This document shows positions 1 through 64,000 of a DNA stretch of 64,000 nucleotides, one piece after another. The notes under the pieces were generated by a model that saw only the letters and a program-made list of their open reading frames with translations, ran no database searches and had not been told where the DNA came from. The translations under genes and the position numbers were made by a program. This stretch comes from Gibbula magus (taxonomy: Eukaryota; Mollusca; Gastropoda; Trochida; Trochidae): positions 86,574,134 to 86,638,133 of the forward strand of contig OW388293.1 in NCBI GenBank assembly GCA_936450465.1, read 5' to 3'. Positions within the stretch are counted from its first letter, which is position 1. Every line of letters starts with the position of its first letter.

Positions 1-382
1 CCTGTGATGTATGAAGAGGCATGATGGTACACTGTTATTATTAGATTAGTGCCAAGTAGACGATGCTTAATTACATAATGCCTGGCACAGATAATATCAG
101 TTCTGTTACTGGTCGAGTCGATGAGGCGAGACATAAAAAGGTCGTTCCGGTTAATATGATCTTGTTTGGTACAGACTTAATGCAGCCCCCTATTAACAGC
201 AGATCCGTGATGAGTTTGACTCATTAACAGAAGTGATCCATTGGAACTTCAAACTAGGAGTCTCTTGTTGTTAGTTGCAGAATTAAGTTGATGTCTTGCG
301 TTTGAGTGATAAGAAGGCGAATAGTCTGAAAATATTTTAAAAAAAATACTTTTGACGAAGGGTATCCTTAGATCGTAAGGAT

Positions 383-499
<117 letters not shown>

Positions 500-599
500 C
501 AACGTTGGTAAACCACAATAAAATATGACACCTATGAGACACCTTAAACATATACAGATTACAAACAACATACACGGTGGCATACACATTTTCGACATA

Positions 600-960
600 A
601 CCAACAACATGGCATCAAAATGTAATCATCGCCAACAACACGGCATCAAAATGTATTGAAATTACCAACAACATGGCATCAAAATGTGTCGACATTACTA
701 ACCACATGGCTTCAAATTGTATTAAACAATATGGCATCAACATGTATCAACATCGTCAACAAGATGGCATCAAATGTAATCGTCGTCAACAACATGGCAT
801 CAAAATATAACCATCGTCAACAACATGATATGTCATCAAAATATACAGCAAGAGCGTTGCATCAACATGTGTCGACCTGACCAGCAATATTCCATCAAAT
901 GTTTTCATCAACAAAATTATGGCATCAAAATGTATCAACATCGTCAACATCATGACAAAC
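600..960. repeat. Degenerate tandem repeat, 31-34 bp period
   Basis: The motif CAACAACATGGCATCAAAATG recurs about ten times with spacing of roughly 31-34 bp and increasing divergence. It lies upstream of the receptor exons, probably in an intron. The rest of 1-2093 shows no convincing gene; any earlier exons of the receptor should lie before the window. Confidence 0.8.
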
Positions 961-2093
961 AGCACCACGACATGGCGGTACCATCATGACAAATAGACAA
1001 ATGATAACTCATTATTTACAATTACCACTCCAATAAGGGAGTGAAATTTAATAACACAATGACATGCAATGTTGTTGACATATCACGGTTTTAGCACTAT
1101 AATTGGTTGGCTAATCAAGTAATTTTGCTCTTTGAGGGGATGATGAGACTGTCTGTAATGTGTCCGGCTATTTGCCAGTGCCGCAGGATATACTGAAGAT
1201 GAAGGATTCCGAGGACGGAAACACATTTGAGAATTGCAAAGAGAGAATGTTACCCGTTTTGTTGTCAACTTAATGTGAAAAGAAATAGATAAGTGGATTT
1301 TCGAGTTGTCTAAATGAGCAGAATAAGATAGCTTAATGATGTAATGGCATGCACAACAAGCTAAACTTGACAGAATAATCTAATTGGACGGAACACGTCC
1401 TCCAGCGACTGATTCACCGACCTTTAAAGGATTAAATTTGTTTAAGGTTTGGACAACATTTGTGATTCAGAATTGAGATTGGATTACTTAGTTAGATTAT
1501 TTTGAAATAGGTTTAAGTTGATCTGTTGTCTGTTGGACTAAGCTTAGTTCGCATATAATGATAAACACTTACCTCAGTGTTTAAGAACTTAAATTTACCA
1601 TTGCTGACATAAACGAGATGGATTGAGGTCTGATGTCTCGGTGCCATATGTACTTCATGCCGCGTTATTCATTGTGATACAATGATAGAGATTATACACT
1701 TGCGGATAAAAGAAAGTATATGTACATCCTCTCTGAACAAAATATTTTGTATTGTAAAAGGATACGGCGTTTCGGATTTCATCGTACTTCTTGAGCAGGG
1801 GGAAATGGCCTCAGTTCATCTGGTATAAGATTACTTATCTTGCCTTGTTCGAGATTCGTAAACCGAGAGATCCAGAACGCTTGACCATCTATTTTAAAAA
1901 CGAACCTTAATTTGTTTTACTTAAAGTTTCTGTACTTTATATGTAGCCAAATATATAATTAACTTTAAAAACTACGTTCGATCTTTTAAAATCGTCGTCA
2001 CCTTTGAATCGGCTATGCCAATTCCCTTTATCAAAGGTGCCCTCTGCCCAAGCTACGATCAATGTTTGAGTGTATTTACTGTTGATCTTCCAG

Positions 2094-2219
2094 TGGCTGT
2101 GACGGCGGCCTTCATCCTGTGCTGGGCTCCCTTCCATGCTCAGAGACTGCTGGTCCTCTACGTATCCAAGTGGACGCCGCTACTCATGGATGTCCAGAGC
2201 ACGCTCTTCTACATCTCAG
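2094..2219 (+). CDS. Neuropeptide GPCR, penultimate exon (TM6 to start of TM7)
   Basis: Internal exon of a class A G-protein-coupled receptor, read from the plasma-membrane helix 6 into the third extracellular loop. The acceptor is TTGATCTTCCAG and the donor CAG/GTGGGT; both junctions are phase 1. The frame reads AVTAAFILCWAPFHAQRLL, with the CWxP toggle motif of TM6 (CWAPFH), then a loop WTPLLMD and the start of TM7 (LFYIS). The wording CWAPFHAQRLL is typical of the pyrokinin/CAPA/neuromedin-U receptor group, from family knowledge. It joins the exon at 4131 in frame, giving [13 protein letters not shown]. Earlier exons (TM1-TM5) are outside the window or unrecognised. The methionine at 2015 lies in the intron before the acceptor and is not the start. 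Confidence 0.85.
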
Positions 2220-2314
2220 GTGGGTTATTCATACGTCGACATCGTCATTACATCCATATCGTCCACACGTGCATGTCGACCTAACTTGCATGTCATCAAC
2301 ACGTGTGTATTGTC

Positions 2315-2770
2315 CACATATGCATGTCGTCCTTAAGAAAACGTTGTCAACACACGTGCATGTCGTCCTTAAGAAAACGTTGTCAACACACGTGCATGTC
2401 GTCCGTAAGAAAACGTTGTCAACACACGTGCATGTCGTCCTTAAGAAAACGTTGTCAACACACGTGCATGTCGTCCTTAAGAAAACGTTGTCAACACACG
2501 TGCATGTCGTCCTTAAGAAAACGTTGTCAACACACGTGCATGTCGTCCTTAAGAAAACGTTGTCAACACACGTGCATGTCGTCCTTAAGAAAACGTTGTC
2601 AACACACGTGCATGTCGTCCTTAAGAAAACGTTGTCAACACACGTGCATGTCGTCCTTAAGAAAACGTTGTCAACACACGTGCATGTCGTCCTTAAGAAA
2701 ACGTTGTCAACACACGTGCATGTCGTCCTTAAGAAAACGTTGTCAACACACGTGCATGTCGTCCTTAAGA
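2315..2770. repeat. 36-bp minisatellite in receptor intron
   Basis: Thirteen copies of a 36-bp unit; GTCGTCC recurs at 2326, 2362, 2398 and so on to 2758 with no length drift and very few substitutions. Each unit holds CACACGTGCATG (a CACGTG E-box core). Because 36 is a multiple of three, several frames stay open on both strands; the long proteins they suggest are repeat artefacts. Diverged fragments of the unit occur at 2262-2310, 2771-2835 and 3540-3615, so an older array once covered more of the intron. Confidence 0.95.
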
Positions 2771-3324
2771 GCATACTGTCCCCATGTGCACGTCGTAGTA
2801 ACATCCATCAACTTCAAATGTGCCTGTCATCCTTAAGGAGAGATTGGGCGAAGAAATCGAACTCACTTATGGTAACATTTTGCAACAACAATTTATTCTC
2901 AACAACAATTTAAGTCTCAAAATATGTCCATTACATTGTTTTAAGCATAGATTTATCAATAAACTAACGGAAAGCGCTTAAAATTACCACAACGCCTTTT
3001 AACGGCCATTACACAACATGCCGCATGTCGTTACCGTCACCTACATTGCAGTAAATATGTAAATATGTGTGTTATTTTAATTAAATACATATCTCCAGTG
3101 AATAATGAATATAAATCGCCTTTTATTATCAACTAATAGTTTTTCTTACGTTTGCTCTGCGTTTAACCGTTGAAAGTGAGCGCTTCATTTAACTAGGAAA
3201 TTGGTCCAAAATAGCATACTTTGCTGACAAGGGTGTTACTATTAATGCTGATTAATCTTTAAATCATTCTGCGACACTCAAAGTTTTATTACATTTTTGG
3301 ATAAAAAACATGATAAACTTAATA

Positions 3325-3414
3325 ACAGGAAGATTTTCTGGATAACAACTTCTTTAATGTGAAAATACACGACGTTTCGGAGTATATGCTCACTCCTTTA
3401 TCAGGTGGAATGTG
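3325..3414 (-). mobile_element. Penelope-like element tail with hammerhead-like core
   Basis: About 90 bp shared with 15430-15518. Read on the minus strand it has CTGATAA (3404-3398), a GGAGT/ACTCC stem, then GAAAC (3378-3374) and GTCGTG, followed by TTAAAGAAGTTGTTATCC. This is the arrangement seen after GIY-YIG genes of Penelope-like retroelements. No protein-coding part is attached. Confidence 0.6.
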
Positions 3415-3635
3415 AATATTCTCATGGATACCACTTCTAAATGCCCTCCAAAAACCTGATGATAAACTTGCTATTTTGAAAAAATAAGCGAGTTCTAAAA
3501 TAATTCCTTTCACCTATCTCTCATTAGGAGCATTTATTCACACGCGCATGTCATCCTTAAGTGCATGCAGTTCACACGTGCATGTCGTTCTTATCTACAT
3601 GTCGTCCCTACATGCATATTTTCACATATATTTTA

Positions 3636-3765
<130 letters not shown>

Positions 3766-4130
3766 AAAGGAAAAAGTAAATTGTCAAGATCTTTTGACTC
3801 TTGACGTAGATCTCAACTTGTTATACACTCCATTAAGTATCCTTCTTCTATTGGTCATCAACATATTTCCTACACGGTTCCTTTACGTGACATAGATGTA
3901 GTCGACCCAGACAGGTGTGCTTCATGTCTTGTCAGATTGTATAATTGTCAAAAGTATAGATAGTATAAGATAGCAACAATAGCTTAACGATTGTTACACA
4001 TCAGTGCATTTAGCATGGATCTGTTTATAGTTCATGTTCAACATACCGATGTTATGCAAGGAACTTGTTTATGGAGAATAATCGAAAACAAGAAGGAAGT
4101 TAGTTATGAACTCTATATTGCTTGTTGCAG

Positions 4131-4594
4131 GTGTGTTGTACTTCGTGAGCTCCACGGTGAACCCTATCCTGTACAACGTGATCTCACGCCGCTACCGCAT
4201 CGCCTTCAGGGAGACCATCTGCGCGTGTTGCTGGTCCTCCAGGTCGTCCTTCACCTTCACCAGCAGTGTGGTCAGGGGCTACTCAGACCGCCAACACAAA
4301 CACCCCATGGTGCTGGTCAACAGGGACTCGGACAGCCATCACGTGACATTCCAGGACGAGAAAACGCCCCTAAAGCAGGGTTCGCTGAGGGACAATTTGA
4401 GATCGAGGCTCCTGGAAGAGGGCGCATCCCGGAGTTCGCTCTCCAAAAACGGAAGTGTGGTGGAGAACAAGAAGAGATGTGATTCCTCCAGTTCTAATGG
4501 ATACATCAGTCCCCAGAATTCAGTGCGAGTGAAGGCGTACTGTGATGTGAAGGTATTGAACGGGATTTTAAAGAAGAAGGGATCGCACGTGTAA
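4131..4594 (+). CDS. Neuropeptide GPCR, last exon (TM7 and C-terminal tail)
   Basis: Terminal exon of the same receptor, entered through CTTGTTGCAG at phase 1. It starts [15 protein letters not shown], which holds the NPxxY signature of TM7 as NPILY. Helix 8 ([13 protein letters not shown]) is followed by cysteines (CACC) suited to palmitoylation. The 120-residue tail is rich in Ser, Lys and Asp and ends KKKGSHV at a TAA. NPILYN plus RYRxAFRETxC is what I would expect of pyrokinin/CAPA/neuromedin-U receptors, which couple neuropeptide binding to Gq signalling. The class is secure; the subfamily is likely but unconfirmed. GC content is clearly above the flanking AT-rich intron. Confidence 0.88.
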
Positions 4595-5251
4595 ACATGA
4601 TTGGGTTATTGAACACCGATACTTCCCGTAGTGAAACTATGATGTGCGACTGAAGAGCATAAGAATAGAGAAAAAGTGTGACCACGTCAACAACTTGCAA
4701 TTGGAAGCTCAATTTCATAGTCTTACCCACAATAGAATTGACAGCACTTGGGGTCTGCATTCTGTGAACAAAGGATTTCAAATTCTGACACATCGAAGTG
4801 ATGAACGGGATATCGGGAAGCAACGTTTTCCAAGTATAACCATGAGCCGAGATGATTATATCGCTGCTGCTGGTTATGTTCTGTGCCTACTCTTCCGTGT
4901 ATACATTCCATGAGGCATTTTGTGTGAAAGTGTGGTTGAATCTTTTCAAGAGTATTCTGTGATGTGCTTCCATTCCTTTTTTTCTAAACCGAACCAAAGC
5001 TTGAAACAACTATTAAACTGCTCAAGGTTTGTTCGGAATACACTCCACGAACGTGATGTGTCCTGGATACTGTACAGATCTACCAATCGACTTGCCGATA
5101 TGCGTGCTCACATTTGTTGTTTATTTTCCAGTGCCTGTTTACAACCTGATGTGTCGAGTTACGTTGTGTTTCGTTGTTTGAGTGCTGACCACACGGTACA
5201 CGTCTCGTGGTCTCATAACATGTGTCCTTCATTGCTCAACTTTACAATAAA
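4595..5251 (+). promoter_or_regulatory. Receptor 3' UTR and candidate poly(A) signal
   Basis: After the receptor stop codon no further open frame is convincing. The first well-placed AATAAA is at 5246-5251, about 650 bp downstream, and could end the transcript. The UTR length is inferred. Confidence 0.4.
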
Positions 5252-5330
5252 ACCAAATATCAAAAGATCTTGTTGGTTTTTTATAAATACCATGGCTGGA
5301 AATTGTAAACTTGTAATTTGATGCACTACT

Positions 5331-6340
5331 CCCATCATGGGAAACTATTCATGTTTCCGCTTATTGCATACTGAATATGCATAACCAATATTAATATGAA
5401 TATATACTAAATAGGTATATTAATATGAATCAGTTGTCTTCTCTAATCATCGCCATACTGTTGGGACATGACACTTGGCTCTATGTATTCTGATGTCATC
5501 TGTAGATCATATGCATCTTCACAAACGGCTTTCAGGGATAAATTATTACCTAGACAGTATTCGATTTTCAAAACAATCTATGACTGAACACATCTGAAAT
5601 CATTTTTCCCAGTCCTTAGAAGAGCCACAATGAACGCTAGTCACTTAAACTCGACGGAATCGGTATGACACATATAAACGATTGGTCTGCACCGGGGGTT
5701 TGAAACTTGACTTGATAGAGTCTATACATCAGACACTGACGGCATAGTTCGAACTAGGGTAATTACTGTAGTACTTCGTACAGACATGAACCAATCAAAA
5801 TGATATATACTTCTATTCTACGCTACTGAGGTTTACAAATGGGCTACAGGGATAAGTCACGGAGAGGGTGAGGTCTTTAAGTAGTTTGTTCTCCTGGTGT
5901 TAGGATTGATGTATGTTGGGCCAGGGTATAGCACACGCTCTTACCTTCCAATTACTGACACACTTGCACCTCAGTACAGCTCAAAACCTCCTCCCTGAGG
6001 CGCTGACCCGAGAATCCCGACTCTATTAGTGGATGATTTACAGTACTGCACTTGAACCAACCACGTGGGATCAAGTTAGTACGTTTATTCAACCGAACCA
6101 TAAAGAACATAATAATTAGCTGCCCTCGCACTATTGCTCACTATTGAACCTCTGGAAATAATTAAACAAAACAAAATGTCAAAAAATTACAAACTGGAAA
6201 ACTTATCTTAGTTCGAGAATCAGCAAACATCAATATAATAAAAATATGATAATAACATTGTCCTCATTGGAGTGTTATTTCGGAAATGCTTATAATGCTA
6301 AGCTCAAAGCAAGGAAGCAACAACTATTTTATTTTCTTTT
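5331..6340. other. No gene seen
   Basis: AT-rich sequence with stops in all frames. I see no exon, repeat or RNA here that I can support. Confidence 0.5.
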
Positions 6341-6415
6341 GGTATGACACACCCGGGAATCTAACCCCGAACTTCCGGGCGATGAGCGGACACCCTACTA
6401 GCTGAGTTACATCAA
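6341..6415 (-). repeat. tRNA-derived SINE head or tRNA pseudogene
   Basis: On the minus strand the sequence reads GTAACTCAGCTAGTAGGG (A-box-like), a CCGGAAGTTCGG arm, then GGTTAGATTCC (B-box with one or two changes) and CCCGGGTGTGTCATACC. The promoter boxes and spacing are those of a tRNA, but the acceptor stem does not close cleanly, so I call it a SINE head or decayed tRNA. Confidence 0.55.
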
Positions 6416-6701
6416 CGACTGAAAGCATTGATGTCTTACAAACAACCTGCATCTACATATTGTATAATATATATATTCATTTAACATCTTGCTGGACACA
6501 TATCTACACAGTTGTGAAGAACTGATCTTTAATATCTTGCTGAACACATATCTGCATAGTTGTGAAGAACTAATCTTTAACATCTTGTTGGACACACATG
6601 TACATCAACATACAGGTTAGTTCCGATATACCCGTCAAATTAAAATAACACACACAACACACCCACACCTACCTTAAAATAGGTAGAATCATCATCTGAT
6701 C

Positions 6702-6707
6702 TTTATT
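6702..6707. other. Empty target site matching the palindrome insertion
   Basis: ATCTTTATTAACGGAAA here is the unoccupied paralogous version of the site that holds the palindromic element in unit 2, where ATC-TTTATT precedes the element and TTTATT-AACGGAAAG follows it. It contains one copy of the 6-bp target. Confidence 0.8.
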
Positions 6708-8596
6708 AACGGAAACAGAACAGCCGTTTTGGTGTATCTGATCAAGATATTGTTGTCAATTTCCAATTTCTAGAATATCTGCTACTTGTATACATGTAAT
6801 TCGTTTTGAATGCCTAGCCGCAGACATGATTCCTTTAAACCACACTACAGAATATTCTGTTTCCCAGCAGCTGTTCCGATATGAAACACGAGTCATTTAT
6901 ACATTTTTATTACAATTCTTATCGATTGATTTCCAACATTGACACATATTTCGACGGCATGGATTTACTTGATTGTTATTTCTAAAAAAAATACATTTAG
7001 ACTAGCGTTTAATTAACATGTACTTATAAATGCATGTATGGACATCTCGAGATCTGGTGAAAATGTATCTTTAAAGCTTCGTTTGAGGTATTCTCATTTA
7101 GTCTAAATAATTTGTATTCAGCTAAAAGCCATTTAAATTTATTAAATTTTATTGGTCCATATTGGGAGAAAACAGTACTGAGTGAATAATCACTAGACAG
7201 TGATAAACACATATCTGTCGATTATGTTATTAAACTGTGCATCTGTAAGTCTTGTTTTATTCATTAATTCATTGAATTGTAGAACACCAGTTCATCATGT
7301 CTAACATATACGATGAGTGACCCATATCACCTTACAACCACAATGACTCATATTCTAGATACACGTGGATGGGATGGTCATTGCATGAAATGTAGGAGAT
7401 GTCACTAACATGGACATCGAACAAAAACATTTACTTACAGATGGATAGGAAGCTTGTGGAATGATCAGCTTATAAAGTTCAGTATTATAGAACTCTGGGC
7501 GACATAAAACACAATTGACAGTTGATGACTATCATCTCACAGAATTGACCAAGGCAGTTTGCAGTTGTGGCGAAATAAGGTATTTATAAACAGTCGGGAT
7601 CCAATACATCAGTCATGACCAGACTTCTGATTTCACAACGGAAGATGATCCAGATCTTACATTTTTCCTGTCTAGAACACCTCTCTTCAACTGACGACTG
7701 TCCAGATTTCTCCAGAGACGTTTCTTCCAGATTCAAATATCAATTCCGTCTTCCGGGACCATTTAGGCGCGGCGCTTCTCTATGTTGAAGGGATTCTGAC
7801 TTCTGGGTCATTTATCAAAGTGGTCTTCATCAGGGGGATACAATACCATGCGATCACTCCATATATATCTAATTGATCACAAAGCTGAAAGTAATTAATT
7901 CTTACGGGAAACCCTATTCATATTGATATACTTCTAACCCTCTGCTAGTCGATAGAATGTAAGAGCTGAGATCTTTTAGATTTTCTTTCCTTTATTACAA
8001 GGTGATAAACTGGAACAGGATTATAACTGATCTTATTACCCACAAGGGGAAATAACCGGTATGATGTTTGTCATACCTGCACCTACGCACACACCGGGTT
8101 TACCAGACATTCATTGTTACAGATCGAGTTTCCCTCGTCGTATGTGAACTGAAGTCATACAAGAACCGTGCATGACGTCACTCACGTGGACGTCACAACT
8201 AGCTACCATGTCTTTAGTGCCGGATATATCTGGACTGGATGACAACGACAATATCACAGTTGAAGGCGTGTCCTACGTAGGAACCCTCCTCCCGGCAATA
8301 CCCACTACAGACGTTGCGTGTCGTATGTCTTCTGCTATGTATATTTTATTGTGAACGGTTGTCGGTCACTAATTCAATTAACTTTCATCTTATGTTGAGT
8401 TATCAGATAAATCTGACAGCTGGTAATCTGATACTGGACGCAGCGACTGCATGTGATGATTATAGGTATTCCTGCGCAATACAGAAATTAAATATATCAC
8501 TGTATTTGAGATTGCAACATCGGACTATGTACAATGACTGTCTACATTCCATATGAAAGGTTTAATCGAATGAAATTTATATGACTATATATCGGA

Positions 8597-8803
8597 CTCC
8601 ATTTCAAATGGAGTTCACTTTCAGAACATTGCGTTGTGCGGGACTCATACCTCAAACCAAATCAAATGGTCAAACGTCAGTGGTAATGCACTTTACCGGC
8701 GGTGGTTTCTATATGCGGCTGTATCATTGCTAATTGATAGTTCAGTCCAAGCTCCTGGCGTGCAATAAAGTACAGGCAGTTTGACATATTACACGCATAA
8801 CCT
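8597..8803. other. Highly conserved island of the duplication, copy 1
   Basis: About 200 bp that differ from 23742-23949 at only a handful of positions, although flanks of the same duplication differ far more. Neither strand has an open frame across it. It may be a non-coding RNA, a regulatory element or a gene-conversion tract. Confidence 0.55.
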
Positions 8804-10063
8804 GGCGATGCCTTGTCCTGAGATTAATAGCCGCAAGCTGGAATATGTAATATGCTTACTGAACACAATATGTAATTCGCATTGCTACCAGATTATGCTA
8901 TATGCATATGACATGGTGTATACTTATAAACATGAATAAATAACACACTTAGTGAACAGGATGTGTAATACACTCAGTGAACAGAATATATAACACATTA
9001 AGTGACCAGAATATTTAATACATTTAGTGAACTGTATATATCAACTGAAATGTGTTACCGCTTCATTCAGAATAATCAATGTCATTCGACCATGCTTTGT
9101 AATAAAGGGATATGGTTCTATATTGAGTGAAGATACCGCAGGTCATTGGATCACCTTTAACAAACCATAATGTTATAATATGTAGCCATATATTACAGTT
9201 TAGTATTAAGTATAAGTATTTAGTATTAGAAGTAAATTACGAAATAACAGAAAACGCACTATGTGCCAGAAGTAAGCGCGCACCAGCTAATGTAGAGGAA
9301 TTTGTATCCATTGAGTCATCACGACGAGTTCCGTCAGCTTATGGTATTGATAAAGCCTTGATATAACCAGGATCAGATAAAGTCTTGCTGTCAGTAGCCA
9401 GATGCACATACCATCTTTATCATTTAATAAATTTGACAAAATAATCCTATTGACGTTTTATGGCAGTTTTTGTTTGTGGTATCTTGTTTCTGCGAGGTTT
9501 TCCTGCTTGTAATACATTTTATATTTGATTAAATTCCTCGGTAAGAACACTTAATAAACAAAAGCGTTTGGTAGATTTATCCACGCACTGCTTCAATCTC
9601 GACTGATTTCCTCTACTTATCAATAAAGCATAGACACAAGCTGCATCTTATAACATCTTAATAACTGAAAGTGAGTCTTTATTTCAAGGAAAACTCAATT
9701 ATCAAGTTTTAAACATTTACTTCATCAAGCAGATTAAATTAATCCTGTTATCGCCTCATGTTGCTGAGATAAATGATAATATCCTTAGATCAGAATGTGG
9801 TCCTAGCTGATATATAGCCACAGGACCATGAGTACATGGTAAGTGATTATGTTATGGTATGTTCATGGCAGTATCTGTTCTGCTTAACATTGCTCATCAG
9901 TTTTGCACATAAACTTACAGAATACAAGAGGACTACATCAACTGAAGAAGTCGCATACAATGTTGTCATTTTTACATTGATTCTAACATTCTCGCACGTG
10001 TCTTGCTTTCCATGATGAGCTAGAATTCAACCTGACGTGAAGTGTCAAGCTCGAGAACTCCGT

Positions 10064-10143
10064 ACGAAGAGTTTCTCCGTCTACAGATAAGTTGAGTCTA
10101 CACAAGAAGAGTTTCTCCGTCTACAGATAAGATGAGTCTACAC
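10064..10143. repeat. Two-copy tandem duplication
   Basis: A stretch containing GAAGAGTTTCTCCGTCTACAG and ending GAGTCTACACAA is present twice in succession. Unit 2 has a single copy near 26315, so the duplication is private to unit 1. Confidence 0.8.
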
Positions 10144-10210
10144 AATGTTCAACATGGGGCGGATAAAGCTGTTGTACTAATGGTAGAATCTAACAGGAAT
10201 GGATGTATGT

Positions 10211-10211
10211 G

Positions 10212-10256
<45 letters not shown>

Positions 10257-10268
10257 ATATCTATCTAT
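10211..10268. repeat. (TATC)n microsatellite
   Basis: About 13 TATC units with one TATATC interruption near the 3' end. Confidence 0.95.
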
Positions 10269-11036
10269 AAGGAAATTGTGTCTGTCTTGTTAAATCTGTC
10301 TCGTTTACTTCAGGTCGATCTGCAATTAATCATACCTTAAACATAACTGAGCATTGACAAGAGCCATTATTGGTATATTACGGTGAAATCATTTATGTAG
10401 GCGATACTTTTAAAATATATTCTATTCTTAAAACATAATTTTTAAGCAGCTAACCAAGTTCCTGAAGGTTGAAAGATGCAACGAGTAAAACTAAAACATA
10501 CAATACATCTGCATTTGAATGGATATCTACTCGAGGCCAACTACCTACTGGACACCCCTCGTGAATATTATTTTATTGGATAGACTCTATCTGAGCTAGA
10601 GTTGTTGGTCAGATTAGAACATGATATGGTCATATGAATGGTGCAATAATTATGTTGTGGGATAACACACTTTTCAGATCATAATCAATCTTTCATTCAT
10701 TTGCATTGGAAACTTCTTCGATTCCCAATCAAATTCCACCCGAAGAGAAATCTCGAGCAGTGATCAAGGGAATAGAGATCAGGATATCAAATACGTCGCC
10801 CTTTCCTGCAGTTCATAATCTAGCACTGGACTCATTGTACAGTGTTATTTATTACAGTAGCCATTCAGGAAGGTGTTAGAACGTGATTTTTATCTTTAAT
10901 CAAGCAGTGAGCTGTTTCTGTAACGATCAGTTTACCCTTTAACGGTTTGTTAGTGACACGTTGTTTCACAGACTTATCTAATTAAACGACATAGAGTGTA
11001 AACTGGTGTCACATTATCACCACAGGGAACTTAAGC

Positions 11037-11238
11037 GTGAGTACAAACGATCTGATTTCTGTGAAGTATATTCTACTTACTGTCTGGTTAAAGATCTCAC
11101 CTGTCACTTCTAAACAAGCTTTATCTTTCATTTGATAGACAAGTAGAGCAACAACACCATTAATACGTGAACGTGACAGCAAGGACTCTCTGGCAAAATT
11201 CCACTAACCTGTCAGATGACAACCAATACAAGACATAC
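11037..11238 (-). pseudogene. Array exon block, unit 1 copy
   Basis: Minus-strand block repeated in all five units. From an ATG at 11131 it reads MKDKACLEVTGEIFNQTV and continues SRIYFTEIRSFVLT to about 11037. Upstream in the same frame is ARESLLSRSRINGVVALLVYQ, preceded by a candidate acceptor TTAG. ACA/GTAAGT within the QTV segment is a perfect splice-donor sequence, so the exon may end there. The frame closes shortly after VLT, whereas the copy at 61,255 stays open. I do not recognise the family. Variation between copies keeps GEIF-N-TV-RIYF, which suggests past coding use. Confidence 0.4.
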
Positions 11239-11521
11239 AGGCATTTAGATAGAAAACGAAAACTGTATCTATTATACATGGTGGTACTGTTTAATCTTGC
11301 AATTATACAAGATGCTCATATTTGTGTGAACTTAGTTGTGAATTAATCTACGCGAATCATGTATTATCAAGGATTCTCGATAAACTCCAACTGATTGTTA
11401 TGCAGGATTTATATTCCACAATGACTCGTCCACTCTGTGTATTGAAGATATTCCAACTTTTTTCTCCAGCGATAACAGCTGTCTCTCTTGACCGATCCAC
11501 TTATTCTCAGACATAGTCCCC

Positions 11522-11661
11522 CGTTATGCTTGATTCGTTTTAGCAGCGAAAACAACGACCACGTGTCCGGTGTACGCTGGGCTCCAATCAAGTGATTCGC
11601 CGGTTACACCGCTTCCGGCTGCGTACACAGGGTAGTGCACCAGGTCCCAAATCAAGCATAG
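11522..11661. mobile_element. MITE-like insertion (about 140 bp)
   Basis: The sequence between two CATAGYCCCC motifs is missing from the matching place in unit 2 (ACATAGTCCCC joins GACATTCAGCTCACC at 30170). Its ends are inverted: TTATGCTTGATT on the left and AATCAAGCATAG on the right. The inside is rich in short palindromes. A related fragment in the opposite orientation is at 34,490-34,565. It has no coding capacity, and the superfamily is undetermined. Confidence 0.65.
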
Positions 11662-11720
11662 CCCCAACATCCAGCTCACCCCTCACTATGTGTCTTATTG
11701 AAAGGCAAATAATGGGAATA

Positions 11721-12017
11721 TTATACAACATTCAGACCAGCTGCCATTACTTTATAGATTGTAGCAAGTAATCCCCAATCTTCCAATTTTCCAATTTCAC
11801 GCACGTCAGCCTGAAGGTACCTTGATAAAGGAGGGCAGCTAAAGCGAGGCAGTGGACACTCTTCATACAGTCTTTTTGTGTCACAATACACTGATAATAA
11901 TACTTCTGTATATGCGATATATTTAATAGTCAAACAATTCATATATGGATGCTGCATACCTTTTATAAAACCAAAAATTATGTTAAAACAAATATTGTGC
12001 AATATATTTTCTGACAC
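11721..12017 (-). pseudogene. Array candidate exon with DVREIGKLEDWG, unit 1 copy
   Basis: Minus-strand open frame of about 98 codons that begins at a GTG, so the true start or acceptor is unknown. It shares MNCLTIKYIAYTE, LPRFSCPPLS and DVREIGKLEDWG with the unit 2 copy at 30156-30560, with amino-acid changes scattered between. A shorter, frameshifted version is in unit 4 near 57,690-57,850. Conservation over most of the frame in two diverged copies hints at a real exon. I find no recognisable domain. Confidence 0.35.
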
Positions 12018-12061
12018 GCTTTATTTGGGATCTCACTATCTACAATAGTTCACATTCATGT

Positions 12062-12165
12062 ATTTTTTATAGATCGAGTCCCTTACAGAATTTGAACCCA
12101 CACCTCAGAGTTAGGCATCAATCACCAGCACTGACTGTACCAACAGTTTATCCATTCGGCAATTG
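12062..12165 (-). repeat. tRNA-like element of the array, unit 1 copy
   Basis: On the minus strand: TTGCCGAATGGATAAA (A-box-like), a long central arm (CAGTCAGTGCTGGTGATTG), then GTGGGTTCAAATTCTGT (B-box-like). The layout resembles a class II tRNA-derived SINE. Related, decayed copies are at 30575-30650 in unit 2, about 58,030-58,105 in unit 4 and 62,160-62,255 in unit 5. Confidence 0.5.
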
Positions 12166-14610
12166 AGATTTCGAGAACATCTAATGAAATGTTGCATATT
12201 ACATCTCAAGACAACTTTATAAGTTAATTATAAATTTGTGTATTCGTATTGAAGTACAATTCGTTTTCGTCACAAACATTTTACTAGTGCATCTATTACA
12301 CAATATGGGATATTAAAAACATAACATATGAAAGAAACGTCTTCCTTCACTTTGATTTAAAACAATAAATCTAAGAACACTCAACAATAATTCTCAAATC
12401 ATAATTGTGTAGACATAGGAATTTAAGTTTTAGGTTTGAATTATCAACCAACCTTTCAACCTACTTATTGGACTTGAGCAAATAGTTTCACGAAACGTTT
12501 TGTCTCTCAATGCGAGGTTTGAAGTGATTCAGCTGAAATATCGAGATGTTGTAGAACAATAAATTATATTTATTATCGACATACAACATTAATTTATTCT
12601 TTATTGTTTGCAGTCTTTCGGAAGACATGACAAGACCATGTTTAAATGACGTCTCTATACTTTCTGTTATTTATTTTTGAATTTGTTCAACAATACCAGA
12701 GAGGTATTTCAAAAGCTTGAACAATGAACACGATTTAAAGAACTTTTCATCTGAACTTTCCGAAACTTAATACTTACATTAAAATATTTTGTCGAAATAA
12801 AAAGTCGAAAGCACCATGAACAAAACAGTTAGTTAATGAGAACTTACAACCAATTACAATTTAACCAATATCTCCTAGGGTGGTGCGATATGATAGATAT
12901 CTCCCTGTTGTTTAGAAGTATTAACTTCCCATTTGTTAGTGTCATCGTAATATCCACTATATATCTTACTTTTAAAACAACAATCAATCGGATTAACAAA
13001 TGTATTATATGAACGAGAATATTTTACAGCTGTCAATTGGGTACATTTCTAACCAGAAAACTCCACCCTCCACACTCACCAGATCCCACTGTGTACACAT
13101 TTGTATCTATAGTTTGAAATAACTGATCTCTGATGGTGACAATGATCCACTGTATGAATTATGTATATGCAATTGATGTCTCCTGTGTATATATAAAACC
13201 ATCTAAGTAATCTCCTGTGTACCTGGTGTAAGTATATGCCAGTAGCTGTCACTGTAACAGATGTATGCTGTTATCTGACACATTGTGGATTATAATCGAC
13301 ATTCATCAGCTCATACCGGATATAGAGAGATAATGCTTACCCTAATCTCTTGCTCATACACATGCACACATTAACACACTAATAAACACATTTACTATTG
13401 CGTGTGCTGTGGATTGGAAAAGAAAATTCATCCATATGTTAATATTTGTGTTGATCTGGTATGTTCTTTTCATTTGCACAACTGTAAAGATCTAGTTTCC
13501 ATTGAATTATGAACACGTTTGACCAACATATAGCACTAATGATTGTACACAACACTGATATATAAAGGTCAGAAATGTTGTTACATACTCTAAAGACCCC
13601 TGCCTTCTTCTGGTTAGTGGTATCGTACTTCATGCAAATTTGATGTGACATTGCATAGGTTCACAAGGTACAATGGGGTAACATGCTTCTAGACATTCAA
13701 AAACTGCAACCTTTAACAAATATTTATGTAACAAGTAGTAATGTTTGCTACGACCTGGAACATTACATCGTGAAGAATACAACACAAAAAGCTAGTTAAT
13801 GTTATAAGCCCTGCAATTCATAACTTTACAACAGTATACAAAGCTTTGAAGAAATAATTGATGTGGTGAGAAAAAGACTGTCCTGAACCAGAATGTTCAT
13901 AAACTGACATAGCCGGGTATATAGCTCTTCGCGTGTCCCTCCGTGCATCCGAGAGTCTGTCCGTCCGAAATCGTTTCCGGAGCATATCTAAATATTATAT
14001 GACTTGGAAACTTCATATTTGGCATGGATGTAACGATGGTATAAGGTTATAAACTCCAAAGTTAAATGTTTAAATTTTGACTAAAATCGGTCCGATTTCG
14101 TGGACTTTTTGTCCTTTCAGGAGCACAACTCAAAAACAATATGACTTAGAAACTTTAAATTTGTATATTACCTACATTGTATATTGTTGTGTCTTTTAAT
14201 GGTTTAAACCCAACAGTTCAATTATATTTTTGATATTTTCATTTAAACACTCATTGTGATTAATTGACTAGTTTTTGTTTTCAATTTAGTAATAGTGTAT
14301 GAAGGCAGTCAGACTAAAACGGGGGTATGCGAGCTGTGCTCACTTTTGCCTGGTTCTAGGAGGCATATCTCATCATCTATTGCTTCCCAGCGAGTCTCAC
14401 CAGCTTGTGTTGACATGGTACTGGTTCCTCCTACTGTCAGGCATCTGGTGCAATACTGTATATTAATTTCCATTTGAAATCAGATCAAAACAGATTGTGA
14501 GATTATAGTACAGTTTCACTGACAGATAATGGTCAAGTTTTAATCCTATAATTCATCAACAAGAATAATTACTTTGACGCCTGATGCTCCTAATATTGAT
14601 GGAATATATT

Positions 14611-14745
14611 GTTGAACTTCTTTAAGAGGCATTTTAGAAGCTGGTATGATGAATGAGAACAGGTTCTATGGATAGTCAACTTCTTTATTGATATGAGTGC
14701 GACGTTATGAAGCAAGTGAATATCGTCCAAAGCTTATGAATATAC
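14611..14745 (-). mobile_element. Decayed Penelope-like tail
   Basis: Contains the reverse complement of AATAAAGAAGTTGACTATCCATAG and the preceding ACGTCGC, as in the tails at 47,366-47,512. The flanking TTNAGAGGCATTNTAGAAG also matches 47,326-47,346. The hammerhead-like core is no longer intact. Confidence 0.45.
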
Positions 14746-15425
14746 ACAGGACTGCTTCGCCAGTGATATTCTTTTACTTTTGAGTTGTGGTTTGCTTGTT
14801 AAGATACGTTGACATGTAAATGATGAATAAATGTCATACCTGTTTCAGGTATTGCAGTACTTAGAACAAGTCGTATGTAAAATGTTCTAGAATTCCAAAT
14901 AGTAAGTATTTCATTAGTTCAAACGTCTGTAGGGCATGTTTGCTGCAAGTGTATGATGAGTTTGAATTCATTTTACTGTGCATAAGAGAGTTGTCCCGCC
15001 TACACAGTTCACAGGGCGACTGTAATCAAGCTGAGGTATAGGATATTTTCGAAATGTCGGGAGTATTGCTTCTGTCCCAAAAAGGATTTGTTGAGGATTG
15101 TTATTTTTAGAATATGATTTGAAGTAGTAGGTGAGTGCAGTCTATATCTTTTAAACTCTGCTACAGAATGTTGGTGAGTTGAGTGAACTTTATTACAACT
15201 GAAATAAACTGTTCCTGTCATTTCTAGATTTATATATACAAAACATTACTTTGGCACACATCTAAACATTTGCTGCCATCACAAAATATAAAAAATACAA
15301 AAATAACGCTATGTATATAATTATGCAGATACGTCTTCATCAATTGTCTTTTCAATCAATAAGATACAATATTCCAACAAAAAAAATAAATCATTTCTTT
15401 AAAGGGCATGTAAGTGGTATACATA
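14746..15425. other. No gene seen
   Basis: AT-rich spacer between a decayed Penelope tail and the next one. No supported exon or RNA. Confidence 0.4.
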
Positions 15426-15429
15426 AGAA

Positions 15430-15518
15430 CAGGAAGATTTTTTGTCTAATAACTTCTTTAATGTGAAAATACACGACGTCACGGAGTATACGTTCACTCC
15501 TTCATCAGGTGGAATGTG
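15430..15518 (-). mobile_element. Penelope-like tail, hammerhead-like core (mutated)
   Basis: Second copy of the 3325-3414 tail. The minus strand carries an intact CTGATGA (15508-15502) and a GGAGT/ACTCC stem, but the GAAAC element is changed to GTGAC at 15482-15478, which should destroy activity. It lies about 130 bp outside the palindromic element. Confidence 0.6.
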
Positions 15519-15643
15519 AGGAAATTACAAGATGTTATACATTTATATACCAAACAAACAATGGTGAGGAAACTCAATCAGGGAGATTAACATGCATGAT
15601 AAATAACAACAACAACAACAAAACATAAAGTCAATAATGAATC

Positions 15644-15649
15644 TTTATT
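15644..15649. repeat. Target-site duplication, left (TTTATT)
   Basis: Six bases directly outside the left AG terminus, identical to 22408-22413. Confidence 0.8.
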
Positions 15650-18253
15650 AGTAGTAGGGAGGCCTGCATAGTCTATTTTTTTAATACATAATCTATTTTT
15701 TTTTATTGGGCTTGTATAGGCTATTTTTTTTGGCTATTTCTTGGCTATTGTTTGGCTATTTTCTTGGATATTTTAATTAGGATATTTTTTGGATATTTTT
15801 TAATTAGGGCTTGTATAGGATATTTATAGAGTGGACCGAAAATTCGGTCAAACTGATTTTCTCAGACATGTCCAGACCTGTAGCACAGGTGTTCTCAGTG
15901 TCGTATATATGGTTTGACCAATTTAATTGTTAATTGAATTGACCGATTTGTTTAAAATTCGGTCAGACTGATATCATTGCTTCAGCCAGCTCCACACTGT
16001 CCTCAGATGTTAACACAGCAGCCGGCGAGCCAGTGTTGACACAACACTGGCGTGAGCTAGAACATCAAACACAGCAGCGGGCGAGCCAGTGTTGACTATG
16101 TCAACAATGTATGAGAGAGAGAGGGGGGATTAATGTTTAACTATGTTCAGCTAGCCCTCGTCTCGCATTTTCATCCCTGGGACTAACCCGTGTTTGGAAG
16201 ATTATTCTGATACAATTTTAAAATATATAGTTTTTTCACTTGATGATTATTTCTTTAATGTATATTCAGATTATTTATCTGGAGGAAAATAAATCAGCTA
16301 TTCATTCAATTTTTCATTCATCAGAAAATACAGTTCATTTACAATAAATGGTTAGGGGGATTTCAGTGGAGTAACTACATAAAACGTGTTAATATTGTGT
16401 CAATCTTATTTAGAAAAAAATGCTTAATTATCATGAGCTTTCTTTTTCACACTCCTTCACTTATATTCAATCTGAAATAAAAGACTTGCACTCAGTCTAT
16501 GCTATTCTAAAGTTGTAGCAAAATTTTGCCTCGCTGTTGACCACTTAGTGACCTTAGATGTCGAATCGGACAGGGAGCGTTAATCCTCAACACAAACAGA
16601 CTACGAACACTCCGGACTGAATAAACAAACAAAGGCGCGTGTCTACTGTGATTGGCGTATCTGCATGGAGTAAGCGGAAACATCTCTGGCCTATTCCCCA
16701 TATGTGCTGAAAATTATCTATTTTTAGGTAACGTCATATCTGTTGCTATGGTGACTTAACTGAGTTATGAACATAATTAGGGTGACCCCTTTTCTATTGT
16801 ATACCTCCTAATTCTTGAAACAAACAAAGGATATTCATTCATTCATAATAATAGAAATTATATCTTTTATAACCAAATGACAGAAAAAATTAATATCAAA
16901 CTGTGACTTTTATCATAAAACTGTAAACTGGTGTTGAAAATGATTTTTAGACATTAGTTTTCCAAAATCTTCCCCTGAAAATATATAATAAATTAAAAAT
17001 AGAGACATCAACTATGTTTATGTGTACTTCTAAATGCTTATTTATATCAGACTACCACTTGTATATGTGAAACTAGACTTACTTCAGTTTATGATTATTG
17101 ATGTATATCGGAGTTACTCCTGATAAAATTGGTTTGATATATCTCCAACCTTAATACACTTGACAATATGTTTACCTGTAAGACAGAACATTAAGTTAAT
17201 AATAAATATTCTATTACAATGTGTTGACGCATGCTATGACCATGAAACATGATAAGATATTACTTCTAACATGTACTAAAATACTTCAGTGTTGTTTGTC
17301 AATTCTCAATATATGTTTTATGTGTGGATGACAATACGTAGCCATTATATTCATAGCAAGTTATCCCGTTTGCAATAGTCATATTTAATGAGAGACACAC
17401 ACCCATGTGGTATTAAGTTTCACAATTGTATGCAATCAGGCTCTGTCTTGTGTAATATAAGTCTTTTAATGTAAGTTAAATAGACGCCACATTACTGTAT
17501 AGTATGTTTTATATGTCGTAGAATAGTTTATAAAATTCAGACAATATGGTGTTCAAATAAAGTATCTATAAATAAAAGATAAATAAGTCATCTTTAAGTA
17601 AAGCCTAATCCATCACGGCTGGTCGCATAATTGATTCAACTCACTAGGCCATGTCATTCACCTTCAGTGAACATGTCTTATTCAGCTAAAATCATAATGT
17701 TATCAAAAATGTCATTGTTCAAGAATAATGTTACTATTTCTATATTGAATCTTAAGGTGAATTCTAACTATATCGTATGAATGTTGAATTGATATTCTGT
17801 ATTACAATTGTTGCATATTTGAATAAGTGACTATCATGTATGTTTATTGTAATATGGACTTATGTAACTATTATTATTAATGGAGTTGAAGTTGTTCTGT
17901 ATTCTATTTATATATCACCTTTTGTATTGAATATGATGTACTGTTAAATATGTTAATGACATTTATTTGACTGATCATTCTGCTGTTTGTGTGTTAATTT
18001 TAGGCATGAAGACCTGGTACCTTTTCCCCATAGCGCAAGTTATAATTCTAGGCCGAAACTTCTAGCGAAAGCAAGAAGCAAGTTTTCAGTTATAAGAACT
18101 GAGAGAGCAACAATGAAAACTCTGTGGTCATTTTCCTTTTATCACATAATGCATTCTTCAGAAATGTAAGACAATGGGCAGATGAATGTAAATGCTTGAA
18201 ATGTCATTTGATAATGGTTTTACATAATTTTAGACAGTAATACTAAAGTTGAA
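15650..18253. repeat. Left-arm non-coding terminal region
   Basis: The outer 180 bp hold several copies of GGCTATTTT and GGATATTTT between poly-T runs, which look like terminal binding sites. Next comes GACCGAAAATTCGGTC (15834-15849), with GGTCAA/TTCGGTCA half-sites to 15970. A perfect inverted repeat follows, GCCAGTGTTG-ACA-CAACACTGGC (16029-16051), and its flanking CACAGCAGCSGGCGAGCCAG is repeated at 16069-16095. The remainder is AT-rich. Open frames of 64 codons (16507-16701) and 60 codons (17987-18169) have no recognisable features and I do not call them genes. The right arm (19804-22407) mirrors all of this. Confidence 0.7.
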
Positions 18254-18259
18254 TTTATT

Positions 18260-18298
18260 CTAATCCTTCAATTGTTGTGGTTGTTGTTGTGGTTGTGG

Positions 18299-18344
<46 letters not shown>

Positions 18345-18367
18345 GGTTGTGGTTGTTGTTGTTGTGG

Positions 18368-18419
<52 letters not shown>

Positions 18420-18433
18420 GGTTGTGGTTGTGG

Positions 18434-18467
<34 letters not shown>

Positions 18468-18469
18468 GG

Positions 18470-18518
<49 letters not shown>

Positions 18519-18628
18519 GGTGGTGGTGCTTGTGGTTGTGGTTGCAGTTGTTCATGTTTGATAGTCATATGTCGCTTTAGACTATCTGGCCAAGAATATG
18601 TCTTGAAACATACTGGACAGGAGTACAT
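18260..18628 (-). CDS. Palindrome gene B, left copy (C2H2 zinc finger + polyQ, 122 aa)
   Basis: Begins MYSCPVCFKTYSWPDSLKRH with one C2H2 finger (C-x2-C-x12-H-x4-H, residues 4-25), then a proline-rich joint and about 90 residues of Gln broken by Pro, encoded by CAA repeats. It ends QLKD-stop, and AATAAA follows the stop at once (18259-18254 on this strand). Its ATG shares the A of gene A's TAA, which suggests translation by termination-reinitiation. It is probably a nucleic-acid-binding protein; the precise role is unknown. The CAA tract is two codons shorter in total than in the right copy. Confidence 0.6.
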
Positions 18629-19023
18629 TATGCCTTCTTACTGTAACGATCTGGCTTTCCCTGTTTTGGAAGAGACTTCTTTTTGTGTGATGTGTTTTCT
18701 TTAACGTTCTTGTCAGGAATGACACACACTTTCTGTGCTCTCCTTTGTATAGCCCTTTCGCGTTTCTCTTGAGCTATGGCTTGCTCCACGACTTGTTGTG
18801 TTGGAAAGACAAAGTTAATTTTGGGTTGTTCAGAATAAGGCATGGCCAGTGCTTGTTCTTTTCGTTTCCTTTCTTCCAAAATTTTAGGCCATTCTGGATC
18901 ATAAAGCTCCAGTGTTCTGTCAACAGACAAGTTGCCGTGCTGTTCACATTTACCCTGTACTTGCAACATATAATAGCGAGTCCATTTCTCGGTGTCTGGG
19001 ACAAAAAGTTTATACTGACACAT
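18628..19023 (-). CDS. Palindrome gene A, left copy (basic 131-aa protein)
   Basis: I chose the ATG at 19023 because it aligns with the right-arm start; an in-frame ATG at 19029 would add two residues and overlap the right-arm ATG on CATG. The protein begins MCQYKLFVPDTEKW and carries GKCEQHGN, an ELYDPEW segment, a helical charged middle (EERKRKE, QEKRERAIQRR) and a Lys-rich tail ending RYSKKA. There is no signal peptide or membrane helix. Its TAA overlaps the next ATG (TAATG). I do not recognise the family; it could be a minor structural or DNA-packing protein of a virus-like element. The start sits exactly at the palindrome centre, so the original gene was probably longer at its N terminus. 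Confidence 0.6.
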   Translation of the reverse strand: MCQYKLFVPDTEKWTRYYMLQVQGKCEQHGNLSVDRTLELYDPEWPKILEERKRKEQALAMPYSEQPKINFVFPTQQVVEQAIAQEKRERAIQRRAQKVCVIPDKNVKENTSHKKKSLPKQGKPDRYSKKA

Positions 19024-19027
19024 CACC

Positions 19028-19423
19028 ATGAGTCAGTATAACCTTTTTGTCCCAGACACCGAGAAATGGACTCGCTATTATATGTTGCAAGTACAGGGTA
19101 AATGTGAACAGCACGGCAACTTGTCTGTTGACAGAACACTGGAGCTTTATGATCCAGAATGGCCTAAAATTTTGGAAGAAAGGAAACGAAAAGAACAAGC
19201 ACTGGCCATGCCTTATTCTGAACAACCCAAAATTAACTTTGTCTTTCCAACACAACAAGTCGTGGAGCAAGCCATAGCTCAAGAGAAACGCGAAAGGGCT
19301 ATACAAAGGAGAGCACAGAAAGTGTGTGTCATTCCTGACAAGAACGTTAAAGAAAACACATCACACAAAAAGAAGTCTCTTCCAAAACAGGGAAAGCCAG
19401 ATCGTTACAGTAAGAAGGCATAA
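19028..19423 (+). CDS. Palindrome gene A, right copy (basic 131-aa protein)
   Basis: Mirror copy of the left gene A, beginning MSQYNLFVPDTEKW. It differs from the left copy by Cys/Ser at residue 2 and Lys/Asn at residue 5, both beside the palindrome centre; I saw no other change. The two genes diverge from a shared CATG with no room for a promoter, which supports 5' truncation when the palindrome formed. The frame is otherwise intact, and the stop overlaps the start of gene B. Confidence 0.6.
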   Translation: MSQYNLFVPDTEKWTRYYMLQVQGKCEQHGNLSVDRTLELYDPEWPKILEERKRKEQALAMPYSEQPKINFVFPTQQVVEQAIAQEKRERAIQRRAQKVCVIPDKNVKENTSHKKKSLPKQGKPDRYSKKA

Positions 19424-19532
19424 TGTACTCCTGTCCAGTATGTTTCAAGACATATTCTTGGCCAGATAGTCTAAAGCGACATATGACTATCAAACATGAA
19501 CAACTGCAACCACAACCACAAGCACCACCACC

Positions 19533-19599
<67 letters not shown>

Positions 19600-19601
19600 C
19601 C

Positions 19602-19632
<31 letters not shown>

Positions 19633-19640
19633 CCACAACC

Positions 19641-19695
<55 letters not shown>

Positions 19696-19718
19696 CCACA
19701 ACAACAACAACCACAACC

Positions 19719-19758
<40 letters not shown>

Positions 19759-19797
19759 CCACAACCACAACAACAACCACAACAATTGAAGGATTAG
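19423..19797 (+). CDS. Palindrome gene B, right copy (C2H2 zinc finger + polyQ, 124 aa)
   Basis: Same finger and Pro/Gln tail as the left copy, with different CAA-run lengths (net +6 bp). This explains exactly why the right arm is 6 bp longer. The stop TAG at 19795-19797 is directly followed by AATAAA (19798-19803), an unusually compact, virus-like gene end. The valine and leucine frames on the opposite strand are shadows of the CAA repeat. Confidence 0.6.
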
Positions 19798-19803
19798 AAT
19801 AAA

Positions 19804-22407
19804 TTCAACTTTAGTATTACTGTCTAAAATTATGTAAAACCATTATCAAATGACATTTCAAGCATTTACATTCATCTGCCCATTGTCTTACATTTCTGAA
19901 GAATGCATTATGTGATAAAAGGAAAATGACCACAGAGTTTTCATTGTTGCTCTCTCAGTTCTTATAACTGAAAACTTGCTTCTTGCTTTCGCTAGAAGTT
20001 TCGGCCTAGAATTATAACTTGCGCTATGGGGAAAAGGTACCAGGTCTTCATGCCTAAAATTAACACACAAACAGCAGAATGATCAGTCAAATAAATGTCA
20101 TTAACATATTTAACAGTACATCATATTCAATACAAAAGGTGATATATAAATAGAATACAGAACAACTTCAACTCCATTAATAATAATAGTTACATAAGTC
20201 CATATTACAATAAACATACATGATAGTCACTTATTCAAATATGCAACAATTGTAATACAGAATATCAATTCAACATTCATACGATATAGTTAGAATTCAC
20301 CTTAAGATTCAATATAGAAATAGTAACATTATTCTTGAACAATGACATTTTTGATAACATTATGATTTTAGCTGAATAAGACATGTTCACTGAAGGTGAA
20401 TGACATGGCCTAGTGAGTTGAATCAATTATGCGACCAGCCGTGATGGATTAGGCTTTACTTAAAGATGACTTATTTATCTTTTATTTATAGATACTTTAT
20501 TTGAACACCATATTGTCTGAATTTTATAAACTATTCTACGACATATAAAACATACTATACAGTAATGTGGCGTCTATTTAACTTACATTAAAAGACTTAT
20601 ATTACACAAGACAGAGCCTGATTGCATACAATTGTGAAACTTAATACCACATGGGTGTGTGTCTCTCATTAAATATGACTATTGCAAACGGGATAACTTG
20701 CTATGAATATAATGGCTACGTATTGTCATCCACACATAAAACATATATTGAGAATTGACAAACAACACTGAAGTATTTTAGAACATGTTAGAAGTAATAT
20801 CTTATCATGTTTCATGGTCATAGCATGCGTCAACACATTGTAATAGAATATTTATTATTAACTTAATGTTCTGTCTTACAGGTAAACATATTGTCAAGTG
20901 TATTAAGGTTGGAGATATATCAAACCAATTTTATCAGGAGTAACTCCGATATACATCAATAATCATAAACTGAAGTAAGTCTAGTTTCACATATACAAGT
21001 GGTAGTCTGATATAAATAAGCATTTAGAAGTACACATAAACATAGTTGATGTCTCTATTTTTAATTTATTATATATTTTCAGGGGAAGATTTTGGAAAAC
21101 TAATGTCTAAAAATCATTTTCAACACCAGTTTACAGTTTTATGATAAAAGTCACAGTTTGATATTAATTTTTTCTGTCATTTGGTTATAAAAGATATAAT
21201 TTCTATTATTATGAATGAATGAATATCCTTTGTTTGTTTCAAGAATTAGGAGGTATACAATAGAAAAGGGGTCACCCTAATTATGTTCATAACTCAGTTA
21301 AGTCACCATAGCAACAGATATGACGTTACCTAAAAATAGATAATTTTCAGCACATATGGGGAATAGGCCAGAGATGTTTCCGCTTACTCCATGCAGATAC
21401 GCCAATCACAGTAGACACGCGCCTTTGTTTGTTTATTCAGTCCGGAGTGTTCGTAGTCTGTTTGTGTTGAGGATTAACGCTCCCTGTCCGATTCGACATC
21501 TAAGGTCACTAAGTGGTCAACAGCGAGGCAAAATTTTGCTACAACTTTAGAATAGCATAGACTGAGTGCAAGTCTTTTATTTCAGATTGAATATAAGTGA
21601 AGGAGTGTGAAAAAGAAAGCTCATGATAATTAAGCATTTTTTTCTAAATAAGATTGACACAATATTAACACGTTTTATGTAGTTACTCCACTGAAATCCC
21701 CCTAACCATTTATTGTAAATGAACTGTATTTTCTGATGAATGAAAAATTGAATGAATAGCTGATTTATTTTCCTCCAGATAAATAATCTGAATATACATT
21801 AAAGAAATAATCATCAAGTGAAAAAACTATATATTTTAAAATTGTATCAGAATAATCTTCCAAACACGGGTTAGTCCCAGGGATGAAAATGCGAGACGAG
21901 GGCTAGCTGAACATAGTTAAACATTAATCCCCCCTCTCTCTCTCATACATTGTTGACATAGTCAACACTGGCTCGCCCGCTGCTGTGTTTGATGTTCTAG
22001 CTCACGCCAGTGTTGTGTCAACACTGGCTCGCCGGCTGCTGTGTTAACATCTGAGGACAGTGTGGAGCTGGCTGAAGCAATGATATCAGTCTGACCGAAT
22101 TTTAAACAAATCGGTCAATTCAATTAACAATTAAATTGGTCAAACCATATATACGACACTGAGAACACCTGTGCTACAGGTCTGGACATGTCTGAGAAAA
22201 TCAGTTTGACCGAATTTTCGGTCCACTCTATAAATATCCTATACAAGCCCTAATTAAAAAATATCCAAAAAATATCCTAATTAAAATATCCAAGAAAATA
22301 GCCAAACAATAGCCAAGAAATAGCCAAAAAAAATAGCCTATACAAGCCCAATAAAAAAAAATAGATTATGTATTAAAAAAATAGACTATGCAGGCCTCCC
22401 TACTACT
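19804..22407. repeat. Right-arm non-coding terminal region
   Basis: Reverse complement of the left terminal region, including the GGTCAA half-sites, the GCCAGTGTTG inverted repeat and the AAAATAGCC/AAATATCC terminal repeats. I saw one A/T difference from the left arm (near 20,784 against 17,278), so the arms are almost but not perfectly identical. Confidence 0.7.
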
Positions 22408-22413
22408 TTTATT
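22408..22413. repeat. Target-site duplication, right (TTTATT)
   Basis: Six bases directly outside the right CT terminus. The sequence then continues AACGGAAAG as in the empty site of unit 1. Confidence 0.8.
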
Positions 22414-23741
22414 AACGGAAAGAGAACATTGGTTTAGGTGAGGCTAAAATATAAATATATGGTTGGCTGTTTCCACTTTGCCTGAATGAATGATGTTTCT
22501 ATATTAAGCCAGCTACAACTGTGTCGTAATTGCTGCGATTAAACATGTTATTAGTTTTGAGTTCACAGCCACAGGCATGCTTCATGTTAACCCCACTACA
22601 CAATATTCTGTTTCCCAGGAGCTGCTTTGATATGAAACAGGAGATCTTTCTACATGTATATTGCTTTACTTTACTTTACTCTTCTGATTTTCAACATTGG
22701 CAAATGTTTCGACTGCGTAGGAATGAAATTTTATAACTTAATTTGACAAGTAAACGAATATGTACTTTAAAACTTGTTGCATGTTATTTACGTGTACTTA
22801 TCAATACATATATGTCTAGAACTCCTCTCCGTAACTGACGAGTGTCCAGATTTCTCCAGAGATGCTGCGTCAAGATTCAGATATCTTTTCCGTCTTCAGG
22901 GACCAGGCTGCTGTGTTTTGAAGGTATTCTGACCTTTGGGTCATTTATCGAATTGGCCTCCAGCAGGGGGATAGCATACCAAGCGATCACTCCATATATA
23001 TCTAATTAATCACAAAGCTGAAATTAACAAGTTGGTAAAGGAAATCCTATTCATATCAATTCACTTCTAACCCTCTTCTAGTCCATAGTGTGTAAGAGCG
23101 GAGATCTTTCAGATGTAAATTGTACTTCCTTTATCACTAAACCCGACATGAGGTAATCAACTGGAACAGAATTATAACTGATCTTATTACCCACAAGAGA
23201 AACATAACCGGTATGGTATTTACCATAGCTTCACACGAGCACACACAACGTTTGTCTGGCATCCATTGGTACATAATTCTCTTCGTTGTATGTGAAGTCA
23301 TAAAACAACTGTACATAATGTTATTCAGGTGGGTGTCATAATCATCTACCATGACTTTAGTGCCGATAATGACTGGGTGAAGACAGTATTACAGCAGGAA
23401 GTTATGAAACTATTTCTCTGTGACCCTCCTTAATATAAGTTGAATGTAGGATGTCTTCTGTAAATATTCATCCCTAGAAATATATTATATTTTAAACAGA
23501 TGTCGATCACTAATTAAATTTAACTTTTATTTAATATTAAGTAATCATATAAATCTGACAGCTGATAATCTGATACTGGATGTAGCGACTGCATGGGATG
23601 GTGATTGTAGGTAGCCCACCGAGCAATACAGAAATTAAATATAATATAATTATCACTACATTTGATATTGCAACATGAGACTATTGCGTATATATCGTCT
23701 ACATTCCAGAGGATACATTTAATCCAATGAAAATTATATGA

Positions 23742-23949
23742 CTCCATTTCAAACGGACTTCACTTTCATAACATTGCGTTGTGCGGGACTCATACCTCAA
23801 ACCAAATCAAATAGTCAAACGTCAGTGGTAATGCACTTTACCGACGGCGGTTTCTATATGCGGCTGTATCATTGCTAATTGATAGTTCAGTCCAAGCTCC
23901 TGGCGTGCAATAAAGTACAGGCAGTTTGACATATTACACGCATAACCTG
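23742..23949. other. Highly conserved island of the duplication, copy 2
   Basis: Partner of 8597-8803; the core from GCGTTGTGCGGGACTC to ACACGCATAACCTG differs at only about three positions. No open frame on either strand. Confidence 0.55.
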
Positions 23950-26900
23950 ACGGTGCCGTGTCCCTAGATTGAAAGCTGCAAGCTAGAATATGTAAATAAC
24001 AGAATATATATTTGACATTGCTACCAGATTATGGTTTGTGCATCTGCCATGGTCGTGCCATAAACAGGAAAATATAACGCACTTAGTGAACGTAATATGT
24101 AATACACTTAGTGAATTGAATGTATCAACTTAAATACTGTCACCGTTTCATGCAAAATGATCAATAATGTATACACAGAGAGGTGAATTCATTATATCAA
24201 TAGCGGATGATTCCTGGAGAATTCGTTTTATTATTCATTAAAAAATATTCATTCCAAACATAATGTCTCTACGAACATATATTGTGTGGCGTGCGTGTAT
24301 TGATTCTGCTTATTAACTTCAACAAATTGGGTTATTTTTCGTGCTTGAATCTTTCATATTTTACGACATCACAAAGATTGAGGTATGTGTTCAAAGATAA
24401 GCTCACTTTTGCATCTGTCGATGGACAAATGGTTTCCAGTCAAACATTAGCATTGTGAATCAATATTTTGCTTGAGTTAATGGTGCATTTGTTTTATAAA
24501 GAACACATTATATTTCCAGTATTCCTCCCCAACTAAAAGTTTGAACAGCACATTAAATATAAACATTCGTAATACGTCATACATGATTAACGTAGACGAG
24601 GTTTATGTAACCACGCATCCATCACAGCGAGAACCATCAGCTTATGTTATTGATACACTCATGATATAGCCTGAAACTGTAACCAGGTGCACATACCATC
24701 TTTATCATTAAATACATTTGACAGAATAATTGTTTTTACGTCTTATGCACCAGAGAATAATTGAAACACCTGTAGGGTAGAAGAGGAAGAAGTTCTCCGA
24801 GCTGATGGCTCCTATCAGGAGTACTTGACTCGTTTTGTTTCCGGTATCTTGTTACTCCTAGTGTTTCCTACTAAGTAATCCATATGTTACATTTTATTAA
24901 ATTCCTCGGTTAGATGAAGTCATAAACAACAAATGTTGTCTTTGACTACATGAACGAGCAGTCAGATTTATTTAAGCACGGCTTCAATATCAACGGATTA
25001 CGTCAACTTATGTTATAAATAACCATAGACAAAACCTGCATCTTATAAAATCTTGCATTCCGTAACCTAGTGCACGTACGATCAAGCACTTTAAAAGTGT
25101 AACCAGATAAGAACCGAATGTGAGCCTTTAATTTCAGGACAAATTAAATGCTCAAGATTTAAACATTAAGTTCATTAAGCAGATTAATCCTCTCAAGTTC
25201 CTGAGATTAATGATACATATCCGTAAATCAAAATGTGTTTCAAGCTGATAAACAGGCAAAAGGAAGTATACACTTGTTAAAGTGAAACTATTGAAAATTT
25301 GTATTATTGATGTTGACAATAACCATTGGAGACACAGGGCCTAAACATTAATGTTTCTTTTTTAAATTTGAACTAAAACCATATTAACTCATTTTGGGGA
25401 AAATTGGAAACTATTGACAATCACGTGACCTTCATACTGGTGTCGCGTGACACATAGGTAAAATTGCTACACATTATTAATGGTGGCCATCCCATCAGTG
25501 AAAAACACCACCTAAAACCCGTCAAAAGTAACAGCAGAAAAACGTGAATAACTTCTGAAATTTGACAAAAGCTGGCAACGGATACCAAAGCTACAAGAAT
25601 CGCCCTTCATCCTCATCCTATACTTCACATATCAGTGTGTTGTCACATTACAGCCGAGTTGGGGAGACATTTGAAAATCCAAGAACATAAAAAATCCCCA
25701 CGAAGGCTGATATCTGCTTGCGTTTGACCGCCGTCAACGCCATCTCTGAGTGACGTCATTGATCGGCGTGTCACCAGAAGACCTTGAAGTGGTAGAGTCA
25801 TAAGACATGTTTTAATTCTCAATCAGACTGTTAATTTTATAATACATTAACACACGAATCGACCTCATTTGGCACCCATATGGCACATTTGACAAATTGA
25901 AAGACTTAGGGGAATAGAAAGAATTAAAATTAATGTGTCTTGGCTGTGTTTTTACCCCTACATCTTTTGGATTTCTTGTGTGCAAAACTGGCTAATTAAC
26001 TGTTAAAGTTCAGGATTTTTATCTTTTCCGTAATGAATGAACTCAAACTTCTACCATACTTAGTTTTTAAATTAAAGTTATTAAGAAGAGGTGTTCACTT
26101 TCATTTGCCTGCCAGTTTATAAGCCACAGTATCTTTTTTGCTTAATATTGTTCATAAGTTTTGAACTTACAGAAAACAAAAGGACAACATCAACTGAAGA
26201 AGTCCCATATAAAGTTGTTATTGTTTTACATTGATTCTCACATCCTCGAATGTGTCTTACTTGCCTATGATGAGCTAGAATTCAACCTGAAGTGTCAAGC
26301 TCCAGAACTCCGTAAGAAGAGTTTCCCCGTCTACAGATAAGATGAGTCTATACATGTTCAGCAGAGGTCGGATAAAGCATCGAAACAGTGTTGTAAATGT
26401 CTATTGATTTCGTTTGAAATAAAACTGTCGTATTCTAGTGAGGGATATCCTTTCCTGTCTTAAAAAGCTCTGGGTAGTTACATAAGTTTACAATTGTGTC
26501 TGAACTTGACGTCTGTCAATAAGATTTATGTTTTGTATTGATTCCGACCACTGTTGATTGTTTATTGTTGAATCTAAAAAGAATGACTGTATGTGTCTGT
26601 CAGTCTGCAGGCTGGTTCTATCAGGAAAATGCGTCTGTCTTGTTAAATCTAACAACATTAACTTCAGGTCGATCTGCAATTAATCATACTTCAAACAGAA
26701 CTGAGCATTGACAAGAGCCATACTTGGTTTATTAAGTTGATAAATTCATTTATTGTATGACGGGCAATGAAATACTTGGATTTATCAGTGAAATCAACTG
26801 TCTATCAAGCCACAGTGAAAATAACTGATCTGATTTGACGTCATAAACCAAAGGTCTCACGCGGCGAATTGGCTTATGACGTCACAGTGTTGCTGTGGTG

Positions 26901-28310
26901 ACGGGCTGTTCCTAGCGGCCGTTCGGCGAGAAAAGGATGTAATTACAAGGATAACATCATATCTCGTGAGGTAGAAAAGTTAGAAGGGCTGTGCCACTCG
27001 TGAAAATATAACCTTTCTATCTCACTTGATGACAAAAACATGGTATAAGTCAAGAAAAGACAAATATCCTCTATTTTGTTAGGCAATACTGTTAAAATAC
27101 ATTCAATTCTTAACACATAATATTTAAGCAGTTAAAGGTTTCATCAACCAAGTTCCTGCTGAAGGTTGAAAGATAAAAAGAGTAAAACTAAAACATAAAA
27201 CGCAGCTGCACTTGTATCGGTTTCTGCTCAAGACCAACTACTTATGGGACACCCTCGTAAATATTTTTTTTCTTCTTGATTGCCTCTACCTGAACTAGAG
27301 TTGGTGGCCAGATTAGAACATGATGGGATCATATGAATGATATTATAATTACATGTATATTGTGGGATGACACCCTCTTATTCCAGATTATAATCAAACG
27401 TTCATTCATTTTCATTGCAAACTTTTCCATTCCTTCTCAATAGTCAACCGGGCTTATTATAAATTAACAATTTATGAGTTCGATTTTGAGTTTGTAATTC
27501 ATGTCAAACAAAGACATAGAGACTATAAATATATTTTTTTATAATTTTTTTGTTTATACATTGTATATCTATTTTATTATATATTTTAAAAAAAACAACT
27601 TTAGAATACTATTCATTATTATATTTCAATATCAACAACATGATATGAAGTAAATGTTCATTTCTGTATTGCTAGTTATGGAGATAGGGAAGTAAAGAAG
27701 TCGTTCTAAGTAGAATGGTTATGCCTAATTAACCATTTTATTTGAACAAGATCCGATGTCCTGGAGCAAGCATTCTGTTTTTCCCATAGGTGTGTAAAAG
27801 GTCTGCATACTGAAATTTCCATAACATTCAAGAACGCAGAGATGTAACTACTTCTCACTTCCATTTTGTTTGGGACTAAATAACTGGAGTATTGTGCTCA
27901 AAACAACAACAATAATACACTGAATAAGACCATACTAACGGGTAATCGAGATACCACATATCAGGTTCCTTGTACAGTCACGCTGTAATCCTTTTGAAGA
28001 GACATCTCGAGCAGTGATCTGAGGATTTCTCAAGGGAATAAAGCTCAATAAATGAAATACCTCTGCCTTCCGCCCCTTCCTGTAGTTAACAATCTAGCAC
28101 TGGACTCAGTGTACATAGTTATTTATTATAGTAGTCATGCAGGAAGGTGTTTACTACTTAAAACAACTGATGTATATCTCTAATCAAGCATTTAGCTGAT
28201 CCTGTAACGACCAGTTTGCCTTGTTAGTGACACTTTGTTTCACAGACTTGTCTAATTAAACGACATAGAGTGTAAACTGTTGTTACATTATCACCACAGG
28301 GAACTTAATC

Positions 28311-28405
28311 GTGAGTACAAACGATCTGATTTCTGTGAAGTAAATTCTACTTACTGTCTGGTTAAAGATCTCACCTGTCACTTCTAAACAATCTTTATCT
28401 TTCAT
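28311..28405 (-). pseudogene. Array exon block, unit 2 copy
   Basis: From ATG at 28405 the frame reads MKDKDCLEVTGEIFNQTV and goes on to RSFVLT, then closes. The upstream half of the block (LLVYQ and before) is displaced to 28,745-28,800 by an insertion of block j. Same unknown family as the copy at 11,037. Confidence 0.35.
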
Positions 28406-28409
28406 CTTG

Positions 28410-28738
28410 AGATTGAGATTTCGACAACATCTCATGAAGTATTACATTTTGTCTTGGCAAATATGCCATATTACATCTAAAGACAACATTATAAGTTAAT
28501 TATATATTTGTGTATTCGTATACAAGTACAGTTCGTTTTTTTCACAAACATTTTACAAAACTTGGATATTAAAAACATAACAGATGACCAGGAACGTGTT
28601 CCTTCACTTTGATGTCAAACAATAAGTCTAAGAACATTCAACAATAATTCTCAAATCATAATTATGGTAGACATAGGAATTTAAGTTTTAGGTTTAAGTT
28701 TTAACTATCAACAAACCTTTTAACCTACTTATTGACTA
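28410..28738. repeat. Displaced copy of block j
   Basis: Matches 12,165-12,475 of unit 1 (GAGATTTCGAGAACATC through AATTTAAGTTTTAGGTTT). In unit 2 it interrupts the exon block between 28,405 and 28,745, while a second, collinear j copy remains at about 30,650-30,800. Confidence 0.65.
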
Positions 28739-29337
28739 ACAGGTGACAGCAAGGACTCTCTGGCAGAATTCAACTAACCTGTCAGATGATAACCAATAGA
28801 AGTAACAAGAAAAAACTTTAAAAAGGCAAGTTTTGGGGTGCAACTGAGTAGATTTAGTGAATGGAACATGAGGTGGGGATTTTTGGTGATTGTCGGTGCT
28901 CAATGTGTGGACATTGCATGATGAGGGTCTCCCCTGGGTGTTTGCTGGTCTAATGGGAGTCTTAAGTTTAAGAAATGACTGTCAGTAGTGTTTTATAATT
29001 AGGCCTCCCATTACAATAAACCTATGGATGATAACTTGTATAACTTGATAACATGAAACATGTTTTTTAATCTTATTTAATTTCATTTAACCTATGTTAA
29101 ATCAAATCCAAACAGAGTAGCCTACGCCTGACCTCATGCACGTGAATGTGCAAACTTACTCCATCCGGTAAAATATTTTAATCAGACGTCTCTTTTCATG
29201 TTCAATTTAACGCATGTCTAATAACATCCTCTTTGTAAGCTTAAAATTACCACCATTTTGAAGGTTTACTACGACTAAACGTTTTACCGATTTTTTTAAT
29301 ATAACCAAGCAGCTGTTTAGTTTTCAACCTTACTTAC

Positions 29338-29735
29338 ATTCTCGATAATCCAGAGTATACACTTCGATAAATTAGCGATTATAGATTCATCGGATCGTAT
29401 ACTGTGGATTATCGAGAAGGCCTTACCTATGACTCGATCCAAAAACAGAATAGAGGGAATCGAAACCATACCACTGAAGTTGGCGGCTTTATCAATAGAC
29501 CACCGCGGATGACTGGAGACCTGTAGAATAATTATTGATATATACTCTGCTCTCCTCGAATCTTTATTTTTAATTTGCGTTCTACACTTTAATTCCTTCA
29601 TGTTAAACATTACAATTGCATTCGCATCTGCCTGTAATATCCATGAAGGATGGCCCCAAGTGGTGAGTAAGAGAAAAATGAGTGGCAAACAGATTCTATA
29701 TTTACGACGCAGAATAGAAATTGTAAAACCTGTCT
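29338..29735 (-). CDS. Candidate exon, unidentified
   Basis: Open minus-strand frame in an insert specific to unit 2. It runs to AAT/GTAAGT, a perfect donor (GT at 29337-29336), in phase 0. No ATG opens it; a TTG at 29688 precedes a hydrophobic stretch LPLIFLLLTTWG, and candidate acceptors (GCATAG, GACAG) lie near 29,735. Residues after the hydrophobic part are mixed and helical (DRVIGKAFSIIHSIRSDE). I recognise no domain. It may be a real exon with a signal-peptide-like start or a chance frame. Confidence 0.3.
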
Positions 29736-30155
29736 ATGCAGCCTACAATCAAAAGTCTTGATGTAGAATCTACCGTGACTGCAAGTGATGCGAGAGGAAT
29801 AGAATGCTTTAATATTTGTCTAATTTAAGTTGTTAAGTACATTGACAAAGTTTTAAACCGAACTGTTCATTGATGTATTTCGAACTTTGATTACAAAGAA
29901 ATGCTGCAGTGAGAAAATATTGTATGACGGAATCAGTGCGAAGACTTGTTCAAAAGTACAACAAACAGACTATCCTTATAATGCTTATATCCTTATCTGT
30001 GTGAACTTAGTTGTGAATTAATCTACCCGTATCATGTAATATCACAGATTCTCGATAAACTCCAACTGATTGTTATGCAGGATTTATATTCCACAATGAC
30101 TCGTCCACTCTGTATATTGAAGATCTTCCAACTTTTCTCTCCATTTTTCTTTTTC

Positions 30156-30560
30156 TCAGACATAGTCCCCGACATTCAGCTCACCACAACTAGGTGTTTT
30201 ATTGAAAGGCAAATAATGGGAATAGTATACAACATTCAGACCAGCTGTCATTACTATATAGATTGTAACAAGAAATCCCCAATCTTCCAATTTTCCAATT
30301 TCACGCACGTCAGACTGAAGGTTCCCTGATAAAGGAGGGCAGCTAAAGCGAGGCGGTGGACACTCAAGTCTTCTTGGGTCAAAATACACTGATAACAATT
30401 CTTCTGTATATGCGATATATTTAATAGTCAAACAATTCATATATAGATGTTGTATACCTTTTCTTAACAAAAAACTTAGGTACGTAAAAACAAATATTCT
30501 GCAAGATAGTGTCTGAAACGTTACTATATTTGGGGTCACACCATCTACAACCGTACACAT
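30156..30560 (-). pseudogene. Array candidate exon with DVREIGKLEDWG, unit 2 copy
   Basis: ATG-started frame of 134 codons on the minus strand, sharing YMNCLTIKYIAYTE, RFSCPPLS and DVREIGKLEDWG with 11,721-12,017. The frame remains open through MTAGLNVVYYSHYLPFNKT, where unit 1 has a stop. No family recognised. Confidence 0.35.
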
Positions 30561-31144
30561 TCACGTTATTTTTCCAGGACAGAATTCGAACACACACCCT
30601 CAGGGTTAGGCATCAATCACAAGCACTGCTTATCCATTAACAGCTTCCATTAAAAGATTTCGACATCATCCAATGAAATGTTTCTTTTTGTCTTGGCAAA
30701 TACGCCCTATTACAACTCATGAAAAATTTACAAGTTGACTATATAGTTTGTATTCGTATGCAAGTACACTTCGTTCTGTCACACTCGACTTTACTTTTGG
30801 CTGAATCTCAAAATCTTTATTTAAAAAATTAAATAATAGAAAAATGTAAATAAACAGATGAGGAGAAACGTGTTCCTCGTCCAGCAACATTCCCCAGGTC
30901 TCCATGCACACAACATAGTTTGTTGATGAAAACTTAGAGCGGGATAGAAAGTGAACCACTTTCAACTAGGGTCGAGAGGTATGATAAATATCTCCCTGTT
31001 GTTTAGAAGTATTCAAATTACATGTGTTAGTGTCGTCGTGAAATCCACTTTATAGCTTACTTAAAACAGTCGGATATACAAATGTATTATATGAACGAGA
31101 ATATTGCACAGCTGTCAATTATCAAATTGGGTACATTTCTAACC

Positions 31145-31465
31145 TGAGTGAGTGAGTGAGTGAGTTGGGGTTTAACGCCGCTTTCAAGAGTATTTCACTT
31201 ATATCGCGGCTGCTAGTATTATGGCAGGGAGTAAGCCCGCAACGCCATGTGGCTATGCATAGCGGTGAAACCTGCGAGCAACGGCTGGAACTAGCGAACC
31301 ATGAGTGGTACTACGCTGAAATTCAGTGTAGCATTGCACCCAAACCTTACTGCGTGTAGAACAGTTCTCTACTGCAGACAAAGTTGCCGTGCCCCTGGCG
31401 GGATTCGAACCCCAGACCTCTTGATCCGAAGCCGAACGCGCTAACCACTGCGCTATCCCGCTCCC
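31145..31465 (-). mobile_element. tRNA-derived SINE (abalone-type)
   Basis: Full-length, minus-strand SINE. The head near 31,465 has an exact A box TAGCGCAGTGG (31455-31445) and B box GGTTCGAATCC (31411-31401) of a tRNA. The body ends at a (CACT)n tail at 31,145-31,163. It is flanked by TTTCTAACC (31136-31144) and TTTCTCACC (31466-31474); unit 1 has the empty site TTTCTAACCAGAAAACTCC at 13,046. The GAGTGAGTGAGTT...TTTAACGCCGCTTT end is one I associate with abalone repeats. Confidence 0.85.
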
Positions 31466-31756
31466 TTTCTCACCTGAAAACTCCTCCTGCCACATGCACC
31501 ATGTCACCCTGTGTACACAGTTGTATCTATACTCTGAATTAAATGCTCTCTACCAGTGACATGATAGTCACTGTGTTACTGTAAATTTGATCCAATGGTC
31601 CGCTGTATGAATTATTTATCTTCAATAGCTGTCTCCTGTGTATATATCAAACGCATGGCATAACAAACCATGGTTGTCTTAGATACAAATGCTTGGTGAA
31701 ACAAACTTTAAATGTCAAAACGTTGAAGCACTCCTTTCCCAACTGCAGGAATCGAG

Positions 31757-33586
31757 TCACAGGTGAAACTTTTTAAAACATTCACGCATGCAGAGGAACA
31801 CCTTGCACTCTGTACACATTACACAATACTTCCCCTTCATGTACCCAGGATGTCTGTTACGAGCAGCGTTCTGCAAATCCACAAATCTCGGCAAATGCTT
31901 TGCACCAGCTTTCTGACTGCTTTTGGAGGTATTGGGACTCTTTTCCGGGGAGGTTCATCTGCCACAGGAGTTGCAGGTGCAGCAGCATCTTCACTGTACG
32001 CTAGGAATTCTCCCACTGTCATTCGGAAGTCAAGGAACTGCATTTTGCTAGACGTCTTTTCTCTGTAGAAGATCCACGAGTTCAACAAACGCATGTCAGC
32101 CATATGGAAGATTGTTCTTACAGTCCATTTGCTTATGCAGGCAGATATTCTGTATAGAGAAAAGAACCTGCCTTTCAGATCAACACCATCCATTTTGTCA
32201 TTGTATGCCTTCACGATGGCTGGTCTTCTAACACCTATGCATGCTCTGTCTGGCTTAGACCAACACCTGCAATCGCCATCAGGATCGACACCATGCTTTG
32301 TTGATGCCAACAAAACTGACTTGTTGTCGTACCACTGAACAACTGAAACAACTTTAATACGAACAAGCTGATGAGCTGAGCCACGCCATTGTCTACCCAA
32401 TACTACATCAGGAAGAAGCTGACGAGCAGCTGCAGGGACAGATCTTTTCATTATGGTTCCTGTTCCATTGATGTAACTCCATCAGGTTATTAAACAAAGG
32501 CATGTTTGTGAAATATCTATATGCATGTACGCAGATGATCCAACTTGAAGGGATGAAATCAACCGTAGAAAAACAAGACCACCAACTGGCATGTATGGAT
32601 TATTTGGATCAAGCATCTGCTCTTTACCCTGGTAAATCTCAATATGAAGGAATAATCCACTTTGTGATGCAAGGACAACGTTTTTAACACCTGTTGGATT
32701 TGGCTTTTCTCTGATGTGCTGTCTCATTCTAGAGTGCCCTATGAACGTAATCATTTGCTCATCAACACATGCCGTCGAGGCCTAGGAAGCTGAAGACATA
32801 CATTTCTCACTTGATCCAAAAGGGGACGTACTTTCCACAACTTGTCATTGCGACGAACTTCGTCAGAAACATCAAGATCATTGACAATCTTGATATTTGC
32901 CCTAAGCTTGAAATATCTCGACTCATTGCTTGTACAGTTGCTGGAACAGCTCTTGCCCAATACATTAGAAAACGCAGACTCCCCATGATGATGCTTATTA
33001 ACAAAACTGCGTTTTTCTACAGGATTGGTGTCAAGGGCACGTCCATTCTTTTAAAGGTTGGTCACATTTGTATTTCTGGCGATCATGTCAATGATTTCAT
33101 CATTACAATATCCCATGAAAACATCTGATGGTGTCTTATCGAAATCTGGGTTGTTAGCATCATCTTCTTGTTGTTGATGTGCATTCAAAAAGTGGTCTGA
33201 TCCACCAATGCCACTTGCTCTTCTTCTAAACGGTCTCCCACGACCTCTGCCTCTGCCTCTTCCTCTTTCCCTTGCTGGACTCTGAGGAATGTCCAGAAGT
33301 GGAGTTCTCATCTGGTGGTGGGTTGTCAGGTTCCTGTGTTGACTCTGAAGATGAATCATTTGCTGATAGCTCAAATGTAGGGTCGCCATCAGAGTCATCA
33401 AAGCTTTCAGCCTCTGACATGTCACCATCAGATAAACTGATGTCTGAATCATTAAGCATCTGCAGGACATCTTCTGTATTAAGCCGCTTTGCATATCAAA
33501 TTTACTGTGATAATTCAAAATTTTAATGAAATCAAAAACATACCTGATGAAGTGAGCATGCTGTCTGCTTCAGCAACATCCGCCAT
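31757..33586 (-). pseudogene. piggyBac transposase, frameshifted
   Basis: DDE-type cut-and-paste transposase of the piggyBac family. A possible start is MADVAEADSMLTSS at 33,586. Then come an acidic N terminus (SDGDMSEAESFDDSDGD), a basic RGRGRGRGRP stretch, and a catalytic core spread over frames: KLWKVRPLLDQ, FIGHSRMRQHIREKPN, FEIYQG-like HIEIYQGKEQ, VQWYDNKSVLLASTKHG, AYNDKMDGVDLKGRFF and KWTVRTIFHMAD. The C-terminal cysteine-rich domain (GKYCVMCTECKVFLCMREC) is in yet another frame and ends at 31,757. At least four frame changes mean no functional protein. A GTATG donor and a CAAAG acceptor around 33,543/33,487 may be a small N-terminal intron. I could not find clean TTAA-flanked ends. 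Confidence 0.85.
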
Positions 33587-34489
33587 TGTCCTCTCTACCT
33601 CCAGTATGAAGAGTTCTCAGATTACCTCCCTTGATAGTTCCAAAAGGTACATTAGGAGGGTCCACTTACGGGGAGAGTAGGTTTTTAGACTCTGTATGAT
33701 TAAGTTACAAAGGCAAGTTGGGTCAATTTTGTTGTTTGTTTGTCCTCAGTTGTGGACGTCGGGCTCCAAGAAAGGTTAGTAATCTCCTGCGTACTAAACG
33801 ACTAATAATAGGGATTGATAACTTTTGATAATGTTGTTTGCTTACTATTGCGTGTGATGTGGAATGGAAAAGAACATTCATCCATATGTGTGGATCTGGT
33901 ATTTTCATTTCCTTGTTTCCATTGAAATCATAAATAGAAAATTCGAAGGTAAAACACTGATCGGACTACATGACACTGGTTTATAAAGATCAGAAATAAA
34001 GACTTCTTACCTGTGGTTTCAGCACAAAGTGATATCGTAGTTCATTTAAGAATGTCAGTCATTGTGTTTGCAATGGACAATGAACGATGTCCAAGCCTCG
34101 TTCAAACTCTTGTGAACGAGCTTGCTATCACGATGATATCGAAAGCAATTTTTTTTAACAAGTTCCGACGCAGAGATAAGTAGTTCCCAAAAAAGCTTCA
34201 CAATTTCGAAGGATAATATATACAATCAAGGTCAAGTACTGACATATATTTCGCAAAATAAATGTTATAATTTTGTTGTGTATTAAGAAACTGCATATCA
34301 TCTTTTATTATATCAACAAAATTAGCATTGCGTCTGTTATTTATAAGAAAGTTGAGAAGCTACGAGTATGTTGACACGCTTTGGTTGCGGCGCTTACACG
34401 TGCAAAGCGTGCATGTTGTGCGATACATACCATTCCAGTCAGCTGATGCTGGGGTGACAGAAAACCGTACCTGTTGTAAACAAATATAG

Positions 34490-34565
34490 TCATTGGCTAT
34501 ATGCTTGATTCGGGACCTTCGCACTATGCTGCGTACGCGTAACAGGCGAATCACTTGATTGGAAA
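34490..34565. mobile_element. MITE fragment related to 11,522-11,661
   Basis: TATGCTTGATTCGGGACCT, GCGTACGCG and GGCGAATCACTTGATTGG match the reverse complement of the unit 1 MITE in order. The other terminus is absent or displaced. Confidence 0.55.
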
Positions 34566-36249
34566 CTTTGAAAAATTATCTGGTTTAAAATGACCGGCGA
34601 AGGCAGCGTATAATGGCGGACAAATGTTATCCTTGCGACATTCAATAACTATGTTTTCATGAATTTGCTTTTAACAATTAGTTGGTTGATTTATTTTAAC
34701 ATATAACTGGTTGTTTAAAACAATGCATTTCACGTTAATGACATATTTATTGAAGCTTGTTTGAGGGATGATGACGTCTTCCTGTCTGTACGCCGATACA
34801 CTTGTTTCAACTTCAGCCTGGTCCAGGAACGGCGTAAGCCGGACACGTGGTCGGTGTAAACGCTGCTTAAATAAATGAAGCATAGAAACCTCGAAACAGT
34901 TTGACTGTCTCAAAGTAGCACGTGCAAGCGTCTGAACATGTGTTAGTATAACTGACTGTGAAATATCTGGAGACATTATGTTTTCAGAATTTGTTAAATA
35001 ACTCTCTTGACAAAACATTATCAAGATTTATGACGGCGAGTGAGGAGCTGCGGCAGAACTGAGAAAGTAGTTCTCTCGACTATGAAAAAATTCACACACG
35101 TATGAAAGGTACATCCATTGTGTTGTGTGGGGTCACATATGCTTAAGGTTATAAAATGTTATCGGAAAGAACTGACTGTTGCCGAAAACTGCCATTTTGA
35201 TCTTAGTAGACTTAGTATATTGACGATATGAAGGTAAAAGTAGTGATTTCTGATCGAAAACCGGACAATGTACCACGTGTGCGCGCGCCAAGGAGGCAAA
35301 CATGGTTGATCATGTTTAATGGGTCCTATAACTACTGTGCATGTAAAAAGGACGTGTGTTTTCGGTTTCTACACATGCATAATGATGTTACTTTATTTTA
35401 ATTGGAAATTAATAATTATGATATATTTGGTAATTCGGGATGAATATGCCAGCCGAGTGAATTTATCTGCACCGTAAACAGCACATATGGGGAGTCGGCA
35501 CGTATTAAAACCTAATAAAATTTTATGAAACACAGTGGATGCACCTATAACGATTTTTGGAGATTTCACACGAAATAACTAAGTAAATTTAGATCGCAAC
35601 ACCGTGCTCTCGACAAATCAAAATTCTGGAATATTTGTAAATATTTGTATGTATTATATTTGTGTGTATTAAGTTTGAAATTATTCAAATTTGATGCAGC
35701 GTTGCATTGGTTCACATAACATTCATACAATATGAAAAACACTTCGAGACAGTCACAAACTTCAAAATATAGAATCGTTTACAAGTACTTATGTTACAAA
35801 TAGTTTGAAAATTGCGGAAAACAACAAAGAAGCTATCTGAATATTCATGTTGTCAGTCGTGTCCAATGAATATTACCAATAATTCGATTATTCATAAAGA
35901 GTATTGACATCTTTTCAGAAAGATTATTTTCTCGAATTCATTTAATTTTAGTCCTGCTGTCAGCTGAACATCATTTCTGTCCAACTCATAGTTCGAGCAG
36001 GCATGTTTATTCACCCACTGGTTCATCGCGGCGAGTAGTTAGACATGTAACATGAAACATGAAACTGGTTTTAACCCTACTGGCATCTGGTACAAATAGT
36101 TTATCAGTTTCAATTTGTAATCGGATCAAAACAGATTTGGAGTTTATGGTTCTCTTATAATCAGAGATAACGGTCCTGTTTTAATCATATGATTCATCAA
36201 CCAGAATAATTGCTTTGACGGTGGATGCTCCTGAGGTTCCATATTGTTA

Positions 36250-39200
36250 AAGTGTAGGCGTCGTGAAGAGTGAATAAAGCAGACATCGCCGACAGCTGAT
36301 GACTATAAACAAGCCGCGGGCACCAAGGAACAAGATTGCTTTGAAAGTGATCTTATAAATACCTTTTAAATTATTCTCGAGAATGTCACACAAGAATGAT
36401 GTTTAAAGAAAAACAAAGTTTGATAATGAGGTTGACAAAATCAAAAGCTATCAAGAAGCATTCATCGAGAATATGGTTCGTACTAGTAATTATTTGTAAA
36501 TACTCTTACCAACTACTTTTATTGTAGAATAATGATTCTTCCATTCCAACATAGTTTGATAAAGAGGTTCCAGTAATTAAAAGCAATTCAATTGATGTAT
36601 ACCTTCAAATTTAATCTGTAGAACAAAGGCATGATTGATGATAAGAACTCGTGATAAACAAACATCTAAATCTGTATATTCCCAACATGTAGATAGCAAC
36701 ACTTTGTTTGGCATCGAGTGTAGACTATATTAGGGTATCGCCGCAGAGGACTGTATTCTATGTACAAACGATCTGATTTATGTGAAGTAAATTCTACTTA
36801 CTGTCTCGTTAAATATCTCCCCTGCCACTTCAGAATAACCTTCATCTTTCATCTTGATACATAAAAACAGGGCAATGACGCTCATACCACGTGAAAAAAG
36901 GAACTCTTATTTGCCCTTAAATTCTACGCCCAGGAGCGAAACAATACCAACCAAAATACAATATATTTTACTCTACATAGTCATACCATGTCCCAAAGCC
37001 ATCTAAATTTGTAATTTTGGAAACATTATCAGGTCATAGTTCTGAAAAATAGGGCTTTATAAAAACATCGTTTTGCAATATCCATAAGCACAGAGAAAAA
37101 GGAAGTGAAATATATTTTGTTGGTTTATGACTGTTTACAGCAACGCTGCGTCATGACCAGCAGCAATATGTTAATCGTGTTTCTTATCGTGTTTGCTTCA
37201 AAATACAGCGATGGTATTTTCAACAGATGTAATAATCAAAATACATCGCTTGAGAAGCGCAAACAACATCACAATTTGCCATTGTTACCTCACCAGGATG
37301 TTCTTGTTATTCACACGAAAATAAAAGATCTCAGTGGGACTTCGAATTAAGTGCAAACAAATTATCCGTAATTGTAAGTGGCAATTGTTTCTTTAGTGTG
37401 TCATTTAAATAAATGTTAAATGAAATGTAATTGAAATCAGCTAACGAAATAGAAACTAACATCCGTTGCAATACTCGTCCCTCTTTAACTGAACAAATGA
37501 ACAGTGGAACACCACAGGGGTTTGTTCTGATTTCCTCGGTATTTATTGAAACAGGAAATTACTCTTGTAATAGTTAATACACGGTTTATAACGAAGCACT
37601 GCTAATGTAGTGGAATAGCACTCATGATAGTGTTATGTATTAGCAATATGGGATCTCAGGATATCGAGATGTTAGGCTACCATTATACATATTACAACTG
37701 AAAGAAAGAAGAAAATTTCGAAAGTCGACTAAATATATTCTCTGAAATAAGTGAATGATAATGAACACCAGAATAAGACAGATAGTGTAGGTTGGAAATT
37801 CAACAAATCTGTATATTGGTGAGATTAATTGATGCATGAAACTATTCCCTGCAATGTTGGAGTACAACCATTGTCACTGTTGAGTGCTCTCTTAGGGTGT
37901 TTTGATATCCACTGTGTTACTTCCATTTAATAAACCCTATATATTATTTATATACGATCATCGTTGTTCATAGCTGTCAACATGACCAGGTACGTATTCC
38001 AAGCACATGCATCAGATCAAGTACACAATTATTATAATTGCCATGCACTAACGTGATTTATCTAATGTTGCTTGATATAAACTGAATAATCCAATGATAT
38101 ACTGTATAAAAGATAGCGAATCAGAAGTAATGGATACAACTGTATTTGGTGGATGCCGCTGGACAGTCTACACGTTCTTATAAAATATACACTGCAGGTT
38201 CACATTGAAATGTTTTTATACTACATAATGTTGAAATCCATCCTTTGTCATTACTTTCCCCTGAACAAGATGTATAGTCATAGCGTAGACATATGTACGT
38301 TGTAGTCTGAATAACACTGGCACAAGTACTAAAGATAAATGATGTGCTAGAAAACTCACAATTCAATGTAATTAAATATCTGAGGCCATAAAGGATGAAC
38401 TGTACTGAGATCGATTCTATAGAGTTTATGTTTAATCTGACAAGAGTTCAAAGCATAACACCCTTTAGCTGACAGTCATCGTCAAAAGATGGTGATGGAG
38501 ACATCTCATCAAAACAATTTACACTCGAGTTATATGATTCATTACAAAAGTTCCAATGATAAATCAGTGTGCTATAAAATTAACGTTCCATTATACATTG
38601 AATATGTTTAACACTATGGGCCTTTAAAAGACAAGTAAGTGTTCTGAGACACTGCTTCAACGAGATCGATACGATTGAGTTAATGTAGAATCTGACAAGA
38701 GTTCAAAGCATAGCTCTCTAAAGCTGACAATCAATTTCAAAAGATGGTAATTAAGACATCTCCTCAAAGCGATCTGATTCATAATATCTGAAAGGTTCAA
38801 CAGACTCATACACACACAGATACATATATATCAACAAAGGACAGTTGACTATACATGTAACTGAGGCAAATATGTATAAATAGTTTCAATTATTAGAATA
38901 CACAGGATATGGTTATCATTACAACGGGATGCCCTTAACAACTTGTGTTAATCTTTAATTAAGTTAATCTTCTCCAATCAATTACTATCACCAGAACATG
39001 AACATTACTTATTAATGTAAATAATACTTACATGTGTATCCTCGAGTGTCGATGACAAGAAATAGAGAAATAAGTTACGACAAACTAAATGATCAAAAAT
39101 TGCTGCTACAATCCCTTATAAATATGTACATAAAGTTGGGACATTTCTTTGGGGGTTTATTTGAGTAAACTAACAATACCAAAGAAATGAGAAAAACACA

Positions 39201-39480
39201 AATACAATGACATTAAATATTGCAATTTGGGCAGTGTGTTTTTAAAAAATAAAATTAGGGACGAAAAATTATGATGTCATGATGAAAGTGACTGGGGGAC
39301 GGGGGTACAATGCTCTGGGGTTGAGGGTTTATTTGATGACTTCATTGAGGTTGTAATAAAACCATATGCATCAGACCTATTACTTGACACAACAGCATGT
39401 GATCAACATATCTATTGTTACAGCATTGTGTACACTAGCTTAAGTGTGTGTAAAGCATATTTCTAAAACTTATATACTAC
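36250..39480. repeat. Partial duplication unit 3 and AT-rich spacer
   Basis: Array-related pieces are the exon block at 36,715-36,880 and a block at 37,280-37,560 that matches 58,210-58,530 (GTGGGACTTCGAATTAAGTG, ACAGGAAATTA). A pair of internal similar stretches, 38,390-38,540 and 38,640-38,770 (GATCGAT, ATCTGACAAGAGTTCAAAGCATA), is a local duplication. I see no gene from 38,780 to 39,480. Confidence 0.5.
36762..36852 (-). pseudogene. Array exon block, unit 3 copy
   Basis: From ATG at 36,852: MKDEGYSEVAGEIFNETV then SRIYFT. It keeps the GEIFN-TV-RIYF core with several replacements compared with units 1 and 2. Same unknown family. Confidence 0.35.
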
Positions 39481-39681
39481 TTTATATATATTCTTAAAAA
39501 ATGGCAGAACGGCAGAGGAAAAAATCTGAAACAACTGTTATCAAAAGCGTGCTTTATGGACCAAACTCCTGCGTTAAATTTTCACGAAATGTAAAAGGCC
39601 AAATAGCGGCACATGTTCACGCATTTTGGAGGTAAAATAATTCACCTTTAAATAGTTCCAAATACAAAATAATGGAAAATA

Positions 39682-39990
39682 ATGGAAAATATGTCTTGCG
39701 CCTCTGGAAACCTAATTCATGTAATAACATGCGCTGGTTGTGGTGAAGAATATATTGGGCAAACGGGGGATGTACTTAGAGCAAGACTACGAGTACACAA
39801 ACAACAGATTAAAACCCCAACCTATAGATGTTTCCCCCTCAGCGCACATATTGATGAATGCGCAAAGAATTGCAGTCCCCCGTTTACAATCTGTCCAATT
39901 TACAATATGCGCAAAGAGAATGAAGAGCTGAGGACAATCAAAGAAATATATTTTATTGAAGGATATACGCCCAAACTTAACTGTACATAA
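39682..39990 (+). pseudogene. Penelope-like element, GIY-YIG endonuclease fragment
   Basis: C-terminal endonuclease domain of a Penelope-like retroelement, which nicks target DNA for reverse transcription. The frame has NLIHVITCAGCGEEYIGQTG (the GIY-YIG core as HVI...YIG), LRARLRVHKQQI, LSAHIDEC, a FTICPIYNM segment, KEIYFIEGYTP (the catalytic Glu region) and LN near the end. The linked zinc-finger cysteines are partly present (CASG, CAGC). The reverse transcriptase that should precede it is missing, so this is a 5'-truncated copy in + orientation. The characteristic tail with a hammerhead-like core follows after 125 bp. Confidence 0.85.
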
Positions 39991-40104
39991 TATGAAATCA
40001 TGTTGACGTCGCATTTACTGTATATTGTTTAATGTGGTATGCATATGACGTCATGAATTACGTCCCTTGTCATTGTTGACGCTACATCATTAGCAACACA
40101 ATGT

Positions 40105-40165
40105 ATAAGTTTCCCTGATGAACACTATGGTGTGAAACCGGTCGGAAATGAACTTACATGAAAGT
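40105..40165 (+). ncRNA. Hammerhead-ribozyme-like core in Penelope tail
   Basis: CTGATGA at 40115-40121, a short hairpin ACAC-TATG-GTGT, then GAAAC at 40134-40138. These are the two conserved strands of the hammerhead core around stem II, and Penelope-like elements are known to carry type I hammerheads in their terminal regions. A convincing stem III and the U-H cleavage triplet are not obvious (CCG-GT-CGG has too short a loop), so activity is unproven. Confidence 0.45.
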
Positions 40166-40169
40166 TAAT

Positions 40170-42275
40170 CTTCAGTATGTCATTTCTTAAGAATATCTGA
40201 AACCTAAACCATGAACTTTTAACTTTTACATCTATATATATTCCTTGCTCAGATGCTCTTGATAATTTGTATGATTTGTTTAATTTGTTCCAATAACATT
40301 GACTTCACCATAACTTGTCCTTTCATTACGTCCCCTTTCATTAAAGTAATTTGTAAGTGATTCTTTAAAGTAACAAATCATTGATTCCTGTTTGACACCA
40401 ACTTCTGAAAATGAAACACCTGTACATTGCAAGAGACATTGGCGAGAACCTTTCTGTACTGGAAGTGGCAGGAGACACGGAATGGTCAGTACAGCTAATT
40501 GCTGGACAAATTGTAGCTGTCCCCGGGCACGGCATTCCTTGCAAAAGGTTATTTCTATATGTTGGGTTCACAGGCTATTTGAAGTGGTGGTTAAACATGG
40601 TGGTTAAATGTTGAAAATGAAAATCTCTTATAAACTAGGATGTCTACAAAAGCGGAGAAAGACAACTTGGTTAAACATTGGTAGGTTAGAAACTTACATC
40701 ATTCCATGGTTCAATATGAAAAATAAAATTGTTAAAATCAAAATTTCATTGAAGGTTTTTTTTATTATTGCAAAACGGATGAGAAAGATTTGATACAAAA
40801 TGTACATAAATGTGCAACTATTGTTGACAGAGTTAGAACCAGATGTTGAAGTGTGAGAGATTCAGTTGCCAGCTATCGAACAAACACCATATATTGATCT
40901 GTTTTAAGTATACGGATCCAGTAGCTCAGGAGTGTTATGCTTACAAACAACGTTGAAACCTTCCCGATTTAAACGTATTCTTCTGTATTGTAATAGAGGA
41001 GGTGCATCTTGATGTAAACAGTTCATACAATGCCATTATCTACCCAATCGACCAATAATTATTTACTAAATCTACTGTTATTCCCACAGATTACGTCTAA
41101 ACTGAAACTCTCGACCGTCTGACATTATATCCACAACAACATCAAGTGTCTTCTGAACCCAGTTTAGCCATGTTATAGTTGGTGTTATTAAACAATTATT
41201 GACTTCACGTGTCCAAGGTCGATAATTCATTGGATCAATCGAGTCTGAAGTCTATAATTGTTTTATTATATGAACACTGTCTTAACTTGCTATTCTGCCG
41301 TAACAGGTATATATGAGGCGAACGATTTCAGCATGATACTTCAAGATTCAATGAAAACAAATCGAGCTTAAATTCAATTGTTTAATGTTAGAATCAATTT
41401 GTACTTTTAACAGTTAATAATATATTATAGTATAATATAGTATTTAACTTAATCAAGTTTATATAGTTGATCAGCCATGGGGACGAGGTTGCTTATATTC
41501 AACTTCGAAATTCTTCAAATTCTGGCGACGTTTCTCGTTTAGGTACGCCTTCATGGTCTTCTCAGCACTGGCTGTTGCCCTCGTGGTGTTCGGCACATCA
41601 TTTTTCTTTCAGCAGATAGTTTATTTCCTTATTAGAAACAGTTACGAATCTTTACTTTGAAGTTTATTTCTTTGACGTTGTATCGTTTTACCGTCGACTT
41701 CCATATTGTTGATACGAAAGGGACGTAACTCTACTTCAGCACGGTCACAGAGACGAAGCGATGCATATCGCTTGATTTACAGTACTACACGCGAAGTACG
41801 GAGTTCAAAACCGAGATCTCCCAAAGCTATTTTTAGCCAGCTGAGGTGTCCGGATTGTTATATCAACCTCTCGCGCGTCACACAGGTTGACATCGCTTGG
41901 CGTCAGTGCTGTCATGTGACCAAGTAGACCTATCAGAAAGACGGAAATAATCCATTTATATAATAATTATTGTTATTACCCTATTACAAATGTAACTACT
42001 AATAGCTGCAAACAACCAATCAATGACCGTGATTAATAGTTTTACATGAGTTTTAGAAGCCAACGATTTACCAACACCCTGAACAATCATTATCGTTTGC
42101 AGATACAGAAGTATGATCTCTGCGTGAACATAACACTGCCTGGACATAGATGACGTGCTGATTAATACTCAAAACAAATACTTATCAACATGTACACATC
42201 AGCTAATAGTTGAGAGAACACATGACTTGATCGGTAAAACCTACTAAAACTAGTAATTCCAATATATTCCAACAT
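40170..42275. other. No gene seen
   Basis: AT-rich DNA. Short frames of 60-73 codons at 40,392-40,614 and 41,706-41,927 show no domain, splice context or conservation and I do not call them genes. Confidence 0.45.
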
Positions 42276-42277
42276 TT

Positions 42278-42387
42278 AGCACCGATGGTGCAGTCATATT
42301 GTACTTGCAAACACCGATGGTGCAGTCATATTGTACTTGCAAACACCGATGGTGCAGTCATATTGTACTTGCAAACACCGATGGTTC
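42278..42387. repeat. 32-bp tandem repeat, 3.4 copies
   Basis: ACCGATGGTGCAGTCATATT recurs at 42281, 42313 and 42345, with a partial copy at 42377; spacing is exactly 32 bp and copies are essentially identical, so the array is young. Confidence 0.95.
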
Positions 42388-43215
42388 CACGCTAGTTAAC
42401 AAAGTTCCCCTGATCTCGTTCCTTAGATCAAGTGAAGATCAATATATAATTAACATGTTGCTATTATTTTAGGAGAGATGACACCCAGAAAGCGAAATCA
42501 CTTATGGTAACATGTTGCCACACTTTGATTGGGGCATAGGCTTACTCGTACATCTGAGAAACTCGCTTGAATGTATATATGTGTTAACGGTATATGTGCA
42601 GCATTCACACGTCGTTATCGTCACTTACATAGTCGCGATAGATATGGTCTTCTGGATGGTATTCATAGTATGTACACCTGAGTGAGTGGTGACCAACTTG
42701 TGTAATCAAATGATACTTGTTATTCCACTTTGCACTCTATGCTATGTTTGACAATAATAATGTCATCGGCAAAGAGAAGTTTTCGTAACCATTTAGTCTG
42801 CTTAAATGAAGTGGAGCCGTCATTAAATAAACTCAGATAAACGAACAGACACATGTTAATCACATAAGGGGATGTGCAGAAAGTCTAAACACTCTTTAAA
42901 GATAAGACATACATTTCGTATTAATCAGGAGTTTTCACTGGCACATTTTTTTAAGATATTGCTGGACCTGTAATATCATCCAAATATCATTTTGTAAAAT
43001 GTATACTAAGACTTAAAAACACATCTTCACTGCAGTTTTGATCAAGTCTAGTCAAGTGTTACTTAGACGGACTAGTGTATCACTATTATTGGAAATTTTG
43101 GATATTTTATATATAATTAAGTAAATAAAAATGAGTCGTTTCTCACGTGAAGAATGGTTATATATAGAAAAGAGTAAACATCAGATGGGTTTGACTGGAT
43201 CAATATTCTTTTATA

Positions 43216-43218
<3 letters not shown>

Positions 43219-43308
<90 letters not shown>
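43219..43308. repeat. (TA)n(GATA)n compound microsatellite
   Basis: TA repeat to about 43,270 passing into GATA repeats to 43,308. The region 42,390-43,218 before it shows no gene. Confidence 0.97.
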
Positions 43309-43309
<1 letters not shown>

Positions 43310-43744
43310 GTTATCATAGACTCGTTGAGAGGATACTTATACGGCTACATTGGTTTCATGTGCTTATTGTGACATCGTGTGTCATCTGCCTCGTTACCAG
43401 GACATTTCCCGGTATTCGGAAATACCCACCGCTAACCTGATACAACAACTGTCATGCACGGATATATATGATCATGAACAACCTCGTTCAGTTGTCAACC
43501 TGTCAGTCTGTTTGGTGTACATTCTAACTGATACAGTAAGATGTTTGCAAAGAGAAGGAACTGTATTTTTGCTCATAATCACCATCGGTTCTTGTGCGAG
43601 AACTTGACCTCCACCAGGAATGCTATGGTGTCCTATTTATGTATATTCCATTCTAATAGTATTGAGATTATTCTATTATTTTACATAAAACTTATAAAAG
43701 AATAAGCTCAGTAATATTATAATGAAATAGATGTAGATAGGACA

Positions 43745-45460
43745 CGATAGAATTTCTGATTGAGGGCAAGTTCAGAAGTCTGGAGAGCTGGCTTGTGGTT
43801 TAAAATGATGAAATCCGGAATTGAAGGAAAATTTATGACTTGTTAAAAACATGTACCGCAATATAAAATCCTCTGTCACATTTAACCATGAAGTATCTGA
43901 TCTGTTCCCCTGCCGATCCGGCGTGCGTCAGGGAGAAAACATCTCACCTTTACTGTTTTTTATCTTTATAAACGACCTTGAACAATCTTTGCATGAAAAT
44001 GGTTGTTCCGGTATAAGCATTGAAACTAAGTCACGCGATGATATATCTTTGTTTATAACGTTTCTTTCATTGTTGTACGCAGACGATACCGCCCTCTTTA
44101 GTGATACCCCTGAAGGCCTTCAAAATTCCCTCAACGCTTTTTCCAAGTACTGTGTTAAATGGAATCTAAAAGTAAATATTTCGAAAACGAAAATTCTAAT
44201 TTTTGGAAGTGGCCCCTCAAAAAACTGCAAATTTAAATTTATGTTTGGCAACTCCCGTTTAGATATAGTTGATGATAACGTCTACCTTGGTTTTAAGTTT
44301 CACCGAAATAGAAGATTGTTAGCTGGGTTGAAATCTATCGCAAAAACCGCCTCAAAGGCGATGTTTTGTCTATTAAAAAGAGCTCGAAATATAAATATGC
44401 CACTTGATTGCCTATTAACGGCATTTGATGCCATGATTGTACTTATTTTATTGTATGGATGTGAGGTATGGGGATATCAAAATACGTCCATAATTGAAAG
44501 AACCTATTTGAAATTTCTGAAATTAGCTGCAGGTTTAAAATCTTCTACCCCGTCATATATGCTCTATGGAGAGCTCGGTAGGACCATTTTGTCAATTCAA
44601 ATAGCAAAAAGAATGATTTCACACTATTAGCGGGCAATAACGAAAAGGTAAAGTTATCTCAAGCTCTCTATTCATTCATATCCTTCAATTTTACTAATAA
44701 TATTGGTACTAATCCATGGATAGTATATGTTAAACATATAATAGACACTTGTGGGTTGTCGTATATATTTACAAATCCAACAGCATGTAATACTTCTTGG
44801 TTACTCCTGCGAATCGAATCAATTCCAACAGATCAATTTTATCAAGCTTGGCGTACTGATATAACATCTAGCTCAAAGGGACAGTACTTCCAACTTCTAA
44901 AAGAATTACCACGTTTTGAAAAATATTTATTTCTTCCTAAAACCATTTCAACCCCAATACTTCGATTTAGAACCGCTTACCATAGACTAACCATAGAAAT
45001 TGGACGCTGGCAAAATATTGTTAAACATGATAGAATATGCAAGTTCTGTAACTCCCCTTCAATCGGTGACGAGTACCATTATTTACTTAAATGTCCTAAA
45101 CTGAATAATGAAAGATCATTGCTAATTGATATATGTTTTTACACTTGGCCGAACCTGATTACATTTAAAAAAAACTAATGGCAAATACGATGTTAGAGTA
45201 CTAAAGAAACTTGCAAAATTAATAAACATTATCTTTAAGAACTGCTAAAAGAATTTTTTTTTTTGATGAATGTATATTTTATGTAAATATTTTATGTACA
45301 TAATAGAGAATATGTATTTACATGGATCTGTATGGGTATATGTGTCTCTCTCTGCTGTCTTGATTAATTTATGTATATATGTTTGTATAATTGTATTGCT
45401 CTTGTAACACCGTTGGTGGCAATTGAGCTTAATAAATGAATCTTGAATGAATCTTGGAAA
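43745..45460 (+). pseudogene. Non-LTR retrotransposon, 5'-truncated (reverse transcriptase)
   Basis: 3' half of a LINE. Before 43,851 a different frame gives WFKMMKSGIEGKFMT. The frame 43,851-44,630 then holds RT motifs: SGVRQGENISPLLF, the catalytic YADDTALFSD, WNLKVNISKTKI and the thumb-side LILLYGCEVWG. After a frame change, 44,756-45,178 carries the C-terminal part with FRTAYHRLTIEIGRW and a cysteine-histidine motif CKFCNSPS...HYLLKCP. The 3' UTR ends near 45,455 in short TGAATCT repeats, typical of CR1/L2-like tails. No endonuclease domain remains, and at least two frameshifts make it inactive. The clade assignment is tentative. Confidence 0.85.
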
Positions 45461-45711
45461 TGATAAAAAGAAAATGTTGAAATGTCGAACCAGCTCTATA
45501 ATAATTGATTTCGTGACACGCTTGGGCAACAAGAAAATAGTGAAGACAATGGTAGTTTAAACTAGATGTTAAATGATACTGTTTATTATAGTATACATGT
45601 AATTCAGAAAAAAATGACAGTACATGTATTTATAAAACACAAAATCAGTCGACCTTTCAGTACTGGATACAGAAGAAGGAGTATTAGCCATGATGTGGAT
45701 ATACATGTTAA

Positions 45712-46066
45712 AGGCGCTGTAGCACGTTTTTTTGCTGAAATAAGTCGATGAAATGTATTTGAAAAATAATGTCAACAATAGTAAAACACCCATCTCTCTT
45801 CGGAAAATCAAGTTGCAAATGAGTGTACATGGTTCCGTAAAGCCATGGGATTTTTTTTTGTCATTCGAATATAATAAAATGTGTTCACAATAAAATGGCC
45901 GCCATGCAATTTTGGCTTTATACCCAACACCGTTATTACCACTACGGATCATTGGTTTGTGTTATAAGATGTTTTACCCTCTAAAGTAAATATAAATGAC
46001 ATAAACAATCATTATAAATGAGAAATTTGAAAAAATAAAATTTGCAAAAAACGTGCTACAGCGCCT
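45712..46066. mobile_element. MITE with TTAA duplication (Kolobok- or piggyBac-like)
   Basis: 355 bp with inverted ends AGGCGCTGTAGCACG...TTTTGC and GCAAAAAACGTGCTACAGCGCCT (about 24 bp, one T-length difference), flanked by TTAA at 45708-45711 and 46067-46070. There is no coding capacity. TTAA targets are used by piggyBac and Kolobok transposases; the AGG terminus argues against the usual CCY start of piggyBac, so Kolobok is my preference. Confidence 0.8.
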
Positions 46067-46070
46067 TTAA

Positions 46071-47325
46071 AGATTGGATTCTACATTGTCATCAGGAACA
46101 TGACAGCAAATTTGATATTCACAAATGTGACAAACATTATTATTGCATGGAGTGTCATGTTTCTAAATAAATTTGCTTTCAGTATTTAAACTGTTGGCCA
46201 GCAAATTGTTACAATAATAGAAGATACGAGTTGGCACAAGCATGATGATCTCCTCCGATGGTTTATATAAACATTGACACTAGAGAATGGGTGTTTCATA
46301 GTTAAATATAAAGCAGATCTATGACAATAATAATAAGTTGGTCAAAAAGGCGAACGAATATGCAATAAAAAGACGACATTGGTCCATAACCTGACATGTT
46401 TCCATGTGTTAATAAATTTTATTGTGCAATACGTCATGAATAAACCATGTGCTATGCTATATGTCAAGATGTTAAACCATGCATTAATCACGTCGCAATA
46501 CTTTGTGCGAACATGACTTCAGATAAAGGATCAATTACATTGTATTTTCACATCTGAAAATAACATATTTGTGATCATTGGTCGAGCATGACTTGCTTCC
46601 TAATGTCTGTTTGATGACTGTACTGGTAAACATCATCGTTTAAACTATCAGGATTTGTTAATATTTGTTGATACTTTGATACATACTGATATAATAATAC
46701 AATCTGAATAGGACAACTATCGCAATTAACAGGGAAGTTCGGGTAGTTGTCCTTGTCAATAAATCATTTCATCAACAACATTTAAGGACAGCAGAATGCT
46801 ATAAATCTCATATGTATACTATTCTATAATTTCAAAGGAATGTTGTCCATTCATTATCAATAAATATTCATTACTGTAACAATTGTTCTGATTAATTACT
46901 ACATATTAATTAGATAGCATTAGAGGTATCGTTGTAACTGATCACAAGGCGTTCTATTACTGAATGTAATAACCAATTAGAAATACATGTCATTTAGATA
47001 GTGAACAAATGTAAGACGATTATATTTGGGATAACACTAACCCAAATTTAATCATGCTAAACATGCTAATAACCAATGCTTACGATACATACTTTAAGCG
47101 GACTTCTAGTTTTGGATTGTTTACCATTTGATATTAAATAATGGATATTAATTGTGCACTTGTAATTGTACTGTTTTGCGAAGTGTTTCCTGGTTATCAG
47201 TTTATGTAGAAAATGACAGAGTGTAAATATATATACTTCCCTGTCTCAGTGATTCAACGATGTTAACATTCCCACAATCCGTGTTGAACACGATTGGCGT
47301 TTAATCAGTTTCAAATGTAAACTGT
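46071..47325. other. No gene seen
   Basis: AT-rich DNA with no supported exon, RNA or repeat. Confidence 0.45.
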
Positions 47326-47365
47326 TTGAGAGGCATTCTAGAAGTTGGTGTGATGAAGAATACCA

Positions 47366-47512
47366 ATATTTATGGATGATCAACTTCTTTATTAACAATA
47401 GCGACGTTTCCGTATAGATCCTTATACCGTTATCAAGCAGCTTGACAACGGTATAAGGATATATACCGAAACGTCGCTTTTGTTAATAAAGAAGTTGACC
47501 ATCGATAAATAT
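47366..47512. mobile_element. Two Penelope tails in inverted head-to-head arrangement
   Basis: The left half, read on the minus strand, and the right half, read on the plus strand, both give GATAACGGTATA or GACAACGGTATA, a TATACC/TATACG stem, GAAACGTCGC and TGTTAATAAAGAAGTTGAYC. They meet at CAAGCAGCTTG (47,434-47,444). This gives arms of about 73 bp with scattered differences. The hammerhead-like CTGATGA is decayed to TTGATAA or TTGACAA. Confidence 0.6.
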
Positions 47513-47714
47513 TTGTCTTCTTCAGTTTCAAATGTGACAGAGAAGATTGCTGTTCAGTCATTGAGGAGAGTTTAGAACAACGGGCTTATCTTTCTTTAGG
47601 ATTCACCCCTGCAGTGGTTCGCTGATATCATGCTACCTATTTCACAATCTCTGTCAGATTGTTTTGGTGCACAGGTGATTGAGATTTGGGGTCAGTTCAA
47701 ATTGCCCGGTACAG

Positions 47715-48335
47715 GATGGTGTAGAGATGTATGCTTTGTGATCTGATAAAGGTTTAAAAATAAAGGTGGCAGGTTTAAATTAATTCAGTATTTGTTTAAA
47801 ATCTGATTTTATAAAGGTGCAGTTAAGTCGTCTCAATTGTATGCTAAATAGTTTTAACAGTATCGAATACGATATCAACATCTATATTCACACATATTAC
47901 GATATCATTCAGCTTCTTATATAGAAGAAAAGCAAATGTTCTATATCATATTGATCTACTCACAATTTAATTTCTTTTGCAGATGTTTGCTTGTGACCTC
48001 AGTGGTGACATTGATGATGAAAGATGGTAAGAATGCCCACCACTCCTCAGAGTGTCGTCGACCTTGGAGTCGTCTCAAGGGATCTGGATACTTTTCCGTT
48101 AGAGAATTTGTTTGTTTTATTGGAGAAGAGTTCAAAATAAGTGTTTTATTCTGAAGCATATTAATACATTGTATACATGATTTGTTTCAGCCTTTCCCTC
48201 TTTGACTGTTACAGCATCAACATATTCTCCAAGTATATAATCAGCTTGATTCATCCTGTGCATTTTGATTTGTTTTAGAAATTATACAGTACTGATATCA
48301 CACTTCTCTCATACAGGAATCGTGATTACCACTCC
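47715..48335. repeat. Direct repeat A, left copy
   Basis: About 0.6 kb that matches 49,165-49,770 in the same order: GATAAAG.TT...GGTGCAGTTA, AGATGTTTGCTTGTGACCTC, GGTAAGAATG, AAGGGATCTGGATACTTTTC and TTTAGAAATTATAC. Near 47,982-48,027 a CAG/ATGTTTGCTTGTGACC segment ending GATG/GTAAGAAT could be a 46-nt exon, but the other copy has a stop in that frame. Confidence 0.75.
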
Positions 48336-49165
48336 AGAACCTGGCTCCCGGTATCTTATCTCCAGTGTTCGTACCACCTGAGTGAGACCCGAACAATTGG
48401 CGGCTAATTCACGATCTGAAGGAGTTCAACCAATCTCGTCCGCCGACATTTTTTCGACTCTTGACCGTGTCGTCAGTAATGAGATTACTGGAGCCCTCGG
48501 ACTCGATGATATCTCTCGATCTTCAGGATGCGTACCTGCACTTCCCCATCATCCCTGCGGACCGCAGGTACCTCGAGTTCATTCTGTTGGGTTGTAACTT
48601 CAAGTGGAACGTAGCCCGTAGTCCAGTTCCTGCATCGTCACGATGTGCAGTTCGCATATATCTGGACGACGGGTTCGGTCATCATCACTCCCCGTCTGGT
48701 CTGGAAGCCCAACATGACTTCGGGGTAGGATTGTTCAGATGCCTGGGTTGGCTGATCAACTTGGACAAGTCAGACTTGCGACCAGCAACGTCGCTCACCT
48801 TTTTAGGCGTGCACCTGGACCCCATCCAGTACAAGGCCCTAGTCACGCTGGAACGGATGGGGAGAGGCGAGGACATCTTGAACAGAGCCCTCCGCGAGCC
48901 TATGCCTCATTGCATGTGGCAACTTCGGTTCAGGACTACACCCGGAGGGGCAGCCTCATGTGAGGGAGAAGACGTTTCGCCACGTGTTAGCGCTACGGGA
49001 GGACATCGTCCACCATTAAGCCTGGTGGAGGGCGGTGGACAATGTCTTCTCGGGAGTGCCTCTCTGGCCTCCTCCGGCCGCCTCCATTCTATTCGCGGAC
49101 GCCCCCACCCAAGGGTGGGGAGCCCATCTCGGCTTAGAGCAAGCATCGGGTGTGTGGTCTTCTTC
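48335..49165 (+). pseudogene. DIRS-like retrotransposon RT/RNase H remnant
   Basis: The plus-strand frame reads NNWRLIHDLKEFNQ, SLDLQDAYLHFPIIPADRR, then after a deletion (the LPFG region is missing) RIYLDDGFGHHHS, LGWLINLDKSDLRPATSLTFLGVHLD, and, after frame changes, an RNase H-like LFADAPTQGWGAHLGLEQ and GVWSSS. This order and wording fit the DIRS/tyrosine-recombinase retrotransposons better than Gypsy. No recombinase or gag-like part is left. GC content is well above the flanks, and the remnant stops abruptly at the two direct repeats. Confidence 0.75.
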
Positions 49166-49770
49166 GTAATCGGATAAAGTTTTAAGAATTAAGATGGCAG
49201 GTTTTAATTAATTTAATATTTGAGTAAAATCTGAAATGATAAAGGTGCAGTTACGTCGTCTAAATTGTATGTTAAATTTGCTTCCACTACCAATTATTTA
49301 TTAGTTCTAGCAATATCGAAAACGACATCAACACATATATTCGCACATATGACTATATCATTAGGATAATGTAGAAGTTTCCCAAATTAATTAATAGTGC
49401 AAGTAGATGTTTGCTTGTGACCTCTGTGATCAAACTGACGAGTGAACGATGGTAAGAATGGCCACCAATCCCAAGAGAGTACTAGACCTGGGCGTCGTCC
49501 CAAGGGATCTGGATACTTTTCTGTTAGACAATTTGTATTGGAGAAGAGTTGTTTTATTCTGAAGCATGTTAATATGAATATATGATTTGTTTAACCTTTT
49601 CCATCTGGGACTATTACGGCATCAACATATAGGTATATATTCTTCAGGTATATAACTGGCTTAATTAATCGTATGCATTTTGATTGGTTTTAGAAATTAT
49701 ACTTTCATACAATACTTCGTATATTGCATTACTCTCATATATGCATTTCGTGATGACCATCAGCATTTAG
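49165..49770. repeat. Direct repeat A, right copy
   Basis: Partner of 47,715-48,335 with many substitutions and small indels. It begins immediately after the RNase H-like remnant. From 49,770 to 50,070 nothing else is seen. Confidence 0.75.
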
Positions 49771-50077
49771 TACTATAAAACCTCTAGTATACATTATCAT
49801 ATTCTTTTATATTTGATGTCAACTACTGGATAAACAAAGTAATCCTTACTAGATTTGAAAAGTATCATCAGCTAACAGAAAGTTAGCAGAAAGAAGTGGA
49901 GACTGGTATTTAATTCAAACCAATCAATTTCAGAATGTTCCAACAGGTACAATAACAATGAAAATATATCATATTTCAAATTTAATTCAATTTGAACGAC
50001 GAAGTAAAAGTATCGCTAATGAAATAATAAAAAAATGACTTGTCAGCTAAACGTGTATCGAGCGTGGGAATGCCTCT

Positions 50078-50640
50078 GTTGGGGTGTTAGCGAGTGTGAG
50101 GGGTGAGGATGTGGGGTGTTGGCGAGTGTGAGGAGTGAGGATGTGGGGTGTTGGCGAGTGTGAGGGGTGAGGATGTGGGGTGTTAGCGAGTGTGAGGGGT
50201 GAGGATGTGGGGTGTTGGCGAGTGTGAGGGGTGAGGATGTGGGGTGTTGGCGAGCGTGAGGGGTGAGGATGTGGGGTGTTGGCGAGTGTGAGGGATGGGG
50301 ATTTGGGGTGTTGGCGAGTGTGAGGAGTGAGGATGTGGGGTGTTGGCGAGTGTGAGGGGTGAGGATGTGGGGTGTTGGCGAGTGTGAGGGGTGAGGATGT
50401 GGGGTGTTGGCGAGTGTGAGGGATGGGGATTTGGGGTGTTGGCGAGTGTGAGGGGTGAGGATGTGGGGTGTTGGCGAGTGTGAGGGTGAGGATGTGGGGT
50501 GTTGGCGAGTGTGAGGGGTGAGGATGTTGGACGTTGGCAAGTGTGAGGGTGAGGATTTGGATTGTTGGAGAGTGTGAGGTGTGAGGATGTGGAGTGTTGG
50601 CGAGTGTGAGAGGTGATGGTGTTGAGTTTGTAAGAGTGTG
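50078..50640. repeat. 32-bp G-rich minisatellite
   Basis: About 17 copies of GTGTTGGCGAGTGTGAGGGG plus TGAGGATGTGGG, period 32 bp with occasional one-base losses. The right end (from 50,520) is more diverged. G is strongly biased to this strand. The Pro/His/Ser/Thr-rich frames on the minus strand (about 165 and 153 codons) are repeat products. Confidence 0.95.
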
Positions 50641-50644
50641 ACAA

Positions 50645-52165
50645 GTGTTCTGTGCGAGTTTATTGTATGCTATCTATTCTGTTATGAATTCGATGTATTT
50701 CATTGTCTCGTTAGCCTGATAGTGATCAATCATATTGTTGGTGTCCATATTGAGTACTGTATATGTATGGCATGTCGCAAGTCTTATTCTTTTTATTCTT
50801 GTCTATCGATTTAAATATGTTGGTGTTCTGTATCAAAGATCTAACGATGTAGACATACTTAATGTACAGAGACTATACTGGTCGGTGTAATCCAAGATAA
50901 TCAGTTGAGCTATAGGACTCCAGAATTTATGTTCCAAATGATCAGGTCAGATTTCAATTATTGCGGGTGAGTTGAGCATGTGACTGTAGGCAGCTCAAAC
51001 GTTTAAACCGAAAATTTGAGATCGATTAATTATTCTATAAACTAGAACATATTTATTGAAAAGGGCGAATTAATAAGATTAATCTTAAGGCATTGTTCAG
51101 TATTGTTATCTAGTCTCCGACCTTTGAAAGTTAATCAGATCGTCCATTTCTAAAATCAGGACCCAAAATAGGGTTATAGAAAGTCATTAGAACTCGTTAA
51201 AGAACAAACAAAAGTTGAAGTCAAATATTCCCATGTAATAAGTTGTTCCAATTTAAAATGGAAATGTGATGTGTATTGTGAGTATCTGCAGCATGTCTGG
51301 GAAATGGAAGTTGGTTACTGAAACAAGAAATTGATTTTATGTAAATTGCTTTTCATATCATTGGGCCTACAGGGAACATAAATAGGGTAATAAGTAGTCA
51401 TCTTGAAAGAAAAATGGAAAATTAATGCAAAAGCTTCATTATTTTGAAATGTTTCACATAAAACAGAGCAATTATGGATATCGCTAATGGCTATGATCCA
51501 ATGTTAGAGACTTAATGTAGTTACAAAGTATGAGAGAAAATGGAGATCTGGTCAACACTTTATTACTCAGGCTATTCAATCACCAGGTTCATCTGATTGA
51601 AAAACTGAAACTGCATTTCCATTGATAAAACAGACGTACGCTCTCTCTATCAGGGTATGTAGTATTTCTACAATACACAATAAACAAGGGTTTCAATTTC
51701 TTCTTATTAAAGTACTTTGGGACTGTTAAGATACACTGACTGAATTCATCCCTCTCAAAAGAAGACATTTACTGCTAGAAAAATATTTTATGACATTTTA
51801 TGAAACATATGCCTAAATATGATATGTTACTAAAAGAAATAAGTAAATGATTAGATTTGAAATGTCCACAATAACAATGTTGTTAAAAGGGAACATACAG
51901 CTTTGATTTCAAATTCTAAATTTATTTGAATATACAGAGCATTCATGTGTGGATTGAGATTGTATTCGTGAGACTGTAATGATTTTACAAAGGTGAATGT
52001 TCCATATGCTGTCTACTTTCATAACAAATGCAACATTCAACGGAACCACTGCTTATGTATAACTGCCCTCGATTGGTTACATCAGAGAATAATGAATTAA
52101 TACTATTATGAGATTTATGTTAACAGTTTAGAGTTTTGCAAAAGTAATAATGCTTTCAGTTCAGT
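50645..52165. other. No gene seen
   Basis: AT-rich spacer between two minisatellites. No exon or RNA supported. Confidence 0.45.
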
Positions 52166-52169
52166 TCAG

Positions 52170-53613
52170 CAATTGCTAAAAATAGAGAACAGTCCATGCT
52201 GAGATAGGAAGTCACAATAGAGAACAGTCCATGCTGTGATAGGAAGTCACAGTAGAGAACAGTCCATGCTGTGATAGGAAGTCACAATAGAGAACAGTCC
52301 ATGCTGAGATAGGATGTCATTCAAGAGAACAGTCCATGCTGTGATAGGAAGTCACAATAGAGAACAGTCCATGCTGTGATAGGAAGTCACAATAGAGAAC
52401 AGTCCATGCTGTGATAGGATGTCAATCAAGAGAACAGTCCATGCTGTGATAGGAAGTCACAATAGAGAACAGTCCATGCTGTGATAGGAAGTCACAATAG
52501 AGAACAGTCCATGCTGTGATAGGATGTCATTCAAGAGAACAGTCCATGCTGTGATAGGAAGTCACAATAGAGAACAGTCCATGCTGTGATAGGAAGTCAC
52601 AATAGAGAACAGTCCATGCTGTGATAGGATGTCATTCAAGAGAACAGTCCATGCTGTGATAGGAAGTCACAATAGAGAACAGTCCATGCTGTGATAGGAA
52701 GTCACAATAGAGAACAGTCCATGCTGTGATAGGAAGTCACAATAGAGAACAGTCCATGCTGTGATAGGAAGTCACAATAGAGAACAGTCCATGCTGTGAT
52801 AGGAAGTCACAATAGAGAACAGTCCATGCTGTGATAGGATGTCATTCAAGAGAACAGTCCATGCGGTGATAGGAAGTCACAATAGAGAACAGTCCATGCT
52901 GTGATAGGATGTCATTCAAGAGAACAGTCCATGCTGTGATAGGAAGTCACAATAGAGAACAGTCCATGCTGTGATAGGAAGTCACAATAGAGAACAGTCC
53001 ATGCTGTGATAGGAAGTCACAATAGAGAACAGTCCATGCTGTGATAGGAAGTCACAATAGAGAACAGTCCATGCTGTGATAGGAAGTCACAATAGAGAAC
53101 AGTCCATGCGGTGATAGGAAGTCACAATAGAGAACAGTCCATGCTGTGATAGGAAGTCACAATAGAGAACAGTCCATGCTGTGATAGGAAGTCACAATAA
53201 AGAACAGTCCATGCTGTGATAGGAAGTCACAATAGAGAACAGTCCATGCGGTGATAGGAAGTCACAATAGAGAACAGTCCATGCTGTGATAGGAAGTCAC
53301 AATAGAGAACAGTCCGTGCTGTGATAGGAAGTCACAACAAAGAACAGTCCGTGCTGTGATAGGAAGTCACAATAGAGAACAGTCCGTGCTGTGATAGGAA
53401 GTCACAACAGAGAACAGTCCGTGCTGTGATAGGAAGTCACAATAGAGAACAGTCCGTGCTGTAATGGAAGCCACAACAGAGAACAGTTCGTGCTGTGATA
53501 GGAAGTCACAATAGAAAACAGTCCGTGCTGTGATAGGACGTCACAATAGAGAACAGTCCGTGCTGTGATAGGAAGTCACAATAGAGAACAGTCCATGCTG
53601 TGATAGGAAGTCA
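52170..53613. repeat. 35-bp minisatellite with higher-order structure
   Basis: About 41 copies of AGAGAACAGTCCATGCTGTG plus ATAGGAAGTCACAAT (35 bp). A variant monomer ending GATGTCATTCAAG occurs at about 52,316, 52,421, 52,526 and 52,631, exactly 105 bp apart, then at 52,841 and 52,911. From about 53,305 a second variant (CCGTGCTG) takes over. No open frame uses it. Confidence 0.95.
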
Positions 53614-54485
53614 CCCGATGTAAATTTCGATATTAACTTAGTTTTATCTGCAACATAATGGTTAACCTGAAGAAAGTCGAATTGAGAGGATACTCAAACA
53701 ACTGATTTCACAGTCACGCAGATAATTAAATTGGTCAGCATTCGATTGGGCATAGTTAAGGGCTGTTCATTTGAGTATTACGAGTCATTTTGCTTCATCC
53801 ACATGTTAGTTTCAGATGAAACATTTTCACATTCCGTTTGCTTCATTAGATCATCCTTCATCTGACGTGACACGTAAGTTATATATTAAATTAACGACTT
53901 CCTCTTATAAGTATATATATCTTATTGCATCTGCAGTGTACCACACTGGCATATGTCATCTGCACTAATCTGATCTGAAATACATTGGATTATAATGCAT
54001 AATAATAACAATTAATTCTTATATGAGTAATATATATTATATTAATATCATATTAATATAAATAACATATTAATTCTGAGGATATTTTTTTTATTAATGG
54101 AAGGACAGGCGGTTGAACATTGTGCCCTTTTTCAATCTACTTGAAGTGCTCGTTCCATTTGTGTTTTGGCAATGCAACAGTCAGGATTAGTGTTATGCGC
54201 ATAAGGTATCACTCAACATCTATCATAGTAAAACGGTTAAGGAACTTAACGTATCGCAGCTTGAGGTGTCAACTCAACAGAATGCATGGATGACGTAATT
54301 CACTGCGTAATGTCTTCTACAGCATTCATTATAATAAATTACCATACGACCATCTATGGTATGCCAACATTTTATAGCGTTGGGCAATTTTTTTTTATCG
54401 TTGGAAATAACCTATTATATTTGATAAATTCCGGCTGTTCAATGGTGAAATACTCTGCTCTGTCCTGTATTGGTCCGTCAAGATG
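53614..54485. other. No gene seen
   Basis: AT-rich, with local TATATTAATAT-type inverted repeats near 54,020-54,075. The stretch 54,415-54,480 is repeated in the same orientation at 55,440-55,505 (TTTGATAAATTCCG-CTGTTCAA), so the mariner remnant sits between two direct repeats. Confidence 0.45.
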
Positions 54486-54488
54486 ACT

Positions 54489-55043
54489 CTACCACAATCC
54501 CCAAAAAACAGACACCATGACCTTTCCTGCAAACTTTTGCATCTTGGCTTGTTTGGGAGGTGGAGCCGTAGCATGCTTCCACTCTTTGCTCATCTCTTTT
54601 GTCTCAGGATCATATTGATAAACCCAGCACCCATCCATGGTAACGTTTGAAGATATCCTCTTCGTCTTGTTCAAGAAGCTCCATTGCCTGCTGTGACATG
54701 TCCCTTCGATTCTGTTTTTGCAATAGAGTAAGCGGGGAACCCAGCGTGCTGACACTTTGGACATATGCAACTGGTTATGGAGTATGTTCTAGAGTTACGC
54801 GGCGATTTTCTTGAACCAGCGTCTCAACCTTCTTGATGACACAGAAGGTGAGGGGCGTCCACTTCTTGGCTCATCTGCGAGGAACATGTGGCCTGTTTTG
54901 AAATTCCTTTTCCATCTCACAACATTGTCATAGGATGGGCTGACATTGTCATAAACAGATTTCATCTCATCATGAATTTGACGTGCAGTATAGCCCTTCA
55001 AATGTAAAAACTTAATTACACTGCGCGCCTCAATTTTCTCCAT
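54489..55043 (-). pseudogene. mariner-family transposase, internally deleted
   Basis: Tc1/mariner DDE transposase remnant. The N-terminal part begins MEKIEARSVIKFLHLKGYT at 55,043 and has the helix-turn-helix region (YDNVVRWKRNFKTG), then EPRSGRPSPS, the linker typical of mariners. After a frameshift and a deletion that removes part of the catalytic core, a second part reads TMDGCWVYQYDPETKEMSKEW and GKVMVSVFWGLW, corresponding to the region of the second catalytic Asp. The last Asp and the C terminus are missing. Inactive. Confidence 0.85.
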
Positions 55044-55186
55044 AATAGGGGGTACTGTGCTTTTTTGGTCAACAGACGTAAAACTGGCTGTCGCGAAAAA
55101 AACTATTGTTGACCCAGGAACTAGACAAGGATCGCTTATGCTACAGTGACCATTTGGTCCGTATTCACCAGTACATTCTTTGTGAT

Positions 55187-55262
55187 AATTGAGTGAGTGG
55201 GTGAGTTATTGCTTAACAATGCTTCGGCAGTATTGCAGCCATTACCGGCGAGATATTTAATT
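55187..55262 (-). repeat. Truncated SINE tail
   Basis: GAGTGAGTGGGTGAGTTATTGCTTAACAATGC...CAGTATTGCAGCCATTACCGGCG resembles the tail end of the SINE at 31,145 (and the wider GAGTGAGTGAGTT family). The tRNA head is absent. Confidence 0.55.
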
Positions 55263-55730
55263 TATTTGCCTAATTTAAAAATGAAAATTGCAATTGAAAA
55301 ACAGAACACGACACGAAGGCCGCAAAAACATCAGCGTATTATCACAAGTTGAATCAAAGCTGATAATGAAAAGTCAAAATTTATAATTTGTCAATAAGGT
55401 GTATAGCCTTTAACGTGATAATTGAAACTGTTTATATCCCCTCGTATTTGATAAATTCCGTCTGTTCAACGGTGACATACTCTGCCCTGTTCTGTGTCGT
55501 TCAACGTCAAAAGCATTTAGTATATTAGCTTAGTTTATGTCAATCAGCGAGGTTAGTGGCTGACCAGAATAAGAGAAAGAATCCATGTGCACCCTCCAAC
55601 ATCACTGATTGATGCTCAGTCGGCGGTGAGTGGTGCATTGTCGTCATGTGTGAGGGGAAGGAAATAGCACTATCTTGTATCGATATTATCCGACAGAGAC
55701 ACTCAAAACATCTTCAACTTGATAAAACGT

Positions 55731-55887
<157 letters not shown>

Positions 55888-55899
55888 GCTTGTCCTTAA

Positions 55900-58610
55900 G
55901 TCGACTTTAGTCTGTAGAACACATGCATTGTAGCTGATTTTAAACCCATGATAAACAAGTACTTTACTAAGGTGATTCAGTAAAGATCAATTTACCCTTC
56001 AACATGTTGCTATTGACACTTCTTTTCTCACATGTGTCCAATCAACGACATAGAGTGTAAACTGATCTAACAGTACCACCGCAGGGAACTACAATGTGAG
56101 TACAAACGATCTGGTTTATGTGAAGTAAATTCTGCCTACTGTCAGGTTAAAGATCTCTCCTGTCTTTTCCGAACAATCTACATCTTTCATCTTGCTACAC
56201 AAGTAGAGCACTAACATCGGTAACACGTGAAAGTAACGGTAAGGACTTTCTAGCAGAATTATATGTGATTTCTTCTGATAGCCAGCACACTGTGATAGCT
56301 ATATCTTTATCTACACGTTCTTGATTAAGAAGATATGCTGATCTTTTTAGAAATGCCCTACAAGTATCATGTAACTTGTGAGAATGTTTAATGGTTTCAA
56401 CCATATTTGGTACAACCTTAAGAAAAAACATAAAATGCATTAACTTTTATTTATAACCTGGACACCCTATACATGCTTTCTGATGCTAGTCATTTGGGGT
56501 GAATAAAGACAGTATAAACTGACAGCAAAACCTTTTCATAAAACAAATCTTTATGTACTTGTACTTGCTTTATATACATTGTATATATGATGCTCACCCT
56601 TTACAAAATACTAGGCAATGGTAAATCATATGTAAGCTTTGTGTTCAAATACGTCACATGATTTCAATGTCTTTCTACAGATTTCCGTCAGTGTATGACA
56701 ATGCCTCAAGAACATTAGTGTTCATCTAGAAATATAATAGTACATGTGTATTACTGAATTACCATATCATACGTTTGTGATATAGCCGAACAATTAGTGT
56801 CTTTCACCAATGACTTTTGTGTATTGTTTTGTATTGTAAATGCCTCTCTTCTATTTGTTTACGAAATACAATATTTTCATTGACTCCTCTTCTTTGCAAT
56901 CAGTGGGAGGCCATGGCAGCAATTTGTGAATAAAATTTCCTTATGTTCTCTGGTTTCCAATACTGCGATGGCAGTTTGAAATGTTAAAGCAATCGTGTCT
57001 TTCACCAGTGACTATGGTGTAGAATATTGTTTTCTAAAACAATACACACCGGATTCATCGACATTTGCTTTATAAACTGAAGTGCAAAAGAAAGTTTAAC
57101 ACTCAGTTGTATTTATCATACGTATAATTTTCAATGTCAAATTTCTTGACTATCGACGTCACATTAAAAAATGTATAGTGTTGGAAAGTAGTCCCAAAAA
57201 TTAGATTTCAACATTCTCCAATTTTGATAAAAAAAAAACAAAAAAAACAACTGTTCATAGAAGTATATGTGAAAATCAATCAATGTGCCTCGTTCTGCAC
57301 ACATTTACAATATTTTAAACATGGTAGGGGTAATGTTGGTGTAATTTTCACTTCTTACCCCTGTTTACTTCTAAAACAAGATATTTTAATTTAAAAAATG
57401 AACCAGTCACCAATTAAGTCATTCAAACTTATTGTATCGCGCCATTATCAAATGCATCTTATTTCTTTAACATATTGAATTAATCTGAAACAAGTAAGTG
57501 TTATACTTTCTTTGCTCGTTAGTTTCTAATAAAACGTCCACTCTTTCGCTTTAATACCGCCTATCATATCGAACTGAGTGTCCTGGATCTCCTGATGCAG
57601 GTTTTCTATTCAACACTGTCTCGTCCACTCTGATTATTTTCTTTATCTTCCAGTAAAAGAGCTGTCACTCGTGACTGAACTATACTCGTCTTATTGAAGG
57701 GCAAATAATGGGAATATTATACAATATTCAAACCAGCTGCCATTACTCTATAGATTGTAGCAAGAAATCTCCAATCCTACAATTTCCAATTTCACGCACG
57801 TCATACTGCAGGTTCCTTGATACAGGAGAGAATAAATGAACACTCTTTCTTGAGGACTAATCTAATGTCAAACTACGCCAATAACAATAATTCCGTAAAT
57901 TGTACTTGTCAAACAGAAAACCTATTGATATATTTCATACTTTTTTAAACAAAAATAAAATATAAATTGGGGAATATTTTTTTCAAAGTATTTGAGATCA
58001 AACTATCTGCAGTTGTACGCTTCTTGTATCTTTTGCGGGATGAGTCCCTGGAAGATTCAAACTCACTCACTAAGAGTCAGGTAGCAGTCGCCCTCACTAG
58101 ATATAGATTCATATTTTTATTTTGTAAAGGCATCTTAGTTGTTTACGAAATTCAATATTCCTTGACTCCCCTTCTTTGCGATAAACAAAACCGAAAACAG
58201 ATTTTTTGTGATTATCTCCGCAGGATGTTCCTGTAATTAACGCGAATACAAATTATCTCTGTGGGACTTCGAATTAAGTGTGGACAATTCATCTGTAAAT
58301 GCAACAGGCAATTATGACTCAAATTATGTGGCTGCTTTGTCCTTTTTATTAAATGTTAAATGAGATGAAATTTAAAACCAACCCCCGGAACGGAAACTAA
58401 CTTTCATTGTAATAATGGTCTCTGTTTAACTGTACACATGAACAATTGAGCTCAACAGGGGTGTGTTTTGACTTCGTTGGTATTCATTGACACAGGAAAT
58501 TATTCTTTCAATATTTGTATTACATTATGGACGATTGATGACGATGCACTGGACAAGTTGCGGAATGACACCCGATACCTATTGCCCGCAGTTTAGGGGA
58601 ATAGACTGTA
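55900..58610. repeat. Partial duplication unit 4
   Basis: Carries array blocks in unit order: exon block (55,985-56,440), the DVREIG block in decayed form (57,590-57,850), the tRNA-like block (58,030-58,105) and a block shared with unit 3 (58,205-58,530). The stretch 56,450-57,580 has no recognisable gene. A short duplication of CCGCAGTTTAGGGGAAT is at 58,589 and 58,662. Confidence 0.6.
56098..56440 (-). pseudogene. Array exon block, unit 4 copy (longest frame)
   Basis: An ATG at 56,440 opens an 81-codon frame, MHFMFFLKVVPNMVETIKHS to SRVTDVSALLV, ending in TAG where units 1 and 5 have a Tyr codon. The sequence after it, in the shifted ATG frame at 56,190, reads MKDVDCSEKTGEIFNLTV. The part CWLSEEITYNSARKSLPLLS aligns with ARESLLSRS of unit 1, so the exon block is longer than the MKD part alone. 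No known domain. Confidence 0.4.
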
Positions 58611-61340
58611 TCAGTCTTGACTGCTCTCTAATGGTTACATGATATCCACTTTGTTTATTCCCCGCAGTTTAGGGGAATTAACTCTAATGGCTACATGATA
58701 TTCACTTTGTTACTTACGTTTCATACAATAATCCATCAATATATTATTCATGAAAGAGTATCGTTCATAGCTGTCGATTTAGTACGTTCGTGATAAGGTA
58801 CATTGAAGTACAGATCTCCACTGTTGTATCTAATGGTCCGTATTATCGATTATCTCTCTAATTGTGTCAAACGAGTTGTAATAGATGAATGCTGACGCAT
58901 TGATTGATATTAAGCATAACTTGATATTCTGCGTATAACAAACACATGTTATGCTTATCATGTTTGGGAACATCATCTCTGTAATAAGCCTTGGCCTGCT
59001 TATTGCTGTTTCCACATTGACACCTTCACACATAACCACATCGATAGGACTTGATAACATTCAATAATGATCACTGTTGACGAGAGCGTGCGTGGTAGGT
59101 GACATTGGAAATACACCTTCACCCCATTTGTAATGATCTCGTCAACTGTAATTGTATCATAAAGCATTTGAATATCCACCAAGACTTGTATTATTTACAT
59201 ACTCTAGTTGATAACTCACCGTAGCCAATTGAGTCCCTCTCAATTAATCACTTGACCAGATTTAACACCGAAGAAAAAAGAGAGTCCCCCCCCCCCCCCC
59301 CCAACCCCAACACCCTGCTAGGTGGCTTACCCCTAGTATTCCTACACGTACCTCCTGGAGCCTGGACGTGGGCAGCTCTCAGACTTGCAGGAGGGGAGGC
59401 GGGAGGGATATAAAGACCGGTGAATTATCAATAAGTCATGCTACAACACTCAACCGCAACAGCAACGTCACCATACAAAATACAAGATAATTCAATCAAA
59501 GAGTCAAAAACAATTTTCAAATGATTTCCTGTTCCTGTTGTAAGAAATCATCGTGTTTTCGTTTTCGAATCTCCTTAACAGAACGAGATAGGAGAATCAA
59601 AAATAATATCTTGACGTGTCAACAAATTTAAGTCAATGAAGGTTATTATATCGACATAATATTTTATTAATTCAATTTCTAAGCTATAATAATTTAAAGT
59701 TGAATGAAATCATTCTTGCCAAAATATATTTGGAAACAGCGATTTCAACATCCAAAATTCAACAAGTGTACATGAACAGAAATAAAATGAAAAACATTCA
59801 AAATCAACTTGCTCTGGCAGCAGTAGTTCCTTTTTAAACTGGTGAAGTTTCTTTTGCAGTTGAGCGTACATGTAAGTGTCAGCCCAATGTAATTCCCCGC
59901 CTACAAACAGTCCACAAGCGGGTGAAAGAATAAGATCACGCTGATATAACATGATATCGATTTGTCGGGAATATATTTGGCTTTGTAGGTCCGAAAAAAG
60001 ATGTTTCGAAGGAACATATATAGTTACATTGTAAATCATATTTCTTTAATTGTTTAACCATTCATACCATTTTGCGTATATGATCGATGCCAAAATATGA
60101 TCGAGATTATGTATGTTTTACGAGTGTGACAGGCTCCAGCACATGAAACCAAACACAAAATTAAAAAACCAGAATTGAAATCACGACATCAGATAAGTAC
60201 ATTAATAGCTGCAACAAATAGCCCTGGACCAATGTACTGTAGACTGAAGCAGCTTGAGTACTTCAGATGAGGTGGGTCCCCAACCAATTCTTCTCAGTGT
60301 GTGGAGGTGAGTGTCTAGACGTCGTGGAAGGTAAATCGGTTGGTAGTTCCGTCTAATTGACAAGATTACCTTTAACAGTCAGTTCCGGAACGGCCTTGGG
60401 CTTGCAGTGCGTTCTTGACTGTTCTCGCCGAAATTATGTAATTAATCCTACAGGTCTTATGTACATGCCAGTTAAGGGACTGATAGTGAATTTGCTTGTA
60501 ACATTATTAGAATCTATCTCGAAAAGTCACTTACAAAAATGAAGAAGTTCTATGTTCATAATAATCTAGTTCTTCATCATCACAACTCTCAGATCAAGGA
60601 TGACTGAGAATGAAATAGTTGAATGTGTTCAAACCACCTCTCTCAAAACGTGTGACTCGAATATACTAAAAACAACTTAAGGAAAGATTGAACAATGAAA
60701 TGAAATATTTTAGAATTCGTTTATTTTTTTCAAAAAAGCAAGTTTCTAATGTCTTTTATCAAAAAATGTGAGAAAATGTGGGGGTCACGGAAGGATTTAA
60801 AGAGTTATCGGCATTTACAATAATACTGCCGTCTGCAAGTTACGCTATTTTTAACCGATTTGGTCGAACACACGCTTGTGCTGAATAAACTCGGAATACT
60901 TTAAGATACATTTTAATCACATATGGGTATTATTACCAAGTTTACATTTTGTTTTTATGAGAAACATAATATAATTAAGAACTTTATGAGGTAAAACGGC
61001 CTTTTTTATCCTCTTTCTATTGCATATTCAACATGACTTTTCATCAACATACATATATCAGATATGGCAAAATGTGAATTATGATGTGCGCAATTGAATT
61101 AACAAACGAATTCAGAAAAATAATATTGGGTCATCAAACGTTTTCCTCATTTAACGTAATTTTGTAATTTACCTACTTTAACGTACAACCCCGACGTCAC
61201 GGCAGTTTTTATCAATTTAAGCGAAACGTGAAGGATATATCGTGTCATTATCATTTAATAAACTATCAATCTAAGAGTGCATCCTAGAAGAACAACTTTC
61301 AGTAGGACAGAGACATTATTTAAGATTCTAAACTGGGGAT
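58611..61340. other. No confident gene
   Basis: Holds a C17 run at about 59,286-59,302. A minus-strand ATG frame of 109 codons lies at 59,710-60,039; it has no recognisable domain, Kozak context or splice signal that I trust, so I leave it as a possible but unsupported ORF. Confidence 0.4.
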
Positions 61341-61344
61341 ATTC

Positions 61345-61578
61345 AGCTGATCCTGTAAGAATCAATTTACACTCCATCATTTTGTTATTGACACTTTCTT
61401 TCAGACTTTGTCTTATCAAATGACATCGAGTGTAAACTGATATTAGAGTATCGCCACAGGGGGCCACTATCGTGAGTACAAACGATCGGATTTCTCTGAA
61501 GTAAATTCTACCTACTGTCTGGTTAAAGATCTCCCCTGCCTCTTCAGAACAATCTACATCGTTCATCTTGATACACAA
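61345..61578 (-). pseudogene. Array exon block, unit 5 copy a
   Basis: From ATG at 61,565: MNDVDCSEEAGEIFNQTV, then RIYFREIRSFVLTIVAP and on to KLILTGSAEYPQF. The frame stays open for about 100 codons, whereas other copies close after VLT. This copy may therefore keep the ancestral frame or be open by chance. FVYQ precedes the ATG in another frame, as in unit 4. Confidence 0.4.
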
Positions 61579-61604
61579 ATGACACGAGTAATTGACATGT
61601 ATTC

Positions 61605-61830
61605 AGCTGACCCTGTAAATATAAATCTACCCTTCAATATATTGTTTTTGATATTTTCTTTCACACGCTTGTCTAATCAAAGGACATAGAATGTATACTG
61701 ATATTAACAGGGAACTATATCGTCAGAACAAACGATCTGGCTTCTACTGTCTGGTTAAAGATCTCTTCTGTCACTTCTAAACAAGCTTCAACTTTCATCT
61801 TGATACACACAACACCGGTACAAGGTGACG
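61605..61830 (-). pseudogene. Array exon block, unit 5 copy b
   Basis: Second, more decayed copy placed directly after copy a. An ATG at 61,798 gives MKVEACLEVTEEIFNQTV, but the RIYF part is deleted. Together they show that the block itself has duplicated within the unit. Confidence 0.35.
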
Positions 61831-62159
61831 TAAGGACTGTACCATAATAGACAATTCACGAACTAATTTTGTTTGAGGCACCGATATATAAACATGTTTC
61901 ACTAATTATTTACATTATACATTTCCTTGCTGGTGTGCTCGTGTTTATAGAAATACTCCGAGGAGTTGAGGAATTGCGAGCTCAATAGTGAAATCAGGTA
62001 CAATCAGCTTGTCTGTCTCGAAATCGTCCATAAACTTTCACCAGTCTGACAGTACCTTCAAAAAGTATAAAAATGTGTGTAAGCAAATAATGAAATTATT
62101 CAATTTATTTTCTGAAAGATATTTGGGATGAATATATCTGAAACATTAAAACATTTTTT

Positions 62160-62260
62160 TTCTTTCGGAATTTTAAATCACGCCCCCAGAGTTAGCCACC
62201 AATTGCCAGCGCTTACTGTAGGAACAGTCAGTCATTCGGCCACTGGGAACTCGACCTCAA
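62160..62260 (-). repeat. tRNA-like element of the array, unit 5 copy
   Basis: Minus strand: CAGTGGCCGAATGACTGACTG, then CAGTAAGCGCTGGCAATTGGTGGCTAACTCTGG and a weak B box. It matches the element at 12,062-12,165 in layout. Confidence 0.45.
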
Positions 62261-62419
62261 TTATACATTTACGACCAGGAAAATCCAGGTTATTTTAACT
62301 GCTGTCAACTGTATTAGTCATTAATAGATGTATGCATTCTTATACAGAGGGCTATCCTGCTTTATAAACCTTAACTTCACGTGCATCAACACATTACAAC
62401 TTTCCACCTGACAGATAAC

Positions 62420-63878
62420 ATGGCTAGTGATGATGATGATATTTTCATAACGCAAAACAGTTTTCAGTGTTCTTTTGATGTCGAAATAAATTCTGATTTT
62501 GAACATTTCATTGAAGCTGATGATGACATTGTTGCTAATTTTGATATTCATCAAGCCTCTCCTAATTTCTCCGGTAGTGACACTGAACTTGTTGTAGCTT
62601 CTCAAGAAATTGAACAAAATCTGTCCAAAATTGGGTCTCCTTGTTCTCCTTGCCCACCCCCGAAAACTGACAGATTCTCGGAACCTATAACTGTCATGCA
62701 AATAGAAAATCTATGTAATGCTGCACATTCTGACAACACAGAGGCCAAGAGTAGATGGGATCACGGCGTATTCGAGGCATGGGTGGAGGAAAGGCTGCGA
62801 AAAAATGTGCATGATGGTGTAATGTTGGACAGGGATATATTGAAATTAGCACATGATGAAGACAAATTAAATCAGATTCTCATGAGATTCCTAATGGAAG
62901 TGAGGAACAAGAAAGGAGAGGAATATAGGGGTAACACTCTATATGAAATATTAACTGCCTTGCAATATTACATAAGAAGAAAAGGAACAGAAATCAACTT
63001 CTTCGAATCTCCGTTCTTTAAGGGCCTAAGAAATTTACTAGACGGTCGAATGAAATCTTTGGCCAAACAAGGGATTGGGATAGACAAACGACAAGCCAGT
63101 GTCATATCTAGAGATCAAGAAACATACTATGGCAAAAAAGATTGTTAGGCGAAGACCGTCCGGAACAACCTCTTGACACCCTCGTATATCTGATCGGTCT
63201 CCACTTCGCATTGCGGGCTGGCGACGAACACCGGAACCTGCGTGTCGACCCCACTCTCAGCTTACTATTGTATCTGATTCAAACGGCGCAAGGTAATACA
63301 ATCAAAGCTATATTACATATTTTGTGAAAAGATAAGTTTCATTTCAATATGTTTGAATATTATTATTCACTTATTGTTACTCTGTTAATAACATGATTTT
63401 ATGTTTAAATCATTCTAGAAATGCCTGATTGGTATACTTTGACGTATTATCTATTCGTAAATACTTAAAGTAAGAACATAGCGTTACCTTTCGTATGAGA
63501 ATTTAGGGTTGGATTTGTGTGATAGTTTTGATATCGAATGATGCAATAAATATTTTCCATATCTTAAATGAAATATATCAAGTTGTAATGTGATTATATG
63601 TATGCTTGCACTTGCGATGACATACTAGTGCATTCAATTTGTTACTATCACAGTAGAATATTGCTAGTATTGCTATCTCGATATTCTCTCTGCTAATTAT
63701 CTATGAGTTGAATGTAACTAATTTACGTTCGACTTTGTATTCCAGATTTCTGAAGTACACAGAGGATATTTCCAAAACAGAGGACTCAACAGCCGATCAA
63801 GATAGAGAAGAAGTCCATTAGGGTATCAGAAAATAAGGAGCAGCCAGAGAGGTGTCTCGTACGACTCTACGAAAAATA
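62420..63878 (+). pseudogene. DUF3504 (Crypton recombinase-derived) gene, two exons, frameshifted
   Basis: The start is ATG 62,420 (MASDDDDIFITQNS). An acidic N terminus leads into the DUF3504 pattern: RWDHGVFEAWVEERLRKN, LNQILMRFLMEVRNKKGEEY, NTLYEILTALQYYIRRKG and FFKGLRNLLDGRMKSL. After a frameshift near 63,115-63,130 it reads ILWQKRLLGEDRPEQPLDT and LHFALRAGDEHRNLR; after another near 63,245, HSQLTIVSDSNGA. Exon 1 ends GCAAG/GTAATA (63,292) and exon 2 starts TTCCAG/ATTTCTG (63,746), which joins in frame as GARFLKYTEDISK. Exon 2 continues, with two more shifts, to IRVSENKEQPERCLVRLYEK and donor GTATGT (63,879). The catalytic tyrosine region would lie beyond the window. The domain comes from Crypton tyrosine recombinases and is found in ZMYM/QRICH1-type proteins. 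Four indels suggest a pseudogene or poor sequence. Confidence 0.7.
63293..63745 (+). other. Intron of the DUF3504 gene
   Basis: AT-rich, bounded by GTAATA and TTTGTATTCCAG; no other feature seen. The last 120 bases of the window look like the next intron. Confidence 0.55.
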
Positions 63879-64000
63879 GTATGTTTTTGTTTAAACATCA
63901 TTATTTATACTCACCGTTGATAGTTAACAATATGCCCAATTATCCTAATCTGTCTAATCCCGACAATCTTTACACAGATAAAAGACAGAGTTATCGCTCA

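What the first reader, a model, noticed from the sequence alone, without database searches (positions are those of the whole stretch)
15650..22407. A whole mobile element that is one 6.76-kb palindrome, integrated with a 6-bp target duplication
Seen: two 3.37-kb arms in inverted orientation with about 4 bp between them, AG...CT termini, TTTATT on both sides, and the uninserted site in a paralogous copy 9 kb away. Known: Polintons/Mavericks give 6-bp duplications and start with AG; genomes replicated by protein priming (adenovirus-like) can produce snap-back palindromic deletion forms. Inference: this is a defective, satellite-like Polinton whose replication collapsed into a symmetrical molecule that was then integrated using enzymes supplied in trans. 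I know of no described element of this form.
Basis: partly seen in the sequence, partly recalled or inferred. Interest (0 to 1): 0.92.

Follow-up and report, generated by a model that had tools for sequence, protein, structure and literature searches.

The report
Transposing palindromic satellites of a Polinton
A 6.8-kb stretch of an animal genome (probably a mollusc) is one near-perfect mirror-image mobile element, apparently made when a virus-like transposon's DNA copied back on itself, and a sister palindrome has spread to about a dozen sites in the same genome, so a defective mirror-image genome can become a mobile element in its own right.

Summary
Confirmed and extended. Window 15650-22407 is a palindrome (arms 99.5% identical, 4-bp centre) with AGTAGT...ACTACT ends, a 6-bp TTTATT duplication and an empty paralogous site at 6702-6707. 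The host genome (1.47 Gb) shows what it is. (1) An 18,051-bp Polinton (PolB, packaging ATPase, integrase) has the same ends. (2) A many-copy ~7-kb satellite shares those ends; no polymerase, integrase or capsid gene appears in the six copies whose ORFs I listed. (3) Palindromes are built from one half of that satellite. At each centre read, the satellite sequence runs through a short natural inverted repeat and turns back into its own complement: fold-back copying. The window's palindrome centre is unique in the genome and probably arose separately. A second lineage, marked by one junction and one deletion scar, occurs at 11 loci (probably 12); the 7 whose ends I measured each have a different, exact 6-bp duplication, so palindromes move as palindromes. 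Arms of a copy are nearly identical even where copies differ, which suggests re-symmetrisation. It resembles a snap-back defective genome turned into a transposing DNA family. Protein-primed fold-back and helper-supplied enzymes are inferred. Ten searches of an open-access library listed no such element.

The parts
15650..22407 (.). whole palindromic element, 6758 bp
   Evidence: self inverted match 99.47%; length and ends
15644..15649 (.). left target-site duplication TTTATT
22408..22413 (.). right target-site duplication TTTATT
15650..19023 (+). left arm; matches the ATPase-side end of the ~7-kb satellite, minus the ATPase coding part
19028..22407 (-). right arm, inverted copy of the left arm
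15650..15978 (+). stretch corresponding to the terminal inverted repeat of the parental satellite; begins (AGT)2
   Evidence: arm 1-329 recurs inverted at both ends of non-palindromic copies such as L009
22079..22407 (-). the same stretch in the right arm; ends (ACT)2
19017..19034 (.). centre: GAC-A-CAT / CACC / ATG-A-GTC, imperfect stem (3 bp, A.A mismatch, 3 bp) with 4-nt loop at 19024-19027; in the satellite the same imperfect stem is single-copy sequence beside the ORF1 start
19028..19423 (+). ORF1, 131 aa, 83% identical to a protein of the full-size Polinton
18628..19023 (-). ORF1 of the left arm, 131 aa
19423..19797 (+). C2H2 zinc finger plus polyQ, 124 aa: N-terminal remnant of the satellite's packaging-ATPase gene
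   Evidence: Pfam zf-C2H2 E 4e-4, 21.1 bits, below its cut-off of 25.2; full gene in L014 etc.
18260..18628 (-). zinc-finger-polyQ remnant, left arm, 122 aa
18272..18552 (.). CAA/TTG array (polyQ), left arm; the ATPase deletion scar AATT|GTTG lies at its outer edge, after 18273
19499..19785 (.). CAA/TTG array, right arm, with the mirror scar at about 19784/19785
6436..6958 (+). diverged paralogue of the two flanks without the insertion (empty site, TTTATT at 6702-6707)

Best explanation
The element is an integrated copy-back (snap-back) genome of a Polinton satellite. SHOWN: a ~7-kb satellite with Polinton ends exists in many copies; in the line leading to the window element the ATPase coding part was lost; at the centre of the window element the satellite sequence runs through a natural imperfect hairpin beside the ORF1 start and then continues as its own complement back to the terminus; the product sits between exact 6-bp duplications. 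A second palindrome lineage (stem AGGT/ACCT, 14-nt loop), probably formed independently, is found at 11 (probably 12) other loci. INFERRED: the growing strand, started at the terminus by protein priming, stalled just before an AT-rich (TA)n tract; its 3' end folded onto the short inverted repeat and the polymerase copied the strand back to its own start; the linear palindrome, with two identical ends, was replicated and integrated by the PolB and integrase of a full-size Polinton. Arm-to-arm copying or mismatch repair in the hairpin form keeps the arms alike.
For: Polinton hallmarks: (AGT)2//(ACT)2 ends and 6-bp duplications, the end motif reported for vertebrate Mavericks (PMC8097293, section 7 and passages seen). 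Exact 6-bp duplications at 23 of 24 elements measured; L024 is one base off in the AGT frame; for 18 of the 24 the ends were set by eye, for the other 6 by the AGTAGTA/TACTACT-type motif alone, and those 6 of 6 are exact. An 18,051-bp Polinton in the same genome with TIRs 97-98% identical to those of satellite L014 (90-94% to L026's) and PolB, ATPase, rve integrase, chromodomain and ORF1 homologue. Centres read against unit-length copies. Junction ATCTCGACCTCATTTGC at 11 places, reversed control 0; 11 of 11 palindromic, 11 of 11 with the deletion scar after GAAAAAG; ORF1 prematurely stopped in all 20 arms read, from 10 of the 11 loci; 7 of 7 with measured ends have different exact duplications. 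Outside the array, arms of one copy differ at 0-3 of about 1,080 positions, left arms of the 8 copies of like structure by 1-16, and three copies carry a further ~780-bp deletion in both arms. The window's centre is unique, its ORF1 is open in both arms, and its scar differs.
Against: No replication intermediate, particle or read was examined. Only three distinct fold-back points are known (two palindromic, one partial), so the stall-site idea rests on few events. 4-bp stems are common in the satellite (670 of 7,395 start positions), so the stems alone prove little. The window's centre could also come from trimming an older palindrome at a GAC repeat (my note read it so); one 1.4-kb segment groups the window with L011/L012 at 71% support, against a separate origin, while the ORF1 segment groups L011/L012 with L028 (72%) and the longer set groups that lineage with L028 (65-67%). 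Against full re-symmetrisation: array lengths differ between the two arms in 9 of 11 copies, L034 arms differ at 3 sites, and L012 (= L034) has a one-sided deletion at the centre. Birth of a palindrome inside the chromosome followed by mobilisation is not excluded.
Confidence: 0.85

Rival explanations
1. Assembly artefact: a normal satellite with inverted ends whose middle was lost by a fold-back read or a misassembled hairpin.
For: Fold-back read artefacts exist (recalled), and this assembly has one likely case: L010, mirrored together with its host flanks at 100% beside an N gap.
Against: In the window the mirror stops exactly at the duplicated TTTATT; the arms differ at 13 sites plus a 6-bp indel; 11 other loci share one junction and scar, and the ORF1 stop in the 10 that were read; the seven with measured ends have different exact duplications.
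Confidence: 0.03
2. Chromosomal origin: the palindrome formed inside the genome by break-induced fold-back or recombination between inverted copies, and later copies are ectopic duplications or were mobilised afterwards.
For: Break-induced fold-back also uses short inverted repeats (recalled).
Against: Each of the eight palindromes with measured ends (window plus seven) has its own exact 6-bp duplication and both transposon termini, which duplication of a host segment would not give. Formation inside the chromosome and later mobilisation by Polinton enzymes remains possible for the founding event.
Confidence: 0.1
3. Ordinary DNA transposon with unusually long inverted repeats (a foldback or MITE-like element), unrelated to Polintons.
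For: Long inverted repeats and target duplications alone occur in several transposon classes (recalled).
Against: The same ends bound an 18-kb element with PF03175 PolB, rve integrase and packaging ATPase; ORF1 is 83% identical to a protein of that Polinton.
Confidence: 0.02

Closest known systems
Polintons / Mavericks (polintoviruses, adintoviruses)
   Same: (AGT)2//(ACT)2 ends, 6-bp duplications, terminal inverted repeats of a few hundred bp; a full-size element with the same ends in the same genome
   Different: no polymerase, integrase or capsid gene found; the whole element is one inverted repeat; 6.4-7.0 kb instead of 17-18 kb
Snap-back / copy-back defective interfering genomes of negative-strand RNA viruses (recalled; only listings seen)
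   Same: polymerase turns back on its own strand, giving a self-complementary genome with two copies of one end; L013 resembles the partial copy-back form
   Different: DNA, integrated, inherited in a genome and transposing; resemblance in form and proposed mechanism only, not kinship
Symmetric adenovirus defective genomes (e.g. the palindromic Ad12-cell DNA recombinant SYREC; recalled, not found)
   Same: protein-primed linear DNA genome with two copies of one end as a palindrome
   Different: that was an encapsidated virus-cell hybrid in culture; here palindromes are insertions in a genome forming a multi-copy lineage
Non-autonomous DNA transposons (MITEs and internal-deletion derivatives; recalled)
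   Same: lack their own enzymes and, among the 20 regions fetched, outnumber the full-size element (14 units and 2 palindromes against 2)
   Different: not an internal deletion only; the second half is replaced by a mirror copy of the first

Membership tests
Polinton/Maverick (as autonomous element) | 6-bp target-site duplication | tested here: met
   TTTATT at the window; exact in 23 of 24 elements measured
Polinton/Maverick (as autonomous element) | AG/CT termini with short tandem repeat, (AGT)2//(ACT)2 | tested here: met
   window ends against PMC8097293
[quoted passage not shown]
   the only arm ORFs of 100 aa or more are ORF1, the zinc-finger ORF, and frames antisense to ORF1 or inside the repeat array; Pfam run on five arm ORFs found none; PolB found in the separate 18-kb element
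Polinton/Maverick (as autonomous element) | retroviral-like integrase gene | tested here: not met
Polinton/Maverick (as autonomous element) | capsid proteins, protease, intact packaging ATPase | tested here: not met
   only ORF1 and the zinc-finger-polyQ remnant of the ATPase gene are left
Non-autonomous (satellite) derivative of a Polinton | shares termini with a full-size element in the same genome | tested here: met
   window arm 1-360 is 97% identical to L017's left end; satellite L014 TIRs 97-98%; that element C12:37264660-37282710 has its own TSD CGTAGG
Non-autonomous (satellite) derivative of a Polinton | mobilised in trans by that element | not testable with these tools
   inferred from shared ends, equal TSD length and lack of own enzymes
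Snap-back/copy-back defective genome (by analogy) | junction where the parental strand turns into its own complement at a short inverted repeat | tested here: met
   window and L011/L012 centres against unit-length copies
Snap-back/copy-back defective genome (by analogy) | interference with the helper | not testable with these tools
   no expression or replication data

The most novel reading that the evidence does not exclude
A new kind of mobile element: a self-complementary DNA genome, born by copy-back replication of a virus-like transposon, that is inherited and transposes as a palindrome, keeps its two arms alike by being re-copied from one arm in its replicating form, and needs no protein of its own. 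It would be a defective-interfering genome turned into a heritable family.
Probability: 0.6. Interest if true: 0.93.

Novelty: new variant of a known kind. Interest (0 to 1): 0.88.

Why it matters
Here the products of what looks like aberrant Polinton replication are preserved as integrated copies with readable junctions: where the strand turned back, which inverted repeat it used, and what happened next. That makes protein-primed, strand-displacing replication of Polintons testable from sequence, suggests that integration works on a molecule with two identical ends, and shows that long palindromes, usually unstable (recalled), can multiply in an animal genome. It also reveals a stepped parasite system: an 18-kb Polinton, a ~7-kb satellite with its own diverged packaging ATPase, and palindromic derivatives that in the multi-copy lineage no longer carry an intact ORF1 or ATPase. 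Similar sizes (satellites 6.8-7.5 kb, palindromes with measured ends 6.4-7.0 kb) hint at a size limit such as packaging.

Tried and rejected
ORF1 had no homologue among 5.8 billion proteins at E <= 0.01 (11 candidates) and none in IMG/VR; the terminus had no exact match in IMG/VR; the ATPase had 600 pattern matches in IMG/VR but no confirmed relative; the arm had no match among phages; no Rfam family at gathering score and no tRNA in the window; no Pfam match and only weak PHROG matches (best E 0.033, zinc-finger ORF) for the arm ORFs tested (the zinc finger itself excepted); ORF1 had one weak, unconvincing PDB match (E 0.26). Reading of the centre changed twice: at first the CACC loop alone, then trimming of an older palindrome (note), then the satellite's own imperfect hairpin (note). 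Trimming of an L011-type palindrome is judged less likely (open ORF1, different scar, ORF1-segment distance 1.7-2.0% against 0.65-0.9% to the nearest units) but not excluded. A genome-wide count of unit-type junctions and of PolB genes did not complete, so copy numbers rest and are lower bounds. In one search the window's own arms differed at 6 of 1,080 positions because the segment ran across the centre; outside the array they differ at 3 sites. Host: only a lead. Among the 120 of 574 ATPase relatives listed, those named to species are bivalves, except one protein from a bacterial MAG, Candidatus Thiodiazotropha taylori; one window exon resembles a Biomphalaria neuromedin-U receptor. Probably a mollusc; species not established.

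Literature: searches; I saw only the rows listed (capped: 20 of 44, 20 of 2,416, 20 of 48, 12 of 21 and 10 of 12), and no listed title or abstract start describes a palindromic Polinton or transposing palindrome. PMC8097293: section 7 and passages seen; PMC4028283 and PMC10294476: passages; PMC11071308: term search without any hit; all others only in listings. Adenovirus SYREC and RNA-virus copy-back genomes are recalled.
Full report
OBSERVATION. The window element 15650-22407 (6758 bp) matches its own reverse complement from end to end at 99.47%. Arm against arm there are 13 substitutions and one 6-bp indel. The indel and ten substitutions fall in the CAA/TTG array; the others are 17275/20782, 19009/19042 and 19020/19031. 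The termini are AGTAGTAGG...CCTACTACT, flanked by TTTATT on both sides. A diverged paralogue of the flanks in the window has an uninterrupted ATCTTTATTAACGGAAA, with TTTATT at 6702-6707.

THE HOST GENOME HOLDS A FAMILY. The window lies at C5:86574134-86638133 of a 1.47-Gb assembly. A 600-bp terminal query gave 282 candidates, of which 40 were scored, with 48 matches listed. I fetched 20 regions. Fourteen hold non-palindromic elements of 6.8-7.5 kb (L009, L014, L015, L016, L018, L019, L021-L028). Their inverted ends are 255-409 bp in 11 of the 14, 186 bp in L026, and were not recovered as one long block in L021 and L022. Thirteen of the 14 have an exact 6-bp duplication; L024 differs at one base in the AGT frame. 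Termini are AGT repeats in most; L021, L027 and L028 have altered ones. In L009 and L022 one end has two AGT units and the other three, as expected if ends slide during initiation (inference). The other six regions are L011 and L012 (palindromes), L013 (partial), L017 and L020 (full-size) and L010 (probable misassembly).

THE PARENT: A SATELLITE. In unit-length copies the arm's polyQ ORF continues as a packaging ATPase: an open frame of 562 codons in L014, with Pfam Adeno_IVa2 at 22.1 bits (cut-off 21.0) and a C2H2 finger. The ORF from that start is at least 518 aa long in 11 of the 14 unit copies. ORF1 overlaps it upstream; across the 14 units and L013 it is full length (131 aa) in 13 of 15. 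I listed the ORFs of six units: five have a 335-343-aa protein at the other end, with two PC4 domains in L014 (E 1.4e-19), and L026 has two BIR domains (Pfam was run on L014 and L026 only). No polymerase, integrase or capsid gene appears in these six. ATPase relatives number 574 at E <= 0.001, 120 listed; those named to species are Mytilus, Mercenaria, Mya and Ruditapes, plus one from a bacterial MAG.

THE LIKELY HELPER. C12:37264660-37282710 (18,051 bp, TSD CGTAGG) carries a PF03175 DNA polymerase in two overlapping ORFs, a PF04665 ATPase, a weak adenovirus-protease-like ORF (E 9.3e-4, below its cut-off), an rve integrase core and a chromodomain, an ORF1 homologue and a BIR gene. Its ends are 97-98% identical to those of satellite L014 and 90-94% to those of L026. 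ORF1 of the window is 83% identical to its 155-aa protein, whereas the satellite's ATPase is only 41% identical to its ATPase. Its BIR end is 95.9% identical over 1251 bp to that of L026. L020 at C13 has the same left end and a 1769-codon frame that looks like the same polymerase by eye; its right end was not fetched. A capsid gene was not identified by Pfam.

HOW THE PALINDROMES WERE MADE. Reading the centres in one orientation, the satellite has ...TATACTGACTCATGGTGATGTGTCCTCCCTGAATGTTCTGAAGCAAATGAGGTTAGTCATTATCTCGACCTAATATATA.... In the L011 palindrome (C10) the sequence is the same (one small change in the loop) up to CGACCT and then becomes CATTTGCTTCAGAAC, its own complement: stem AGGT/ACCT, loop of 14 nt in the satellite. 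L012 (C12) has the same junction with a one-sided deletion at the centre. In the window the satellite sequence runs to GATGTGTC and then becomes AGTATAAACTTTTTG, its own complement: stem GAC-T-CAT/ATG-T-GTC with a T.T mismatch and loop GGTG. The mismatch 19020/19031 is the mismatch already present in the satellite's own stem. L013 (C17) is a partial case: at TTAGTC it jumps to an inverted copy of its left 1.54 kb, with a 2.7-kb single-copy middle, TSD GCTAGA and 25 mismatches in 1,532 aligned positions between its arms.

The three turning points lie at 5342, 5376 and 5389 of the L014 unit, just before an AT-rich (TA)n tract of 10-79 nt in 14 of 14 units. Three random points would fall this close with probability about 1e-4. 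This is only three events, and stems of 4 bp are common in the element (670 of 7,395 positions), so the stall-site model is a lead.

THE PALINDROMES MOVE. The L011 junction pattern occurs at 11 places, reversed control 0. All 11 loci are palindromic: over essentially the whole 3 kb held for 10 of them, and over about 2.1 kb aligned for L034 (= L012), at 96.5-99.6%. All 11 share the ATPase deletion scar after GAAAAAG. ORF1 is prematurely stopped in all 20 arms read: 22 aa in 19, 11 aa in one; L035 was not read. Ends were measured for seven of the 11, and all seven have exact and mutually different 6-bp duplications: GTCGCT, AACATG, TGCGCA, CTCAAG, CTCATT, ATTAAT, GTCCTA, with lengths 6361-6962 bp. 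For five of these (and the Polinton) the ends were set by the terminal motif alone. One search found 94 places with the ORF1-start motif (control 0): ours exact and the only exact one, the other 93 with two mismatches. Ten opposite-strand pairs lie 90-91 bp apart; nine are junction loci and C4:59.48M, not fetched, is probably a twelfth copy. Counting pairs as one locus, 12 of 84 listed loci are or look palindromic (window, ten pairs, L012); L035 is not in that list. Of the 72 others only those fetched were read.

ONE ORIGIN OR TWO. The window's palindrome has an open ORF1 in both arms, a different ATPase scar (AATT|GTTG) and, in a 1.4-kb segment, 1.5-1.7% distance to L011/L012 against 1.25% to the nearest unit; in the ORF1 segment 1.7-2.0% against 0.65-0.9%. 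Trees disagree: the 1.4-kb segment groups the window with L011/L012 at 71%, the ORF1 segment and the longer set do not. A separate origin is the better reading, not a certainty.

ARMS STAY ALIKE. Outside the array the arms of one copy differ at 0-3 of about 1,080 positions (zero in 8 of 11), while left arms of the 8 copies of like structure differ by 1-16. L029, L030 and L036 have a further ~780-bp deletion, as in L018-type satellites, in both arms. Some array variants next to the scar are shared by both arms of a copy; in L035 and L039 the arms differ there, and array lengths differ between arms in 9 of 11 copies. The simplest reading is that variation gained by one arm is copied to the other, in the replicating hairpin or by conversion in the genome; these are not distinguished here.

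MECHANISM AND STATUS. Shown: parent, helper-like element, junctions, palindromic copies with their own duplications. Inferred: protein priming (from the AGT repeats and the PolB of the helper), stalling, integration in trans. By descent the element is a non-autonomous Polinton derivative; by form it resembles a snap-back defective genome. It is not an autonomous Polinton: polymerase, integrase and capsid genes were looked for among the arm's ORFs and not found. No listed title or abstract start in ten searches of the open-access library describes such an element; listings were capped and most subscription journals are not held.

Noticed in passing
L014:3984-5672 (minus strand) and other unit copies: The ~7-kb satellites keep a packaging ATPase of their own, 41% identical to that of the co-resident Polinton, with a zinc finger and polyQ; possibly a way to divert packaging.
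   Followed up: partly
L014:6633-7664 and L026:6627-7460: Alternative cargo at one satellite end: a protein with two PC4 (single-strand DNA binding) domains, or two BIR domains shared with the full-size Polinton.
   Followed up: partly
L010 (C11:61228000-61237900): Element plus host flanks mirrored at 100% beside a 200-N gap; probably a misassembly.
   Followed up: partly
L013:1793-7646: Partial copy-back form: 1.54-kb inverted ends around a 2.7-kb single-copy middle.
   Followed up: partly
L020:480-5789 (minus strand): A 1769-codon open frame resembling the PolB of L017 by eye (Pfam not run) in a second full-size element sharing the left end; right end not fetched.
   Followed up: no
52181-53614: Tandem array of about 41 copies of a 35-bp unit.
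   Followed up: no
31837-32781: piggyBac-type transposase pieces (DDE_Tnp_1_7).
   Followed up: no
54489-55205: Mos1/mariner-like transposase remains (HTH_48).
   Followed up: no
4082-4594: Exon resembling a neuromedin-U receptor of a snail; the host is probably a mollusc.
   Followed up: partly
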